Assembly: GCA_030144965.1 (NCBI GenBank)
Contig: JAMPUU010000015.1
Location: forward strand, 62,001 to 126,000
DNA: 64,000 bases
Direction of reading: 5' to 3'
DNA from: Nitrospira sp. BO4
GTDB lineage: Bacteria; Nitrospirota; Nitrospiria; Nitrospirales; Nitrospiraceae
Below, in pieces: positions 1 to 64,000 of this stretch. Position 1 is the first letter of the stretch, and every line of letters starts with the position of its first letter. Position numbers and translations under genes: made by a program. The notes under the pieces were generated by a model. The model was not told where the DNA came from. It saw nothing but the letters and a program-made list of their open reading frames with translations, and made no database searches.

Positions 1-2108
1 AAGCGAATGGCCGTGTCAATAAAACGTTCCAGCTTGCCGTCACCCAGCTTCGGGAACAGCCGAATGGTTACGTCGGAATTGAACCCGGTCACTTTTGGAA
101 TTCGTTGGGATGGGTTGAGGAGCTCTTTCATCGACGCTTTGTAGAGCGTGAATCGACCCTCTACGCTGGGATCGAAGACCCAACAGGGCGGCGGGCTGGC
201 CAGCGGCTTCCCATCTTTATCGACATATGGCGGGTAGTAGTGTTCGTCCAATGGGCCACCGCAGACTTCAGGGCCCACTGCGTTATCGTGCATGAATGGC
301 GCATAGGCCCATAGGCTGAGCAAGGATATGTTTCGGTAGTAGCCCCGTCCACCGTCGGAGGGTTCCTTGAGTTGAGGATCACCGGGTTTTGCCCGTAAGG
401 TTTCCGAGGCGTACTCTTCCCAAACATGGCCTTTCATGTGATTGGAATGGAGGGAGCGAGAACGGTTTGTGCCTACCTCACTCACGGGGATGAGCTTGTC
501 GTTCCCGAGCCAATCGACGCGAATGCCTTTGTCCTTTGGATCTGTGGAAACCGTTCGAAAGTCTCGATTCTCGAACGGTCCGCTCTGGCTGGAATGGCAC
601 GAAGCGCATTTGCTCGCGAAAATCGTGCGGCCCTTCTCGACTGCCCCTTTACCGAATTCCTTATTGAGTTGTTCGACAAGCGCGGCGTTGTTCTTCAACC
701 CACGCGCTTGGTACAGATCGGCCGGGGCTCCAGTTAGCAAGAACTGAGCGATTTCGCCCAAGCGATCTTCAATCGCCCGGAATTGCGAACAGTCCCGGCG
801 AACCTGTCCGATGTCGAACGGCGTCTGCCCAAAGCCGCGCATCGTGGGATCGAGTTGGCGCATATCCGTAAGATGGTTGACCCACCCTTCCTCGGAGCAG
901 CTTCCGATATTGAAGTACACACGTTGAATTGCTTCGAGTGTCCCGATACTGTCTTCTCCACCTTTCAAAATATGGTGAACGAACTCTTTCTTTCGGCCCC
1001 GCTCCCAGCACTTGCCGTCCTTGCCCGGCTCGCACCAACAGGTCCGCTCGTCTCCTCCAGCCGGACATTGGTTGGTCTTGCGCCATTTGATGATATCTTC
1101 CTCAAAGGTCGGCCGCTTGGCCAGATTGATAATTGCGTTCATCGTGCCGGCATTGTTGACCTGATCGTTGGGAATCGCGGAGGTATCGACGGCACCCGGC
1201 CTAGAATGTCCATATATTTGGTATTCAATGGTGTTTGGCGCCATTCCCGACCCTAAGATCTGCGCAAATCGGCCGTATTGATTGCCGACCGTACCGGAGA
1301 GATTCTCCCATTTCGGATGGGCGGGATCTTTAGGAGGATGGAGTGGGTCAAAGGCGATGTGGCAGGCTCCGCAGGACATGCCGATGCGATAGGGCGGTTC
1401 AATGGAGCCATCGACTAAATGACTCTTCGCTGGCGCTTCGCGGTCCTTCCGCGGTGCCACTTTGGCCGTATAGCCGTCCCACGAGTCCAAGTGCCCGCCG
1501 TTAATCTTCAGCCATTTCACCTTGTCGAACTTTGGATTGGGAAATTTTCGCAACCCCAGTGCTCCGGTCGACGTACCGAATTCGAGGTCGCAGGCTGACT
1601 GACGCATATCTTTGGGACCGTGCGGATCATCTTTGGCGAGTGGAACATCCTTCAAATCGCAGGCGGGATCGCGATAGCCAGGCTTCCCGACATGCTTGAG
1701 CAATTCGTCATCGCCCGGGCAATAGTCAAACCCATAGGTCTCGTCATAACTCTTCGCCGGACACTGAGGATCGCCCGGTGTACAGCAGTCCGGATCGTTG
1801 ATGAGACCCCACCGATGGAAGCGTTCCGCGCGCGTGTCGCTGCGCAAGACCCGATACCAGTCAATCATGACGCCGAGCCGTTGCTGATAGACGTAGGTAA
1901 AGAAACGCGCATTGCCGGCCGTGGCGTTGAACCAAATGTCCGCTCCGACTCGCTCGGCCTCCGTCAGATTCTTGCCATATTGGAACGGTGAAGTGATTGG
2001 GGTGTTGCTCGCGGCATTTACCGGTCCATCGTGTAGGGCGAATGAACCGACAAACAAAGCCAGGCCGAGCATGATGGTAAGCACTGCGTGTGTCCGTCGT
2101 ATGACCAT
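1..2108 (-). CDS. Large di-haem c-type cytochrome, RoxA/peroxidase-like (partial, 3' end off window)
   Basis: An uninterrupted minus-strand reading frame runs from an ATG at 2108 to the left edge, at least 702 codons, with the C-terminus outside the window. The start follows a strong AGGAGG about 5 nt upstream. Residues 1-32 look like a Sec signal peptide, so the protein is probably periplasmic. Two haem-c sites are visible: CGACH at residues 246-250 and CASCH at 501-505, about 255 residues apart. Extra Cys residues cluster in Cys-rich stretches (around residues 100-115 and 355-370). The two-haem layout and size fit the broad di-haem peroxidase/RoxA-like group; I infer the group from architecture and do not assign a substrate. 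No partner gene is close, as the next 860 nt hold no clear gene. Confidence 0.85.
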   Translation of the reverse strand, partial: MVIRRTHAVLTIMLGLALFVGSFALHDGPVNAASNTPITSPFQYGKNLTEAERVGADIWFNATAGNARFFTYVYQQRLGVMIDWYRVLRSDTRAERFHRWGLINDPDCCTPGDPQCPAKSYDETYGFDYCPGDDELLKHVGKPGYRDPACDLKDVPLAKDDPHGPKDMRQSACDLEFGTSTGALGLRKFPNPKFDKVKWLKINGGHLDSWDGYTAKVAPRKDREAPAKSHLVDGSIEPPYRIGMSCGACHIAFDPLHPPKDPAHPKWENLSGTVGNQYGRFAQILGSGMAPNTIEYQIYGHSRPGAVDTSAIPNDQVNNAGTMNAIINLAKRPTFEEDIIKWRKTNQCPAGGDERTCWCEPGKDGKCWERGRKKEFVHHILKGGEDSIGTLEAIQRVYFNIGSCSEEGWVNHLTDMRQLDPTMRGFGQTPFDIGQVRRDCSQFRAIEDRLGEIAQFLLTGAPADLYQARGLKNNAALVEQLNKEFGKGAVEKGRTIFASKCASCHSSQSGPFENRDFRTVSTDPKDKGIRVDWLGNDKLIPVSEVGTNRSRSLHSNHMKGHVWEEYASETLRAKPGDPQLKEPSDGGRGYYRNISLLSLWAYAPFMHDNAVGPEVCGGPLDEHYYPPYVDKDGKPLASPPPCWVFDPSVEGRFTLYKASMKELLNPSQRIPKVTGFNSDVTIRLFPKLGDGKLERFIDTAIR

Positions 2109-2425
2109 GTCTTCCTCCTGTCCTTACGTGCGGATTCCCCAAGGAGCCCGTTGCTCTTGGTGTACTACCTACGTGTGGTCAGCTCGTCGAGAGCTGCCGA
2201 AGAGGGTATAAGACCGGTATTCCTCCTCTCGCGATTCTGGTAATTGTGAGGATTAGTTGTCGTTCGACGGCTCACGGAGGTCTCCTTCCGACAGAAACCG
2301 TCCATAGTCAATGAACCTGGACGGCAAGATACCTAACGACTGTCCAAAGAGCAAATAGGCAAAGAGCTTGCCGAACCGCGGGCCGGCAATGACCATCAGA
2401 TTTGTGGAGATAGTAGAAGGAGCTC

Positions 2426-2440
2426 AAGAGTTAAACTCTT
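2426..2440. repeat. Short palindrome (7-1-7)
   Basis: AAGAGTT, one A, then AACTCTT form a near-perfect 15-nt palindrome upstream of both the cytochrome (minus) and glyQ (plus). Its size suits a dimeric regulator operator, but no regulator is identifiable. Confidence 0.4.
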
Positions 2441-2511
2441 AGACGAGTATCGAATCGGATACCGAAGAAGACAGAAAGATACGAGCGAAGAAGATTTTTC
2501 GACTTGTCGGG

Positions 2512-2540
2512 ACGGACTCTAGTAAAAGTAACGAGTCCGT
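2512..2540. repeat. Hairpin-forming inverted repeat
   Basis: ACGGACTC (2512-2519) and GAGTCCGT (2533-2540) are perfect complements around a 13-nt loop. No T-tract follows on either strand, so it is not a typical terminator. An operator or RNA structure is possible. Confidence 0.4.
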
Positions 2541-2970
2541 AAAACAGTGGCGCGCATGTTAGGCGGAGCGATCTCACGGTATGCAGCTTGAGAAGAATCT
2601 TCTATCGGAGCGTACGCTGTTGCGACAGTGTGTACATAGTAGGTTGGTTTTGATTATTTTGTGATGATGGAAGAAGAACTCGATGGTTGTGTATCTCCTC
2701 CGACACCGACCTGGGGCGAGAGATCAGCCGATTTCGCTCATACCATGATGTAGAGTTGCCATATCGTCACGGAGGGAACACACGGAAGTTCAAACGCCCC
2801 ACCATACAGGCGTGATAAGCGAGATATCCTGAATCTTGCCGCCTCTCGAACTGCAAGCCATTGATCTAGAGGGCTTGTTCCTTGACAGGTGAAAAGCATT
2901 CTTGCTAGCTTGGCTAGTTATTTCTTAAAGTAAGCGTCTGATCATCTCTCCCGACCAGGCTATAGGTTCA

Positions 2971-3864
2971 GTGACTTTCCAAGAACTCATTCTTGCCCTT
3001 CATCGATTCTGGGCCGATCAAGGGTGTGTCATTCATCAACCCTATGACATGGAAATGGGTGCCGGCACCTTTCATCCGGCCACATTTCTGCGATCACTCG
3101 GACCGGAACCCTGGCGGTCGGCCTATGCGCAACCCTGCCGCCGCCCGACCGATGGCCGCTATGGTGAAAATCCAAACCGTCTTCAACACTATTACCAATA
3201 CCAAGTCGTGCTGAAGCCCTCTCCGGACAACATCCAAGAGCTGTATCTGGACAGTCTGGCTCGGCTTGGGATCAATCCGAAACACCACGACATCCGCTTC
3301 ATCCAAGACGATTGGGAATCGCCGACGCTGGGGGCCTGGGGATTGGGATGGGAAGTGAGACTGGACGGAATGGAGATCACTCAGTTTACGTACTTTCAGG
3401 AGATCGGCGGGATAGAACTGAGCCCGATCACCGGCGAAATCACCTATGGCACGGAACGCATCGCGATGTATCTCCAGGGAGTCGACAACGTCTTTGATCT
3501 CGCCTGGACCGACCGTGTCACATATCGAGACATTCATCACGAGACCGAAGTACAAGGGTCGCGCTATAACTTCGAGCAGGCGGACGTGGCCATGCTCATG
3601 CAAGCGTTCCAGGCGAATGAAGCGGAGTGCAAACGATTGCTTGCGCAGACCGATCAGCGTCTGACGCTGCCGGCCTACGATTACTGCATCAAATCATCCC
3701 ACCTGTTCAACCTGCTGGATGCCCGAGGGGCGATCAGCGTCGCTGAACGGACGGGCTACATCGCTCGGGTGCGGACTCTCGCCAGGCAGTGCGCCGAGCG
3801 CTATCGCGATGAGCGGGCGGCGATGGGACATCCGTTGATGAAGGCGCAGGTTACGCATCGATGA
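2971..3864 (+). CDS. glyQ: Glycine-tRNA ligase alpha subunit
   Basis: Catalytic alpha chain of the bacterial alpha2-beta2 glycyl-tRNA synthetase, which charges tRNA-Gly in the cytoplasm. The 297 residues match the family length (about 300). The N-terminus [19 protein letters not shown], followed by the [19 protein letters not shown] segment, is diagnostic of the class II GlyQ fold. Translation starts at GTG; only a weak AGG lies upstream. The stop overlaps the glyS start by 4 nt, so the subunits are translationally coupled and made in equal amounts. Confidence 0.97.
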
Positions 3865-6032
3865 GCCGCACACTGGTCAAGAAACGGCAACAACGGACTC
3901 TGCCGGCCAAGGTTCACGCCGAGTTATTGTTCGAGATCGGCACTGAGGAGCTGCCGTTCGAATTTATCGTTCCAGCCGTGGCATCTCTTCGAGAAATTGC
4001 CGACCGTCTCTTGCGTGACGCGCGATTGACCTTCGAATCGATCAACACCTATGCGACACCTCGACGGCTGGTGTTGACCGTCGATCGCTTGGCCACCCAT
4101 CAAATAGCCGTCGTCAAGGAAACAATGGGGCCGTCGAGAATGGTGGCGTTCGACCAAGCCGGCCAGCCCACGAAGGCGGCGATGGGGTTTGCTGCGGGCC
4201 AGGGTGTTCCAGTCGAGAGCTTGGAGATTCGTGAAACGCCGAAAGGCGAGTATCTTTTCGCGGTCAAGCGTGACGCGGGGCGATCGACTGCGGCGCTTCT
4301 TCCCGAATTGCTGCCACAACTGATCGAAAAAATGTCGTTTCCAAAAGCCATGAAATGGAACGAAACGGGTCTACGGTTCGCGAGGCCCGTCCGATGGATC
4401 TTTGCCTTGTTTGGAGGGAAGGTGGTGCCGGTGCAGGTGGCCGGCATCAAAGCCGGCAATCGGACATACGGTCATCGCGTGATGGGCAACGGAAAGCCCA
4501 TTACTGTGAAGGATTTCACGACCTACACCCAGGGGCTTGAGCGGCAGGGAGTGATCATAGATCCCGACCGCCGTCGCACAACGATTCGCGAGCAAATCGA
4601 CCGTCTGTGCGCCAAAGCCGGTGTTGGGTTGAATGCCGATGACACCCTGCTTGATCAGGCGGTGTATACGACCGAATGGCCCTGTGCCGTCCTGGGCAAC
4701 TTCAAACCGGAGTATTTGGCAGTTCCCCAAGAGGTCTTGATGACGTCGATGAAAGAACATCAAGGATTCTTCTCGGTCAGAGACAAGAAGTCCGGTAAGC
4801 TGGCGCCGCATTTCATCGCCGTCGTCAACAATGAGCTTAAGAATATGTCGCTGATTCGGACGGGAAACGAGCGAGTATTGGCGGCTCGCTTGGCGGACGC
4901 GAAGTTTTTCTTCGATGAAGACCGGAAAGTGAAGCTGGAGGAACGGGGGAAAAAACTCACCGGCGTCACGTTTCATCAGAAACTGGGCACGATGGCCCAG
5001 AAGCAAGAGCGAATAAAAAAACTGGCGGCATTCATCGCCGCTCAACTGGATCCTGGGCAAGATGCGCTACGACAGGTTTGTGATCGGGCAGCGGCTTTGT
5101 CAAAAGCCGATCTTCTGACCGGGATTGTGGGCGAGTTCCCTGAGCTGCAAGGCATCATGGGGGGTGAGTACGCCCTGCATGATGGAGAATCGACTGCGGT
5201 GGCCCAGGCCATTCGGGAGCAATATCTGCCCAAGGCGATCGAAGGAGAATTGCCCAAAACGTTGGCAGGGCAGATTCTTTCCCTGGCAGATCGGCTGGAT
5301 TCTATCGCCGCATTTTTCCACGTGGGTATCGTCCCGACGGGATCGGAAGATCCCTTTGCATTGCGGCGTCACGCCACCGCGATCGTGAGGATCGTGCTTG
5401 AGGGGAACCTTCGAATCAATCTCCGAACATGTATCGATCATGCCATGGATATTGTGGCGAAGGACGGATTCAAAGGCGCTCCGGGAGCGGAACGGGAAGC
5501 ACGCCTGCGCATCACAGAGTTTATCTTTGAGCGGATTCGCCACTACGGTCGGATCGTGTATGCCTTGCGCGATGACGTCATCGAGTCGGTTTTGAAGCCG
5601 GCGCATGACAACGCGATTGACCTCGTCGATCTCGTCCAGAAGATGAAGGCGCTTGAAGCCGTGACGAAAAAGCCAGAGTTCGATCCCTTGATCGTGGGCT
5701 TCAAGCGAGCCCATCGACTGGTGGAAAAAGAACAGTGGGAACAAGGGCCGGTCGAGGAGGCCAGGTTTCAGCATCCATCGGAATCGGCGCTTCACAAGGC
5801 GGTTGGGAAAGAACGAGATAAGATAGCCTCGGCCCTGGTGGTCGGTGAGTACAGCAAGGCGCTGGATTCCTTGGTAGGGCTCAAGCCCGGGATTGACGCC
5901 TTTTTCGAGGCTGTGATGGTGAATGCCGAGGACAAGGCCGTTCGCAGCAACCGGTTGTCGTTGCTCAAAGAGGTCGATGGGCTGTTCATGTCATTCGCCG
6001 ACTTTTCCCAGATTGTGGTACAAGGACGGTAG
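3861..6032 (+). CDS. glyS: Glycine-tRNA ligase beta subunit
   Basis: The beta subunit supplies tRNA recognition and is required with GlyQ for glycine charging. The typical N-terminal signature [19 protein letters not shown] begins around residue 21, so this copy carries a basic leader of about 20 residues compared with the usual start. The total of 723 residues is slightly above the roughly 690 of E. coli GlyS. The C-terminal part (about residues 590-700) resembles the DALR anticodon-binding region. It is coupled to glyQ by an ATGA overlap. An internal start near residue 20 is possible but has no better ribosome site. Confidence 0.97.
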
Positions 6033-6094
6033 GTCAAATCGGACCAAGAGACAGGCATCCGGCCGGCGAGGTGTAAGGCAAGACTGGAGGTGCC

Positions 6095-6586
6095 ATGGAT
6101 CAGCCGATGACGGACAGCCGCCGTCGGGCGGACAAGGTCCGGCGATTTTCCCTGGCAGTCTCGCTGGCCTTGATGGTGCTCTGCAATGCGATCCTTCTCG
6201 CCGGGCTCAGACTCAGCGGCATCAACTTGGATGATTTGGTGAAGACGCCCGATCTGTTCAACGCCAAACAGGATGTGTGTCTTCGGCTGACGTGGCAGTC
6301 ATTGCCCGGCGCGAGTGAGCCTGTTCAGCTCTGTTCGGAATGGCTCAATCTCGCCGATCCTAGTGGAAAGACCCATTATCTTCAGTCTGACACAAAGCTC
6401 AAAAAGGGGTCGGATGGTCAATACCATGTCGATGAAGGTATTCAAGCGGATTACCGGTTATTGATGCTGATGCTGTTTGTCATCGTCATTATCGTCGGTG
6501 GCGTCAGGGCGAAATGGTTCCTCGTGAACCGTTATCGGCTCCGTCTGGAATCAACCGATAGTCGGGGCGCGTCGCCCGCTCATTGA
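6095..6586 (+). CDS. Small membrane protein, two predicted TM helices, unknown function
   Basis: A 163-residue protein that I cannot assign to a family. Hydrophobic helices lie near residues 25-47 and 123-141, separated by a polar domain of about 75 residues. With both ends cytoplasmic, that domain would sit in the periplasm. The C-terminus is basic. The start is supported by GGAGGTGCC just before the ATG. It follows glyS by 62 nt in the same direction and precedes the repeat element before ppdK, so it may be the last gene of the glyQS transcript. Confidence 0.75.
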   Translation: MDQPMTDSRRRADKVRRFSLAVSLALMVLCNAILLAGLRLSGINLDDLVKTPDLFNAKQDVCLRLTWQSLPGASEPVQLCSEWLNLADPSGKTHYLQSDTKLKKGSDGQYHVDEGIQADYRLLMLMLFVIVIIVGGVRAKWFLVNRYRLRLESTDSRGASPAH

Positions 6587-6675
6587 TACGCACTTGTTTC
6601 AGGAGGCTGCGGAGAACCTTGTTGCTATCGGTCGTATGGCCGAAGTTTCCGTAGGGTGTTAACGTCAGATAATTT

Positions 6676-6797
6676 CAGGATGCTCAAAAAGGCTGTCCAG
6701 CAAGGCCGCAGCGAGCGAAGTGGCGAGGCGTACGCTTCGGTACGTTGAGCCGCTGAACGATGCGAGAACGCCACTGGCAGGCTTTTTCAGCATCCTG
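6676..6797. repeat. 122-bp REP/MITE-like element with inverted ends
   Basis: The ends are inverted copies: CAGGATGCTCAAAAAG at the left and CTTTTTCAGCATCCTG at the right, matching at all but one position. The interior is GC-rich and holds a second short hairpin, CGTAC-GCTTCG-GTACG (about 6730-6745). It encodes nothing. It ends 5 nt before the AAGGAG ribosome site of ppdK and therefore forms that gene's leader. From memory, elements with these ends recur in Nitrospira genomes; only one copy is seen in this window. Confidence 0.75.
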
Positions 6798-6814
6798 CGA
6801 GAAGGAGAAGGCAC

Positions 6815-9613
6815 GTGGCAAAGAAATACGTCTACTATTTCGGCGATGGCAAAGCCGAGGGCACTTCGAACATGAAGGAGCTGCTCGGCGGAAAAGGCGC
6901 AGGGCTGGCCGAGATGACCAATTTGGGTATCTCAGTTCCGCCGGGGTTTACGATTTCTACCGAAGCCTGCGTCGAGTATTACAGGATCGGCAAGCAATAC
7001 CCTCAGGGAATGTGGGATGCCACGTTGAAGGCGCTCAAACGTGTCGAACGATCGATGGGCATGGGATTCGGGAATCCTGAACGGCCGTTGCTGGTCTCAG
7101 TCCGATCCGGGGCGCGAGCCTCGATGCCGGGCATGATGGACACCGTGCTGAACGTCGGCCTGACGACAAAAACCGTGGAAGGGTTGGCGGCAAAAACGCG
7201 GAACGATCGGTTCGCCCAGGACAGCTATCGGAGATTCGTGTCGATGTTTGGCAGTATCGTGATGGGCGTGCCCCGCGAACATTTCGAAGCCATCCTCAAA
7301 CACAAGAAAGCCGAAGTCGGGGTCGCGCACGAGACGCATTTGGATGCCAGGCATCTCCGCGAATTGGTTGCAAGTTTCAAAGCCCTCATCAAGGAAGAAA
7401 CGAAAAAAGATTTTCCGGATGAGCCGCTCGAGCAACTGGAGCTGGCGATCAACGCCGTCTTTTCGTCCTGGTTCGGCGCGCGCGCCATTACCTACCGCCG
7501 GTTGTACAGCATTCCCGATTCCTGGGGAACCGCGGTGAACGTCGTGGCGATGGTCTTTGGGAATATGGGGGAGACAAGCGGCACGGGGGTGGCCTTTACG
7601 CGGAGCCCGAGTTCCGGCGATCGGGCCTTCTTCGGTGAATGTTTGATGAATGCGCAAGGCGAGGATGTCGTGGCGGGGATTCGAACCCCTCTTCCGGTGA
7701 GTGCCCTCGCGAAAAATGTCCCTGACGCTTACAAGGACCTCGAACATACGTATAAGAAGCTCGAAAAGCACTACCGGGATATGCTTGACCTCGAATTTAC
7801 CATCCAAGAGGGCAAGCTCTATATGCTGCAAACTCGTGTCGGCAAGCGGACGGGGATTGCGGCGGTGAAGATCGCTGTGGATATGGTGAAAGAAGGGGTC
7901 ATTTCCAAGCAGGAAGCGGTGCAGCGTATCGGGGCCGATCAACTCGCGCAGTATCTCTATCCGATTTTCGACTCCAAAGAAGAATCGAAATCGAACCCGC
8001 TGGGGAAGGGGTTGCCGGCCGGACCGGGCGCAGCTGCGGGGAAGATTGCGCTGACCCCTGATCGCGCGGTTGAACTGAGAGCGGCGGGCAATCGCGTCGT
8101 ACTCGTCAGGCAGGAGACCAGCCCGGATGATATTCACGGCATGAATGCGGCGGCCGGTTTCTTGACGGCGCGCGGCGGGATGACGTCTCATGCCGCTGTG
8201 GTCGCTCGGCAGATGGGCAAGGTCTGTGTCGCAGGGTGTGACGCGGTCGAGGTGTTGGACAGCCAAACGGTGAAGATCGGCGCCAAGACGTTCAGGGAGG
8301 GAGATTATCTCTCGATCAACGGATCGACCGGCAATGTGTATGAGGGCGATATCCCGGTCGTCGAATCAGAAATCATTCAAGTCATTCAGGGGAAGCTCGA
8401 TCCAAAAAAGTCCGACAAATATCAACGGTTCGCGACGATTCTGTCCTGGGCCGACGGTTTCCGCAGGCTTCGCGTCCGTGCGAACGCCGACGTGCCGGAC
8501 CAGGCGAAGATTGCCAGAGGGTTCGGCGCGGAGGGCATCGGCTTGTGCCGGACCGAACATATGTTCTTCGCCGAGGATCGCATTCTGATCATGCAGAAGA
8601 TGATCCTGGCTCGAACGAAAGAAGAGCGTGAAAAATACCTGGATCAGCTGCTGCCTCTGCAGAAGCAAGATTTCGTCGGACTCTACCGAGAGATGAAGGG
8701 CTATCCCGTGACGATTCGCTTGCTCGATCCGCCGCTCCATGAGTTTTTGCCCAAGCGGGAAGAGCTGATGGTCGAGATCGCCCAGCTGGAATTGACGGGA
8801 AATGACGGGGCCAAGCTGGAAGAACAGCGTCGGCTTCTGGCCCGAGTCGAGGAACTGCACGAGTTTAATCCGATGCTCGGTCTTCGCGGATGCCGGTTGG
8901 GGATCACCATGCCGGAGATCACGCGCATGCAAGCCAGAGCGATCATGGAGGCCGCCTGCGAGCTGGCGAAAGAAGGCGTGAAGATCGTCCCCGAGATCAT
9001 GATTCCGCTCGTGGGCATGGTCTCGGAGATGAAGTCGCAGAAAGATCTGATCCGTGAAGTGGCTCAAGAAACGACGAAGCGCTACGATGTGAAACTGTCG
9101 TACCTGATCGGGACGATGATCGAATTGCCCCGTGCAGCCGTCACCGCCGAACACATCGCCAAAGAAGCCGAATTCTTTTCGTTCGGGACGAACGATCTGA
9201 CGCAAACCACGTTTGGCTTTTCGCGCGATGATGCGGCGAAATTCATCGACCATTATCGAACCATCAATATTATGGAATCGGATCCGTTCGCCGTGTTGGA
9301 CCGGGAGGGGGTTGGATCGCTGATGCGCCAGGCCATCGCCGGAGGCCGGCAAACCAGGCCCGATATCAAATTGGGCATATGTGGCGAGCACGGAGGCGAT
9401 CCGAGTTCTGTGGAGTTCTGCCATGAACTGGGCTTGGATTACGTGAGCTGTTCGCCGTATCGAGTGGCGATCGCCAGATTGGCCGCTGCGCATGCCGCTC
9501 TGGCGGAAGCAGATGCCAAGAAGTCCGCTCAACCCGCTACGTCGTCACGAGTGCGGTCGACTAGGACACGACCAAGTCGCCGTCGATCCCGCGTGGCCCG
9601 CAAGGCACGGTGA
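6815..9613 (+). CDS. ppdK: Pyruvate, phosphate dikinase
   Basis: Interconverts pyruvate, ATP and phosphate with phosphoenolpyruvate, AMP and diphosphate, a key gluconeogenic entry for organisms fixing carbon to pyruvate. The N-terminal nucleotide-binding domain starts with KELLGGKGAGLAEM. The phosphohistidine signature GGMTSHAAVVARQMG places the swivelling His at residue 459. The C-terminal PEP/pyruvate barrel ends in GEHGGDPSSVEFCHELGLDY. The GTG start has AAGGAG 7 nt upstream. At 932 residues it exceeds the usual 870-890 because of an Arg/Ser/Lys-rich tail (about residues 900-932) absent from typical family members. Its stop overlaps the ribD GTG. Confidence 0.97.
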   Translation: MAKKYVYYFGDGKAEGTSNMKELLGGKGAGLAEMTNLGISVPPGFTISTEACVEYYRIGKQYPQGMWDATLKALKRVERSMGMGFGNPERPLLVSVRSGARASMPGMMDTVLNVGLTTKTVEGLAAKTRNDRFAQDSYRRFVSMFGSIVMGVPREHFEAILKHKKAEVGVAHETHLDARHLRELVASFKALIKEETKKDFPDEPLEQLELAINAVFSSWFGARAITYRRLYSIPDSWGTAVNVVAMVFGNMGETSGTGVAFTRSPSSGDRAFFGECLMNAQGEDVVAGIRTPLPVSALAKNVPDAYKDLEHTYKKLEKHYRDMLDLEFTIQEGKLYMLQTRVGKRTGIAAVKIAVDMVKEGVISKQEAVQRIGADQLAQYLYPIFDSKEESKSNPLGKGLPAGPGAAAGKIALTPDRAVELRAAGNRVVLVRQETSPDDIHGMNAAAGFLTARGGMTSHAAVVARQMGKVCVAGCDAVEVLDSQTVKIGAKTFREGDYLSINGSTGNVYEGDIPVVESEIIQVIQGKLDPKKSDKYQRFATILSWADGFRRLRVRANADVPDQAKIARGFGAEGIGLCRTEHMFFAEDRILIMQKMILARTKEEREKYLDQLLPLQKQDFVGLYREMKGYPVTIRLLDPPLHEFLPKREELMVEIAQLELTGNDGAKLEEQRRLLARVEELHEFNPMLGLRGCRLGITMPEITRMQARAIMEAACELAKEGVKIVPEIMIPLVGMVSEMKSQKDLIREVAQETTKRYDVKLSYLIGTMIELPRAAVTAEHIAKEAEFFSFGTNDLTQTTFGFSRDDAAKFIDHYRTINIMESDPFAVLDREGVGSLMRQAIAGGRQTRPDIKLGICGEHGGDPSSVEFCHELGLDYVSCSPYRVAIARLAAAHAALAEADAKKSAQPATSSRVRSTRTRPSRRRSRVARKAR

Positions 9614-10728
9614 CCAAGAGCGATCACGACCTTCGCTATATGACCCTGGCCCTTCGCCTGGCCGCGAAGGGCCGGGGAACGGCAAGCCCAAATCCGATGG
9701 TTGGAGCCTTGGTGGTTCGTCAAGGCCGCATCATCGGACAGGGCTTTCATCTTCGGCCTGGAACCCCCCACGCAGAAATTCTCGCGCTGCGACAAGCAGG
9801 GCATCGTGCCCGAGGGGCGACGCTCTATGTCACCCTTGAGCCTTGTTGCCACCTGAAAAAACGCACGCCTCCTTGTGTCCCTGAAATCGTCCGGTCCGGG
9901 GTCTGCCGCGTGGTCATCGCGATGCATGATCCCAATCCCTCGGTGAAAGGAAGAGGGATCAAACAGCTTCGGCAGAGCGGGATCTCCGTCACGATTGGAG
10001 TGGCACGGCCGGAAGCGGAAGAGCTGAACAAAGCCTACGGCCATTTCATGAAGACCGGCCGCCCCTATGTGATACTCAAGGCTGGTATGACCCTTGATGG
10101 AAAGCTGGCCACGGCGACAGGGGAGTCGCGGTGGATGACGGGTGTGCCGTCTCGCAGAGAGGCGCACCAGCTTCGCCGCGATGTCGATGCCGTGTTGGTT
10201 GGAGTCGGAACAGTTCTGGCCGATGATTCTTCGCTGACCGCGAGAACCGGGGCGCAGTTAGAGACGTTGGCGGCACGGCAGCCTATCCGGATCGTCGTGG
10301 ACAGCCTGCTGCGCACTCCGCTCAAGGCACGGATCCTGACACAACAAGACAGAGCAAAAACCATTATTGCCACAACGGCCGCGGCTCCACGAGTGCGCCG
10401 CTCGGCTTTTGAAAAGAAGGGCATAGAGGTCCTCACCCTTCCCTCCGTGCGGGGCCGTGTGTCGTTGACTGTTCTGCTCAAGCTACTCGGTCGGCGCGGT
10501 ATGATGTCTGTATTGGTGGAAGGCGGAGGTGAAGTGAACGCCGCGATGCTGAGAAGTAAGGTCGTCGATCATATTCGTCTCTACATGGCGCCGGTGCTTC
10601 TTGGCGGTCAAGATGCCAAAGGCATCATCGGTGGGAAAAGTCCGGCTCGGCTCGCAGGAACGATCAAGCTGCGTCATATGGTGACACGATCCGTTGGTGA
10701 TGACATCGTGGTGGAAGGAGATCTGTGA
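9610..10728 (+). CDS. ribD: Bifunctional riboflavin biosynthesis deaminase/reductase
   Basis: Carries out the deamination and side-chain reduction steps after GTP cyclohydrolase II in riboflavin synthesis. The N-terminal zinc deaminase domain shows H54-A-E56 and the EPCCHLKKRTPPC cluster (residues 77-89). The C-terminal reductase starts near residue 150 with LKAGMTLDGKLATATGESRW. At 372 residues it has the standard bifunctional length. The GTG start overlaps the ppdK stop (GTGA), and its own TGA overlaps the next start. ribE lies 3.4 kb downstream in the same run, so four other genes separate the two rib genes. Confidence 0.96.
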   Translation: MTKSDHDLRYMTLALRLAAKGRGTASPNPMVGALVVRQGRIIGQGFHLRPGTPHAEILALRQAGHRARGATLYVTLEPCCHLKKRTPPCVPEIVRSGVCRVVIAMHDPNPSVKGRGIKQLRQSGISVTIGVARPEAEELNKAYGHFMKTGRPYVILKAGMTLDGKLATATGESRWMTGVPSRREAHQLRRDVDAVLVGVGTVLADDSSLTARTGAQLETLAARQPIRIVVDSLLRTPLKARILTQQDRAKTIIATTAAAPRVRRSAFEKKGIEVLTLPSVRGRVSLTVLLKLLGRRGMMSVLVEGGGEVNAAMLRSKVVDHIRLYMAPVLLGGQDAKGIIGGKSPARLAGTIKLRHMVTRSVGDDIVVEGDL

Positions 10729-12014
10729 CGGCACGGATCAGCATGCTCATCCTGTCAGTGTTGCTTACGGTCGGCATGGGCTCCGGTTTCGCGGAGGTCT
10801 CGGAACCATCCACCAAGACACTTGCTTCGCTGATCGATAGATTTCTCGATACGGACAATAGTGATGAGGCGGAACGCTTACTCTTGAGCATTCTTTCCGA
10901 TAAGAATGCGTCCATCGAGTCGGTATCTCAGATCTTAAAAGCGGGACGAACCTATCAGAGCCAACCTGTCGGCACGCTTCCCGACGAACAGATCGTGGTC
11001 CGGGGACGGACGTACCCGCTGTCGATGCTGATTCCGACGACGTATCAGGCGTCGAGAAGCTATGCCTTAGTCGTGTGTCTACATGGATACGGGTTTACTG
11101 GAGAAGAGTATTTGGAACGGTGGCGAGCACGGTTGAGCAATGACTATCTGTTGGCCTGTCCCACCTATCCCTCCGGCGCGTGGTTTACAAGGCAGGCCGA
11201 AGATTTAGTGCTGGAAACGATCCGGCAAGCTCGCCGACGGTATCATATCGACCCGGATCGGATCTTTCTCACCGGCATGTCGAACGGGGGGATCGGTGCC
11301 TGGCTGATCGGCATGCATCATGCGCCGCTGTTTGCAGGGCTCGCGCCTATGGCCAGCGGACTGGATAACGTGCTGATGCCTTTTCTGGCGAATCTCCGCA
11401 ACACTCCGGTCTATATCATTCATGGAGCGAAGGATCAGGTCATGCCCGTAGACCTCAGCCGGTCGATCGCCCGAGAACTTGATGGGCTTGGCTATCCGTA
11501 CGTGTACCGTGAGCATGAGCGCGAGCATCCCATGGCCGGAGGCCACTATTTCCCGAAAGAAGAACTGCCGGACCTTGTTGCCTGGTTCAATAGCCGGCGC
11601 CGTGAGCCGCTGCCGTCGAGACTGGCTCTCGTGCGCGACGCCAGCCACTTTCAGCCGTTCAACTGGGTGCGATTGGAATCGACCGACCCCATCGCTGAGT
11701 TTTCAGAAGCCTTGGTCGACAAACGTGATGAACGAATCAAGCGCCGTGAATATGCCAAGATCGATGCGGCGATTACCGGAAATAACCGTATCGAGGTGAC
11801 TGCCGAGCGCGTCCAGCGGTACAGCTTGTTTTTGAACGATCAGCTGATCGATTTCTCCACACCACTGACAGTGATGACGAACGGCCGTCTCTCGTTCGAG
11901 GGAATGGTCTCGCCGTCGGTTGAAACCTTGCTGCGGCAAGCCAGATTACGGCAGGACCCTGAGCGGCTCTTTCCTGTCCATCTCACGATCGCTATAGAGA
12001 AGCCGGCTTCATGA
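10725..12014 (+). CDS. Secreted alpha/beta-hydrolase (esterase/PHB-depolymerase-like)
   Basis: The signal peptide covers residues 1 to about 23, giving a predicted periplasmic or secreted enzyme. The catalytic core has an HGYG oxyanion loop (residues 120-123), a GMSNGG nucleophile elbow with Ser186, Asp237 in HGAKD, and a His in GGHYF (His274) as the likely triad. The pattern fits esterase D, feruloyl-esterase or PHB-depolymerase-like enzymes, but the substrate is unknown. An additional C-terminal region of about 130 residues follows the hydrolase domain. It is coupled to ribD by a GTGA overlap and to the next gene by ATGA. Confidence 0.85.
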   Translation: MTARISMLILSVLLTVGMGSGFAEVSEPSTKTLASLIDRFLDTDNSDEAERLLLSILSDKNASIESVSQILKAGRTYQSQPVGTLPDEQIVVRGRTYPLSMLIPTTYQASRSYALVVCLHGYGFTGEEYLERWRARLSNDYLLACPTYPSGAWFTRQAEDLVLETIRQARRRYHIDPDRIFLTGMSNGGIGAWLIGMHHAPLFAGLAPMASGLDNVLMPFLANLRNTPVYIIHGAKDQVMPVDLSRSIARELDGLGYPYVYREHEREHPMAGGHYFPKEELPDLVAWFNSRRREPLPSRLALVRDASHFQPFNWVRLESTDPIAEFSEALVDKRDERIKRREYAKIDAAITGNNRIEVTAERVQRYSLFLNDQLIDFSTPLTVMTNGRLSFEGMVSPSVETLLRQARLRQDPERLFPVHLTIAIEKPAS

Positions 12015-12826
12015 GCTCCACGCGGCAATTCACACCGCGACACGTAGCGAGCATATTCGCCGTCGTGCTCGGAGCGGGGATTGTTTTGTCGGCTGGACAT
12101 GGGCAGTCCGAATCCTGTTCATTATCGGCGGTTCATGCTGGACTGGCGTTTCCCGTTCAGCGAGTGGATCCGAGCTGGACGTGCAGGCTGCAAGCCATTA
12201 TCCAGGACCATACAACTGAAAGCAGAGTAGGCCTGGTCCGAGCCGCTCTCTCTGAATCGATGTATCGGCATCTGCTGGACCACCCTCCATTTACCGCGGC
12301 GTTGATGAGGCGCCTCAAGCTTGGGTTATACCTGTCAGAGGGCCGAGGCCCAGGTCGCTTCTGGGGTGATGATGGTGAGGGGACCAAAGGCATCGTGGAG
12401 CTTGTGTATGAGGATGCCACGTCCCGTATTTATTATCTCGAAGGATCGCACGAGAGCCGGCTGCTCCCGCATGTCACAGGAAAGGCGGTCGTCTTTCTCC
12501 GGGCGGACGCCGTGAGCAATGCGAATCGCGAAGAAATGATGGACAGCACATTGGTCGCGTATACGAGGCTGGACAATCGTTTCCTCTCAGGGTTGGTTTC
12601 TCTGCTGCATCCGCTTGTCACCCGCATTGTCAAAAGCAGGTTGCAAAAAGGGGTGGAGACCGTCAATAGATTGGGTTTGGCGATGAGACGAGACCCCCAA
12701 CGGGTATTGGTAGCGGCCATGGATCCGCCACCATTACAAGAGCACCACGTGGCCTTCTTGAAAACGGCGCTCATTCCCCTTCAAGATATCGACAAGGCGA
12801 TTTCCCGCGACAGATCCATCCCATGA
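12011..12826 (+). CDS. Exported protein of unknown function
   Basis: A 271-residue protein with an N-terminal signal peptide (hydrophobic core about residues 13-30). I do not recognise a family. Cys36 and Cys58 could form a disulfide after export. It is wedged between the esterase and the MFS gene with 4-nt overlaps on both sides, so it is co-translated with both. A shared role in processing or moving a small molecule is a reasonable guess only. Confidence 0.75.
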   Translation: MSSTRQFTPRHVASIFAVVLGAGIVLSAGHGQSESCSLSAVHAGLAFPVQRVDPSWTCRLQAIIQDHTTESRVGLVRAALSESMYRHLLDHPPFTAALMRRLKLGLYLSEGRGPGRFWGDDGEGTKGIVELVYEDATSRIYYLEGSHESRLLPHVTGKAVVFLRADAVSNANREEMMDSTLVAYTRLDNRFLSGLVSLLHPLVTRIVKSRLQKGVETVNRLGLAMRRDPQRVLVAAMDPPPLQEHHVAFLKTALIPLQDIDKAISRDRSIP

Positions 12827-13992
12827 CCACTGCTCGTAGTTTCGCGCTGCTCTGCACCGTCGGTGTATTCTGCTTTATCAGCTACAACATGGTGCGCATG
12901 CCGGTGTTGGCGTTGTTCGCGGAATCACTGGGCGCCGGACCCGAGCGAATCGGACTGATTGTCTCGGTTTCGACCTTGACCGGCGTCTTTCTGAAGCTTC
13001 CGTCCGGGGCATTGTCCGATATCTATGGGCGACGGTTGCTCCTGCAGATAGGGGTCATCGCGTTCGGTGTACCGCCATTTATCTACCCATTCGTGTCGGA
13101 CTTGAACGTCCTGACGGCTCTCCGGATGTTTCATGGTTTGGCGACGGCCATCTTTGCCCCCAGCGCCTTGGCGACCGTGGCGGATTTGTACCGGGAACGG
13201 CGCGGTGCCGCGTTGGGCACGTACACCGCTTGCACACAATCCGGTGCGCTGCTCGGGCCGTTCATCGGCGGCTATCTTGTCTATCAAGCGGGCTTCCCTT
13301 CAGCATTCGTCACAGCCGGGGTGTTCGGCTGTGTAGCCGGCATCATTTTCTACAGCCTTCACCTCACGCCACCGCCTCCGAGACTCCAAGAAAAAGGGTT
13401 AGCCCCTGTGCTGGCCGAAATGTGGAGAGGTTTTGCCGTGGTCGTGCGGAACAAGAAGGTCTTGGTGACCAGTTCCACGGATGCGGCCAAGATGATTGCC
13501 AATGGCGCCCTGATGGCGTTCCTGCCGCTGTACGGTATCTCCGTTGGGCTCAACCCGGGAGAGGTGGGAACACTGTTCACGGTCCAGGCTTTCACGTCAT
13601 TTTTTTCCAAGCCGATTATGGGCCGGATATCCGACCGAGTCGGCCGCCAACCGCTGATCGTTCTCGGCCTGCTGATTTGTGCCGGAACCTTTGTTCTCAT
13701 CCCGCAGGTTTCGATGTTTCCTCTTATGCTCGTGTTGTCTGCCGGCTTTGGTTTCGGCGAGGCGGTCGTGTCTTCATCTTCATCAGCGCTTGTCGCAGAC
13801 AGTTCCGAGTTCAAGACACTCGGGGCGGGTATGGGGATGCAGGGGACGATCATGGATATCGGGCACGCCAGTGGACCGTTATTGGCGGGCGTGCTGATTG
13901 CGAACCTGAGTTATGCCATGGCTTTCGCCATCATTGCCGGGATGCAACTGGTGGCAGCGGGCGTGTTCTGGGTGGCGATGAAGCGAATGTAA
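12823..13992 (+). CDS. Major facilitator superfamily transporter
   Basis: A 389-residue inner-membrane permease with about 12 predicted helices. The MFS loop signature GALSDIYGRRLLL lies between helices 2 and 3, and a second copy-like motif (GRISDRVGRQP) lies in the C-terminal half, as expected from the internal duplication of the family. It looks like a drug/metabolite exporter-type MFS protein; the substrate cannot be read from sequence. The start overlaps the preceding stop by ATGA, making it the last gene of the tightly coupled ppdK-ribD-esterase block. Confidence 0.92.
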   Translation: MTTARSFALLCTVGVFCFISYNMVRMPVLALFAESLGAGPERIGLIVSVSTLTGVFLKLPSGALSDIYGRRLLLQIGVIAFGVPPFIYPFVSDLNVLTALRMFHGLATAIFAPSALATVADLYRERRGAALGTYTACTQSGALLGPFIGGYLVYQAGFPSAFVTAGVFGCVAGIIFYSLHLTPPPPRLQEKGLAPVLAEMWRGFAVVVRNKKVLVTSSTDAAKMIANGALMAFLPLYGISVGLNPGEVGTLFTVQAFTSFFSKPIMGRISDRVGRQPLIVLGLLICAGTFVLIPQVSMFPLMLVLSAGFGFGEAVVSSSSSALVADSSEFKTLGAGMGMQGTIMDIGHASGPLLAGVLIANLSYAMAFAIIAGMQLVAAGVFWVAMKRM

Positions 13993-14019
13993 ACGCTGCT
14001 ATCTCGATGACGGCTGCGA

Positions 14020-14025
14020 TATAAT
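14020..14025 (+). promoter_or_regulatory. Consensus -10 box (TATAAT), possible leaderless start
   Basis: A perfect TATAAT sits so that the expected transcription start (12 nt from its first base) falls on the GTG at 14032, directly followed in frame by ATG 14035. No good -35 box or Shine-Dalgarno is seen. It could give the ribE pair its own promoter, independent of the upstream run. Confidence 0.4.
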
Positions 14026-14034
14026 TGGCGCGTG

Positions 14035-14151
14035 ATGAGAGAGATTGCGGTTGAAAATCTTGTGATCGGCACGCTGGCTGGTCTGGGGGTCGTTGTGTTA
14101 CTTGTGCTGTTCGTCTATGTGGTGAAGCAGATCATTATGAGGAAAGACTGA
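14035..14151 (+). CDS. 38-aa single-TM peptide upstream of ribE
   Basis: A short ORF encoding MREIAVENL, then a hydrophobic helix (about residues 10-32), then a basic end (KQIIMRKD). It is too regular in hydrophobicity to look random. Its TGA shares one base with the ribE ATG (TGATG), a classic coupling arrangement. A GTG three bases upstream is an alternative start. No Shine-Dalgarno is visible, but a TATAAT 10 nt before suggests a leaderless mRNA. The function is unknown; it may be a leader peptide or a small membrane protein. Confidence 0.55.
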   Translation: MREIAVENLVIGTLAGLGVVVLLVLFVYVVKQIIMRKD

Positions 14152-14804
14152 TGTTCTCCGGCATCGTCGAAGAAATGGGCGCAATCACCTCCCTGGGGAA
14201 AACGCTTGCGGGAACCAAGCTCACGATCCTCGCCTCGACTGTGATGAGCGATCTCAAGATCGGTGACAGTGTCAGCGTGAATGGAACCTGTCTCACAGTA
14301 GTATCGACAAACGAGCGCGACTTTTCCGTGGAAGTCTCGCCTGAAACACTCTCCGTGACGACGCTCGGTAGCTTTGCAGTGGGAATGCCTGTGAACCTTG
14401 AGCGAGCCATGAGGCTCAACGAACGCATCGGCGGGCATCTGGTGGCCGGCCATGTGGATGGGGTCGGCACTATCCGGGGACGACATCAGGACGCTAACGC
14501 GATTGTTTTCACGATCGAAGCCCCTCCGCACATCTTGAGGTACTGTGTCGTGAAAGGCTCGGTGACCGTCGACGGTATCAGCCTGACGGTGAACGAGGTG
14601 AGCGACAAAAGCTTTTCAGTGACGATCATTCCACATACGGCGAAAGTGACAACGCTCGGTCTCAAACAGGTCAACGATCTTGTGAATCTTGAATCAGATC
14701 TCATCGGGAAGTATGTCGAGCGCCTGCTCCAAGAGCGTGATCAGCTTCCTAAACCCACTATCAGCATCGATAAAGACTACCTGCAGAAACGCGGACTGAT
14801 CTGA
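14151..14804 (+). CDS. ribE: Riboflavin synthase, alpha chain
   Basis: Dismutates two molecules of 6,7-dimethyl-8-ribityllumazine to riboflavin. The N-terminus MFSGIVEEMG is the family hallmark. Two lumazine-binding barrel repeats are visible (about residues 1-87 and 98-187), each with a GDSVSVNGTCLTV or GSVTVDGISLTV segment. The length of 217 residues is typical. It closes the plus-strand block; the accessory island starts just after it. Confidence 0.97.
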   Translation: MFSGIVEEMGAITSLGKTLAGTKLTILASTVMSDLKIGDSVSVNGTCLTVVSTNERDFSVEVSPETLSVTTLGSFAVGMPVNLERAMRLNERIGGHLVAGHVDGVGTIRGRHQDANAIVFTIEAPPHILRYCVVKGSVTVDGISLTVNEVSDKSFSVTIIPHTAKVTTLGLKQVNDLVNLESDLIGKYVERLLQERDQLPKPTISIDKDYLQKRGLI

Positions 14805-15209
14805 TTTGTATCGATCAGGCTCCAGCCATCGGTACCTAGCCTAGTGCTGCTTCGCACACAGTTGAGTTAGAACCATCTCCAATTCCTTGTAATCAACCCT
14901 GCCGAAAATGGAATCAATTTTCAGGAACCCCGTCTATGCGAGACTTGACGAAGTCTATAGATCGGCCGAGAATATGCCGCTGTCCGTCATGCGTTTTGCG
15001 TCGGCGCGCATTGTGGGTCAGCGGGTGTCCGTAGTCCGGTGGATAGCACGTGAACCTATTCTTGAGGTGAATGTTATGAGGCTTGGTCGAACATAGCTAG
15101 CGTCCTGTCGCGCCTGCCCGGAAAAGGATGAACCCAAAATGCCCGCAAAGAGCGAGCATCAAAGAAGTTTCCAGATTGTCGCATATGTTGGCACTACTGG
15201 AGCCAAGTG
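14805..15209. other. Intergenic left border of accessory island
   Basis: Nothing convincing is encoded. A 62-codon ORF (14908-15096) has no recognisable product and no ribosome site. Composition turns AT-richer here than in the flanking rib genes, suggesting that the island boundary lies in this stretch. Confidence 0.4.
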
Positions 15210-16124
15210 ATGCTACTTGATGAAATTATCGCGACACTCAGCGATGAGAATGGGTCACTCACCAGTGCCCTGCTCAAGACTAAAGTACTCTTGCACAGTA
15301 TCGGTAAGAAAGATCTCGCCAGCTGGGTCACACACGAGCTGAAGGGGCATCCCGATGAGGGTAGTATCCCAGAGTACCGAAAAATTAGCTCAGAAGTGCA
15401 CGGTCATGTAGCAAGCATCGCGTGGCAGATGGCGGATACTACGCTACCGATCATGCACTTGAAGGATGAGCAAAGAAATCGCTTTACCTCCTCACCTTGC
15501 ATGATGTCCATCTCGAGCATTGAAGAATCAGTACGCTCATTTCGATCGAAAAGTGGCCACAAGCTGATTAGACCTCTCCCTCCGGAGTCTGGCGGCTTGT
15601 TTAGGAAGGGGCTTCAACCTGGGGTCAATGTCATCTCGGCTTGGTGCGAGATAAACATGATTGATATAGAAGGCATCTTGACCGAGGTGCGATCTCGCTT
15701 GCTCGATTTTGCGTTAGAGCTTCGTGATGTCGTAGGAGTAGATACACCGGAAAAAGAGCTGGCCGAGAAGGTCGCTAATGTAGATACCGAAAAGATGTTT
15801 GCGACGGCTGTCTATGGTTCTGGCAACACCATCATCGTTGGGAGTCATTCCTTCCAGTCGGTCAACAATCAGAAAAACGACATAGAGGGGCTAGTCGCTG
15901 CGATCGGCCAGCTTGGATTTCAGCAGCCAATGCTTCTGGAACTGCGAGAGGCGGTCCAGCAGGATCAGAAGGCAGGGAAGGAGCCGGGCGTCGCTGATGG
16001 ACAGACAGGCGAGTGGTTCCGCAAGGCCCTTAAAGAAGCTGGAAAGGATATCGTCAAGACCGGGGTCGACATAGTGTCGACGGTAATCGTCAAGGCGCTA
16101 AGAGCGTATACCGGGACGCCGTAA
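15210..16124 (+). CDS. AbiTii-domain abortive-infection-type protein
   Basis: The N-terminal region (about residues 1-170) reads MLLDEIIATLSDENGSLTSA, then an L-K-T-K-V-L-L-H-S-I-G-x-K-D-L-A-x-W-V-x-x-E-L-K-G pattern, which I recognise as the AbiTii domain of phage-defence-associated proteins. The C-terminal third is rich in Gln/Lys with an amphipathic end (TGVDIVSTVIVKALRAY). GGAG about 8 nt upstream supports ATG 15210 over the GTG three bases before. The mode of action of this family is unclear. The next genes include a putative effector and a HEPN protein, consistent with a small defence island. Confidence 0.7.
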   Translation: MLLDEIIATLSDENGSLTSALLKTKVLLHSIGKKDLASWVTHELKGHPDEGSIPEYRKISSEVHGHVASIAWQMADTTLPIMHLKDEQRNRFTSSPCMMSISSIEESVRSFRSKSGHKLIRPLPPESGGLFRKGLQPGVNVISAWCEINMIDIEGILTEVRSRLLDFALELRDVVGVDTPEKELAEKVANVDTEKMFATAVYGSGNTIIVGSHSFQSVNNQKNDIEGLVAAIGQLGFQQPMLLELREAVQQDQKAGKEPGVADGQTGEWFRKALKEAGKDIVKTGVDIVSTVIVKALRAYTGTP

Positions 16125-16148
16125 GCGAGGTCTTTTGCTCTTTCCTTC

Positions 16149-16166
16149 CCGCCGGTACTCCGGCGG
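16149..16166. terminator. GC-rich hairpin after the AbiTii gene
   Basis: CCGCCGG-TACT-CCGGCGG forms a perfect 7-bp stem with a tetraloop 25 nt after the AbiTii stop. The following TTGCG is a poor U-tract, so termination would be weak. Confidence 0.45.
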
Positions 16167-16311
16167 TTGCGAAGTCTGAGGTAATCGTCAGGTTAGACCG
16201 CAGCAGAGGCAGCTAAGTCTGTACGCATCGTTCCCAAAGCGCTTGTAAGTGATAGCGAGCTTGCCGTCGTTCCTAGCGGATTGCTGCCCCTGAGCACGCG
16301 GACGACAACGG

Positions 16312-16600
16312 CGCTTGCAAGAGCTGGAGCAACCCCAACGTCCTCAACTATCTCTACGTCATCTTGCTGGAGCGGCAGATGCACAAGTTCCTATCGGTGT
16401 TCTCTACGCAGACGGTCCCTCGTGGTGGCTTGACAGCCAGTACAGTGCAATGGTTTCGGCTCGCAAGAGATGGATGCCTTTGCGGAGGTACTCAAGGCAC
16501 GCGGCGTCACTGGCCTCGATGCTATCCCAATAGACATCTTCGCTGGCAAGTACGACGAGCAGAGTTGCGATCTTGCAAGGCGAACGCGATGCCGCGGCGA
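16312..16600 (+). pseudogene. Decayed coding segment, three frames (unknown protein)
   Basis: Plausible protein sequence continues across three successive frames: NPNVLNYLYVILLERQMHKF, then ADGPSWWLDSQYSAMVSAR, then MDAFAEVLKARGVTGLDAIP. This pattern suggests one former gene broken by two small indels. The last segment happens to be in frame with, and upstream of, the pentapeptide gene, which makes that ORF appear to start at 16470. I do not recognise the ancestral product. Confidence 0.35.
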
Positions 16601-16634
16601 CAGAGCGACGCGCTTTGGCACAATGGAGAAACAT

Positions 16635-17807
16635 ATGAATCCTGACCATCTCGAGATTCTCAAGAAGGGCGTTGACGTGTGGAACCGCTGGCGCAAGCAG
16701 AACCCTACCGTGATTCCTGATTTGCAAGACGCCAATCTTGAGGATCCTGAATATCCGATCATGAACCGCATCAATTTATCACGAGCCAACATGACTCGCG
16801 CCTTTGCACAGTTTCGATATATCAGCGGTGCTGACCTGACGGGGGCGCAGTTGGTCGAAGCACAGCTTTGGGGCGCCAACCTCAGTTGCTCACGACTTAC
16901 AGGTGCTGATTTGAGCCGTGCATGTTTACGGCAAGCGTTCCTCGACCATGCGGATCTGCAGCAAGCAAGACTCGTAGAGACCGACCTCTCCCAGGCGTGC
17001 GCAATGAATGCAAAACTGTGCCAGGCTCGACTTCGGAAGGCTGATTTGCTGTTTGCCAACTTGAATAGTGCCGACCTTACTAAGGCTGATCTGGTGAATG
17101 CGCGGATTGCCTGCGCTAACTTCGCATCATGCAATATCACGGGTGCATTGCTCGATGGCTGTCACGCCCACGGCGTGTGGGCAACTGACGTCGTTGGGGA
17201 GCCAAAGAGCCAAGCGCGCTTGAACATATCACCATACGGCGCCGAGCCTTTCTACATGGACGATCTCCGAACTGCTGGACTCGTTCATATGCTCCGGGAA
17301 GGCAGAAGCTGGAGCCGCGTCGTCCATACACTAACCAACCGGGCGGTGCTGATTCTTGGACGTTTTACAGAAAAACGGCGAGCTGTCCTCGATGCGATCG
17401 CTGAGGAACTTCGCCTTTTCAACGACCTGCCGATCATCTTCACTTTCGATAAGCCGCCAGACCGGAGCGTCTCGGAAACGGTAAGGATACTCGCAGGCCT
17501 TAGCCAATTTGTTATCGTCGATTTGACGGCGCCGAAGTCTAGTCCCTTTGAGTCTCATCTTGTGGTTCCCGATTTGGCGGTTCCGATATTTCCAATCAAA
17601 CAAAGTGGCCATAAGCAGTTCTCCATGTTTGACGATCTGTATGACTATCCGTGGGTGCTCAGAGGCTTTGCGTACCAAGATCTTGACGCTGTGCGAGCCA
17701 GCGTGCCTCGATTGCGGAAGGCTGCTCTCGCCAAAAAGAAAGAGATAAACGCACGACGCGCGGCGCGCTGCTCCAAATTCCTCGATCATATTCCGCTCAC
17801 CCGATGA
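16635..17807 (+). CDS. Pentapeptide-repeat protein with C-terminal Rossmann/TIR-like domain
   Basis: The start MNPDHLEILKKGVDVWNRWR is typical of this class and has GGAG 6 nt upstream, so ATG 16635 is preferred over the 16470 ORF start. Residues about 46-172 form pentapeptide repeats of the A(D/N)LxxA type, expected to fold as a right-handed quadrilateral helix. Residues about 235-365 form a separate alpha/beta domain: VLILGRF, later DRSVSETVRILAGLSQFVIV, then DLTAPKS and MFDDLYDYPWVL. Its strand/helix order recalls TIR or nucleoside-deoxyribosyltransferase folds. An effector role with the pentapeptide helix as sensor is inference from the neighbouring AbiTii and HEPN genes. Confidence 0.7.
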   Translation: MNPDHLEILKKGVDVWNRWRKQNPTVIPDLQDANLEDPEYPIMNRINLSRANMTRAFAQFRYISGADLTGAQLVEAQLWGANLSCSRLTGADLSRACLRQAFLDHADLQQARLVETDLSQACAMNAKLCQARLRKADLLFANLNSADLTKADLVNARIACANFASCNITGALLDGCHAHGVWATDVVGEPKSQARLNISPYGAEPFYMDDLRTAGLVHMLREGRSWSRVVHTLTNRAVLILGRFTEKRRAVLDAIAEELRLFNDLPIIFTFDKPPDRSVSETVRILAGLSQFVIVDLTAPKSSPFESHLVVPDLAVPIFPIKQSGHKQFSMFDDLYDYPWVLRGFAYQDLDAVRASVPRLRKAALAKKKEINARRAARCSKFLDHIPLTR

Positions 17808-17820
17808 ATAGCGCGCACCA

Positions 17821-17846
17821 GAGATGGGGTCACAGAGATGGGGTCA
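17821..17846. repeat. Short direct repeat before transposase relic
   Basis: The 12-mer GAGATGGGGTCA occurs twice, at 17821-17832 and 17835-17846. Similar motifs flank REP-associated transposases in my recollection, and a relic of such a gene follows at 17896. Confidence 0.4.
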
Positions 17847-17895
17847 GGTCTTGTATCTTGCCAATTGTCACTTCTGTGTGGTGAGTCCGTAAGCC

Positions 17896-18055
17896 ATGGC
17901 TCGTCCTCTCAGAGTGCAATTTGACGGGTGCTCCACCATGCGACGTCCTGAGTAACGCCCGCAAAGACATCTTCGATGACGCCGCGGATCGTAATGCCTT
18001 CTTGGAGTGCCCAGGGAAGGTTCTGACCCGCTTTCACTGGCTCTGTCACGCCTAG
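17896..18055 (+). pseudogene. Relic of REP-associated tyrosine transposase (RAYT, IS200-like)
   Basis: It begins MARPLRVQFDG, the typical start of RAYT proteins. After a frame change it continues as HATS, and then in another frame as ARKDIFDDAADRNAFLEC and LTRFHWLCHA before a stop. These pieces align with the usual RGNARxDIFxDDxDRxxFL and WLCHAYCLM segments of the Y1 transposase domain. Several frame breaks and a stop make it non-functional; the catalytic Tyr region is lost. Confidence 0.7.
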
Positions 18056-18091
18056 CACTTTGTGGAAACAATGACTCGAAAGGCGTATGGG

Positions 18092-18173
18092 GTGCAAACT
18101 TTTGTCGCGTGCCATGCGGTTTAGCACTGCTGGATGCCGCACTTATGCGCGGTCGGCCTAAGCATGGTTGGAC
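18092..18173. repeat. Diverged structured repeat, copy A (GTTRRRY end)
   Basis: Runs from GTGCAAAC to GTTGGAC. It shares a common order of conserved blocks with copy B at 18817-18897: TCGCGTG, ATG-GG, TTAG-ACTG, TATGCG, TCGG and TAA-CAT. CCATGC on the left pairs with GCATGG on the right. It sits just before the frameshifted membrane gene. Confidence 0.55.
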
Positions 18174-18200
18174 GCAGTTCGCCCAATCTCTCGCTTCAGC

Positions 18201-18703
18201 ATGGCTACGATTAGAGCAACGATCCGAGTATTGAGCATCCTCGTTGCTACCATGAGTGTGATCAGTGCTGTGCAAAGCTTGCTTCATATCGGTCTCCTTC
18301 CCTCACTGGAAGCAATTGTTACGTTCTATCGAGGTTTAGCGGCCTTTGTCTTTGGCCTTCCTGCGGCTCTCTTCGGATTTAAACTGCCGCAGCCCATCGC
18401 GGACTTCTGGACCGTCTCCTTCATCGGTGCAGGCGCGTACGTTCGAACTCCTGGTATCGAGCGATGCCGCGCTTTCCGTACACTCCGTTGGAACCCAAAG
18501 CGATCCGGTGGAAAGTTGCAGTCTTCCTGGTCTTCGGATTTTCAGGCCTCGGCATTGTGATGGTTCTCAATACCGTTTCCCCGTTCACGTACGTCGATGG
18601 CTTCTACGAAGAATCAATGGATCTTGGTAGAGCTACAGCTAAGAATGTACTCTTGGTCTGTGCTGGAGCGATCGCGTTTGTGTTGCGAACGCCTATTCGC
18701 TGA
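18201..18703 (+). pseudogene. Small multi-TM membrane protein, frameshifted
   Basis: The first frame (ATG 18201) encodes two hydrophobic segments and ends its sensible sequence at FIGAGAYVRTPGIE. A second frame from about 18464 continues with MPRFPYTPLEPKAIRWKV and two more hydrophobic helices, ending at 18703. Together they give a protein of about 165 residues with four TM helices interrupted by one indel near 18455-18470. It may be a real frameshift mutation or an assembly error. The family is not recognised. It lies between the two structured repeats, as a single-gene unit. Confidence 0.55.
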
Positions 18704-18816
18704 GCAGGTAGAAACGTTGGGTCAGAGAACAATATCGTTGCGGTTGCGAGTAGGGCTCGTGAAGAATGGTTATACGGTTGCAACTTGTAGAAATCGTGAC
18801 ACAAGTGGCATCTGAT

Positions 18817-18897
18817 GTGCGAACGTTGGTCGCGTGTTATGTGGATTAGGACTGTCAGCTGCTACGCCTATGCGGATCGGTTTAATCATAGTTAGGT
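18817..18897. repeat. Diverged structured repeat, copy B (GTTRRRY end)
   Basis: Runs from GTGCGAAC to GTTAGGT and aligns along its length with copy A. The inner arms (TTATG on the left, CATAG on the right) differ from copy A but still pair, with one wobble, which suggests selection on folding. It precedes the HEPN gene by 27 nt. Confidence 0.55.
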
Positions 18898-18923
18898 TGA
18901 GGCCGCCACCATCATGATTGTTT

Positions 18924-19845
18924 ATGGAAAACGACTCGCATAAGAGCTCTGGACTGCTTTACGGGGGTATCTCTGGCGTACGATTGCCGGTTGACTCCTT
19001 TGCAACTGGCGAAGGCGTCGTCCTTCGACAAACATACTGCCATCTGTTCTCTACAAATATGACTGCGTTTGCGCGCCCGGGACCTCAGGGATATCATCCT
19101 GCTCCTTGGAAAGCAGCAAAAGGCGGGTGGGGCTATGATATTGAGGTCGAAATCTGCGCTCCAGCGAACACACCGCTTGGAAGCTCATTCGATGCAAGGG
19201 AAACGATTTGGTGGATTGCTGCGCTATTACGGCTGATAAAATATCCCTATCTGTCCGTCCCCTTGATTTCGAACCAATCGTTTCGCCAAATCCCAGGATC
19301 TGTTGAAGAGCCGGTCCTTACACCCTTCGAGACTGAAGGACGGGTTTTGGGTCCTCCCACGGACGCGGAGTGTTTGCTAGACACAAATCATCTGGCATGG
19401 GTTGCCGACAGCTGGTTAACAGCTGGCCATCTGTTGAACAGCAATCCAAAATTCTACAGCGCACTCAAAGCATTTGATTCAGCGACGGTGCAGGGTCGCG
19501 CTTCTGCATCAATGCTTGCACTTTGGGGGGGGAATTGAACAGCTATTTGCTCCCTCGGCTGGCGAGCTTAGATTCCGAGTCTCAGCCCTACTCGCGTCGT
19601 TCTTGGAAGAGCCCGGTGCTTCTCGCCTGAAATTGTACAAGCAAGTAGTTAAACTCTACAACGAACGATCGGTTGCGGCGCATACTGTAAAAGATGTGGA
19701 AATAGGACCACTCGTGGAAACATACGTTCTTATGCGAAACGCACTTATTCGCGTGATCAATGAAGGTAAAGTCCCAACTCAGTCAGACTTAGAGTCTATG
19801 CTTTTTTGCGATGTTCCAGAAGCAAACGAATCAACTACAACCTGA
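18924..19845 (+). pseudogene. ApeA-like HEPN protein, split by frameshift at a G8 tract
   Basis: The first frame from ATG 18924 runs to a stop just after a run of eight G (19525-19532). The sensible continuation, IEQLFAPSAGELRFRVSALL, is in the next frame and reaches a stop at 19845. With seven G the two halves join as LWGG-IEQLF to a 306-residue protein. The C-terminal part matches Apea-like HEPN domains and carries the R-x4-H motif (R248, H253 in the joined numbering; RSVAAH), the catalytic signature of HEPN RNases. The N-terminal 190 residues would be the target-sensing part. It may be phase-variable, decayed or a base-calling error. Confidence 0.65.
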
Positions 19846-19864
19846 CACAGGTATGAACGCAGAG

Positions 19865-20086
19865 TTACTGCTGATTCTGAGCGGACGATCGGTAGGTGTA
19901 GTAGAGGATGATTCCGGCCAGAACCGAGACGAGAATTCCGAATGCGATCAGTGCCCCAAAGCTTACGGGGCCCACGTAGATCTTATATAGTTGCAATAGA
20001 ACCACCGGCAGGCCCACCGCCAGGGCGAGCGCGACGAGGTGCCGCCTCAGATAGATCGGCTCACCTGGATTTCTTCCCCACTTCAT
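19865..20086 (-). CDS. Small two-TM membrane protein
   Basis: A 73-residue protein with a basic N-terminus (MKWGRNPGEPIYLRRH) and two predicted helices (about residues 16-35 and 42-63). No family is recognised. It follows the IPT/TIG gene by 26 nt on the same strand, so the two are probably co-transcribed. It marks the return to chromosomal backbone at the right border of the island. Confidence 0.65.
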   Translation of the reverse strand: MKWGRNPGEPIYLRRHLVALALAVGLPVVLLQLYKIYVGPVSFGALIAFGILVSVLAGIILYYTYRSSAQNQQ

Positions 20087-20112
20087 GCCGAAAGACTCGC
20101 CGCGCGGTTCTG

Positions 20113-20565
20113 CTACTTGAGCAAGAATGCTTTGGAATCTTCGCCGGAAGCTGTTGTGACGGTCACAATCACAAGACCCTTACGACTGATGGTCGGGACG
20201 GTGGCCACGATCGTGGACTCGTTGCGCATCGTGAACACGGCGGCTTGACCCGGGCCGAATGACACGCCACGCAAACATTCGGGCGAGCCGAACTGCATGC
20301 CCTTGATGGTCACTTTGGCGCCAGGCTTTCCTTCATCAGGAACCAGCTTGGCGATCTGCGGAGCCATGCCGAAGCAGGCTTTCGCCTTTGCGGCGGTTTC
20401 GGCCGAGTGAAATTTTGGATCCGCCTTAGGTTTGACGCTCTTGGATTGTGGTGTGGCTTTTGGTTTCTGGTCTTCGGCAAGCGTGAGGTCTGGGGCGATG
20501 ACTTGCCACGGTAGGGTGAGGGCACCGAACAAGAGTGCTGCTATAAAAATGGTTGGTTGCGCCAT
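20113..20565 (-). CDS. Exported IPT/TIG-domain protein
   Basis: A 150-residue protein starting MAQPTIFIAALLFGALTLP, a signal peptide with cleavage near residue 31. A Lys/Pro-rich linker follows. The C-terminal 80 residues (IAKLVPDEGKPGAKVTIKGM, then TIVATVPTISRKGLVIVTVT) form one immunoglobulin-like IPT/TIG fold. AAGGGA about 7 nt upstream supports ATG 20565 over a TTG at 20580. It probably sits in the periplasm or on the envelope; its partner is unknown. Confidence 0.75.
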   Translation of the reverse strand: MAQPTIFIAALLFGALTLPWQVIAPDLTLAEDQKPKATPQSKSVKPKADPKFHSAETAAKAKACFGMAPQIAKLVPDEGKPGAKVTIKGMQFGSPECLRGVSFGPGQAAVFTMRNESTIVATVPTISRKGLVIVTVTTASGEDSKAFLLK

Positions 20566-20617
20566 TGTGATTCCCTTCAATCAGTTCAGGATAGATCGTG
20601 TGTAACTGGTCTGTACG

Positions 20618-22507
20618 TTACTCCTCGATAGTCGAAATATCTCCCGGGTCTTGTCCCAGCTCTTTTGCTTTGAGCACTCGCCGCATGATTTTCCCGGACC
20701 GCGTTTTCGGGAGCGAAGCCACGATGTCGATTTCAGACGGGACACCGATCTTGCCCAATTCCTTCAGGACCTGATCCTTGATTGACTTAATCAAAGCCGG
20801 GCTTTCGCTTTCTCCTTGTTTCAGGATGATGAAGGCTTTGATCGACTCGCCGACTGTCTTGTGGGGTTTGCCGATCACGGCAGCTTCCGCGACGGCGGGA
20901 TGGCTGACTAACGCGCTTTCGACTTCGGCGGTGCCAAGCCGGTTTCCGGCTACCTTAATCACGTCATCCGCGCGACCCATGAACCACAGATAGCCGTCTG
21001 CGTCCTTGTGGCAGACATCGCCGGCGGTATAGCAATTGGGGATGGTGGTCCAGTAAGTTTTGTAGCGTTCAGGATCTTTATAAATCGTGCGCATCATGGC
21101 GGGCCAGGGTTTCTTGATGACGGCGAAACCACCGGCATTGACAGGGAGGGAATTCCCCTCACGATCGACGACATCGGCTTCAATCCCGAAAAACGGTCGC
21201 GTGGCCGAGCCGGGTTTCAGCGGCACGGTGGGGAGAGGGGTGATCAAGATCGAGCCTGTTTCGGTCTGCCACCAGGTGTCCATGATGGGTTTGTCCTCGC
21301 CCGTGACACGATGAAACCATTCCCAGGCTTCCGGGTTGATCGGTTCTCCCACGCTCCCAAGGATGCGGAGCGTCGAGAGGTCGAATTTCTTCGGCCAGTC
21401 TTCGCCGTAGCGCATGAGCAGGCGGATGGCAGTCGGGGTCGTATAGAAAATCGATACGCCATACCGTTCAATGAGATCCCACCATCGGCCGGGATTCGGA
21501 TAGTCCGGCTTGCCTTCCGCGGTCAAAATCGTTGCGCCGTTGAGCAGCGGGCCATAGACGATATAGCTGTGGCCTGTAACCCAGCCTGGGTCGGCCACGC
21601 AGAAGTATACGTCGTCGTCTTTCAGATCGAACACATACTTCGTCGTCACATAGGTGCCGACCATATATCCACCATGCACATGGACGACGCCCTTTGGCCT
21701 CCCGGTGGTGCCGGACGTATAGAGAATATAGAGCGGGGTTTCGGCGTCCAACGGCTCTGCTTCACAAACGGGTCGCTCAGAAGCTAGCCATTCGTTCCAG
21801 TCAATTTCCTTTGGGGCAGAAAGGGGCGGATTTTGAGTTTGGCGCTGGACGACAACGACGTGGTTGACCGTCGGGCAGGTCTTGAGTGCCTCGTCCACGA
21901 CGGGTTTCAAGTGGATGGCCTTGCCGCGATCGAACCCGACATCGGCCGTAATCACAACCTTGGTTTCCGCGTCGTTGATACGGCTGGCAAGGGCCGGAGC
22001 GCTGAAACCCGAATAGACGACGCTGTGGATCAGACCGATCCTGGCGCAGGCCAGCATGGCGACGACCTGTTCGGGGATTTTGGGCAGGTAGATGGTGACG
22101 CGGTCACCTTTCTGGAGACCCAGCTTTTTGAGGGCGTTTGCGCAGCGGTTGACCTGCCGATAGAGTTCGCTATATGTGAAAATTCGTTCCTGATCGTTTT
22201 CGCCCACCCAGATCAGTGCGACTTTATTCCTACGCCAGGTCTTCACGTGACGGTCCAGGCAGTTATAGGCAATGTTACATCGTGCCCCGACAAACCATTT
22301 GGCCCATGGATAGTCCCATTCGAGGACCTTGTCCCAAGGAGAGAACCACTCGAGCTCCCTTGCGGCCTCACTCCAAAACCCTTCCGGGTCGGCGATGGAT
22401 TTCTTGTATTCGGTTTCGTAGTCTTTGATGTAGGCTGCGGCTATTGTCTTGGGTGTCGGCCGGTACGTCCGACTTTCCTTCAAAAGGGTTTCGATCTTGT
22501 CGCTCAT
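20618..22507 (-). CDS. acs: Acetyl-CoA synthetase, AMP-forming
   Basis: Activates acetate with ATP and CoA through acetyl-AMP. The ANL-superfamily phosphate loop YTSGTTGRPKG is at residues 263-273. The C-terminal TRSGKIMRR holds the conserved catalytic and acetylatable Lys (about 606). The start is placed at ATG 22507 (629 residues), preceded by AAGGAG, because the longer frame reaching 22690 overlaps the divergent caspase-like gene and adds sequence atypical of the family. The gene is monocistronic as far as seen. It allows acetate or acetyl units to enter central metabolism beside ppdK. Confidence 0.95.
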   Translation of the reverse strand: MSDKIETLLKESRTYRPTPKTIAAAYIKDYETEYKKSIADPEGFWSEAARELEWFSPWDKVLEWDYPWAKWFVGARCNIAYNCLDRHVKTWRRNKVALIWVGENDQERIFTYSELYRQVNRCANALKKLGLQKGDRVTIYLPKIPEQVVAMLACARIGLIHSVVYSGFSAPALASRINDAETKVVITADVGFDRGKAIHLKPVVDEALKTCPTVNHVVVVQRQTQNPPLSAPKEIDWNEWLASERPVCEAEPLDAETPLYILYTSGTTGRPKGVVHVHGGYMVGTYVTTKYVFDLKDDDVYFCVADPGWVTGHSYIVYGPLLNGATILTAEGKPDYPNPGRWWDLIERYGVSIFYTTPTAIRLLMRYGEDWPKKFDLSTLRILGSVGEPINPEAWEWFHRVTGEDKPIMDTWWQTETGSILITPLPTVPLKPGSATRPFFGIEADVVDREGNSLPVNAGGFAVIKKPWPAMMRTIYKDPERYKTYWTTIPNCYTAGDVCHKDADGYLWFMGRADDVIKVAGNRLGTAEVESALVSHPAVAEAAVIGKPHKTVGESIKAFIILKQGESESPALIKSIKDQVLKELGKIGVPSEIDIVASLPKTRSGKIMRRVLKAKELGQDPGDISTIEE

Positions 22508-22698
22508 GGCAGAAGGGTCTCCTTCTTCAAGGCCGTCAATCGCAAAGCCATAATTATGGACAAACCTGAGAGCTCCTGCAACCATCCATTTTCTCAAGGA
22601 CTCTATTCGTTCGGGCCGCGCCCGGCCTCCCTCTGGCGTTTCTTGACACATGTCGAAGCCGGGGATAGGCTGATTTGACCGACGATGCAAGGCATTGT

Positions 22699-24072
22699 AT
22701 GAAACCCCGCGGGATCAACGTGTTGGGCCTTTTTCTGCTGATTGCTCACGTGTTCTGTATTTTCTCGGTCGGCGCCCCCTCCACCGCTGAAGCTCAGTTG
22801 GGAAAACCGGAGGGTCTCTACTACAAATCCTGGGCGATCATTATCGGAATCGAGAACTATGTTCTCGCGCCGTCCATTCCGGGAGCGATCAACGACGCCA
22901 AGAAAGTCGCCGAGGCATTTCGGCGATTGGGGTTCGACGAGGTGGTCGAACTGTACGACAAAGATGCAAGCGGCCGACGTCTGCATCAGCTGTTGAACGA
23001 CATGTTGCCGAGAAAAGTAGGGCGCATGGACCGGCTCGTTCTTTTCTATGTGGGTCATGCCGGGTCGATACAAGATGCTGACGGGCAAGATCGCGGATAC
23101 CTGGTTCCATTGGACGCACAACTCAATAACGCAGCCAAGTCGATCACAGTCGAGCATCTCAAGGAGTTTACAAGGAGGTCAGCTTCGAAACACACGCTCC
23201 TCATTTTGGATGCGCCGGTCTACGGGTGGGAAACAACCGAACCACAGGGACTCTCCTTGGAAGGACGAGTTGGCCCGGAGTCGGACACCGAGCGCCGGGC
23301 GGTTCAGGTCATCAGCGCGGCTAGTAGAGGAGAAGCCTCCGTCCGCCTCTATCACAGTAGCCGCTTTGTTCAGACGCTGTTGGCCGGACTTTCAGGGTCT
23401 GCAGATCTGGATGGAAACGGCTGGCTCATGGCCTCCGAGCTCGGTACCTATATTGTGCAACAGGTCGGTGCGGTCTCCAATGGATCACAACATCCGACAA
23501 GTCTACGAATCGATGGTGATGGCGACACCGTATTGATCGAAGGAAAAAAGTCGGCATTTACACTTGGAGCCGGACCCCGGACTCCTTCCGAACGGCAACA
23601 GGAGGCAAAGGCTCAATACGAACGTGCCTTTGCGCTGCTGCAGGAAGGAAAGTCGACGGAAGAAGCGGTCGAGCGGTTGGACCGGGCGATTGGGTATGAT
23701 CCGACCTACGGTGATGCCTACGTGCTGAAGAGTTATGTCCTGTTAGAGGTGATGCCGAACCTTGATGAGGCCCTGAAAGCGGGTCTTCTTGCGGTCAAAT
23801 ACGCACCGGACAACCCGGATTCTTTCTATACGCTGGGATTGATTCACGAAAAACGGAGGGAGTTTGCTGATGCTGAGGCGGCCCTTCAGCAAGCAGTGCG
23901 CGTGAACAATGGGTATCAAGACGTCTACTTTGCGTTGGGGACGCTGTACGCTGATCATCTCAATGACCAGCCCAAGTCCGTGGAGGCGTTTCGTCGGTAC
24001 GTGGAGCTAGGCGGCACACATGCTCGGGCTCATGCCGCCGTCAATCAGGCCGATCACGGTCCGAGGCCCTAG
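22699..24072 (+). CDS. Exported caspase-fold (C14) protein with TPRs, catalytic Cys replaced
   Basis: The signal peptide is residues 1-33. Residues about 44-260 form a peptidase C14/metacaspase-like domain: SWAIIIGIENY, NDAKKVAEAFRRLGF, and FYVGHAGS with the catalytic His at 120. The second hallmark normally reads LLILDACYSG. Here it is LLILDAPVYG, so the nucleophilic Cys is Pro173 and proteolysis is not expected. An EF-hand-like DLDGNGWLMASE stretch follows near residue 235. Residues about 305-450 contain tetratricopeptide repeats. The likely role is a scaffold or binding protein. Its end overlaps the convergent small gene by 4 nt. Confidence 0.8.
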   Translation: MKPRGINVLGLFLLIAHVFCIFSVGAPSTAEAQLGKPEGLYYKSWAIIIGIENYVLAPSIPGAINDAKKVAEAFRRLGFDEVVELYDKDASGRRLHQLLNDMLPRKVGRMDRLVLFYVGHAGSIQDADGQDRGYLVPLDAQLNNAAKSITVEHLKEFTRRSASKHTLLILDAPVYGWETTEPQGLSLEGRVGPESDTERRAVQVISAASRGEASVRLYHSSRFVQTLLAGLSGSADLDGNGWLMASELGTYIVQQVGAVSNGSQHPTSLRIDGDGDTVLIEGKKSAFTLGAGPRTPSERQQEAKAQYERAFALLQEGKSTEEAVERLDRAIGYDPTYGDAYVLKSYVLLEVMPNLDEALKAGLLAVKYAPDNPDSFYTLGLIHEKRREFADAEAALQQAVRVNNGYQDVYFALGTLYADHLNDQPKSVEAFRRYVELGGTHARAHAAVNQADHGPRP

Positions 24073-24239
24073 TCGGTCTCACCACCCTTGAGATATCCGA
24101 GGCCGATCTTAACGGCTCGCCGTGTGATCTCCGCCCAGCGCTCTTGAGGATAGGCCGAAAGTACTGCGGCGGTTCTTGGATCTTGGATATCAAGGTTAAG
24201 AATTCTAATGATGCCGTCCTCAATCTGGATCTCTGCCAC
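24069..24239 (-). CDS. Small conserved-type protein, unknown function
   Basis: A GTG start at 24239 has AAGGAG 8 nt upstream and gives 56 residues beginning MAEIQIEDGIIRILNLDIQD. The frame is open further upstream to 24308, but without a ribosome site. The pattern of D-G-x-I-R-I-x-N-L-D-I-x-D, then a two-helix segment ending in RRAVKIGLGYLK, resembles the opening segment of some larger DNA-repair-linked proteins, so this may be a stand-alone version. It is convergent with the caspase-fold gene, with a 4-nt tail overlap. Confidence 0.5.
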   Translation of the reverse strand: MAEIQIEDGIIRILNLDIQDPRTAAVLSAYPQERWAEITRRAVKIGLGYLKGGETD

Positions 24240-24385
24240 AGAGTCTTCTCCTTGTCGATAGCGAGGCCGCACGAAGCGCGCGTTGCGTTGACTGCCCAAA
24301 AAACGCATGCTAGCATGATTCGAACGTTTTTGCGCGGGATGTTATACGTACAGCAATTATACTTATTCACCCTAAGGAGGATTGT

Positions 24386-24952
24386 ATGATCAGGTCACAA
24401 GCGATTCGTTCAAGACTGGTCGGATCCGGTCTTGCTGTCCTTCTCATCATGGGACTTGTGGCTTGTGGTGGTCCTCCCAAATGGGTTCAGCAGGGGTCAG
24501 GGGCATTTAACGAGAAAGATACGAAGGCATTCTATGGCGTGGGCGCGGTAGCCGGGGTACGGAATGCGCCGCTCGCCTGGGACACGGCGGAAAACCGCGG
24601 CAGGGCGGAAATTGCCAGGACGTTTGAGACCTATACCGGATATCTGATGAGAGACTACGCCGCTTCGACCACCGCGGGGGATTTCACCAGAAATACTGAA
24701 GAGCAGAATGTCGAGAGAGCCATCAAGACCATCACGACCACGACACTCAGCGGAGTCCGTAAGATCGATCAGTATATGGATCCCAAGACCAATACCTATT
24801 ACGTCTTGACCAAGTTGAGCTTGGAGGACATGAAGAATAATTTGGAGCAGGCCAAAGAACTCAATTCCCAAGTCCGGGATTTCGTGCGGAAGAACGCCGA
24901 TCGTCTGTTTGAACGGTTGGAGAAGGAAGAAGAAAAGCGCGGTGTACACTAA
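24386..24952 (+). CDS. LPP20-family lipoprotein
   Basis: A strong AAGGAGG ribosome site lies 7 nt before the ATG. The lipobox LVACGG places the acylated Cys at residue 27. The mature protein starts GGPPKWVQ and contains the AFYGVGAVAGVRNAPLAWDT and ENRGRAEIARTFETY segments that mark the LPP20/SLP-like fold. The C-terminus is a charged helix. It is probably anchored to the outer membrane. It is the first of four lipoprotein genes in the same direction, the next starting 44 nt downstream. Confidence 0.85.
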   Translation: MIRSQAIRSRLVGSGLAVLLIMGLVACGGPPKWVQQGSGAFNEKDTKAFYGVGAVAGVRNAPLAWDTAENRGRAEIARTFETYTGYLMRDYAASTTAGDFTRNTEEQNVERAIKTITTTTLSGVRKIDQYMDPKTNTYYVLTKLSLEDMKNNLEQAKELNSQVRDFVRKNADRLFERLEKEEEKRGVH

Positions 24953-24996
24953 TCTCGACGCATGAGACATCTATTCCTTCCCGGAGGTCTATAGTG

Positions 24997-25605
24997 ATGC
25001 GAACGTGTCGTCCTTCTCTCGTCGTCATGCTGAGTGCGGCTCTCGCTTTGTTCGGATGCGGACAGGCAACGAAGGTGACTCGTGTCGACGCAGGGATCGT
25101 GACTGATTTGAGCGGCAGGTGGAACGATACGGATTCCAGGATGGTGGCGGAGGCGATGGTCAAAGAGGCGTTGCAATACCCCTGGCTCGGGAATTTTGAA
25201 AAGGCGAACCAGCGGCAGCCTGTCGTCGTCGTGGGGACGGTGTTGAACAGCAGCCATGAACATATCAGCGTGCAGACGTTTATTACGGATCTGGAACGGG
25301 AGCTCACCAATTCTCAAAAAGTCACCTTCGTGGCAGGCAAGAGTGAGCGCGACGAAGTTCGAACCGAGCGGAAAGAGCAAGCCATGTATGCTCGCGAAGA
25401 AACGCAGAAAGCCCCCGGAAAAGAGATCGGGGCGGATTTCATGATGAAGGGTACGATCGCCACCATTCTTGACGAAGTCGACGGAACCAAAGCGGTGTTT
25501 TACCAGGTGGATCTTCAGATGATCGACCTGGAGAACAATGCCAAGGTTTGGTACGGACAGAAGAAGATCAAGAAAGTGGTGGAGAAGAAACGCACGGTCT
25601 TTTAG
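24997..25605 (+). CDS. LpoB-like lipoprotein (penicillin-binding-protein activator family)
   Basis: A 202-residue lipoprotein with lipobox LFGCG (Cys21). The mature part opens with VTDLSGRWNDTDSRMVAEAM, the recognisable LpoB/COG3417 start, and continues with an alternating beta/alpha domain. In Enterobacteria LpoB activates PBP1b, but in other phyla the family is found in lipoprotein clusters with LPP20 and COG3014 proteins and its partner is unknown. GGAGG 9 nt upstream favours ATG 24997 over GTG 24994. It is followed 15 nt later by the next lipoprotein gene. Confidence 0.85.
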   Translation: MRTCRPSLVVMLSAALALFGCGQATKVTRVDAGIVTDLSGRWNDTDSRMVAEAMVKEALQYPWLGNFEKANQRQPVVVVGTVLNSSHEHISVQTFITDLERELTNSQKVTFVAGKSERDEVRTERKEQAMYAREETQKAPGKEIGADFMMKGTIATILDEVDGTKAVFYQVDLQMIDLENNAKVWYGQKKIKKVVEKKRTVF

Positions 25606-25620
25606 GTTCCACGGACGCTG

Positions 25621-27108
25621 TTGAGCCCACTCTTCCCACGCTTCGTCCACAGTGGTTCGGTGCGGGTGCGCATTACCCTCCCAATCTCCCTGGCCCTATT
25701 CCTTGCCGTCCTTGTGCTCTCCACCGGGTGCGGTCCTTCCGTCAATCGCTACCTTCTTATCGAACAAAGCCTCGTTGCCGGTGATCCCCAGCGGGCGGCG
25801 GCGATTGTCGAGCAGACCCAGAAGGAATATGGGGCCAAAGGGCGGCTGCTGTACCAGATGGATCGTGGCATGGTTCTGCAGTTAGCGGGCCAGTATCAGC
25901 AAAGTTGTGACGTGTTCGAGCGCGCCGAGGAGGAAGTTGAGCGTCTCTACACCAGGAGTATCCGTTCGGAAACCGCCGCTTTTTTAACCAATGACAACGC
26001 CTTGCCATATGAGGGAGATGCCTACGAGCACGTGATGATCAACGTGGTCAACGCCCTCAACTATGCGGCACAGGGACAACTTCAGGAAGCACTGGTAGAG
26101 GCGCGTCGCGTCGATCATCGCCTCAACATGCTGGGTGACAGAGTCACGGATACCGGCAAATACCGAAACGACGGGTTTGCTCGGTACCTCAGCGGCATCT
26201 TGTACGAAGCGGCCGGCGACCTCAATAACGCATTTATCGCGTATCGCAACGCGTATGAAGCCTATGGCGCCATGCGGGGATGGTTGAGAATGTCGTCTCC
26301 ACCTTCTTTGCGCGGAGATCTCTTGCGCACGGCGGAGGCGCTTAATCTGACGACCGAGTTCGAGTCCTACCGGCAAGCATTCCCTGATGCGGCGTGGCAG
26401 CCGCTCTCATCCCTGGAGCAACTCGCTCAAGTCGTGATGATCAGTTATAATGGGCGCGCTCCACGAAAAGAGGATCTGTACTTGGATCTACCTATCAGTC
26501 TGGATGCGCTGCAGTTGGTCTTGATCAATCGTGGGGTTTTCCAGTCCCCCTATCCGCGAAATCGCGCAATGGACGGCGTGCTCTATGGACTCAACGGACG
26601 GGTCGTCCGCGTTGCGCTCCCCAGGTTGGTTCCGCAAAAAACGCGGGTGGCGTTTGAAAATATGACACTGACCGATTCGGCCGGCCACTCGGTCACCGTG
26701 CGATCGGAACTTGCGCATAATGTGACGGCCCTCGCCGAGAAGAGCCTGTCGGAACGTTTGCCGGTGATCACCGCGAAGGCTCTCGCTCGAGCGGCCACGA
26801 AATTCGCGATGGCGGAGGGAGTGACTAGAGGAGCTCAGCATGCCGCAGGCAAGGATGCCGCTCCATGGGTCGGACTACTTGTTGAGTTGTTGGCCAAGGG
26901 GTTGGCGGTGGCGTCTGAGGAAGCCGACAAGCGAAGTTGGCAGACCTTACCGGACGAAATTCATGTCGCCAGGACATGGGTGCCGCCGGGTCAGTACCGA
27001 GTGTCCATTCAGCCGTCGGGATCGGGAGTGGCCATGGAGCAGAACGGGCAACCGCTCTCGCTTACCGCCGGGCAGACGACGTTCATCATCCAGCGTGTGA
27101 TGCAATGA
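25621..27108 (+). CDS. COG3014-like lipoprotein with TPR-type helices
   Basis: A 495-residue protein with lipobox LSTGCG (Cys37 counting from TTG 25621; a GTG about 39 nt downstream is an equally plausible start). Helical repeats occupy about residues 45-230 (YEHVMINVVNALNYAAQGQ and YLSGILYEAAGDLNNAFIAY). The second half is a globular region with a hydrophobic stretch near residues 415-430. This matches my memory of COG3014 proteins that neighbour LpoB and LPP20 genes. Its stop overlaps the next start by ATGA. Confidence 0.75.
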   Translation: MSPLFPRFVHSGSVRVRITLPISLALFLAVLVLSTGCGPSVNRYLLIEQSLVAGDPQRAAAIVEQTQKEYGAKGRLLYQMDRGMVLQLAGQYQQSCDVFERAEEEVERLYTRSIRSETAAFLTNDNALPYEGDAYEHVMINVVNALNYAAQGQLQEALVEARRVDHRLNMLGDRVTDTGKYRNDGFARYLSGILYEAAGDLNNAFIAYRNAYEAYGAMRGWLRMSSPPSLRGDLLRTAEALNLTTEFESYRQAFPDAAWQPLSSLEQLAQVVMISYNGRAPRKEDLYLDLPISLDALQLVLINRGVFQSPYPRNRAMDGVLYGLNGRVVRVALPRLVPQKTRVAFENMTLTDSAGHSVTVRSELAHNVTALAEKSLSERLPVITAKALARAATKFAMAEGVTRGAQHAAGKDAAPWVGLLVELLAKGLAVASEEADKRSWQTLPDEIHVARTWVPPGQYRVSIQPSGSGVAMEQNGQPLSLTAGQTTFIIQRVMQ

Positions 27109-28244
27109 CGCCCAGTCGCGGATCGGCCTTCAGGCAAACCCTGGCGGTCTTCATCAGTCTGTGCTGCCTCATATCCATATCGGCTGGGTGTGCGTGGTTC
27201 GCCGGAAAGGGAAAGCCGGAGTGGGTCGAGGGCCGGAGTTCGGAGTATCCATCTACCCAGTACCTGACCGGCGTCGGCCAAGCCGACAGTCGAAACAGCG
27301 CAACGGACCAGGCCTATGCGGCCGTCGCCCGCATCTTCAAAGCGGAAGTCGCGGCGCAGGCGAAAGACTGGGAATCCTATTTAGTCGTTGAGAATCGCGG
27401 TGTCTCCAACGCCGAACGACGGTTGGCGATCGACAACGTGACGAAAGTCTCGACCGACAAAGTGCTCGAAAACGTGAGCATCATTGATGCGTGGTACGAC
27501 ACGAACGAAGGAATACACTATGCCCTGGCGGTGATGAGCCGTTCCCAGGCTGAGTCATCGTTAATGGACAAGGTCTCGACGCTGGATCGCGCGATCGACG
27601 CCGATGTCGCTGAGGCCCGGCAGACAACCGACAAGCTTGCCAAGGTTCACGCCCTTCGGCGGGCCGGTCGCAATTTGGTGCTGCGCGAGGTCTACAACAC
27701 AGATTTGCGTGTGATTCGCGTGAGTGGACGAGGAATCCCGTCCGCCTATCGGGTCAACGAATTGTCCGGCGAGCTGGAGCAATTTCTTGCCACGAATCTG
27801 GTGCTTGCGGTACAAGTGTCGGGTGATCATGCAGAGCCAGTGGGACGGGCACTTGCAGAAGGGCTTGTCCGTGAAGGATTTCACGTGACGACCAAGACGG
27901 CAAGCACGGAAACTGGTTCTGCGGAATTGGTCGTTCGAGGCACGGTCCGGCTGTTTCCCATCGATGTCCATGATCCCTACTTCAAGTATGTCCGATGGTG
28001 CAGTGATTTCGAGATTATGGATCCGGTGGCGCAGCGGGTCGTCGGGGCAGTGGCACGAGGTGGAAAGGAAGGGCACCTAACGGAGCGCGAAGCGACCGCA
28101 AAGACACTCCGTGTTATTCAACAGGAATTGTCGTCGGATGTGGCCAGGGCGATCGCCTCGCATATCTTCGGCGAGGGCGCGTTGCCCGAGACGGCAGTGA
28201 TGCCGGCCGGTTGCCCACGAGAAGAATCATCGGTGAGGCGGTAA
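27105..28244 (+). CDS. Second LPP20-type lipoprotein
   Basis: The frame is open from 26937, but the real start is ATG 27105. It overlaps the previous stop and directly begins a signal peptide with lipobox ISAGCA (Cys29). The mature N-terminus reads GKPEWVEGRSSEYPSTQYLT-GVG, the same theme as the first LPP20 gene, followed by DQAYAAVARIFKAEV. The C-terminal half (about residues 220-370) is an additional domain, giving 379 residues in all. It closes the four-lipoprotein operon. Confidence 0.8.
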   Translation: MTPSRGSAFRQTLAVFISLCCLISISAGCAWFAGKGKPEWVEGRSSEYPSTQYLTGVGQADSRNSATDQAYAAVARIFKAEVAAQAKDWESYLVVENRGVSNAERRLAIDNVTKVSTDKVLENVSIIDAWYDTNEGIHYALAVMSRSQAESSLMDKVSTLDRAIDADVAEARQTTDKLAKVHALRRAGRNLVLREVYNTDLRVIRVSGRGIPSAYRVNELSGELEQFLATNLVLAVQVSGDHAEPVGRALAEGLVREGFHVTTKTASTETGSAELVVRGTVRLFPIDVHDPYFKYVRWCSDFEIMDPVAQRVVGAVARGGKEGHLTEREATAKTLRVIQQELSSDVARAIASHIFGEGALPETAVMPAGCPREESSVRR

Positions 28245-28275
28245 ACGAACATTCTTTCATGAGGAGGCGGCGATT

Positions 28276-28545
28276 GTGAAAAAGTCGGATGAACTATCAG
28301 CAAGTCGAGCTCCACGGAGCAGGGGACGGGGATTGACCAAGTCCGGGCAAAAAGTTTCGAGCCGGCTGGCGAAGCGTCGATTGAATGATCGCCTGAAGGA
28401 AGACACCGTGTCTTTCAATAACGGCAATCTAGCCGATACCTTGCGAAAAGAAGGGTATGAAGAGGTGCCGCTCGATGAGCTGCAAGATCGGCTCTCCAAG
28501 CTCCAAGGGCCGCTCGCCGAAATCATTCTGAAAGGGAGGGTGTAA
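28276..28545 (+). CDS. Putative antitoxin of a VapBC-like pair
   Basis: An 89-residue, very basic N-terminal half (Arg/Lys/Ser-rich, about residues 1-48) is followed by an acidic helix-forming tail (DELQDRLSKLQGPLAEIIL). No classical ribbon-helix-helix or AbrB signature is obvious, so the call rests on size and on being 4 nt upstream of a PIN-domain gene. The GTG start has GAGGAGG 8 nt upstream. It is 31 nt after the lipoprotein operon and may be read through from it. Confidence 0.5.
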   Translation: MKKSDELSASRAPRSRGRGLTKSGQKVSSRLAKRRLNDRLKEDTVSFNNGNLADTLRKEGYEEVPLDELQDRLSKLQGPLAEIILKGRV

Positions 28546-28549
28546 CGGG

Positions 28550-28993
28550 ATGCCATACTACTATTTTGACTCAACCGCGCTCATCAAGCGGTACAGCATG
28601 GAGCGGGGTACCCGCATCGTGAACAAGCTGATGGTGAAACGAGGAAAAGTGGCGATCGTTCCGACGTGGTCAGTGACGGACTTCTATTCGATCCTGTGTG
28701 CGCGGGCGCAGGAGGGGCAGATTACGCGGGATGATTGCTATTCCGTTCTCTACAAGTTCGAGATTGAATCCAAGCAAGGGCTCTACCAGTTCATTGCGCC
28801 GAAGATGGAGACCTACTTGGCCACCAAGGAATTGGCCTTGGAGTATCCGTTCCTACGATCGCCTCAGGTCATGCACCTTGCGCTGGCGTTGGAACTGAAA
28901 CCGTTGAGGTTGACCGTCGTCAGCGCGGATATACAACTGTTGGCCGCGTCCAAGACCGCAGGGTTGCACATTATCAATCCGGCGGAAGACTAG
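28550..28993 (+). CDS. PIN-domain protein (VapC-like toxin)
   Basis: A 147-residue PIN-fold protein. It opens YYYFDSTALIKRYSMERG, with Asp7 as the first metal ligand. TWSVTDFYSIL has Asp44 where Glu is usual, and SADIQLLAASKTAGLHIINP has Asp127. The third ligand, normally Asp in R-x-x-D-A-x-H-L-A, is replaced: the segment reads FLRSPQVMHLAL, with Gln106 at that place. Ribonuclease activity may therefore be reduced or lost. It is paired with the upstream small basic gene. Confidence 0.75.
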   Translation: MPYYYFDSTALIKRYSMERGTRIVNKLMVKRGKVAIVPTWSVTDFYSILCARAQEGQITRDDCYSVLYKFEIESKQGLYQFIAPKMETYLATKELALEYPFLRSPQVMHLALALELKPLRLTVVSADIQLLAASKTAGLHIINPAED

Positions 28994-29021
28994 CACGTTC
29001 GTGCGCGTGGGGACGCCGCGA

Positions 29022-29897
29022 TCAGGAGGCTCTGATATTGGCCGATCGGCCGCGGGTTGTCTCGTCGGAGGCTTGGCGTAGAAGTTCCAGCACGGCATGG
29101 TTCCATCCGGCAGGACCGATTCCCGGCGCGCGAATGAGGTTCGGCAGATTGATGTCCGGGTCATACGAACCGTCTGGTTTTTGCACCAATACCGGGCGAT
29201 CAACCGTCAGCAGGAGCGGAAGATCGTTCAAGCTATCGCCGATACCGATGGTTTCCACCTCGTCCGGCAGCTTGTGCAACCGTCCTTGCCGCTTATAACA
29301 GCGGAGAAGAATTTCCGCGGCTCGCCCTTTATCGTTGTTTCCGGTCAAGTGAAAGAAGCGCCCGCCTCTCGTCCAACAGAGACCGCGTGTCACGATCTGG
29401 CGACAGATTTCCTCGATCAGCTTGGGAGGCCCGTTGACTAAAAAGGGCTCATCAAACTCCCGAAGCATGGCTCGCAGCGCATCTTCACGAGCAAGCCCCG
29501 TCTGCGCCATGACTTCGTCGACCGACAGGTCGCCGAATCCTCGCAGCGGCGTCCCGACGGCCTCTTCGATTTGCCTCAGCACATCACGCAGGAGAGCGTA
29601 GGGCGTGCCCAGTTCGATGACATGATACGAAGAGCGGCGTCGAGACCGTTCCAATGGGAAGTCAAACGTGCCTTGAGGGACGAAAACCGCCGCTCCATTT
29701 TCGGCGATAAAGGGGTCATGGTGATCGAGGCGTTCCCGAAGCGGTTCGATTTCCGCGCGGGTTTTTCCCGAAACGAGAATGACCGGAATGTTCTGGGAGC
29801 GGAGAGCGGCAAGCGCCGGGCGTGCTTCGTCGAAAGAGTAGGTGTTGCCGTCTAGGAGACAGCCGTCCAGGTCTGTGAAGAGCAGGTAGCGTGACAT
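29022..29897 (-). CDS. HAD-IIB phosphatase, mannosyl/glucosyl-3-phosphoglycerate phosphatase
   Basis: Predicted to dephosphorylate glucosyl-3-phosphoglycerate to glucosylglycerate. Motif I is DLDGCLLDG (Asp9, Asp11). Motif II is in VILVSGKTRAEIEPL. The late motif is GIGDSLNDLPLL, and FIAENGAAVF is typical of the MPGP branch. It has 291 residues. It is the last gene of a four-gene minus-strand operon that begins with a GpgS-type synthase, which makes the glucosyl substrate (GpgP role) more likely than mannosyl. Confidence 0.85.
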   Translation of the reverse strand: MSRYLLFTDLDGCLLDGNTYSFDEARPALAALRSQNIPVILVSGKTRAEIEPLRERLDHHDPFIAENGAAVFVPQGTFDFPLERSRRRSSYHVIELGTPYALLRDVLRQIEEAVGTPLRGFGDLSVDEVMAQTGLAREDALRAMLREFDEPFLVNGPPKLIEEICRQIVTRGLCWTRGGRFFHLTGNNDKGRAAEILLRCYKRQGRLHKLPDEVETIGIGDSLNDLPLLLTVDRPVLVQKPDGSYDPDINLPNLIRAPGIGPAGWNHAVLELLRQASDETTRGRSANIRAS

Positions 29898-29902
29898 AGT
29901 GA

Positions 29903-30610
29903 TTAGAGATGGCGTAAGTCTTCGTTGATCTGCGATCTAGAATGTCCGGCCAAGCGTCGCTCCAGAAAATCCTTCGCCAGATCCTTTCCGCCCAACCCCA
30001 GGGCGAGCGCCGCAGCCAGGACGAGGCCTCCCCAGGTAATGCCGAACCCGACGACCACGATGTGCTGCGCAATCCCCAACTGTTCAAGCGCCATCGCCAC
30101 CGTCAATAATTGAATGCCCCAGCGTGTTCCCGCCGCGATCCAGCGGGCCGGCGGTAATCCGGCATTCACGGCGGCGATAAGGACGGCTTGAGAGACAAAG
30201 TTTGAAACGAGATAGCCGATGATCCCGATGACCGCCGCAGTGACCAAATGAGGGATATAGGACAACAGCGAGTGAGCCGCTTCATTGATCGGGGCGACGT
30301 CGAGCGCGCCCAGCGAAGCCGTGGTGGCGAAGATCACGATCAGCCAGTACGTGATGCGACCGATGATATACGATGGATCGGATTTGATGCCTCCTCTCAG
30401 GAGGGCGCCGGCAATCCCGATTCGGTCGCAGAGCCGGTCCAAGCCGATGACACGAAGCAGTCGTTCCATCAAGTGTCCGGTTCCGTAAGCCACTGCCAGG
30501 CCGACTAATAGGAGGACCATCATGGCCATGATATTAGGAAGGATGGCGAGCACGCGTTCCCCGAGGGTGGTGACGGGTCCGAGTAAGGTATGTTCCCAGG
30601 TTGAAGTCAT
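29903..30610 (-). CDS. Membrane protein with mechanosensitive-channel-type TM helices
   Basis: A 235-residue protein with about five hydrophobic helices, including VLAILPNIMAMMVLLLVGLA and the ending LALGLGGKDLAKDFLERRL. These resemble the conserved TM-helix repeat of small-conductance channel relatives. The large cytoplasmic beta domain of MscS is absent, so channel activity is uncertain. It overlaps the upstream glycosyltransferase by 4 nt and precedes the phosphatase by 5 nt. Its presence in an osmolyte operon fits a role in osmotic down-shift or solute release (inference). Confidence 0.75.
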   Translation of the reverse strand: MTSTWEHTLLGPVTTLGERVLAILPNIMAMMVLLLVGLAVAYGTGHLMERLLRVIGLDRLCDRIGIAGALLRGGIKSDPSYIIGRITYWLIVIFATTASLGALDVAPINEAAHSLLSYIPHLVTAAVIGIIGYLVSNFVSQAVLIAAVNAGLPPARWIAAGTRWGIQLLTVAMALEQLGIAQHIVVVGFGITWGGLVLAAALALGLGGKDLAKDFLERRLAGHSRSQINEDLRHL

Positions 30611-31932
30611 GGCTGACTCCTTTCAGGCCTTGCGCGAGCGGCACCGATGACTTCCCGCGCGTCATGAGACTGAAGCCAACGGGTGACAAGGTATTCTTTC
30701 TGTTTCTCGAACGTTCGGCAGAGACCTTCGATGAGATGCTCGGCTTCTGCCGTTGTTAGTCCCTGGGTATCGAGCACGAATGATGCGGTTTTCCCCAGAT
30801 AGAGAGGGGTCAGCGCTTTCAGGAGATGTTCCTGCGGAAGCACGTGTCGATGGTGCGCCAGAGCGGCGTCATAAATGATCTGGGCCCACAGCGCATCGGG
30901 AATGCGAAAGTCCCGCATGGGCACGCCTCGGAGACGAGACAGCTGATCCAGTGAATCTTCCGAGAGAATGCGCGACCAAATATCGTGGAGATCTGTGAGC
31001 CCGAGGTGAAAGAAGTCCACCATCCGCTCGACATTGACATTGACCGGCTCGACTCCCACTTCATATTGGAAGCCGAATAGGGGAACCTTTCGAGAGCCGG
31101 TGATCGGTAGCCAACCGGAAGCATGGGACTCCATCAAGGCAAACAAGGCGCCGACGACCTGTCGCAACATGGATGAGAGGTCGGCGGCAGGATCCTTGGG
31201 GTCATGAATCTTGGCACCGAGAAAACTTTGACAGACCTTGGCGCCGCTCGTGATCGCTTCGGTCGTCATCCAGATATCGATGCCGAAACGTGCCACGTCA
31301 GATTCCCAGACATGTTTTTCAAGATAGTGTTGGGCCAGTTCTCCGGTGAAGCCGAAATCCCCGCCGATCGGTTGGCGAACTTCCTGCCCATACAGCGCGC
31401 GGGTGAGCGGGTAGGCGATGCTGTTGGTGATGGTCCCGTCGTACTTGTGACGTCGATAATATGGCGCCACATAGTCGTAACCTTCTTTGAGGATGGGGTG
31501 CAGGAGCAGTTCCATCCACTCAGGTGTGATGCTGCGCACGTCCGAATCGACGACCGCGCAGGCCGTGACTTTCAATCGCCGAGCGATCTCAAAAATCGTG
31601 CGGAACGCGCTGCCCTTGCCGGGAATGCCGTGATAGGGCGTGACGATGCGCTGCAGCGTGCTTTGTCGATCGCTGATAAAGAGCGGCTCCAAATCGACCA
31701 TGGTATGGGCCACGATCGCGGCGGTTCCATCGGTGGAGCCCCCGTCGGAGTTCACCAGAACGGCGCGATGGCCGCTAAAATATTTGGCCAAGCCCGCGCC
31801 GACCGCGCGGACGACATGGCCGACGGTCCCCGCATTGTTGAAGCTGGGAATACCGACCAGGATATCGGCGCTGCGCACCGTTTCCAGGAGAGATTCGGTC
31901 TCGGCTGTGAGTGGGATCAGACCGTTATTCAT
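30607..31932 (-). CDS. GT-A fold glycosyltransferase, candidate glucosylglycerate synthase
   Basis: A 441-residue nucleotide-sugar transferase. The GT2-like start ADILVGIPSFNNAGTVGHVV is followed by VNSDGGSTDGT and a DSD metal motif at 129-131 (AVVDSDVRS). The length and the C-terminal helical region resemble single-step glucosyl- or mannosylglycerate synthases in my recollection, so it may be a second route to the same solute or extend it to a disaccharide form. It is coupled to gpgS by a 4-nt overlap. Confidence 0.75.
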   Translation of the reverse strand: MNNGLIPLTAETESLLETVRSADILVGIPSFNNAGTVGHVVRAVGAGLAKYFSGHRAVLVNSDGGSTDGTAAIVAHTMVDLEPLFISDRQSTLQRIVTPYHGIPGKGSAFRTIFEIARRLKVTACAVVDSDVRSITPEWMELLLHPILKEGYDYVAPYYRRHKYDGTITNSIAYPLTRALYGQEVRQPIGGDFGFTGELAQHYLEKHVWESDVARFGIDIWMTTEAITSGAKVCQSFLGAKIHDPKDPAADLSSMLRQVVGALFALMESHASGWLPITGSRKVPLFGFQYEVGVEPVNVNVERMVDFFHLGLTDLHDIWSRILSEDSLDQLSRLRGVPMRDFRIPDALWAQIIYDAALAHHRHVLPQEHLLKALTPLYLGKTASFVLDTQGLTTAEAEHLIEGLCRTFEKQKEYLVTRWLQSHDAREVIGAARARPERSQP

Positions 31933-33173
31933 GGGATCGGTTGCCGTGTTTCCGCTGTTGGGTCCCAGGCGTGATCTTGTTCGACGGCGTCCATGAGCCG
32001 ATGAAAGATATCGGGTACGGCATGGGTGACCCGGCTCCAGTTAGAGATCATAGGTACGCCCAATGGGTCCCCGAGAAAGCTGTCGGTGGCCAACATCATC
32101 CCGCGGAGGAACACCTCAACCGCGCGCCGCTCTTCATGGCGGTCAAAGCGCAGACTGTTGATCGCGGCATCATTCTCGTACCGGCTGATGGCTTCTTGGG
32201 CTGCCTGGAGGTAGGTGGCCCGCAAGGTCTTGAGCGTGCTTTCCGACAGGACCAACCCTTCGCTGGCCAAGTTGCGAAAGAGAGATTTCGTGATGTCGAC
32301 GCACATTTTCAACAAGCCCGCATCCGGATTGTGCGTCGACAGCGTTTGATGCTTGTGCTCATACGCATCGGCGATATCCGCCTGGCAGATCCGCCGAAGC
32401 GCGCAATTGCGGTACACCTCGGCCAGCATGCCGATTTCCAGCCCCCAGTCACCGGGAATGCGATTGATCCACGCCAGATCACGCACCATCGCGAACTCGC
32501 CGGCAAGCGGATACCGAAAACTGTCGAGAAACGACAGGAGAGGATGCGGGCCGACCAGCAACTGCAGGCTGCGGATCAGCGGGGTAATGAAGAGGCGAGT
32601 GACACGGCCATGCATGCGGTCCGTCACCCGGCTGTAATACCCCTTGCAGAACTCGTACGCGAGGTTCGGATTGGCCACGGGGTAGCAAAGGCGAGCGAGA
32701 TACTGACGGTCATAGCTCACAATGTCGCAGTCATGAAGCGCCATCACCTGGCTTTCCCCTCGCGCCAGTACATAGCCATAGGCAGTCCAACATCCTCGCC
32801 CCTTGCCCTGTAGACCGACGTCGATCTCATGCGAAACCAATATATTTAGAAGAGCTTGAATTCGAGTTCCGTCATTCCAGATGACACGGACGCGTTGGGG
32901 TAGTTGGGAAAAGAATTGCTTGGCCAGTCTGAATTCCAACGCAGAGGCCTGATCCAGGGAAATGACGATTTCATTGATGTAACGGACCTCGCTCAGGGTC
33001 TCGACGATTCGCTTGAGAGCAGGACGTTCCAGCTCTGCATAGAGCGATGGAAGGACCAGTGCGATTGGAGTCGTCTTCGCATATCGTTCAAGCTCTTCCT
33101 CAAGTTGTTCAGTATTGGACTGCCCAAGACGATGCAGAACGGTCACAACGCCATTTTGATAAAAATCAGACAC
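31929..33173 (-). CDS. gpgS: Glucosyl-3-phosphoglycerate synthase
   Basis: Transfers glucose from an NDP-glucose to 3-phosphoglycerate, the first step of glucosylglycerate synthesis. LPSLYAE (41-47) opens the GT-A fold. The metal-binding DCD lies in ALHDCDI (148-150). LDSFRYPLAGEFAMVRDLA and IPGDWGLEIGMLAEVYRN are characteristic of the GT81/GpgS group. It has 414 residues. The GTG start has AGAGGA 4 nt upstream. It is the first gene of the osmolyte operon; the 250-nt upstream spacer presumably holds its promoter, which I could not place. Confidence 0.85.
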   Translation of the reverse strand: MSDFYQNGVVTVLHRLGQSNTEQLEEELERYAKTTPIALVLPSLYAELERPALKRIVETLSEVRYINEIVISLDQASALEFRLAKQFFSQLPQRVRVIWNDGTRIQALLNILVSHEIDVGLQGKGRGCWTAYGYVLARGESQVMALHDCDIVSYDRQYLARLCYPVANPNLAYEFCKGYYSRVTDRMHGRVTRLFITPLIRSLQLLVGPHPLLSFLDSFRYPLAGEFAMVRDLAWINRIPGDWGLEIGMLAEVYRNCALRRICQADIADAYEHKHQTLSTHNPDAGLLKMCVDITKSLFRNLASEGLVLSESTLKTLRATYLQAAQEAISRYENDAAINSLRFDRHEERRAVEVFLRGMMLATDSFLGDPLGVPMISNWSRVTHAVPDIFHRLMDAVEQDHAWDPTAETRQPIP

Positions 33174-33423
33174 GGTGTCCTCTCTAGAGATCCCTAGTTC
33201 CGTGATTATTGCTGAACGCCGGTCGTAAAGCCAGCGGGACGAAATGGAAGTGGATACCTAGGGATTATGCTAGTACAAACTTGTTAAAGAGTGCAGGGGG
33301 TATGCCATCGTCGGCTGTGGCTAGACCCTTGGATTCACGTCGTTTCTCGCAGTGATTCGCGTGATTTCAAGGAGAAAGCCATCGGAGATGTAGGGAAAAG
33401 GAGGCAGGGGTGAATGGTTTTCC

Positions 33424-35085
33424 CTATGGTTTATCAGTTGAAAGCTTCTTTCCCAAGCGCCGCGCCAAGCGTACCATCCCCGGGGAACGATCGCGTGGGC
33501 TCAAGAGGACGTTGAGGACATGAAGCTGGCTTTGGTCTGCAAAGGCGGCGGCGAGGGTCTGTTCAAACTCTCTTTGTGTGCTCACGCGTGATCCCCTTCC
33601 GCCCCCGATGAGATCACAGACTTTTTCATATTGCCATTCATGCACGTCGTTAAATGGCCCTTCCAAGATCTCCCGCTCCGTCGAATAACCGCGGTTGTTC
33701 AGAAGGATGACAATCGGAGTCTGCTGGTAGCGCACGCAGCTTGCCAGTTCGGTTCCAGTCATCTGAAAGGCACCGTCTCCCACCAGGACGATCGGCCGCA
33801 GACTGGGATCGGCGAACGAGGCCCCTAACGCAGCAGGAACAGCGAATCCCATCGATGTGTAATATGCCGGCGACAGAAACTCGAAGCGGTGGCGGACGTG
33901 CAGGTCAGCCGCGGCAAAGAGCGATTCCCCCACGTCGGCAATCACGACGGTCTTTTCGGTCAACACCGTATCCAGATGCCGAAAGAGTCCTTCCAACGTG
34001 ATCGGCGCGTCCAAGGTCGGAGCCGACGATGCGGCCTCAGCTCGGGCCGGGAGTGACCGCTGGGAACGAGAAAAGGACGGAAGCGGAGATTTCACCAGGC
34101 CCTGGACGAAGTCCTGGAACTTGATGGACTCATACCGGTGATGCTTGATCGCGACACGGTCGGCTGTCGCATGGATGGTTCGCCCCTCTGAAAGTAAGGG
34201 CGATGTGGCATCCAGATCTTCCACATCGGACAGAATGGATCCCAGGATCAACAGGCAGTCGGAATCATTGATGAACTGCTGAACTTCCTCCCGGCCGATG
34301 AGCCCACCGTACACGCCCACATAGAGCGGATGATCTTCCCGAATGATTGATTTCCCGAGCAGGGTGGAGGCGATCGGAATATTGAGTTGCTCCACCAACC
34401 GAGCCAGATCGTCTTGCAGTCCGAACCGACCGACTTCCGCGCCGACAAGCATAGCGGGCCTTTTCGCAGAAGCGAGCATGATCCGCACTTCACCGATCGC
34501 CTCTTCCAGGGCAGCCGGGTCACTCGGCGTATCCTCGATGCAGATCGGCTTCATCCCGCCGGTCAGGGGACAATGAACCATATCTCTGGGGATCTCGATA
34601 TAAATGGGGCGACGGTAGCGAAGCAGAGCGGCAAAGGCTCGATCCATCTCTCGTTCAGCGGTTAGAGGATCATCCAGGGTCACTGCGGCGACGGTCATCC
34701 GTTCGAAGACTTCCCGTTGCGTGGCAAAATCCCGGACCATATGATGCAAATAGGGTGTGCGAGTTCGTTCAGAAAGGCCCGGCGAACCGGTCAGGAGGAC
34801 GACCGGCGACCGTTCGGCATACGCGCAGGCAATGGCGTTGACAGTATTCAACCCACCGACGCAATAGGTCACACAGACCGCCCCGATGCCGTTGATCCGG
34901 GCATACGCGTCAGCCGCAAAGCCGGCGCAATCTTCCCGCGTCGTCCCGATGTGTGTGATCGGCGACGCTTCGATCAGTTGATAGAGAGACAGCACGTAGT
35001 CGCCCGGGATACCGAAAATATGGCGGACGCCCAGGCGATGCAGGCGATCCAACACGGCGGTTCCAATGGTAGCTTTGTCGCTCAT
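33424..35085 (-). CDS. ThDP-dependent 2-oxo acid decarboxylase (pyruvate/indolepyruvate type)
   Basis: A 553-residue enzyme of the pyruvate decarboxylase branch. The cofactor-activating Glu is Glu51 in TTREDCAGFAADAYAR. The catalytic HH pair (114-115) in TPYLHHMVRDF separates it from acetolactate synthases. The ThDP/Mg site is GDGAFQMTGTELA followed by LLNNRGYSTE. The substrate could be pyruvate, phenylpyruvate or indolepyruvate. It is transcribed divergently from the rlmI-like gene and appears to be a single-gene unit, with no clear Shine-Dalgarno. Confidence 0.88.
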   Translation of the reverse strand: MSDKATIGTAVLDRLHRLGVRHIFGIPGDYVLSLYQLIEASPITHIGTTREDCAGFAADAYARINGIGAVCVTYCVGGLNTVNAIACAYAERSPVVLLTGSPGLSERTRTPYLHHMVRDFATQREVFERMTVAAVTLDDPLTAEREMDRAFAALLRYRRPIYIEIPRDMVHCPLTGGMKPICIEDTPSDPAALEEAIGEVRIMLASAKRPAMLVGAEVGRFGLQDDLARLVEQLNIPIASTLLGKSIIREDHPLYVGVYGGLIGREEVQQFINDSDCLLILGSILSDVEDLDATSPLLSEGRTIHATADRVAIKHHRYESIKFQDFVQGLVKSPLPSFSRSQRSLPARAEAASSAPTLDAPITLEGLFRHLDTVLTEKTVVIADVGESLFAAADLHVRHRFEFLSPAYYTSMGFAVPAALGASFADPSLRPIVLVGDGAFQMTGTELASCVRYQQTPIVILLNNRGYSTEREILEGPFNDVHEWQYEKVCDLIGGGRGSRVSTQREFEQTLAAAFADQSQLHVLNVLLSPRDRSPGMVRLARRLGKKLSTDKP

Positions 35086-35243
35086 GCGTGTGCGTTCAAC
35101 GGTTGGTAGAACGTGTTGACATCAGGAAAACATACTGACCGCGGTTCGTCAAGAACAACCGGTTGATCAATGGATTGGGACGATCGACCGTACTGAATTT
35201 TAGACCTGGTAGAGTCGGATAAAACCTGTCACGATTAGAAAGC

Positions 35244-36419
35244 ATGATCTCAACCGCCCAGGTCCGACTCAATTCACCGCACATCCCAGAGGGCCGCCAT
35301 CTTTGGCTCTATGCCGGTCATCTGAGTCCGGTCACCGGGCAACCGGAGGCGGGTGGCCTGATCGATGTGCTGACAGCTGACGGCCGATTTTATGGACGCG
35401 GTCTCTATAGCCCTTCCTCGAAAATTCGAGTCCGCCTCTTGACGTTTCAGGATGAACCCATCGACGAGCGGTTCTGGAAGGGGAGAATTCAACAAGCGAT
35501 TCGTCTACGAGAACGGGTGGTCACCCATTCTGATGCCTATCGCGTGATTTTTGGTGAAGGAGATCGACTACCGGGCTTGATCGTCGATCGGTACGATCAG
35601 TTGCTGGTCATGCAGACTTTATCCGTGGGGATGGAGAGTCGGAAAGACCTTGTGGCGGACTTGCTGATTCAGGAATTGAAGGTCTCGAGCGTCTACTTGC
35701 GGAATGATGCTAAGAGCCGGCAACTCGAAGGACTGCCCCTCGAACGTGGCTTGCTTCGCGGCAACGGCCCCACACAAGTTCACATCCATGAAGGCGCCGC
35801 CCAGTTTGTGGTTGATGTGGAACGGGGACAAAAGACCGGGTGGTTTTGCGATCAACGGGAGAATCGGCTGGCGGCTGCCAAATTGGCGGCAGCAGCAGAG
35901 GTGTTGGAGGTGTTCTGCCATACCGGTGCCTTCGGCATTCATGCCGCCCTCGCCGGGGCCGCGTCGGTGGAGGGTTTGGATGCCAGCCAAGATACTCTCG
36001 CCATGGCACGAAAGCATGCCGCGATGAACCAGGTGGAGGATCGGTGCACGTATCGTCAAGCAGATGCGTTCGAAGACATGCGCCGTTTGGTCAAAGCCGG
36101 GCGGCGCTATGATCTTGTCATTCTTGATCCTCCGGCCTTTGCTCGCAGCAAGCAAGCCCTGGCCGGTGCGTTAGCGGGATACAAAGATATCAATCTTCTG
36201 GGATTGAAACTGTTGAAACCGGATGGGTTTCTCGTGACATGTAGTTGTTCTCATCCAGTCTCAGAGGTGGATCTCTGGAACAGCATTCGCCTCGCCGCGC
36301 GCGACGCCAAGCGAGACATCCGGCTCATCGAACAACGGGGCCAGAGTCCCGATCATCCGATCCTCGCCAGCATGCCGGAGACGCGGTATCTGAAGTGTTT
36401 CATTGTCCAAGTGTATTAG
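35244..36419 (+). CDS. SAM-dependent rRNA methyltransferase, RlmI-type
   Basis: 391 residues: an N-terminal PUA-type RNA-binding domain (about 1-75), a central EEHEE-like region with VIFGEGDRLPGLIVDRYDQL, and a C-terminal Rossmann methyltransferase domain. The C-terminal domain has EVLEVFCHTGAFGIHAAL (SAM-binding), the ILDPPAFARSK motif and the catalytic Cys segment VTCSCSHPVS. This is the layout of 23S rRNA m5C1962 methyltransferase RlmI and relatives. The exact target base is not certain in this phylum. Confidence 0.9.
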   Translation: MISTAQVRLNSPHIPEGRHLWLYAGHLSPVTGQPEAGGLIDVLTADGRFYGRGLYSPSSKIRVRLLTFQDEPIDERFWKGRIQQAIRLRERVVTHSDAYRVIFGEGDRLPGLIVDRYDQLLVMQTLSVGMESRKDLVADLLIQELKVSSVYLRNDAKSRQLEGLPLERGLLRGNGPTQVHIHEGAAQFVVDVERGQKTGWFCDQRENRLAAAKLAAAAEVLEVFCHTGAFGIHAALAGAASVEGLDASQDTLAMARKHAAMNQVEDRCTYRQADAFEDMRRLVKAGRRYDLVILDPPAFARSKQALAGALAGYKDINLLGLKLLKPDGFLVTCSCSHPVSEVDLWNSIRLAARDAKRDIRLIEQRGQSPDHPILASMPETRYLKCFIVQVY

Positions 36420-36651
36420 CAGGTCGCCTCACCAGTGCTGAGCGCCCGGTGTTCTAATAATACTCATTGGGGGTGGATTTGAAGGGTGAATGCGTGAAAG
36501 GATGGACAATAGGTCTCCACATGCCGTCCAGGGTTTCGCCTGGTTGTTGAGACGCTGAATTCAAGGGTATGAGACGTTGAGCCTGTTCAGTAGGGGGAAG
36601 CAAATTGTGTGAAGGGGTCGGAATGTCAGTACAGCAGCGGCGGTTGGTGAT

Positions 36652-37491
36652 ATGAGGCACGTGTCACGGTTCAATGAAAGCACACTCGAAGAGTCGAATG
36701 ACCGATGTGTCAGAATACTCTGGACGGGCGGATGGGATTCGACATTCAGAGTCTTGTACGCAGCATTGGTCGATGGAAAGAGAGTAGAACCGCACTACAT
36801 CATTGATATTACCAGACCATCAAGCATCCGCGAACTCCAAGCGATATCCGACATAAAGGCCATGCTGAGGACTTCTCACAAAGAAGCCTATGAGAGAATC
36901 GCTCCTCTTCAAATCACTCCGGGAAATGAGATTCCTGAAGATCCTGAAATTTCGAGCGCATGGAAACGGCTGAAGGAAAGAGCCTTCTTGGGGTATCAGT
37001 ATGATTGGTTGGCCCGCTATGCCAAATCGAAAAACGTAACAGACCTAGAACTCAGTGTGCACATAGATGACAAACTCTATTCGTTCTTGAAAGGGCATAT
37101 TGAGCAGACTTCGGAAGGAGGATACCGGTTGCAGCGCCGTGTAACCGGAGACGAAAGCATATTCCTCCGATTTGAATTCCCTATCCTCGACTACTCCAAA
37201 ACGCACATGAGAGAGATGGCGCGACAACATGGGTTTCTTGAGATTCTGGAAAAAACATGGTTTTGTCACAAACCGATAAACGGAATGCCCTGCGGCATGT
37301 GCAGTCCTTGCGTCTACGCAGTTGAGGAAGGGATGCGGTATAGACTTCCAAGAGAAGCCATGTTCCGATATCACACGCGCCGCTATAGAAGGGCCATCCG
37401 GGCCCCGTTTGTATCGATGAGAAAGTCGCTCTCAGAAGTGAAGGTGCTGCGACGAGTCTACGACTTGTTGCGCTATGGGTCGTCGAACTGA
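36652..37491 (+). CDS. QueC-like PP-loop protein with zinc-cluster motif
   Basis: A 279-residue PP-loop ATPase. The pyrophosphate loop is TGGWDS (25-30). C205-x8-C214-x2-C217-x2-C220 (CHKPINGMPCGMCSPC) has the same spacing as the QueC zinc site. The middle part differs from classical QueC, which is about 230 residues, and carries a basic C-terminal tail. The other queuosine genes are absent from the window, and base composition is AT-richer than its neighbours. It converges on an asparagine-synthase-like gene, another PP-loop enzyme. It is more likely a paralogue acting on a different carboxylate than the preQ0 synthase. Confidence 0.75.
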   Translation: MRHVSRFNESTLEESNDRCVRILWTGGWDSTFRVLYAALVDGKRVEPHYIIDITRPSSIRELQAISDIKAMLRTSHKEAYERIAPLQITPGNEIPEDPEISSAWKRLKERAFLGYQYDWLARYAKSKNVTDLELSVHIDDKLYSFLKGHIEQTSEGGYRLQRRVTGDESIFLRFEFPILDYSKTHMREMARQHGFLEILEKTWFCHKPINGMPCGMCSPCVYAVEEGMRYRLPREAMFRYHTRRYRRAIRAPFVSMRKSLSEVKVLRRVYDLLRYGSSN

Positions 37492-37567
37492 CTGATCTCT
37501 CCCCCCAAACAACGGCAAGCGAAAAGTAGAACAACCCCTTTTAAAGCACCACCCGACGTAGTTGGGG

Positions 37568-39013
37568 TCAAAAGATGGTCCCCATGCCCATGTAGCGCCG
37601 TTTGGCGTGTTCCAGTGCCCAAGGGAAGAGGTTGAAAAAGTAATTCGGAAAGTGTCGCCTGCCCTTCAGATATAACATCAAGCTGTGCGCGTGAGCTCTC
37701 CAGCTGAGTGGAAGCATTCGACCTCGCTCCCACCCGGGCACACCATGGTGCCGTAGCCATCGTGTGTAGTCTTGCATGGACTCATCGGGAAGAAACCCCT
37801 CGTCGGAATTCCAAAGCACAACAGCGGTGGCATTCTTTTCTCGACCGAAGAGGTCGCGCTCGACGCCGGCCTCCTCGACGATCCGTCGACAAATCGGACG
37901 GTCGTAATCGCCGCCCACACTCCAGGGTTTCATCTCCTCGCCGAGGGACACTCGATGGATGTGCTCGATATTTCGCACACCAAGGAACGTCGCCGGGCAA
38001 TGGATGAATCCTACCCATAACCGCCACTCACTAAGCGCGAGCCCGGAGGGCGCTCCGTTCCGAACGATGTTCGGTGTCAGATCGAAATCGCCGATGCCCC
38101 ACACGGTGTCTCCATGGTGCCCGGTCAGTAAGACTCGTCCTTGCAAACAGGATCGCGCCGCAACGAAGTGCACATCCATCCCATACGCGTCGGCGGCAAG
38201 AAACGGAACCTCCGCGAATGGCTCCCGTCGCCAGCTTGTCCGGTCGAGCACGATGGCATTCAGACCGAGCCGGGTCGCGATGGTCTCACCGCTATCCGCC
38301 AGTCCTTCGCGTCCCTGTGGGAACGTCAGCACCTGCGTATTCCCCATTGCTCGGGCCAGGACGGCGATCGTGGGGGAGTCATACCCTGCGGAAAGGGTCC
38401 CCAGAGGGCTATATGGCCACTTGCGCAGGGGATCTGCCATGTTCCGACCGATGGCGCTGAGCGATGTTTCTAGAAAGTTCTTGTACGCTTCGAACGTGTC
38501 AAAGCGCCTGTCGCCGAACGGTTTCTCAACTACGTTGAGCGATCGGCCATCCCATCGAAGATTGTGAAAATACGTGAGGCGTAACGGTCCTTGGTTCGTC
38601 TGCAGGAGAGGTTGGTACTTGTGAATGCCGTGCTGAATCGAGCGGAAAGTCGAATAGTAGTGATCCGAGAAGGGATCGACCGAAAGATTCAGCGCGGCGC
38701 ACAGCGCGACCAGAGAATTTGAAACGTAAACGTATTTCCCAACCTGGATGGAAAGCAAACGATCGACCGTGGAGCCGGAGGACACAAAGGTGATGGTTCT
38801 ACCGGACACTCGACCTCCGGACCCGAATACGAGGTCCGTTTGATCCAACCGGCCTTCGCCGAACGAACCGTCCCATACCGCTTCCGCAAACCACTCCGGC
38901 CTGGTTTCCACCCGGCTACCGTGCGCGAGCACCACGTCGGTTTCGGAACATCGCGCCATCCACGCCAGTGAGGGCCATCCTAGAATATGCCTGAACTGCA
39001 ACTGGATGCCCAT
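37568..39013 (-). CDS. Asparagine-synthase-like PP-loop protein with degenerate glutaminase part
   Basis: A 481-residue protein from ATG 39013 (a TTG at 39049 is less likely). The synthetase domain starts near residue 170, with PP-loop LSAGYDSPTIAVLA (SAGYDS 208-213) and later LLTGHHGDTVWG. The N-terminal part is shaped like the Ntn glutaminase domain of AsnB, but it does not begin with Met-Cys-Gly and has no N-terminal catalytic Cys, so glutamine use is not expected. Such proteins are usually modification enzymes in secondary or surface-polymer pathways. It converges on the QueC-like gene with 76 nt between. Confidence 0.75.
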   Translation of the reverse strand: MGIQLQFRHILGWPSLAWMARCSETDVVLAHGSRVETRPEWFAEAVWDGSFGEGRLDQTDLVFGSGGRVSGRTITFVSSGSTVDRLLSIQVGKYVYVSNSLVALCAALNLSVDPFSDHYYSTFRSIQHGIHKYQPLLQTNQGPLRLTYFHNLRWDGRSLNVVEKPFGDRRFDTFEAYKNFLETSLSAIGRNMADPLRKWPYSPLGTLSAGYDSPTIAVLARAMGNTQVLTFPQGREGLADSGETIATRLGLNAIVLDRTSWRREPFAEVPFLAADAYGMDVHFVAARSCLQGRVLLTGHHGDTVWGIGDFDLTPNIVRNGAPSGLALSEWRLWVGFIHCPATFLGVRNIEHIHRVSLGEEMKPWSVGGDYDRPICRRIVEEAGVERDLFGREKNATAVVLWNSDEGFLPDESMQDYTRWLRHHGVPGWERGRMLPLSWRAHAHSLMLYLKGRRHFPNYFFNLFPWALEHAKRRYMGMGTIF

Positions 39014-39372
39014 AGATCCCGATATCCTGCAATAAGACTGCGCGTTCAAGCGTATGATGGCAGGACGGGAGTGGCGGTAGACGCGTGCGCTCCCTTGCCA
39101 AACCGGCCTTTCAGACCATCATTTGGAGTGTACGTTTCGGCCACCTCTACGGGCAAGCTTCTTTTTGGCATAACCAAGACAGCAGCCGGATTCTCCGTCG
39201 TGACCTAGGGGGACGGCTAGTACCTTCGTCTTCGGCTCCGACGCTAGAATCGCCCTCGCATATCGCTGAGCGGGCTGTTGCTGTCATCGACGGTAGGCGA
39301 AGTCTGAGTGCCATACGAACACGTGAGACGAATAGGGTTATTCCATTGGACTGAGCGGAAGGAGATGAAATT
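39014..39372. other. Divergent intergenic region
   Basis: No gene or structured element is evident. It should contain promoters for the asparagine-synthase-like gene (minus) and the 130-aa gene (plus); no clear -35/-10 pair was found. AAGGAG near its right end is the ribosome site of the next gene. Confidence 0.4.
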
Positions 39373-39765
39373 ATGGTCGAAGTAAATTCCATGTATCATT
39401 CGCAATCCCGGAGCGATGCGCTGAAGGTGCAGATCGAAAAGCTCGAAGGCCTTGCTCACCACACGGCCGTCCATCCTACCTTCGATCAGTTTGACACGGA
39501 TACGGAAGAGATGCTGATCAAAATCTATGGGGCCGATCATCGATATGTGGAATCGTACAAATATGCCACCGTGGGCGAGGCCGAAGCGCTGGTCAATTTG
39601 CCCGAATCAGCTCAGGAACCATTGACGCGAGACATCCCCAAGAAGGGACTCCAGCAACGCCGGCAGATTCTCCAGACCATTGTGACGGAGCTGGAAGCAC
39701 TCGAAGCGGAGGAAGCCGAGGTGCTCATCGGAGAAGATCGCGAAGATCCTCCGGGTCCCAGCTAA
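39373..39765 (+). CDS. Unknown 130-aa acidic protein
   Basis: The start is supported by AAGGAG 8 nt before ATG. The protein is soluble, acidic and predicted to be largely helical, with a coiled-coil-like Glu-rich C-terminal stretch (QQRRQILQTIVTELEALEAE). No family is recognised. It stands 84 nt before the OBAP-family lipoprotein gene on the same strand. Confidence 0.7.
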   Translation: MVEVNSMYHSQSRSDALKVQIEKLEGLAHHTAVHPTFDQFDTDTEEMLIKIYGADHRYVESYKYATVGEAEALVNLPESAQEPLTRDIPKKGLQQRRQILQTIVTELEALEAEEAEVLIGEDREDPPGPS

Positions 39766-39848
39766 AGAGCCAGGTTCTCCCTTCGAGGCATACTCGCGCT
39801 ACGGAAGAAGCCCCTGCGCCAGTCATCTATAACAATGAGGGAGCTGCC

Positions 39849-40661
39849 ATGCCTTCAATTTCACGTGGCGTGAAATTTCACATCCTTCTGGCCCTGGCCT
39901 ATGCCTTCGCAGCCTGCGCAGGGAACAACACTGCGCCAATCGTGGGAGTTCCAGGCAAAAAGGTGGTATCGCCACAGGCTACGCTGATGGAGACTGGAGG
40001 GGGTCTGTTTCAAGGGAAGTCTCCCATTGACGCCTTGAATATGTATTTGGATGGATTCCACTTTTACAACGGCCAGATACAGTCACAAGTGGAAGCTCAC
40101 CATTTCTGCTCCACCATCAACGAAGAGGTGAATCAGTGCGTCATTTTCGACACGAATACAAAGGACGGTAAGATCCTCGGGGTGGAGTACATCATCAGCA
40201 AACGGCTCTTTCAGATGCTGCCGCCTGAGGAGAAGAAATTATGGCACAGCCACGTGCATGAGGTGAAAAGCGGGCAACTCGTCGCTCCCGGTATTCCACA
40301 GCAGGCAGAGCACGAGTTCATGCAGAAGCTCATCGGCACCTATGGGAAGACGTGGCACACCTGGCATACCGATCAAAGTCTGGTGCTGCCGTTGGGCCAT
40401 CCGTTGTTGATGATGGGCTTTACCGCCGATGGCCAAGCGCAGGCCGGTCTGGTCGCGTCGCGGGATCGACGCCTCCAGATTCAGAGCAAGGACAAGCGCA
40501 AAGACCGAAAAGGCATCGTGGCCCCGCCGATCGCGCCGGGTGCCGATGCCTGGCAGCAGGGACATGTCCTGCAGCTTACACTGAAGTCCCTCAAACAAGA
40601 TGCCGTCGTGTCCCACCCGGACGATCCAACGAAACGCGCGCCGGTCCCCACACCACGCTAG
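39849..40661 (+). CDS. DUF1264/OBAP-family exported protein
   Basis: A 270-residue protein with an N-terminal export signal ending AYAFAACAGN, possibly a lipoprotein (Cys23), although Phe at -3 is unusual. The core shows ALNMYLDGFHFYNGQ, VEAHHFCSTINEE, LGVEYIISKRLF, KLWHSHVHEVKSG and GKTWHTWHTD. This His-rich pattern is the oil-body-associated-protein (DUF1264) family known from plants and fungi and also found in bacteria. The invariant His residues suggest metal or small-molecule binding, but no reaction is established. Confidence 0.8.
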   Translation: MPSISRGVKFHILLALAYAFAACAGNNTAPIVGVPGKKVVSPQATLMETGGGLFQGKSPIDALNMYLDGFHFYNGQIQSQVEAHHFCSTINEEVNQCVIFDTNTKDGKILGVEYIISKRLFQMLPPEEKKLWHSHVHEVKSGQLVAPGIPQQAEHEFMQKLIGTYGKTWHTWHTDQSLVLPLGHPLLMMGFTADGQAQAGLVASRDRRLQIQSKDKRKDRKGIVAPPIAPGADAWQQGHVLQLTLKSLKQDAVVSHPDDPTKRAPVPTPR

Positions 40662-40851
40662 GGACTACTCTTCCACCGTATGCGCGGACCATCACACCAA
40701 GAAGGATCAATTCGAGTCAGGCATCTGGGAAATAAGGAATACTCCCATCAGATTGGACGTATTCATTGTCGGCGGGATAACTTGACCAGTTCATCTGCAT
40801 AATAATGGATCATCTGTAGCTCGTCGTCCGTGAACGACTCTCCGCCACGCA

Positions 40852-41169
40852 GTGCAGCCGCAGCAAAAAGGCGCTCAACGCCTAGGTCGATGGCTGCTCG
40901 CGCACCAATATCGTACAGGGATGAGCCAGTTTGCCTTCACGCATGGTTTCCTCGCCGAACAATTACGCGTCCAGCGCGCAACGGTCACAGAATCGCTGGC
41001 AGGTCTGCAAAAACAGAAGATCATAAAATATGGATATGGCTCTGTAGAATTGCTCCATGCCAAAGCGTTGGAGAAGAAAGCCTGTGAATGCTTCCAGCAG
41101 GCGAAGGCCGCCGTAGAAAACTTTCTCGCCGATATTCGAAGCTACACGGGAAATGAGTTGTCCTGGTAA
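40852..41169 (+). pseudogene. C-terminal relic of a Crp/Fnr-type regulator
   Basis: Encodes only the winged-helix DNA-binding end: QRLGRWLLAHQYRTG, FLAEQLRVQRATVTESLAGL, IKYGYGSVELL and a CECF motif near the end, all as in Crp/Fnr HTH domains. The N-terminal cyclic-nucleotide-type sensor domain is missing. The preceding 100 nt show only scraps in other frames and a stop. It is probably a truncated pseudogene, though a stand-alone HTH protein cannot be excluded. Confidence 0.6.
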
Positions 41170-41391
41170 TCCCGGGAAGCACTGGAGGTATTTGTCCGCA
41201 GGCATCAATGGGAGCATTTGAAGCCGGGTACTCAATGCCGACCTCAATGCCGCATTCCGTGATTGGTATCCGCAGTTCCAAGGCAGCGGCATGCCTCACG
41301 AGTCTATGATGCTTTCCCTGACATACGACGGTTGTCGCGGCCAAGCGTGGCGAGGGAGTTCTTCTGTTAAGAAAATTCCTCCCGGGCTTTG

Positions 41392-41946
41392 CTAATCTCC
41401 CTCTGGTTCCTTTTCTACGTCCATATGCCGTTCCACAATCGTGGCCGCTTTTGCTCGGACTGCTGGATCCTCGTCTTCCATGGCCTCGAATACTGGTGTA
41501 AGTGGAGGCTGCTGCTGTTGCGTTTCCCAATAATCCAGTGCGCGATACCGGATTAGGGCATGTGGGGAACTGAGATCCTTGGCGATGGCCTCCGGGATGT
41601 CGGGAGACAGTGCCGCATTCCGTTCCTCCATTGACTCATCGGACTTCTTCGCGATCGCCGGTTGACTGGCTGACACGCGGTCATTCGGGTCGGCGCGGTC
41701 CCCTCTCCCACTCACACGTGCATCCGACATCTGTCCTGTTCCCTGCGCCCCAAGCTCTGTGCTACCGGTCGGCGACACCTTCGCAGTGTTCACCGTCGCT
41801 GCACGTGAGTCGAGACCTGAAGCCGGATCGGCGGCAGGAGATCCGCAACCAGCCAAGATTCCTCCGAGGACACAAGCGGCCATGCCGACACACCCCTGCC
41901 GTTTACTCTCACGTGATACTCGTCGACCAGAACTTGTCTTCATCAT
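41392..41946 (-). CDS. Lipoprotein with HEAT-like repeats
   Basis: A 184-residue protein. Signal peptide and lipobox GGILAGCGS place the lipid-attached Cys near residue 34. A long low-complexity linker rich in Ser/Ala/Asp (about 40-110) leads to two helical HEAT-like hairpins (AIAKDLSSPHALIRYRALDY and DEDPAVRAKAATIVERHM). Such repeats bind protein partners. It lies 124 nt downstream of the convergent-free end of the di-haem peroxidase gene? No: it is transcribed on the same strand after that gene, so the two may form one transcript. Confidence 0.7.
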   Translation of the reverse strand: MMKTSSGRRVSRESKRQGCVGMAACVLGGILAGCGSPAADPASGLDSRAATVNTAKVSPTGSTELGAQGTGQMSDARVSGRGDRADPNDRVSASQPAIAKKSDESMEERNAALSPDIPEAIAKDLSSPHALIRYRALDYWETQQQQPPLTPVFEAMEDEDPAVRAKAATIVERHMDVEKEPEGD

Positions 41947-42070
41947 CGTGTCATTCCGTATCTCGAAATAGCGAGACGCCGACTAGCGGCTGAATCCAAA
42001 CGCTGCCACAGCGGAACTAAGGCGCCCAATGAGATTCACCAGACAGCTCCGCAGCCATCGCTTTGACCCA

Positions 42071-43501
42071 TTACAGCGCGCTCAAGAACGCGGCCAAATC
42101 AGCTTTTTCTGTCGCTGTCAGGCCCATGGTAAAACGTCTGTCATAGAACTCGATCGTATCCTTCAGAGTCTTGGCGGAACCGTTATGAAAGTATGGGGCC
42201 CGCGCGGCGAGGCCACGCAAAATCGGCCCTTTAAACTTTCCAATGTCCGCCCACTTTCCCGTAACCATTGCCCGGCCAGGATCCGTCGTCGAAAGCTCTT
42301 GGCTCGTCGACTTGTTACGCAAGGTGATCACCGGGAGATATCGGGTATCAAGGATACCCTTCACATCGGCCACTCCAATATTCAACGGGCCCACGATATT
42401 GCCGTTGGGCAGGGCCTTCACGATGGAGTGATGGCCGACATTGGGCGTATCGTGGCAGGTGCCGCACGTCCCAGGAATAAGTGGGATCCCCGCAGCATCG
42501 TTGAGCCCACCTACACCCACAATGTTGATCGGTTTGGAGTTAAACAGAGCTTGCCCTCGCAGAATGCTGGCTCGGCGCCTGGCTTGTTGCGCCGTGTCGG
42601 GAGTATGGGTCCAACGGTCGTTAAAGAGAGTAAAGATGACCGGTGTGAATGGGGTACCAAACGGGTTGAGCCCCAGCGGATCGTTGATACCGAGAAAGAA
42701 CTCCTGAGTCGAAAGGGGTTCGGGACCACCGGTTGCGCCGCCGCGCGACAACGGACCGGCACCAGCATCGATGGCCTGTGCTGTCGACAGCGCCATTTCA
42801 AAGTCGACAATCTGCTGCACCTGTTGGGCCGTCGGAGGCGCGGCGGCCTGTGCATGACCCATGGTGGCATCGACGGCCTGGTGGGTCAGGTCAGACAAAA
42901 GATCATGCGGGAATGCAATGGGTGTCGTTCCCGTCTGAGTTGAGGATTCCCGCGAATCCCACATCAGGGCGCTGAGGAATCGAAGATTGGTCGATGGCAA
43001 CGGCCGGCGATACAGCGACAAGGTCGTGGTCTCGTTACAGCTGTAGGGATTCTTGACGCTCACGACTTCGAATTCGGCCCCTGCCGGAACATTGAGCGCG
43101 ACGCGGATCAACCCACGGGTTCGGAGAAGGCTATAGGCCTCACGGCGACCGCCTTCCGTTGACGTGTTGATGTCATGATTGCAGTTCGATCCGTCGTTGG
43201 TTCGGAACAGCGGGTCACGACCATGAGATTCTTGAAACCGCTTCTCGACGTTAGCTGCTGATAAGGACCAGGCTTCGCCTGGCTGATGGCAGGTGACGCA
43301 TGTGCGCCCATTGGTCCCAAGGTCTTGAAAGAAGGGCCCGGTCATGTCCAACTTGCCGGTCGTGCTGAATGTTCTCAGGATACCGGATGGATTGGGGAAG
43401 GGAAACAGATTGGGGAGCACTTTGCGATCTTCTGGTGCCGCCGCCACCGCCGTGGCGCATCCCAAAACAATCATGACAGAAACTAACAAACGAGCTTTCA
43501 T
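42071..43501 (-). CDS. Di-haem cytochrome c peroxidase/MauG-type protein
   Basis: A 476-residue periplasmic protein with a signal peptide (1-22). Haem-binding CVTCH is at 68-72 and CGTCH at 346-350. The closing segment RGLAARAPYFHNGSAKTL is the usual end of the CCP/MauG fold. It is longer than classical CCP (about 330 residues) because of an insertion between the haem domains. Peroxide reduction or protein oxidation is possible. GGAGG is present upstream of the start, at longer than usual spacing. It probably receives electrons from a periplasmic c-type cytochrome. Confidence 0.87.
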   Translation of the reverse strand: MKARLLVSVMIVLGCATAVAAAPEDRKVLPNLFPFPNPSGILRTFSTTGKLDMTGPFFQDLGTNGRTCVTCHQPGEAWSLSAANVEKRFQESHGRDPLFRTNDGSNCNHDINTSTEGGRREAYSLLRTRGLIRVALNVPAGAEFEVVSVKNPYSCNETTTLSLYRRPLPSTNLRFLSALMWDSRESSTQTGTTPIAFPHDLLSDLTHQAVDATMGHAQAAAPPTAQQVQQIVDFEMALSTAQAIDAGAGPLSRGGATGGPEPLSTQEFFLGINDPLGLNPFGTPFTPVIFTLFNDRWTHTPDTAQQARRRASILRGQALFNSKPINIVGVGGLNDAAGIPLIPGTCGTCHDTPNVGHHSIVKALPNGNIVGPLNIGVADVKGILDTRYLPVITLRNKSTSQELSTTDPGRAMVTGKWADIGKFKGPILRGLAARAPYFHNGSAKTLKDTIEFYDRRFTMGLTATEKADLAAFLSAL

Positions 43502-44096
43502 AATTGTTCCACTCCCTCCTGTGGTTGACGAAACAAATTGCCCGTCATCTTATCCGGCTTACCCCGCATTGCCGGGCAACTTGGTGATAATGCCGAAAGT
43601 AATACGACACACCTTTGTAGCGCCGTTGAGGCACGAGCAACCCCCGGGGCTGATGTGAACGGTGTAGATCGCAGGAAAGACACGTCAGTGGAGACATCTA
43701 CTTCCAAAGAGGCTGTACAAACGCAGTCACAGGCATACATTTTCGGACCACTCGAGCGGTATCTCTCGCGGGGATATGTGACCGGAACGGATAATCAGAA
43801 CTAAGCTGGTCTGTCCACAAATCGGAATCAATGGATAGGGAAGGGAGAACGCAACGACTCCTGCATCAGACGGGCTCAACGTGGCTGACACCAGGTGGTA
43901 GTTCAACATAAATTGTCCTTAATGGCGGTGCTGGAACCAACCTTTGACCACTCCGATTTTTACGGAGGTCAAGACTGTAGAATTCTTGATCCGAGATATA
44001 CAATTGGCAGAAATACATACATATGGCCTGTCCCTGAAACTACGCCTCCGCTTCGTCCTAGTAATGCGGATGAAATCAGCAGCTCTGTGAAGCCGT

Positions 44097-44175
44097 GACC
44101 CACCGCCACATTGTTTTGGGATTACAGGCCATCCACGCCGCTTGAGCAGGGCATAGATTGGTCGAGAGCCATAGG
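44097..44175 (-). pseudogene. Fragment of an IS3-family-like transposase (OrfB)
   Basis: The minus-strand frame reads SYGSRPIYALLKRRGWPVIP, close to the Y-G-Y-R-x-I-x-A-L-L-R-R-x-G-W-x-V-N stretch that precedes the rve integrase domain of IS3-type OrfB proteins. The flanking sequence in that frame is unrelated and no inverted repeats were found, so it is a short relic. Confidence 0.45.
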
Positions 44176-44412
44176 AGGTGGAACTGGCTCCCAGGAGTTG
44201 GACAGCTTCCTGTCCTCGCCCTTCGTCTTCCCAGGGCTTCGAGGAAAGGACCTTCCCTTGGACGCCAGGGCATTTGAACGACGCGCCTAAGAGCAATCGC
44301 TTCGGAAAGCGGGGTTACAAGGCGCGTGCTGGTACACACTCCGCCATTCGGCTGCATGCCGCTGCGTCATGGCAGGGGTGGATCTCGTGACGGTTGCAAC
44401 CTACTGCTACTG

Positions 44413-44454
44413 TGGTGCGCCCGACAGGACTGAATGTGATGGACCCAGATCCGT
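44413..44454 (-). repeat. Partial, diverged copy of the tRNA-Arg 3' half
   Basis: 19 nt (44413-44431) are identical to the CCA end and T-arm start of tRNA-Arg (44554-44572). The similarity continues, with gaps, to CCCAGATCCGT, which matches the anticodon arm. The rest of the tRNA is absent. Such truncated 3' copies are typical att scars of elements that integrate into tRNA genes. Confidence 0.6.
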
Positions 44455-44553
44455 CAGCAAGGGAGCGGGGAAGGAAACACTGTAGGTGTCTATCCGTCGG
44501 CGCAATGAAGAGAGGGTTCGCCTGATGAGCCGCCGGCACGAGCACGCTTGGTT

Positions 44554-44629
44554 TGGTGCGCCCGACAGGACTTGAACCTGTAACCCCCAGATCCGTAGTC
44601 TGGTGCTCTATCCATTGAGCTACGGGCGC
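44554..44629 (-). tRNA. tRNA-Arg (anticodon ACG)
   Basis: A full cloverleaf is visible. Acceptor stem GCGCCCG pairs with CGGGCGC, with discriminator A and an encoded CCA. The D-arm has AGCTCAATGGATAGAGC. The anticodon stem CCAGA/TCTGG encloses loop CTACGGA, giving anticodon ACG (read as ICG, decoding CGU/CGC/CGA). The T-arm is CAGG-TTCAAGT-CCTG. The total is 76 nt including CCA. Confidence 0.97.
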
Positions 44630-44832
44630 ATGCCTACCCACTGCTGCGGTATGAGTCCTGAGGTACAGGGCCAGCTTGAGGACGATGGTGACGGATGGAT
44701 TCTCGTCTCAGCACTCAGCGCTTCTGTCTCAGCACGTACCAGAGGGAGTGGTTATACAGTTCCGGGAGAGAAGGGGTCAAGTGAGGATCGGTCCAAATCC
44801 GGATCATCGGCAGATGGCAGGTACTGAAACAA

Positions 44833-44867
44833 CTTGGGGGCTCCCTACTGAGTAGGGAGCCCCCAAG
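44833..44867 (-). terminator. Perfect 17-bp hairpin, likely terminator of the Lys/Glu-rich gene
   Basis: The 17-nt arms 44833-44849 and 44851-44867 (core GGGGGCTCCCTACT) are perfectly complementary around a single G. On the minus strand it lies 26 nt after the stop of the 78-aa gene and is followed by TTGTTT, a short U-rich run. The length and perfection would also stabilise the mRNA 3' end. Confidence 0.7.
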
Positions 44868-44893
44868 CATACTAGGAACCAAGAAGCAGGTGC

Positions 44894-45130
44894 TTACTTG
44901 CCGCCCTTCTTGTCCTTTTCCTCACCGTAGGTGTCGGCATGGCCGCCCTTCTTCTCTTCCTTCTTGTCGCCGAAGGTCTCGTCAAGCTTGCCGCCCTTCT
45001 TGTCCTTCTCTTCACCGTAGACCACCACGTGGCCGCTCTTCTTCTCTTCCTTCTTCTCGCCGGCGAACGCAGGCGCGCTGAAGGTGACCGCCACTGCCAC
45101 TGCCATGACTGCCATCAACATGCTCTTCAT
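44894..45130 (-). CDS. Small exported Lys/Glu-rich protein with tandem repeats
   Basis: 78 residues: signal peptide 1-23 (MKSMLMAVMAVAVAV to APAFA), then a highly charged mature part. Two 23-residue copies of the pattern KKEEKK(S/G)GH-x3-YGEEKDKKGGK are separated by LDETFGD. It is probably periplasmic and intrinsically disordered. A GGGGG upstream of the ATG serves as ribosome site, and a perfect hairpin follows the stop. These features suggest a strongly expressed monocistronic gene. The function is unknown; metal or polyanion binding is only a guess from charge. Confidence 0.75.
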   Translation of the reverse strand: MKSMLMAVMAVAVAVTFSAPAFAGEKKEEKKSGHVVVYGEEKDKKGGKLDETFGDKKEEKKGGHADTYGEEKDKKGGK

Positions 45131-45492
45131 TATGAGATACCCCCTGTAAGATAGTTGTAAAAATGTGTGCCATTCGTCGGCACTTGGATAAACACTTCAG
45201 CAAGGGTAGTGCCGTTCCGATCTATTCACAACATGAAACATAGTCTCCTGAGGAATCAGTGGGTTACAAAATTCTTCTCATAAAAGCGCGAATGGATTTC
45301 CCTACAGAATGCTGTAGCAGAATGGCAGTCGCTTGACTAAACCGCCTCATTGAGAGTGTTGAGCTAGGTGATGCCTAGGCCGTGAAGCTGTTCAGATTTG
45401 TCCAAAGTACGGCTTGAGGATGAAATGGAAAATGGAGAGATGGAATGTCGTTGTAATGCGACCAGGCTGTGAGGGGTAAGCAGCGCCCGGTC
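45131..45492. other. Intergenic region, nothing recognised
   Basis: About 360 nt between the Lys/Glu-rich gene and the ThiS-like gene. It should carry the promoter of the former (minus strand). I saw no convincing -35/-10 pair, RNA fold or ORF. Confidence 0.35.
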
Positions 45493-45687
45493 TCATCCGC
45501 CCGAAATCACCGGTCGGATTTCGATCTGATCCTTGTCGGAAAGCATCTCGTCCTCGGTCACCAGTTCATCGCCACGAATGACTAAGTGCGCTTCGACGAC
45601 GAGATTCAAGTCGCGCAGGAGCTCCTTGACTCGTTTGGGACCCTTGATTTCGATCGACCGGGAAGGGTGATTCAGGTGTACCTGCAT
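45493..45687 (-). CDS. ThiS/MoaD-family sulfur-carrier-like protein
   Basis: 64 residues from ATG 45687 (a TTG 36 nt upstream would add an atypical leader). The beta-grasp pattern MQVHLNHPSRSIEI, VKELLRDLNLVVEAHLVIRG, then DKDQIEIRPVISGG ends in the Gly-Gly tail needed for adenylation and thiocarboxylation. It could serve thiamine, molybdopterin or tRNA thiolation; no other thi or moa gene is in the window. It lies 72 nt after the CCA-adding enzyme gene on the same strand, which may point to a tRNA-thiolation role (inference). Confidence 0.75.
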   Translation of the reverse strand: MQVHLNHPSRSIEIKGPKRVKELLRDLNLVVEAHLVIRGDELVTEDEMLSDKDQIEIRPVISGG

Positions 45688-45759
45688 GGGAGGATGATAA
45701 TCGGTACAGAGATCAAGGGGCAAGGGTGAAATTCAAACCATCAGGAAGAACGAGGCGTG

Positions 45760-47142
45760 CTAGCGCGAAGGTGAAAGTTTGATCTTTGCGTAGATGAGGC
45801 CTTCTTCCAACGTGGCGAATGTCCCGTCCAGTTGGGCTTCGTAGCAGTCATCGAGCAGCCGGCCCATGTCGGGACCCGGTTGGACTCCCAATTCCAACAG
45901 GTGTCGGCCCATCACAAGAGGAGTAGGAGTCCGACAGTCGACCTCCAACTGTTTTGCTCTGGTCATCAACCACTCGCCCGCGGGAAACCCGTCAAACGGT
46001 TTTGGCGGACGGCCTGCGTGGTCGGCCCGTGCGACCCGCACCAAACGATCGATACGTTTGACCTGTCTGGCGAGTCGGCGAACCGCGCTGTCCGATGCCT
46101 TCGCATCAAAAAGCGCGCTGGGGCGGAGATGGTAACTTACCAGAGGGAGCACCTCGTCGATCACGTCCTGCCGGTTGGTCAGCCGCTCCAGAAAGCGTCG
46201 CGTCGGAACTTCTCCTTCCGATTCATGTCCGCGTGAGCTTACGCGCCCATACTCCTCAATGGTCGTGTGTGGTTTGCCGAAGTCATGACAGACCACGCCT
46301 AACCCGACGATCAGGTCGTCCTGTTCATCGCCGGTACGCTCTGCAGCGAACCAATCCAAACAGTGCAGAGTGTGAATCCAGACGTCGCCTTCCGGGTGCC
46401 ATGCGGGATCTTGTGGACAGTCCTGAAGCGCCGCGAGCTCCGGATAGAAGCGGAGCCACCCGCAGTGCCGCAAGAAATGCAGGCCTATCGACGGCTTGAC
46501 GCCTTGGAGCAAGAGTTTCTTCCATTCCGCCCAGAGCCGTTCGCTCGGTTGTCCGTCTTGAGACAGAGTTTGGCACAGGGTCACAGTCTCCGGTGCAACG
46601 GTCAATTCAAAGCGTGCGGATAGCTGCATCCCGCGTAGGACTCGCAGTGGATCCTCGACAAACCGGGGTCCCACGTGGCGCAGGATGTGCGCGCCAAGGT
46701 CACTGCGACCGTTGAACGGATCGCGAAGCTCCGTAGTGTCCGGGTCCCAGGCCATGGCATTGATGGTGAAGTCGCGTCGCGCAAGCGCTTCGTCGATCGG
46801 CATGCTGGGATCGGCCTGTCGTGCGAGGCCAGGGCCGGTTGTGCCGTCGACGAGTGGACGGGAGGGAATGGAAATGTCTATCGGCAGACCCTGCAGCTTG
46901 AACACCTCGAAGGCTTTTCCGACGAACTGGACGGAGAAGTGTTCCGCGAGTACCGCGTGGACTTGACCGGGGGGGAGGCCGGTAATTTCGATGTCCAGAT
47001 CGCGGGGACGTCGGCCGAGGACGAGATCGCGTAGACAACCGCCGACCAACCATGTTCTCCCGCCCCCGCGACGGACCGCTTGTTCGATACGGCGAAGAGT
47101 CCCCGCCAGCGCGGGGTCTTCAAGACGAAAACGCGTCGGCAC
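45760..47142 (-). CDS. CCA-adding/poly(A) polymerase-type tRNA nucleotidyltransferase with HD domain
   Basis: 460 residues. Class II nucleotidyltransferase signature: WLVGGCLRDLVLG followed by metal ligands Asp48 and Asp50 (RPRDLDIEI). RRDFTINAMA (121-130) and EDPLRVLRGMQLSARF mark the head/neck. The C-terminal half contains an HD phosphohydrolase motif (HDFGKPHT, His285-Asp286), as in E. coli-type CCA enzymes. It adds or repairs the tRNA 3' CCA end, although A-adding enzymes look similar. The GTG start follows the galT TAG directly, with no gap. Confidence 0.88.
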   Translation of the reverse strand: MPTRFRLEDPALAGTLRRIEQAVRRGGGRTWLVGGCLRDLVLGRRPRDLDIEITGLPPGQVHAVLAEHFSVQFVGKAFEVFKLQGLPIDISIPSRPLVDGTTGPGLARQADPSMPIDEALARRDFTINAMAWDPDTTELRDPFNGRSDLGAHILRHVGPRFVEDPLRVLRGMQLSARFELTVAPETVTLCQTLSQDGQPSERLWAEWKKLLLQGVKPSIGLHFLRHCGWLRFYPELAALQDCPQDPAWHPEGDVWIHTLHCLDWFAAERTGDEQDDLIVGLGVVCHDFGKPHTTIEEYGRVSSRGHESEGEVPTRRFLERLTNRQDVIDEVLPLVSYHLRPSALFDAKASDSAVRRLARQVKRIDRLVRVARADHAGRPPKPFDGFPAGEWLMTRAKQLEVDCRTPTPLVMGRHLLELGVQPGPDMGRLLDDCYEAQLDGTFATLEEGLIYAKIKLSPSR

Positions 47143-48147
47143 CTAAATCCCTGCTTCGCGGAGAAACTTTGCGGCTTCTTCCGGCGACACCGGATTGATG
47201 TAAAAGCCCGTGCCCCATTCGAAGCCGGCAACCTGCGTCAGCTTGGGGATGATCTCCAGATGCCAGTGGTAGTACTCGCCGGTCTTTTCATGGAGTGGGG
47301 AGCTATGAAGGATGAAGTTATAGGAGGGACGTGCCAGGACCTTGTCCATGCGCCGGAGCGATTCCGACAGGATGGGGGCAAGAAATTCGAACTGCGACTT
47401 TTGGCTCTCCTCAAAATAGGCGGCATGGCGTTTGGGAAGAATCCACATTTCGAACGGGAAGCGTGGCGCGAACGGGGTCATGCAGATGAACTCAGGATTC
47501 TCGGCAACAATACGATCTCCATCGGAGAGGTCTTGCCGGAGGATGTCGCAGTAGATGCAGCGCTCCTTCTGCTGGTAGTGGGTGCGACATCCATCGAGCT
47601 CTTCCTGTACGTTGGTCGGGACGATCGGCAAGGCGATCAGCTGGGAATGGCTATGTTCCAGGGTGGCGCCGGCGGAGGCGCCGTGGTTCTTGAAAATAAG
47701 AATGTAGCGGAAGCGCAGGTCCTTTCTGAGGTCGAGGATCCGGTCGCGATAAGCCCACAGCATGTCCTCGATCTTCTTGGCCGGAAGATCGGCGAGGCCT
47801 TCGACGTGGTTGGGCGTTTCAATGATGACTTCATGGGCGCCGACCCCGTTCATGCGGTCATACAAGCCGACACCTTCCCGCCCCATGTCCCCTTCGACCT
47901 GCAGCGCGGGAAATTTGTTCGGGACGACGCGCACCGTCCAGTTCGGAGAGTTGGGAGCGGCCGGTTGCGGCCGATAGGCCATGATTTCCTTCGGCGTGAG
48001 CCGCTCCTGTCCGGGGCAAAAGGGACAGAGGGCCATGGAAATCGGTCGGGCCGGCTGGAGCTTGATAAAGTCGTGCGGGCGGCCGTTCCGTTCGGTGGAA
48101 ATGATCACCCAGCGACCGACAATGGGATCACGTCTCAGATCTGGCAT
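47143..48147 (-). CDS. galT: Galactose-1-phosphate uridylyltransferase (GalT-type)
   Basis: 334 residues. It begins MPDLRRDPIVGRWVIIST, with zinc ligands CPFC (41-44). The active-site HSHSQ is at 165-169 (EHSHSQLIALP), where the second His forms the UMP adduct. Exchanges UMP between UDP-glucose and a hexose 1-phosphate. No other Leloir gene is in the window; placement after a GH57 hydrolase suggests a role in glucan or hexose-phosphate metabolism. It is contiguous with the CCA-enzyme gene. Confidence 0.92.
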   Translation of the reverse strand: MPDLRRDPIVGRWVIISTERNGRPHDFIKLQPARPISMALCPFCPGQERLTPKEIMAYRPQPAAPNSPNWTVRVVPNKFPALQVEGDMGREGVGLYDRMNGVGAHEVIIETPNHVEGLADLPAKKIEDMLWAYRDRILDLRKDLRFRYILIFKNHGASAGATLEHSHSQLIALPIVPTNVQEELDGCRTHYQQKERCIYCDILRQDLSDGDRIVAENPEFICMTPFAPRFPFEMWILPKRHAAYFEESQKSQFEFLAPILSESLRRMDKVLARPSYNFILHSSPLHEKTGEYYHWHLEIIPKLTQVAGFEWGTGFYINPVSPEEAAKFLREAGI

Positions 48148-48202
48148 GATGGCTCCATAAGATTCACAGAGTCCGAGTGGTCAGTGTCGAGCACGATTCC
48201 GC

Positions 48203-50398
48203 TTAGACTCTCCACAGTTCCGCTTCAAATTCTGGACCCGGCACCGTGAGGGCGGCGGGGCGGAGGCCAGGATAGCGGGCCACTTCGAGCCCATGCTCCC
48301 GGACGACAATCGACATCTGAACCGTATGCCCTTGCTCCAGATGAAGCTCTTTCCAGGGGACGGCCAGCTCGAGAATCGAGCGGGAGGCGATCGATCGATA
48401 GGAACCGATTTCCTCCCAGGTTTCCGGCCTGGTCTGGTGAGACAGAAGAAATTCCCCTGGCGAAGCGAGAGAAAAGGTAACCCGAAACGTCGATTGAGGT
48501 CCCTGCAACGTGATGTCGACTTCCAGACCTTGCTTCTTGGTGCTGGTCTCGTCCGGATCGAATCGCACCACAAATTGGTCTAAGTTCCACCCGAAGTGAA
48601 TTGCGGTGAACAGTCCGTCGGCTTTCCACATGGCTCCAAGCGGAGGCTGGGTGTTGATGCGGCCCGCTCCACGCCACTCAAAAAAGTCGGTCACCATGCC
48701 ATCAATCGTAGGGTTAAGCAGCGCGACCGGATGTTGGACCACATCGGATTCGGAGACCGCCGAGAGGTTACAGATTGGCTGGTTCAATTGAGCGGGAGGC
48801 GGCAGACCCATGTGCGTCCAGACATTGCGGAGATGAGTTCGAAAGAGCCGGTCGAACTCCGGTTTGAAATCGGTATCGAAATCGTCCCCGTACCACCAAA
48901 ACCAGTCGCTGCCTTCCGCGGCGTACAGCTCTCGCCACGCCGCCTGGGCGCGATCAGGGGAAAGATTCGGAGCAAGTTCCATCAACCGTGTGCGGGTGTG
49001 ACCGAGAAGATCCCACCCGCGATTGTCTTCGTGGTGCCCGATCCAGATCTTATAGTCTGAGTTGATCCAAGAGCCGGAATGGAGGCCGGATAAATGCTGG
49101 CTGGGCGGAACGGCCGCGATTGCGTCGGAAATAGTCGAGGCCTGGAGGGCGATCTGCCCGGGCTTCTCCAAAGGCTGGCTGGTCAAGCTTTCGTACAGAA
49201 GCGAAAGAAATCGCTCACCGCCGTCGTGATAATGTTCCCACGGGTTTTCGCCGTCCAAAATAATGGCGATGACGATCCGATCCTGCGGCGCATCATGGAT
49301 GATGCCCCGGAGCCGCCGCGTGACATCCTCAGCAGCGGACTCGGGTGTCGTCTTATGGTAGACGAATCCGAACGCGTCGGAGATCTCCCGGTCGCGGAAG
49401 AGGATGGTCAAGGATTGTTCGGCTTCGCCGATATGGTACGGTTGGTAGAGGGCTGACTGTCGGTGCCACGGCCGACCACCCATCGCTAGGGTGCGAGCGA
49501 GGATGCCTTCATCGGTCGCCAGCCAGCGCAGGCCGGCTTGATGAACAAGGGGAAGCATTTCTGGACAGACCGATCCCTCGGAAGGCCATAGGCCGACCGG
49601 GGGGCGGCCGAAGGTCTGTTGGTGGAAACCGACGGCCTCCCGAAGTTGGACCGACGCGTCTTCAGGCGCACGGAAGCGCGCCGGGAGGGGAAGGTCCGGT
49701 CTGGCGCGCCGGTTGATGTCCGTATCGATGACCAGCGGCAGAATAGGATGAAAAAAGGGAGTCGTGGTGAGTTCGATTTGTCCCCGCTCCATGAGCGCTC
49801 GATACCGAGGCACGATTTCTTGCACGGCAGTGCGTTGGAGCGCCAACATTTCCTGTTTCTCGTCCTCTGTGAAGCCGCGATTTTTCTGGCGCAGCGCGGC
49901 CAGTCGGGGATATTGTCGGACAGTGCCGTACCCGAACCAGGCAAGGTTGTGCCATACCTGCAGGTCCAACAGCTCTTGCGTGGAAAATTGACGGGCGACG
50001 CGGCGCAAATCGTCCCCATGGACTTCCAGTCCGCGTTTGACCAGTAATTCATGGTACCGTGGGTAGGGGCGTACCATCGTCGCCCAATTGGCCGAAAAGA
50101 AATGCCGGATCAGAAAAGCTTTTTCCTCAAGGGTCAGGCCGGCCGCCGGTCGTTGCGCGTGTTCAAGAAACAGATCGAGCACCGTACCGGTCGAGATTTC
50201 CTGAAGTTGTAAGAGGAGCGATGGGGTAAAATTGAACGTCGATCTGACGTCCGGAAATTGCTCCAGAAGATAAGCCATATCATAATAGGCTTTGGTCGCA
50301 TGGAGGCGCACCCACGGCATGCTGGCCGATCCCGCCAAAGGGTCGGTGTAGTACGGCTGGTGCATATGCCAGAAGAGGCAGACGTGGACGTGCTTCAT
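48203..50398 (-). CDS. Glycoside hydrolase family 57 protein
   Basis: 731 residues from ATG 50398 (upstream frame to 50455 is less likely). The first GH57 motif HMHQPYY is at residues 11-17. GLWPSEGSVCPE (about 269-280, Glu274) and LDGENPWEHY (Asp382) provide the likely nucleophile and acid/base residues. The N-terminal (beta/alpha)7 barrel is followed by a helical domain and a C-terminal beta-rich region of about 200 residues. Cytoplasmic alpha-amylase or glucan-processing activity is likely, with galT 55 nt downstream; the substrate is not certain. Confidence 0.9.
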   Translation of the reverse strand: MKHVHVCLFWHMHQPYYTDPLAGSASMPWVRLHATKAYYDMAYLLEQFPDVRSTFNFTPSLLLQLQEISTGTVLDLFLEHAQRPAAGLTLEEKAFLIRHFFSANWATMVRPYPRYHELLVKRGLEVHGDDLRRVARQFSTQELLDLQVWHNLAWFGYGTVRQYPRLAALRQKNRGFTEDEKQEMLALQRTAVQEIVPRYRALMERGQIELTTTPFFHPILPLVIDTDINRRARPDLPLPARFRAPEDASVQLREAVGFHQQTFGRPPVGLWPSEGSVCPEMLPLVHQAGLRWLATDEGILARTLAMGGRPWHRQSALYQPYHIGEAEQSLTILFRDREISDAFGFVYHKTTPESAAEDVTRRLRGIIHDAPQDRIVIAIILDGENPWEHYHDGGERFLSLLYESLTSQPLEKPGQIALQASTISDAIAAVPPSQHLSGLHSGSWINSDYKIWIGHHEDNRGWDLLGHTRTRLMELAPNLSPDRAQAAWRELYAAEGSDWFWWYGDDFDTDFKPEFDRLFRTHLRNVWTHMGLPPPAQLNQPICNLSAVSESDVVQHPVALLNPTIDGMVTDFFEWRGAGRINTQPPLGAMWKADGLFTAIHFGWNLDQFVVRFDPDETSTKKQGLEVDITLQGPQSTFRVTFSLASPGEFLLSHQTRPETWEEIGSYRSIASRSILELAVPWKELHLEQGHTVQMSIVVREHGLEVARYPGLRPAALTVPGPEFEAELWRV

Positions 50399-50500
50399 CG
50401 AGAACGATTTCCCTTCATTTTTTGGCAGTATGTCATAGGGAGTATAGGCCTGCAATCAATGAGCCTGATTTTCCATGAACCGCGATTGAAGGAATAGACG

Positions 50501-50902
50501 ATGATCTTCTTGCGTTACTGGGGACCGGTGTGTGCGTATGCGGCGTTCATTTTTTATATGTCATCTCAGTCTCATCCCGAAGAACATCTGCCTTCCTTCA
50601 TCAAACTGTTCAGTGACAAGGTGATCCATGTCGCGGCCTACGCAGTATTGGGTGCGTTGTGCTATCGGGCTCTTCGTAGCAACCGAAGGGACTGGTGGAG
50701 GCAGCAGGCGATTCCGGCGGCCATCTTGCTCGCCTCGTTGTATGGGATCACCGACGAAATCCATCAATCGTTCGTTCCTTTTCGGGACTCGAGTTGGCTC
50801 GATTGGCTGGCAGATACGATCGGAGGGACGATCGGAGCGATCGCCATGCATTGGGTGTTCAATCTCAAGCCCGTGAACTCCCTTCCGGAAGCCCAATCCT
50901 AG
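50501..50902 (+). CDS. VanZ-family membrane protein
   Basis: A 133-residue protein with about four TM segments. MSSQSHPEE, then DKVIHVAAYAVLGALCYRAL and ITDEIHQSFVPFRDSSWLDW and its DTIGG end are the VanZ-like family pattern. The AAGGA ribosome site is 7 nt upstream. Its role is unknown beyond the family's link to glycopeptide tolerance and envelope lipids. It is followed by the AmgK-MurU pair, giving three envelope-related genes in a row. Confidence 0.88.
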   Translation: MIFLRYWGPVCAYAAFIFYMSSQSHPEEHLPSFIKLFSDKVIHVAAYAVLGALCYRALRSNRRDWWRQQAIPAAILLASLYGITDEIHQSFVPFRDSSWLDWLADTIGGTIGAIAMHWVFNLKPVNSLPEAQS

Positions 50903-50944
50903 CCAACATAACGTCGGCTCGCATTGATCGAATCCGACGTCTTC

Positions 50945-50973
50945 GTGACAAGTCACAGGACGCTCGCTATAAT
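50945..50973 (+). promoter_or_regulatory. Sigma70-type promoter of the amgK-murU operon
   Basis: -35 GTGACA (50945-50950, five of six consensus bases), a 17-nt spacer, and -10 TATAAT (50968-50973, perfect). The predicted +1 is near 50980, only about 3 nt before the ATG at 50983, so the mRNA would be almost leaderless. No Shine-Dalgarno is seen between. Confidence 0.65.
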
Positions 50974-50982
50974 TTGCCGACT

Positions 50983-52086
50983 ATGCCGACAGCCGACACG
51001 ACTCCTTCCAAGGCTCCACTGTCTCCACCGGATCACAGACATATCGCAAAGGGTGTCGAGGCTCACCTCCCTCCGGGTCTCGCCTTGAAGACCGTGACGC
51101 CGTTGGCGGGCGACGCCTCCAACCGGCGCTACTATCGAGCGACCCTTACAGGCGGACCGCCGCATTCCGTCATCGTCATGCAGTTGGCTGAACCGGAAGG
51201 ATTCAAGCAATCTGAAGAGGCAGTGAGCGGCTCGATGCATCTGATCTCGGAGCTGCCGTTCGTCAACATCATGTCGCATTTGGCTAAAATAAATGTCCCC
51301 GTGCCCGCGCTCCACTACTATGATCAATCCGGCGGACTCCTCTATCTGGAAGATTTCGGAGATGTGACCTTAGCGGAGGCCGTCGGCCGCGCGGATGCGC
51401 CAGGCCTGGAGTCCCGCTATAAGCAGGCCATCAATGTACTGGTGCAGATGCAGATCAAGGCGACGACGCCGGCGGATCCCAAGTGTTTGGCGTTTCACCG
51501 GGGTTTCGACGTGCCGTTGCTGATGTGGGAGTTCGAGCACTTTCTTGAGTATGGGGTTGCGGCGCGCAACGGAACACCGTTGCCCGACGCGGATGCGTCG
51601 GCCATTCGCCGCGGGTTCGAGAACATTGCGGAACAATTGGCCGCCCAGCCGCGCGTGTTCACGCATCGCGACTATCACTCACGCAATTTGATGGTGGATG
51701 GACTGCGGCTTGGGGTGATCGACTTCCAGGACGCCTTGATGGGGCCGGCCACCTATGATCTGGCGTCGCTCCTGCGGGATGCTTACATTCAGCTCGACGA
51801 AACCCTTGTCGACGATTTGGTGAACTACTATCTCGATCAACTGGCCGCGCGGCGTTTCGTTTGGACCAATCGCGCCGCATTCCGGCGCCTGTTCGATCTC
51901 ACGAGCATTCAGCGGAATCTGAAGGCTGCCGGTCGGTTCGTCTACATCGATCGGGTCAAAGGGAACCCGAAATTCTTGGCCGATATTCCCCGCGTCTTGA
52001 GCTATGTCAAACGCAATCTTCACAAATATCCGGAGTTGGAGACGCTCCGGAGACACCTCACCCCCTATGTGCCGGAACTGCAATGA
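50983..52086 (+). CDS. amgK: AmgK-like N-acetylmuramate/N-acetylglucosamine anomeric kinase
   Basis: 367 residues of the APH/choline-kinase fold. VTPLAGDASNRRYYRATL is the phosphate-binding loop. Catalytic HRDYHSRN is at 228-235 and metal-binding DFQD at 247-250. Phosphorylates MurNAc/GlcNAc at the anomeric position in peptidoglycan recycling, feeding MurU encoded 46 nt downstream. ATG 50983 is chosen because the promoter lies just before it; the longer open frame (50695) is a shadow of the VanZ gene. The kinase-plus-uridylyltransferase pairing is the strongest evidence for this role. Confidence 0.88.
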   Translation: MPTADTTPSKAPLSPPDHRHIAKGVEAHLPPGLALKTVTPLAGDASNRRYYRATLTGGPPHSVIVMQLAEPEGFKQSEEAVSGSMHLISELPFVNIMSHLAKINVPVPALHYYDQSGGLLYLEDFGDVTLAEAVGRADAPGLESRYKQAINVLVQMQIKATTPADPKCLAFHRGFDVPLLMWEFEHFLEYGVAARNGTPLPDADASAIRRGFENIAEQLAAQPRVFTHRDYHSRNLMVDGLRLGVIDFQDALMGPATYDLASLLRDAYIQLDETLVDDLVNYYLDQLAARRFVWTNRAAFRRLFDLTSIQRNLKAAGRFVYIDRVKGNPKFLADIPRVLSYVKRNLHKYPELETLRRHLTPYVPELQ

Positions 52087-52132
52087 CCAGTGAAGAGTAA
52101 GGCGTGAGGGTGAGGACGCCTCAGAGGGTCTT

Positions 52133-52891
52133 ATGAAGGCCATGATCCTTGCGGCTGGTCTTGGAACCCGCCTCAGGCCGCTGACCAACACCATTCCTAA
52201 ACCGTTGTTGCCCGTCGGCGGCACTCCGCTTATCGTCTGGAACGTCCTGCTGCTGAAAAGACATGGTTTTGATCAGATCGTCGTCAACCTTCATTATTTG
52301 GGTCCGATGATCGAACAGGCCCTAGGCAACGGCTCAAAATACGGGGTTCGGATCGTGTATTCACATGAACCAGTCATACTGGGAACGGGCGGCGGGATCA
52401 AACAAGCCGAGCCTCATTTTTCAGGGGAACCGGTGTTGGTCCTCAACGGGGATACGCTCGTGGAATTGGATCTCGGAGCGCTCCGCGATTTTCACCTCAG
52501 ACGACAAGCGGCGGCGACGTTGGTGCTGCGTGAGGATGCGGACGCTGTCCACTGGGGGTTGGTGGAGGTGGGAGACAAGGATCAGATCCTGCGCATCACG
52601 GGAAAAGGCCGCGTTGGTTCCTTCCCAACAGTGCCACGCATGTTCGCCGGGATTCACATCTTGGATCCCCGGCTCCTCCGGCAGGTTCCCAAGGGGGAGG
52701 CTTCTTCGATTATCGATCCCTATGTTGCTGCCATCGAGCGCGGAGAAACAGTCCTCGGCTATGATCTGCATGGCTACTGGTCGGATGTCGGAACAGTCGG
52801 ACGCTACGCGCAGGCCGAGAAGGATGCCCGAGCAGGACTGATCCGCTTGGAAGACCGCTCTCCTCTCGAACCGCACCTTCCTCGCAGCTGA
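52133..52891 (+). CDS. murU: N-acetylmuramate 1-phosphate uridylyltransferase-like
   Basis: A 252-residue nucleotidyltransferase with the pyrophosphorylase signature LAAGLGTRLRPLT (6-18) and the K-P-L-L-P-V-G motif. Also visible are the NGDTLVELDLGAL metal loop and GYWSDVGTVGRYAQA near the end. It makes UDP-MurNAc from MurNAc-1-phosphate, bypassing fosfomycin-sensitive de novo synthesis in the known recycling route. GAGGG stands 4 nt before the ATG. It is the last gene of the operon. Confidence 0.88.
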   Translation: MKAMILAAGLGTRLRPLTNTIPKPLLPVGGTPLIVWNVLLLKRHGFDQIVVNLHYLGPMIEQALGNGSKYGVRIVYSHEPVILGTGGGIKQAEPHFSGEPVLVLNGDTLVELDLGALRDFHLRRQAAATLVLREDADAVHWGLVEVGDKDQILRITGKGRVGSFPTVPRMFAGIHILDPRLLRQVPKGEASSIIDPYVAAIERGETVLGYDLHGYWSDVGTVGRYAQAEKDARAGLIRLEDRSPLEPHLPRS

Positions 52892-52948
52892 GCTGGGTCT
52901 CGGTCGGGCCATGTCGCTCGGCTGATATCCGATGGCTCGGTGGGTACT

Positions 52949-54313
52949 CTAATCTTTTTGCTGTTTGAGCAGTCGGGCGAGATAGGTTCGCTGGAGCTTC
53001 AGTGATTCGGCCGCCTTCGTCTGATTACCGTCCGCCCGTTCCATCGCACGCGTGATGATGTAGCGGCTGTGTTGTTCCATCGATTCGTGGTAGGGCAGGT
53101 CCAGATATGGCAATGCGGGATCATTGTTCCCCCGGAGATTGGCATCATCCGCCAGCAGAGCCAGCATATCCGGCTCAATCGTGTCCTTTGGACTCAAGAC
53201 GACGGCGCGCGCGATGACATTGTCCAACTCGCGAATGTTTCCCGGCCACGGATAACGAGTCAACGTATCCAGCGTCGCCGCACTGAGCGTCATGCCCGGT
53301 CGTTTCGCATCTCTCGCATGGCGCTCCAGGAAGAACTGCGCGAGGGCTGTCACATCTCCCTGCCGCTCACGAAGCGGCGGCAACGTCAGGGTCACGACGT
53401 TGAGCCGGAAATACAGATCTTCGCGGAACTGGCCCGCCCTCACGGCCTGCCGGAGATCCTTGTTGGTTGCGGCGATAATGCGGATATTCACCGAGACCGT
53501 CTTGGATCCGCCCACTCGTTGGAACTCCCGGTCTTGAAGGACCCGAAGAAGCTTGGCTTGCAGGGGCAGCGACATGTCCCCGATCTCGTCGAGGAACACG
53601 GTTCCTCCGTCGGCCATTTCCAGCTTTCCCTTTTGCTGGCGGTCCGCCCCTGTGAACGCGCCGCGTTCGTGGCCGAACAGTTCGTTCTCGAGCAACGTCT
53701 CCGTCAATGCGACGCAGTTGATGACGATGAGCGGCATGGCGCTCCGAGGGCTCCATTGATGGATCGATCGCGCAAACAGTTCCTTTCCGGTCCCGCTTTG
53801 GCCGAGGAGCAAGACGCTCGCATCGGACTTCGCGGCTCGTTGCGCTGCGTCCACGACAGACCGTACGGAGGGGCTGTTCCCGACGATGGCGGCATAACGG
53901 CCGTCGACCTCGGAGCGAAGATACGCGACTTGCCGTTGCAGCGAGTCCCGCTCCAGGGCTTTGCGGATCACGATCAGGAGATGGTCCTTGTCGAGGGGTT
54001 TGGTCAGGAAGTCGTACGCCCCTTCTTTCATGGCTTCCACGGCCGCTTCGATGGACCCATGCGCCGTCATGACGATGACGGGAAGGTTCTCCGCCGGTTT
54101 CATCTGCGAAAGACGCCTGAGCACGTCGAGACCCGAGAGCCTGGGCAGCGACAGATCCAGCAGGACGAGCTGGGGAGACTCGTGAACGATCTGGTCCAGT
54201 GCTTGCTGCCCCTCCGATGCCATGACGGTTTCGTACCCGGACGCCTGTAACCGATCCTCGAGCATCATGACGATGTCGGGGTCATCGTCGACGATAAGAA
54301 TCTTCGCGTTCAT
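52949..54313 (-). CDS. NtrC-type sigma54-dependent response regulator
   Basis: 454 residues in three domains. The receiver has an acidic pocket DDDPD (9-13) and phospho-acceptor Asp53. The AAA+ domain has Walker A GQSGTGKE (171-178), the sigma54-contact loop GAFTGA (218-223) and Walker B VFLDEI (239-244). A Fis-type HTH is at the C-terminus (about 412-454). It activates sigma54 promoters after phosphorylation. No histidine kinase is adjacent, so it is an orphan here. Targets are unknown. Confidence 0.95.
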
Positions 54314-54423
54314 ACTCCAGCTCGTGAGGCGTGAGGGGTTAACTGTGAGGCGAGGGTCTCAATGCATTGTTCAGGCGACATCCTATTCCATCTTCCATTA
54401 TCTGATGCTCCACCCCTTACCCC

Positions 54424-55749
54424 TCACGCATTCTCCATGACATTGATGACGAGTCCCGTCAACGGCTTGGGGTAAAAGTATGTGGATTTGTGCGGCATCC
54501 GTTCGCCGGCCGCCGCGACGGCTTGCACTTCACTGACCTTGGTGGCGTTAAGAAGGAACGCGCCTGTCCCTGTTCCTCGAGCCACCCAATCGAGCGCTTC
54601 GTGATCATCTTTCGTGTACAGAATGGCTTCCTGCTCCTGTTGAGTCGGGCAGAGCTTGGTCACGATGAGCTGTTGGAGTAGAGAGACGTCGAGTTTGGTC
54701 CGAGGTGATGCCTGCGCAGAGGGCCGATGCGCCGGTTTCAGCGTCAGGGTGACGTATCGTTCATCGCCTTGCCGGGTCAGGCCGAACACCGGCGCGCTCT
54801 TTCCTTGTGTCCTCAATGCGGTCAGAAACTGGTGGCGCGCCTGACTCTGTGTGGATGGAGTATAGGGATACTCTCGGAACTCGAACATCTCGCCGAGCGA
54901 CTGCTTGATCTGGTCCAGGGAAGGCAGTGGAGTGGTTGCAACCCGGTGCGTCGGCAACACCGTCAACCCCGGATCTTCAAGCTGGGAGAGCAGCATCAAT
55001 ACTGAGTCGTAAGGCTGGAGCCCGGCCGGAGCGCTGTCCTGTTGTCGACGGAGTTTTTGATAGTTCAACGCGGTCTCATAGCGGTGATGACCGTCTGCAA
55101 TGAACAGCGGCTTACTCCGCATCGTATCGGTCATCTGTCCGAGGATGGCCTCATCGGTCACGGCCCACAGGCGTTCGCGGCAGCCGGCATCGTCTTGAAA
55201 ATCGTAGAGGGCGGGTTTGCCTTTTACCTCGGCTTCCAAGAGTCCCATGATGACACCGAGCGGATCGGAGTAGAGAGACCAGATCGGACTGAAGTTCGTC
55301 CGGCAGGCTTCGATGAGGTTCAGGCGATCGGTTTTCGCCGCGGCGCGCGTGTTCTCATGCGGATAGATATGCCCGGAGTCCAGGGCCTCCAGCTTTGCCA
55401 AGGCCAGGAACCCTCGTAACACCTTCTTGGGCGCATCCGGCGCTGAGTAGGGAGGGCTATATTCAATAGTGTGGTAATAAACGGCCGGCCGCTCATCGCG
55501 TTTGAGGATGCCGTCCTTGATCCAGGCCTGAAGCGCAGCGGCTGCTCGGGTGTATCGGTTATGAGCAGGGCTATCACCGGTCTGGTCCAGCCCCAATTCC
55601 ATGCGGATGATATTGTGGGGATGCCGGTCGTGGAGCCGCTTCTGCCCTTCCGCATCGATGATATCGTACGGTGGAGCGATCACATCCTTGATGGCGCCCA
55701 CAATCGTCTGGTCGAACAATGTACCCTGAAATGGAAAGATCTGTGACAT
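54424..55749 (-). CDS. DUF1015 family protein
   Basis: 441 residues. FDQTIVGAIKDVIAPPYDII at the start and the FIADGHHRYETAL motif in the middle are the DUF1015 hallmarks. The HHR segment is reminiscent of ParB/Srx-type nucleotide sites. The reaction is unknown. The family often lies near serine or hydroxy-acid metabolism genes in anaerobes, which is not the case here. It lies between the polyprenyl synthase and the NtrC-type gene, all on the minus strand, with spacers of 110-125 nt. Confidence 0.88.
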   Translation of the reverse strand: MSQIFPFQGTLFDQTIVGAIKDVIAPPYDIIDAEGQKRLHDRHPHNIIRMELGLDQTGDSPAHNRYTRAAAALQAWIKDGILKRDERPAVYYHTIEYSPPYSAPDAPKKVLRGFLALAKLEALDSGHIYPHENTRAAAKTDRLNLIEACRTNFSPIWSLYSDPLGVIMGLLEAEVKGKPALYDFQDDAGCRERLWAVTDEAILGQMTDTMRSKPLFIADGHHRYETALNYQKLRRQQDSAPAGLQPYDSVLMLLSQLEDPGLTVLPTHRVATTPLPSLDQIKQSLGEMFEFREYPYTPSTQSQARHQFLTALRTQGKSAPVFGLTRQGDERYVTLTLKPAHRPSAQASPRTKLDVSLLQQLIVTKLCPTQQEQEAILYTKDDHEALDWVARGTGTGAFLLNATKVSEVQAVAAAGERMPHKSTYFYPKPLTGLVINVMENA

Positions 55750-55874
55750 GAACAGCCCCTTTGCAGTGTCGCAACAGCGACGATGGTTTGATGGTTACAA
55801 GAGCGAGCGGGGTTCTTTCGCCTACGCCGTGCCGCTCCCACGGCCCAGCGTACGTCCGGCTGGCGGAAAGGCAA

Positions 55875-56879
55875 TTACCGATCGCGGGTAATCATGTAAT
55901 CAGCGGCGACCGACAGCGCACGCCGCGCGGTACTATCGTCGGAGCGATCGAGTTCATGCTTGGCGGCGGCGATATACGCTCGGGCGCGATCCATCGCGTA
56001 GGTGATCGACCCGAAATCGGCCATCAGCAAAAGAATGCGCTCTAGATCGGACGTGCTGAGCGTCCGAGTTTCCATTCGATCTTTGATCATCTGTCTGTCC
56101 TGCTCCGAACAGTGCTGCAGCAGGTGCAGGAGCGGCAGCGTAGCTTTTCCCTGGCGAAGGTCCTGTCCGATCGTTTTCCCGAGTGACTCGCCGTTCGCGG
56201 TATAATCCAACGTATCGTCGGCGACCTGGAACGCAATGCCGAGGTATTGACCGAAGCGGAACAACGCATTCTGCTGTGTCTCCGAGGCTTCGGCCAGGAT
56301 GGCGCCCATTCGGCAGGAGGCGGCGATCAATCCGGCAGTTTTGTGCTCGACGATCTTGATGTAGTCAATCTCCGGCATCGAGGGGTTTCCGTTGTAATAC
56401 AGCTGAAGGACCTCACCTTCGGCCATTTTTTTACAGGCATCGGCGAGGACCTCATTGATTCCCTGACTCTGGAACTCAACGACTTTGCACATCGCCTTGG
56501 TATAGAGATAGTCGCCGACTAGAATGCTGATCTGGTTTCCCCATACCTTTCGAGCGGTTCGCCTGCCCCTTCGAATATCCGCGTCATCCACGACATCGTC
56601 GTGTAACAGGGTCGCGGTGTGAATGTATTCCACAATGCTGCCCAGCTGATGGTGCTCGGACCCCGGATACCCGCAGAGGCGGGCCGACAGGAGTAAAAGC
56701 AGGGGTCTGATGCGCTTGCCGCCGCCGCTCAAAATATGGGCGGCAACGGTGTTGACCAGGGTGACGCTGGAGTCCAGGTTCTTTCGGACCCGATCTTCAA
56801 CTCCATCCAGCTCGCCGCGATAGGCTTCCCACACATCGGCCATGCTGTGCAGGGTGGCAATTACAGGACCTTGTGTCAT
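55875..56879 (-). CDS. Long-chain polyprenyl diphosphate synthase
   Basis: 334 residues of the trans-isoprenyl synthase family. The first Asp-rich motif DDVVDD starts at 94, preceded by GGGKRIRPL. The second motif, DDTLD, is at 221-225. There is no bulky aromatic pair just before the first motif (TATLLHDD), which suggests a long product such as the side chain of a quinone. It is transcribed divergently from gltB. The final chain length (hepta- to octaprenyl) cannot be decided from sequence alone. Confidence 0.93.
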   Translation of the reverse strand: MTQGPVIATLHSMADVWEAYRGELDGVEDRVRKNLDSSVTLVNTVAAHILSGGGKRIRPLLLLLSARLCGYPGSEHHQLGSIVEYIHTATLLHDDVVDDADIRRGRRTARKVWGNQISILVGDYLYTKAMCKVVEFQSQGINEVLADACKKMAEGEVLQLYYNGNPSMPEIDYIKIVEHKTAGLIAASCRMGAILAEASETQQNALFRFGQYLGIAFQVADDTLDYTANGESLGKTIGQDLRQGKATLPLLHLLQHCSEQDRQMIKDRMETRTLSTSDLERILLLMADFGSITYAMDRARAYIAAAKHELDRSDDSTARRALSVAADYMITRDR

Positions 56880-57078
56880 GCCGCGGATGGTATGGCAGCC
56901 GAGGAAATAAAGTCAAGCAAATGACGGCGATAAGAACACGCAATCTTGACAGAAGAATGACCCATCCAGTAAGGTCTGTCCCACCGTGACATTCGCCTGA
57001 GAATCAGCCTGAGGACTATGGGGTTCAATTCACCCGAAGTTTCTCTCGCGCGCCATTCTCCATTCAATAGGAAAACGC

Positions 57079-60000
57079 GTGATCTTTGAACGAGATAGAC
57101 ACATGAATCTTCCCGGTTTCCCCCGTCAGCAAGGGCTCTATGATCCCCGGCATGAGAAGGATTCCTGTGGGATCGGCTTCGTCGTCAACATCAAAGGGAA
57201 GAAGTCCCACGACATTGTGCGGCAAGGGCTTCAAGTATTGGAGAATCTGACTCACCGCGGAGCGCAGGGATGCGATCCGTGCACCGGGGATGGAGCCGGT
57301 ATTCTGCTGCAAGTCCCGCACACCTTCTTGAAACGGGTAGCTGGCGATGCCGGCGTGTCATTGCCCGGGGAGGGTGAGTATGGGGTGGGGCAGTTGTTTC
57401 TGCCGCCGAATGCGGAATCCCGCCGGTTATGCGAGCGGCTGTTCACTGAAATCATCGCTGAAGAAGGCTTGCGCCTGCTTGGCTGGCGCGATGTGCCGGT
57501 CAAGAGCGATCAGATTGGCGAACAAGCGCGAACCACAGAGCCGTTCATGCGGCAAATTTTCATCGCGCGCGACGCGTTGAACGAGGCCCAGTTCGAACGA
57601 AAGCTCTATGTGGTCCGCAAGCGGGTTGAACAAGCGGTGGAGGGGTCGGCGATTCAAGGACGAGAACACTTCTACGTGTCGAGCTTGTCGGCCAATACCA
57701 TCGTCTACAAGGGGCTTTTACTCCCGCACCAAATGGCGGCGTACTACCAGGATCTCACCGACGAACGGATGGTGAGCGCACTGGCACTGGTGCACTCGCG
57801 ATTCAGCACGAATACCTTCCCCACGTGGCCGCGGGCGCATCCCTATCGGTATGTGTGCCACAACGGCGAGATCAATACGCTGAAGGGCAACGTCAATTGG
57901 ATGAAGGCGCGTCAGGGCCGTCTCCACTCCGAACTGTTCGGCAAGGACATGGAGAAACTGTTCCCGATCGTCTCCGAGAATCAAAGCGATTCGGCCTGTC
58001 TGGACAACACGCTTGAATTTCTGCTGCTCGGCGGACGCTCCCTGCCGCACGCCATGATGATGTTGATTCCCGAACCGTGGGTGGCGAATTCACAAATGGA
58101 TTTGGATCGCCGGGGCTTCTATCAGTATCACGCGGCGATGATGGAGCCGTGGGACGGGCCGGCAGCCGTGTGCTTTACCGACGGCAAGATGATCGGTGCA
58201 ACGCTGGACCGCAATGGACTCCGCCCGTGCCGCTACCAAGTGATGACGGATGGAACGGTCGTGCTGGCATCGGAAGCCGGAGTGCTTCCGGCCCCGGCGA
58301 AAGACATTCGGATGAAGGGCCGGCTCATGCCCGGACGCATGTTCTTGGTCGATACGGTACAGGGCCGGATTATCGATGATGAAGAGATCAAGGCCGATAT
58401 CGTCAAACGGAAGCCATACCGCAGCTGGGTGACGCAATACGGTGTCTCGCTTGACGAACTGCCGGAACCGTTGAACGTGCCGCAGCCGGATCACCCCACG
58501 ATCAGGCAACGGCAGCAAGCTTTCGGCTATACGGTGGAAGAGTTGAAGATGGTCATCACGCCCATGATCGTCAACGGCGAGGAACCGGTGTCGTCGATGG
58601 GGACTGACACGCCTCTGGCGGTGCTGTCGAATCGGCCGCAGCTGTTGTTCAAGTATTTCAAGCAACTCTTCGCCCAGGTCACGAATCCGCCCATCGACCC
58701 GATTCGTGAGCAGCTGGTGATGTCGCTGGTCACGAACATCGGGCCGAAGCCCAATCTGATGGATGAGTCGCCCGAATCGTGCCGGCGGATCAAGGTGCAA
58801 CAACCGATTTTGACGAACGCCGATCTCCAAAAGATCCGCGGAATTTCGGACCCGAACTTCAAGAGCAAGACGCTCCGCATGTTGTTCCGCGTAGCCGAAG
58901 GGGCGGACGGTCTTGGCGCGGCGGTCGACGAGCTATGCCGGGAAGCGTCGCAGGCGATCAAGGAAGGGTACAAATTCTTGATCCTCAGCGATCGCGGAGT
59001 CGACGAGGCCTGGGCACCGATTCCCAGCCTCCTCGGTATTTCGGCTGTCCACCACCACTTGGTGCGGGAATGCTCGAGAACTGAAGTCGGACTCATTCTG
59101 GAAACCGGGGAACCGCGTGATGTGCACCAATTCGCCTGCTTGATCGGCTACGGCGCCGGAACGATCAACCCCTATCTCGTCTTTGAAACGCTCGTCGATA
59201 TGGAACGCGACGAGTATTTGCCGGAAGGGCTCGACGCCCAAACAGCTGAAGGCAAGTTCATCAAGGCCATCAATAAGGGCCTGCTCAAAATCTTCTCCAA
59301 GATGGGCATCTCGACCGTGCAATCCTACTGCGGGGCGCAGATTTTCGAGGCCATTGGGTTGAATCACGAACTGATCGATCGGTACTTTACGGGAACGGCG
59401 TCGCGCATCGAAGGGGTCGGCATCGGCGAGATCGGCGAGGAAACGTTACGCCGGCATCGGACGGCCTACGAACCGGCGGCGATCCGCCAACTGGATTTCG
59501 GCGGAGAAGTTCATTACCGCATTCAGAGCGAGCATCACAATTGGAATCCTGACACGATCTACAAACTGCAGCATGCCAGCCGCGCGAACGACGCGAAGAC
59601 CTACGCGGAATTCGCCCAACTCGTCAACGATGAGAGTCAGCGGCGGTCGAACTTGCGCGGTCTGTTCGATTTCAAATTCGCGGGCCAGCCGATTTCCATC
59701 GACGAGGTGGAGCCTGCCAAAGACATTGTTAAGCGCTTCAATACCGGCGCGATGTCGTTCGGGTCGATCAGCAAGGAAGCGCATGAAACGCTCGCGATCG
59801 CCATGAACCGGCTCGGCGGCAAGAGCAACACCGGGGAAGGCGGTGAAGATCCCGAGCGGTTCAAACCGCTGCCGAACGGTGATTCGAAGAACAGTTATAT
59901 CAAGCAAGTGGCCTCGGCCCGGTTCGGTGTGACGGCGCATTACCTGGTCAATGCGCGTGAATTGCAGATCAAGATGGCGCAGGGCGCGAAACCGGGTGAG

Positions 60001-61620
60001 GGAGGACAGTTACCCGGACACAAGGTCGATGAGAATATTGCGCGGTTCCGCTATGCCACGCCGGGCGTACAGCTGATCTCGCCTCCGCCGCATCATGATA
60101 TCTACTCGATTGAGGATTTGGCTCAGCTGATCTTCGACTTGAAGAACTCGAATCCGGAGGCTGGTGTCTCGGTCAAGCTCGTCGCCGAAGTCGGAGTCGG
60201 GACCGTGGCGGCTGGTGTCGCCAAAGCCCATGCCGACAAAGTCCTGATCAGCGGTGATTCCGGCGGCACGGGCGCGTCGCCGTTGTCGTCGATCAAGTAT
60301 GCCGGTATTCCGTGGGAGCTGGGGCTGGCGGAAACTCACCAAACACTGGTGCTCAACGATCTCCGCGGACGTATTCGCGTTGAAACGGACGGACAGATGA
60401 AAACGGGCCGCGACGTGGTGATCGCCACGCTGCTTGGCGCCGAGGAGTATGGATTCGCGACGGCGCCTCTCATCGTCGAAGGCTGCATCATGATGCGCAA
60501 GTGCCACCTGAACACCTGTCCCGTCGGCATCGCGACGCAAGATCCGGAACTGCGGAAGAAATTCAACGGCAAGCCGGAACATATCGTGAATTACCTGTTC
60601 TTCGTCGCCGAAGAAGCGCGGCAACTCATGGCGAAGCTCGGGTTCAGGACGATCAATGAGATGGTCGGCCGGGTCGATAAGCTCAAAATCACCAAGGCGG
60701 TCGATCACTGGAAAGCCAAAGGGTTGGATCTTTCGCCCTTGCTGGTCATGCCCGACGTGGGGCCGAACGTGGCTCGCTATTGTGTGCAAAAGCAGGATCA
60801 CGGCCTTGATCATATTCTCGATAACGAGCTGGTGGAGCTGTGCCGGCCGGCGATCGACAAGGGCGAAAAGGTGAATGTTCAACTGCCGATCCGCAACGTG
60901 AATCGGACGACCGGCACAGTTCTGTCCAGTAAGATCGCCAAGAAATACGGCCTGGAAGGTCTCCCGGAAGATACGATCTCGATCAAGTTCAACGGGTCGG
61001 CCGGCCAATCCTTTGGGGCGTTCCTTGCGCGAGGCATTACGCTGACCCTGGAAGGGGAGTCGAACGATTATATCGGGAAGGGATTGTCCGGCGGCAAGAT
61101 CATCGTGTACCCGCCGAAGGACGCGCTCTACGATCCTGAAGAAACCATTCTGATCGGGAATACCTCATTATATGGCGCGACGCAGGGCGAAGCGTATTTC
61201 TATGGACGGGCGGGCGAGCGGTTTGCCGTTCGAAACAGCGGGGCGCATGCCGTCGTCGAAGGGACGGGCGATCACGGGTGTGAGTATATGACCGGTGGCG
61301 TGGTCGTGGTGCTCGGCGGAACAGGGCGCAACTTCGCGGCCGGGATGTCCGGGGGCGTCGCCTTCGTGCTGGATGACGGCGGGACATTCCAAAGCCGCTG
61401 CAATACCGGCATGGTTGAGTTGGAGCCGGTCACGACCAAGGAAGACAAACAGCTGCTCCACGGATTGATCACGAAACACTTCATGTACACCGGCAGCCGG
61501 AAGGCCAAGCAGGTCCTCGATGCATTCGATGCCACGGTTCCAAAATTCGTGAAGGTGATGCCGGTCGATTACAAACGCGTCATGGAAGAACGGAAGCGTA
61601 AAGCGAGCGCCGTGCATTGA
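57079..61620 (+). CDS. gltB: Glutamate synthase large subunit
   Basis: Large chain of GOGAT, converting glutamine and 2-oxoglutarate to two glutamates. The glutaminase Cys lies in KDSCGIGFV (Cys30 from the GTG start; the propeptide is removed in known enzymes). The FMN/2-oxoglutarate domain contains [20 protein letters not shown] and the 3Fe-4S cluster C1136-x5-C1142-x4-C1147 ([12 protein letters not shown]). The C-terminal GXGXG beta-helix carries the [13 protein letters not shown] repeat. The length of 1513 residues is standard. AGGA 6 nt before supports GTG 57079; ATG 57103 is an alternative. Confidence 0.97.
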
Positions 61621-61842
61621 ACCGGGTGGTCAATCGCGCGTACGAGCGACCAGATACGAAAGGCGAACGACGAGTAAGACATGGGTGATCCAAGTAGGGT
61701 AAAGCGCACGTCCATGTGGAAAGGCCTGCATCGGCAGGCTGGGAAGGGTGGGTGTGAAAGCGCGCAGGGTTGGGCGGGTGAAATTGAGGGTTTCCCAGTC
61801 AATCGCCAATATATGATTCGAGGGGGACAAAGTTAAGTAGCC

Positions 61843-63279
61843 ATGGGTGACCCAAAAGGCTTCATGAAATATGCCCGTGAGGGCCCGAAGCGAAAGCCGG
61901 TCGAGTTGCGTGTGCTCGATTGGAAGGAAATGTACGAGCCGATCGCCGAAGAGAAGCTGAAGACTCAAGGCGCGCGCTGTATGGATTGCGGTGTGCCGTT
62001 TTGCCAGGGTAACACCGGCTGTCCCGTGGTCAATCTGATCCCGGAGTGGAACGATCTCGTCTATCGCGGCCGCTGGAAAGACGCGCTCAAGGCCCTGCAT
62101 ACGACGAATAACTTTCCAGAGTTTACCGGCCGTCTCTGTCCCGCGCCCTGCGAAGGGGCTTGTGTGTTGGGTATCAACGAAGATCCGGTTTCCATTCGCA
62201 TCATCGAATGGAACATCGTCGATCGCGGCTTCAACGATGGACTTGTCACTCCGATATTGCCGGTCGTCAAAACCGGGAAAACGGTGGCGATCGTCGGCTC
62301 CGGTCCGGCGGGGCTCGCTGCCGCGCAGCAACTGGCTCGGGCCGGCCATGACGTGACCCTTTTCGAGAAAGCCGATCGGATCGGCGGCCTGCTTCGCTAC
62401 GGCATTCCCGACTTCAAAATGGAAAAGTGGGTTATCGACAGGCGATTGGAGCAGATGAAGGTCGAGGGAGTGAAGTTTCAAACCGGCGTCGCGGTCGGAA
62501 AGGACATCACCGGCGAGCAGTTGCGCAAACAGTTCGACGCCGTGGGTTTGACGCTCGGCGCCGAACAGGCCCGCGAGCTGCCGATTCCAGGAAGAGAACT
62601 CAAGGGCGTGCATCTCGCGATGGAATACCTCACCCAGCAAAACAAGCGCACGGCAGGCATTCCTCTCAGCGATGAGCCGATCACCGCGAAAGGCAAACGA
62701 GTGGTCATCATCGGCGGGGGTGATACGGGATCCGACTGTCTCGGGACCACGCATCGCCAAGGCTGCGTCGAAGCGCATCAATTTGAGTTGCTATCGGAGC
62801 CCCCGCCGCAGCGTGCCGAGTCAACCCCTTGGCCGCTCTGGCCGATGCAACTGCGCACGTCGCATGCTCATGAAGAAGGCTGTGATCGGCAATGGAGCGT
62901 GTCCACGACGAAGTTTACCGGCCACAATGGCCATGTCACCAAGCTGCACGGGCATCGCGTGCAGTTCAGCAACGGCAAGTTCACGCCTGTTCCCAACACC
63001 GAGTTCGAGATGAACGCCGATCTGGTGCTGCTGGCCATGGGGTTCACCGGTCCGATCAAGAACGGCCTGCTCGATGACCTGGGTGTGAAGTATGACGCGC
63101 GTGGGGCTGTGACGGTCGACGGGAACTTCATGACCAACCTTGACGGCGTCTTCGCCGGCGGCGACACGAAACGCGGCGCCTCACTCATCGTCTGGGCCAT
63201 CGCCGAAGGGCGAAAAATGGCGGCGGGTATCGATCAGTATCTGCATGCCGGAAAATCCGCGAAGGTGTCTGTGAAATGA
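61843..63279 (+). CDS. gltD: Glutamate synthase small subunit
   Basis: Feeds NAD(P)H electrons to GltB through FAD and two 4Fe-4S clusters. Cluster ligands are visible at Cys46, 49, 54, 60 and Cys99, 103, 107. The FAD site is VGSGPAGLAAAQQLARAG (from 151) and the NAD(P)H site is VVIIGGGDTGSDCLG. The length of 478 residues is typical. It lies 222 nt after gltB, an unusually wide spacer for this pair. No clear Shine-Dalgarno precedes the ATG. Confidence 0.96.
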   Translation: MGDPKGFMKYAREGPKRKPVELRVLDWKEMYEPIAEEKLKTQGARCMDCGVPFCQGNTGCPVVNLIPEWNDLVYRGRWKDALKALHTTNNFPEFTGRLCPAPCEGACVLGINEDPVSIRIIEWNIVDRGFNDGLVTPILPVVKTGKTVAIVGSGPAGLAAAQQLARAGHDVTLFEKADRIGGLLRYGIPDFKMEKWVIDRRLEQMKVEGVKFQTGVAVGKDITGEQLRKQFDAVGLTLGAEQARELPIPGRELKGVHLAMEYLTQQNKRTAGIPLSDEPITAKGKRVVIIGGGDTGSDCLGTTHRQGCVEAHQFELLSEPPPQRAESTPWPLWPMQLRTSHAHEEGCDRQWSVSTTKFTGHNGHVTKLHGHRVQFSNGKFTPVPNTEFEMNADLVLLAMGFTGPIKNGLLDDLGVKYDARGAVTVDGNFMTNLDGVFAGGDTKRGASLIVWAIAEGRKMAAGIDQYLHAGKSAKVSVK

Positions 63280-63500
63280 AAAGAAAGACGAAGACCACGT
63301 CGAAGCCAAGAAGAAAAGCCTCCAACAATATGTCGATCGAGGAAAAGCTGCATCTGATAGACGAGCTCTATTTGAGAGCGGCTCAGGATGGATCTCTAGA
63401 ACGATACCGACGAGAAAGAGAGAAAGGAGTCGAAGAAGTCAGGCGCAGATGGCAACTCCTCAAAGAACGGTTACTCCCAAATCCTTCCCTTAGTTGTTAA
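63276..63500 (+). CDS. Small basic protein, unknown, coupled to gltD
   Basis: 74 residues starting MKRKTKTTSKPRRKASNNM, then a helical, charged stretch (IEEKLHLIDELYLRAAQDGS and RRRWQLLKERLL). The ATG overlaps the gltD stop (ATGA). It looks soluble and helical, perhaps nucleic-acid or protein binding. It stands 150 nt before a nucleotidyltransferase-fold gene, so an antitoxin-like role is possible but not supported by a motif. Confidence 0.55.
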   Translation: MKRKTKTTSKPRRKASNNMSIEEKLHLIDELYLRAAQDGSLERYRREREKGVEEVRRRWQLLKERLLPNPSLSC

Positions 63501-63638
63501 GCTATCTCATTCACTTTCTAGAGTTTTCCGGTCCATGTTTTTGGTCGCCTGTCCTGCTCTCCTCGCGGTCCCGAGCGTCCCTTGTCGGTTGATTTGAACG
63601 GAAACCGCTAGCGGGCTGCTATATTCGTAAGCATCCGC

Positions 63639-63644
63639 TAAAAT
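63639..63644 (+). promoter_or_regulatory. -10 box (TAAAAT), possible leaderless start
   Basis: TAAAAT lies so that the expected +1 falls exactly on the GTG at 63651. No Shine-Dalgarno is present in the 7 nt between, and no convincing -35 is visible. Confidence 0.35.
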
Positions 63645-63650
63645 AGCCTC

Positions 63651-64000
63651 GTGTCGGTCTTCGAACCCATATTCCAAATACTCAATGCGGCAGAAGTTCG
63701 TTATGTCGTAGTCGGCGGCCTTGCGACCGTCATGCACGGATATGCCCGAGCAACAGCCGATGTGGATTTGGCCGTAGATCTAGCGCCAGGAGAAGCTACG
63801 AAGATGATTCAAGCGCTAGTGGCGAGAGGATTTCGCCCGCAGGTGCCGGTAGCTCCTGAGCAATTTGCGGATTCTACAGTTCGAGAAGTATGGCATCGAG
63901 AGAAACATATGCGAGCTTTTTCACTTGTTGATCCAGCAAATCCGATGCGAGTGGTAGACTTGTTGCTCAAGCCGGAGGTGCCATTCGAAGAGCTCTTGGC
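63651..64000 (+). CDS. Nucleotidyltransferase-fold protein (partial, 3' end off window)
   Basis: The open frame from GTG 63651 reaches the right edge (116 full codons). It reads AAEVRYVVVGGLATVMHGYA, then RATADVDLAVDL. This is the GG-x(9-13)-T-x-D-x-D nucleotidyltransferase motif used by AbiEii-type and MNT-type toxin/antitoxin proteins. The later VDLLLKPEVPFEELL supplies a candidate third acidic residue. It is AT-richer than gltD and probably horizontally acquired. The complete protein and any partner lie outside the window. Confidence 0.75.
   Translation, partial: MSVFEPIFQILNAAEVRYVVVGGLATVMHGYARATADVDLAVDLAPGEATKMIQALVARGFRPQVPVAPEQFADSTVREVWHREKHMRAFSLVDPANPMRVVDLLLKPEVPFEELL

Follow-up and report, generated by a model that had tools for sequence, protein, structure and literature searches.

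The window is a stretch of 64,000 nt (positions 62001–126000 of contig C15 in a 4.7-Mb Nitrospira genome). It contains an rlmI-like 23S rRNA methyltransferase gene at positions 35244–36419 on the plus strand, which was assigned by Pfam (PUA_3 and Methyltrans_SAM). The 3' end of this gene lies in a segment (positions 36275–36432, plus strand) that has diverged partial copies beyond the window, as found by a search of the same genome and by mapping of the remnants. Downstream on the same strand is a gene for a QueC-like PP-loop ATPase (positions 36652–37491, 279 aa). It is convergent with a gene for an AsnB-like PP-loop ligase that has a glutaminase-like domain lacking Cys (positions 37568–39013, minus strand, 481 aa from the ATG), and the two genes are 76 bp apart. 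The AsnB-like start is the ATG at 39013 (MGIQLQF), with the mechanical open reading frame extending to a TTG at 39049. Both reading frames are intact. No terminator site was found in the 76 bp gap, and terminator counts are no better than those in shuffled sequences. There are no queuosine or asparagine pathway genes adjoining the pair, as the sequence-only reading of this DNA had noted.

The QueC-like protein has the PP-loop WTGGWDST and a zinc site of the form C-x8-C-x2-C-x2-C. Its match to PF06508 is 24.1 bits (cut-off 22) and is limited to residues 172–221, i.e., the zinc-site region. The AlphaFold model is confident (pLDDT 93.4), but the top structural hits to it are PP-loop enzymes of a generic kind, at a TM of approximately 0.3–0.4. 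The protein is 48–60 residues longer than QueC of E. coli (231 aa) and B. subtilis (219 aa). The long C-terminal tail remarked on earlier is present as a predicted helix (residues 234–274), but it is poorly conserved among relatives.

The QueC-like family comprises 35 loci from one scan of species genomes, and these were compared in an alignment of 35 rows. The PP-loop has the form TGGWDS[ST] in 32 of the 35 relatives and SGG in one only, whereas canonical QueC has SGGxDS. The Cys4 zinc motif is found in 33/35, with a spacing of 8–10 (8 in the window protein). Residues P47, Y49, R55, E61, Q116 and C205 are invariant, and 29/35 members match PF06508 at E ≤ 0.01. A profile of the family aligns with B. 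subtilis QueC (3BL5) at E = 1.4e-4 with the PP-loop and zinc site in the right order, and it also matches QueC 2PG3 over both motifs. The alignment to 3BL5 indicates that the family is a true relative of canonical QueC (PF06508 cluster 1), which is likewise a PP-loop ATPase with a C-x8-C-x2-C-x2-C zinc site. The same alignment speaks for the protein being a divergent QueC with a role in queuosine synthesis, but this interpretation is extremely improbable. The motifs YxQxHxxE, VPxRN and YPDC define canonical QueC according to PMC13329287. Each of these substrate-binding motifs is found in 0/35 of the relatives, and all three are found in a separate, full-length QueC of the same genome (C17:464184–464825, 239.8 bits). 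The window protein is thus not the only QueC in its genome, and a bona fide queC, which the sequence-only reading had proposed to look for, is present. A separate full QueC is also encoded in each of the four related Nitrospira genomes that carry the QueC-like gene. Canonical QueC is absent from 15/35 carrier genomes, an argument of lower grade because some of these are drafts or MAGs. The family shows no tie to the 7-deazaguanine pathway, and a queuosine role was rejected on the basis of the separate QueC and the missing canonical motifs.

Members of the QueC-like family are found in Pseudomonadota, Bacillota, Bacteroidota and Nitrospirota, with single members in other phyla. In the loci surveyed the gene is mostly solo, with no recurring partner gene. 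The Nitrospira members are in two separate groups of the tree, which is consistent with repeated acquisition of the gene by Nitrospira. In Shimia ponticola there are two tandem QueC-like genes directly behind a sigma-factor-like gene (L072:8025–9610, by eye). In two Thioalkalivibrio genomes (L063:7616–7702 and L065:7643–7729) the QueC-like gene is directly downstream of tRNA-Leu(taa); tRNA genes are typical insertion sites. A family of Mur-ligase-like genes (GITGSxGKTTTK) is located near the QueC-like gene in L057, L059, L076 and L077.

The neighborhoods of the family show a bias toward glycan loci. Glycan-enzyme seeds taken from other loci were used, and a glycosyltransferase or a TupA-like ATP-grasp protein was scored. 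Glycan enzymes are encoded at 13 of 33 QueC-like loci outside Nitrospira and at 0 of 20 canonical queC loci (Fisher p = 0.0008), the control loci consisting of 15 from the same non-Nitrospira genomes and five from Nitrospira carriers. Three of the four other Nitrospira QueC-like loci tested are in glycan regions, and no glycan-enzyme match was found at 14 rlmI loci. In the window, and at a second Nitrospira locus behind rlmI (L045), no glycan locus adjoins the QueC-like gene. The AsnB-like loci are in glycan regions in 4/15 cases, two of these with a TupA-like gene immediately upstream. Several glycan loci of Nitrospira (L082:7979–9196, L084, L092, L089 and L095) encode secreted right-handed beta-helix-like proteins that start with ATYYVATTGSDSNPGT, next to QueC-like as well as AsnB-like genes.

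From the fold and the motifs, the QueC-like PP-loop would adenylate a carboxyl group, on a substrate different from 7-carboxy-7-deazaguanine, and the enzyme would then join ammonia or an amine to the activated carboxyl, most likely on a surface-glycan precursor. The enrichment of loci supports such a role in modifying surface-glycan precursors through carboxylate activation. A surface-glycan role of the family is our best guess and is a case of guilt by association, all the sites concerned being variable regions. A PP-loop enzyme in an O-antigen or surface-glycan context has a precedent in the WbpG-type N-sugar amidotransferases, which are given as PF06508 cluster 5 with the Cys pattern CxxC-x6-CxC in PMC13329287. 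By this published description the QueC-like protein is set apart from the WbpG type, as both the Cys pattern and the motifs differ. The family can be described as a cross-phylum branch of QueC relatives in which the substrate motifs are altered and the loci are biased toward glycan regions. The WTGGWDST clade is not described in the available text of PMC13279940 or PMC13329287.

The AsnB-like protein of the window has no Pfam match, and none of the 18 aligned members of its family matches Asn_synthase or GATase. The PP-loop is S-x-G-Y-D-S. The N-terminal domain is conserved but the nucleophile is missing, with Cys at position 2 found in 0/18 relatives. The earlier description of the protein as "glutaminase-less" is therefore correct as to the catalytic Cys and incorrect as to the glutaminase-like domain itself, which is present. 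The structural model is of modest confidence (pLDDT 74.7). By Foldseek its best match is beta-lactam synthetase 1mbz (E = 1.9e-10), followed by carbapenam synthetase 1q15 (E = 6.6e-9) and AsnB. The alignment with beta-lactam synthetase extends over the full model and both of its domains. The beta-lactam and carbapenam synthetases also have a two-domain AsnB fold without the catalytic Cys. However, the identity to them is only 12–15%, and no beta-lactam genes were recognized nearby. By analogy with beta-lactam synthetase, the AsnB-like enzyme would activate a carboxylate by adenylation, with an amine other than ammonia from glutamine as the co-substrate.

Relatives of the AsnB-like protein are found in 13 of 147 Nitrospirales genomes, with five copies in the genome of the window. 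A second copy, 76% identical, is located just beyond the window (C15:128108–129565). Seven strong Asn_synthase proteins are encoded elsewhere in the same genome. The residues that define QueC and AsnB are altered in the two window proteins, and with a separate QueC and these Asn_synthase proteins present, the earlier view that both PP-loop enzymes are non-housekeeping forms is upheld. In contig C8 of genome G042 (L040, L042 and L044) an AsnB-like copy is divided among three open reading frames in different frames and is apparently a pseudogene. In two genomes (L087:4824–8014 and L093:10101–13292) the AsnB-like gene is followed by two conserved genes, one of which is urea-carboxylase-associated DUF1989-like (by eye).

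The sequence-only reading had proposed that the two enzymes act in one amidation or modification pathway, in which one activates a carboxylate and the other adds or transfers an amine. The two genes are adjacent in the window and both encode PP-loop ligases. Each family is also found on its own in glycan loci, and some of these include a TupA-like ATP-grasp gene, which is a weak common thread. Within Nitrospirales the two families overlap in two genomes compared with 0.44 expected (p = 0.06), but they are adjacent only here; in the complete genome G061 the genes are 34 kb apart. The AsnB-like family is found in 0/30 of the non-Nitrospira carriers of the QueC-like gene, with a query that finds relatives of approximately 30% identity within Nitrospirales. 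At QueC-like loci outside the window, no AsnB-like gene is present within 8 kb. The close AsnB-like subfamily (>70% identity) overlaps with the QueC-like gene in the genome of the window only, and it is present in genome G010 without a QueC-like gene. The convergent orientation means that the pair does not form an operon. A joint pathway is thus quite unlikely. The lack of co-occurrence, named beforehand as the result that would count against it, is essentially what is observed. The QueC-like and AsnB-like genes are probably separate accessory genes that share a place. The original interpretation is partly supported, i.e., for the unusual PP-loop enzymes but not for their partnership.

The shared place is the 3' end of rlmI. 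A search with the rlmI C-terminus covered 73 Nitrospira genomes that have rlmI, and it found truncated extra copies of the rlmI 3' end in 14 of them (the genome of the window and 13 others). In all loci read, the remnants are downstream of an intact rlmI and in the same orientation. At L045 (genome G035) the order is rlmI, a ParE/Phd-type toxin-antitoxin (TA) cassette, rlmI 3' remnant, QueC-like gene, rlmI 3' remnant. The second AsnB-like copy in the genome of the window has a similar arrangement (VapBC, rlmI 3' remnant, AsnB-like gene, rlmI 3' remnant), and its flanking remnants are at C15:127866–128024 (window coordinate 65866–66024; 81% identical) and C15:129726–129807 (84% identical). Empty sites were found in three cases. 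In these, the remnant and the DNA downstream of it can be followed along an intact rlmI and the adjoining sequence of another genome, over 1,002 nt at 94.7% identity, at least 2,175 nt at 91% and 847 nt at 83%. The empty sites in relatives indicate that the intervening DNA was inserted and that the rlmI 3' end was duplicated. At the level of genome sequence, these comparisons demonstrate that Nitrospira carries foreign genes between an intact rlmI and a 5'-truncated rlmI 3' end, the insertion evidently restoring rlmI and leaving a diverged direct repeat. The most probable explanation of the window pair, with a probability of roughly 75%, is that two independent genes were successively inserted behind the rlmI 3' end and do not represent a two-gene pathway.

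The cargo scan covered the entire interval between rlmI and the first conserved gene downstream of it, and it gave 102 open reading frames. These include eight cyanases, five PIN toxins, three TIR proteins and three asparagine synthetases, as well as transposases, NACHT/nSTAND proteins and a DNA methylase, a content typical for an accessory island. Cyanase (CYNS_N and Cyanate_lyase, L134–L147) is the most common cargo, which is notable in a nitrifier. A phage-integrase match was found for one of the 102 open reading frames; L141:8073–9227, considered as the source of this match, was rejected, as it has no Pfam match.

The TA, TIR and NACHT/nSTAND genes at this site are compatible with a stand-alone anti-phage role of the QueC-like protein, which would attach a nucleobase-like group to a partner protein; this is the activity of Cap9 and the one proposed for QatC. 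The distribution of the gene is patchy and crosses phyla, and members of the QueC family serve in phage defense according to PMC13279940 and PMC13329287. QatC and Cap9 also reuse the QueC scaffold outside queuosine synthesis, and QatC is also without the CDG-binding motif (PMC13279940). The suggested comparison with QatC shows differences as well. The QueC-like protein does not have the QatC-type N-terminal domain, and its zinc spacing is that of QueC, unlike QatC. No qatA/B/D or CD-NTase neighbors were seen in the Pfam scan of the window or, by eye, among neighboring open reading frames in related loci. The CDG motifs retained by Cap9 are absent from the family, none of 50,697 phage and 72,556 plasmid records contains the gene, and the enrichment is in glycan loci. 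PADLOC gives only a weak QueC match (25 bits); with no partner genes, membership in a known defense system was rejected, and the stand-alone anti-phage role is unlikely.

The remnants begin 87–319 nt before the end of rlmI. Their 5' edges cluster at -111 to -127 (8/21, near -117) and at -214 to -220 (5/21, near -216), although the clusters are not independent evidence in that some inserts are related by descent. A dedicated site-specific recombinase with an attachment site in rlmI is a possible, although not the favored, source of the repeats. It would account for the clusters and for the mapped remnants, all of which correspond to the final 320 nt of rlmI and are located behind the gene in its own orientation. 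The single phage-integrase match could represent such an enzyme. However, the edges differ even for the same TA cassette, the repeat copies are only approximately 74–95% identical with no identical core, and most inserts encode no recombinase. A similar duplication is also present at another gene: in L051 (genome G068) the QueC-like gene is behind a gene for an AMP-binding enzyme, and the 3' end of that gene is present in duplicate (144 nt, 74%). The repeats at L051 were considered as integron attC sites, but this was rejected because they represent the upstream gene's 3' end. Repeats at L049 proved to be tRNA genes.

The variable edges, the diverged repeats and the few recombinases favor recombination at rlmI on one side with illegitimate joining on the other. 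The incoming DNA would have brought its own rlmI 3' end and, on that side, recombined with the rlmI already in place. The other side would have been joined at varying points in the last 90–320 nt of the old rlmI, by one-sided homology or by a recombinase with a loose site. Homology-facilitated illegitimate recombination (PMC3240628) is a process of one-sided homology and fits the varying boundaries better than a dedicated recombinase. As a further possibility, which is rather doubtful, the rlmI 3' end may be an integron-like stacking site, where cassettes of one or two genes without a recombinase are added successively directly behind rlmI by a recombinase acting in trans. Each cassette would then bring a new rlmI 3' end, by which the gene is restored and the older cassettes are displaced downstream. 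Integrative elements at gene 3' ends offer a comparison; SCC elements such as SCCmec, for example, insert at rlmH and restore its 3' end. Here too the insertion is behind an rRNA methyltransferase gene, with the 3' end restored and a repeat left. In Nitrospira, however, the repeats are long and diverged, the boundaries vary, and the inserts are small and mostly without a recombinase.

The array in the window itself is broken. The probable distal edge of the AsnB-like cassette is in the segment at 39014–39161, where the sequence upstream of the AsnB-like gene matches the second copy to approximately position 39161. At this point the rlmI 3' remnant starts in the second copy, whereas other chromosomal sequence starts in the window. 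There is no rlmI remnant directly after the QueC-like/AsnB-like pair; the next remnants are approximately 29.5 kb downstream. This missing remnant counts against the insertion of the two genes behind rlmI as applied to the window. The two halves of the rlmI array are separated by approximately 27 kb of chromosomal genes, including gltD (window 39165–64000, continuing to C15:127.8 kb). Beyond this stretch are VapBC, the second AsnB-like gene with the two rlmI remnants that flank it, and genes that are located behind rlmI in related genomes. Relatives have gltD either on a different contig or at a great distance from rlmI (1.4 Mb in G061 and approximately 0.5 Mb in G018). The interposed gltD stretch, located elsewhere in relatives, suggests that a later rearrangement split the array.

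An account based on place thus replaces the proposed pathway, and it can be checked by genome comparison. The 3' end of rlmI would represent a recurrent acquisition site in nitrite-oxidizing bacteria, one that gathers cyanase, toxin-antitoxin and defense-type genes.
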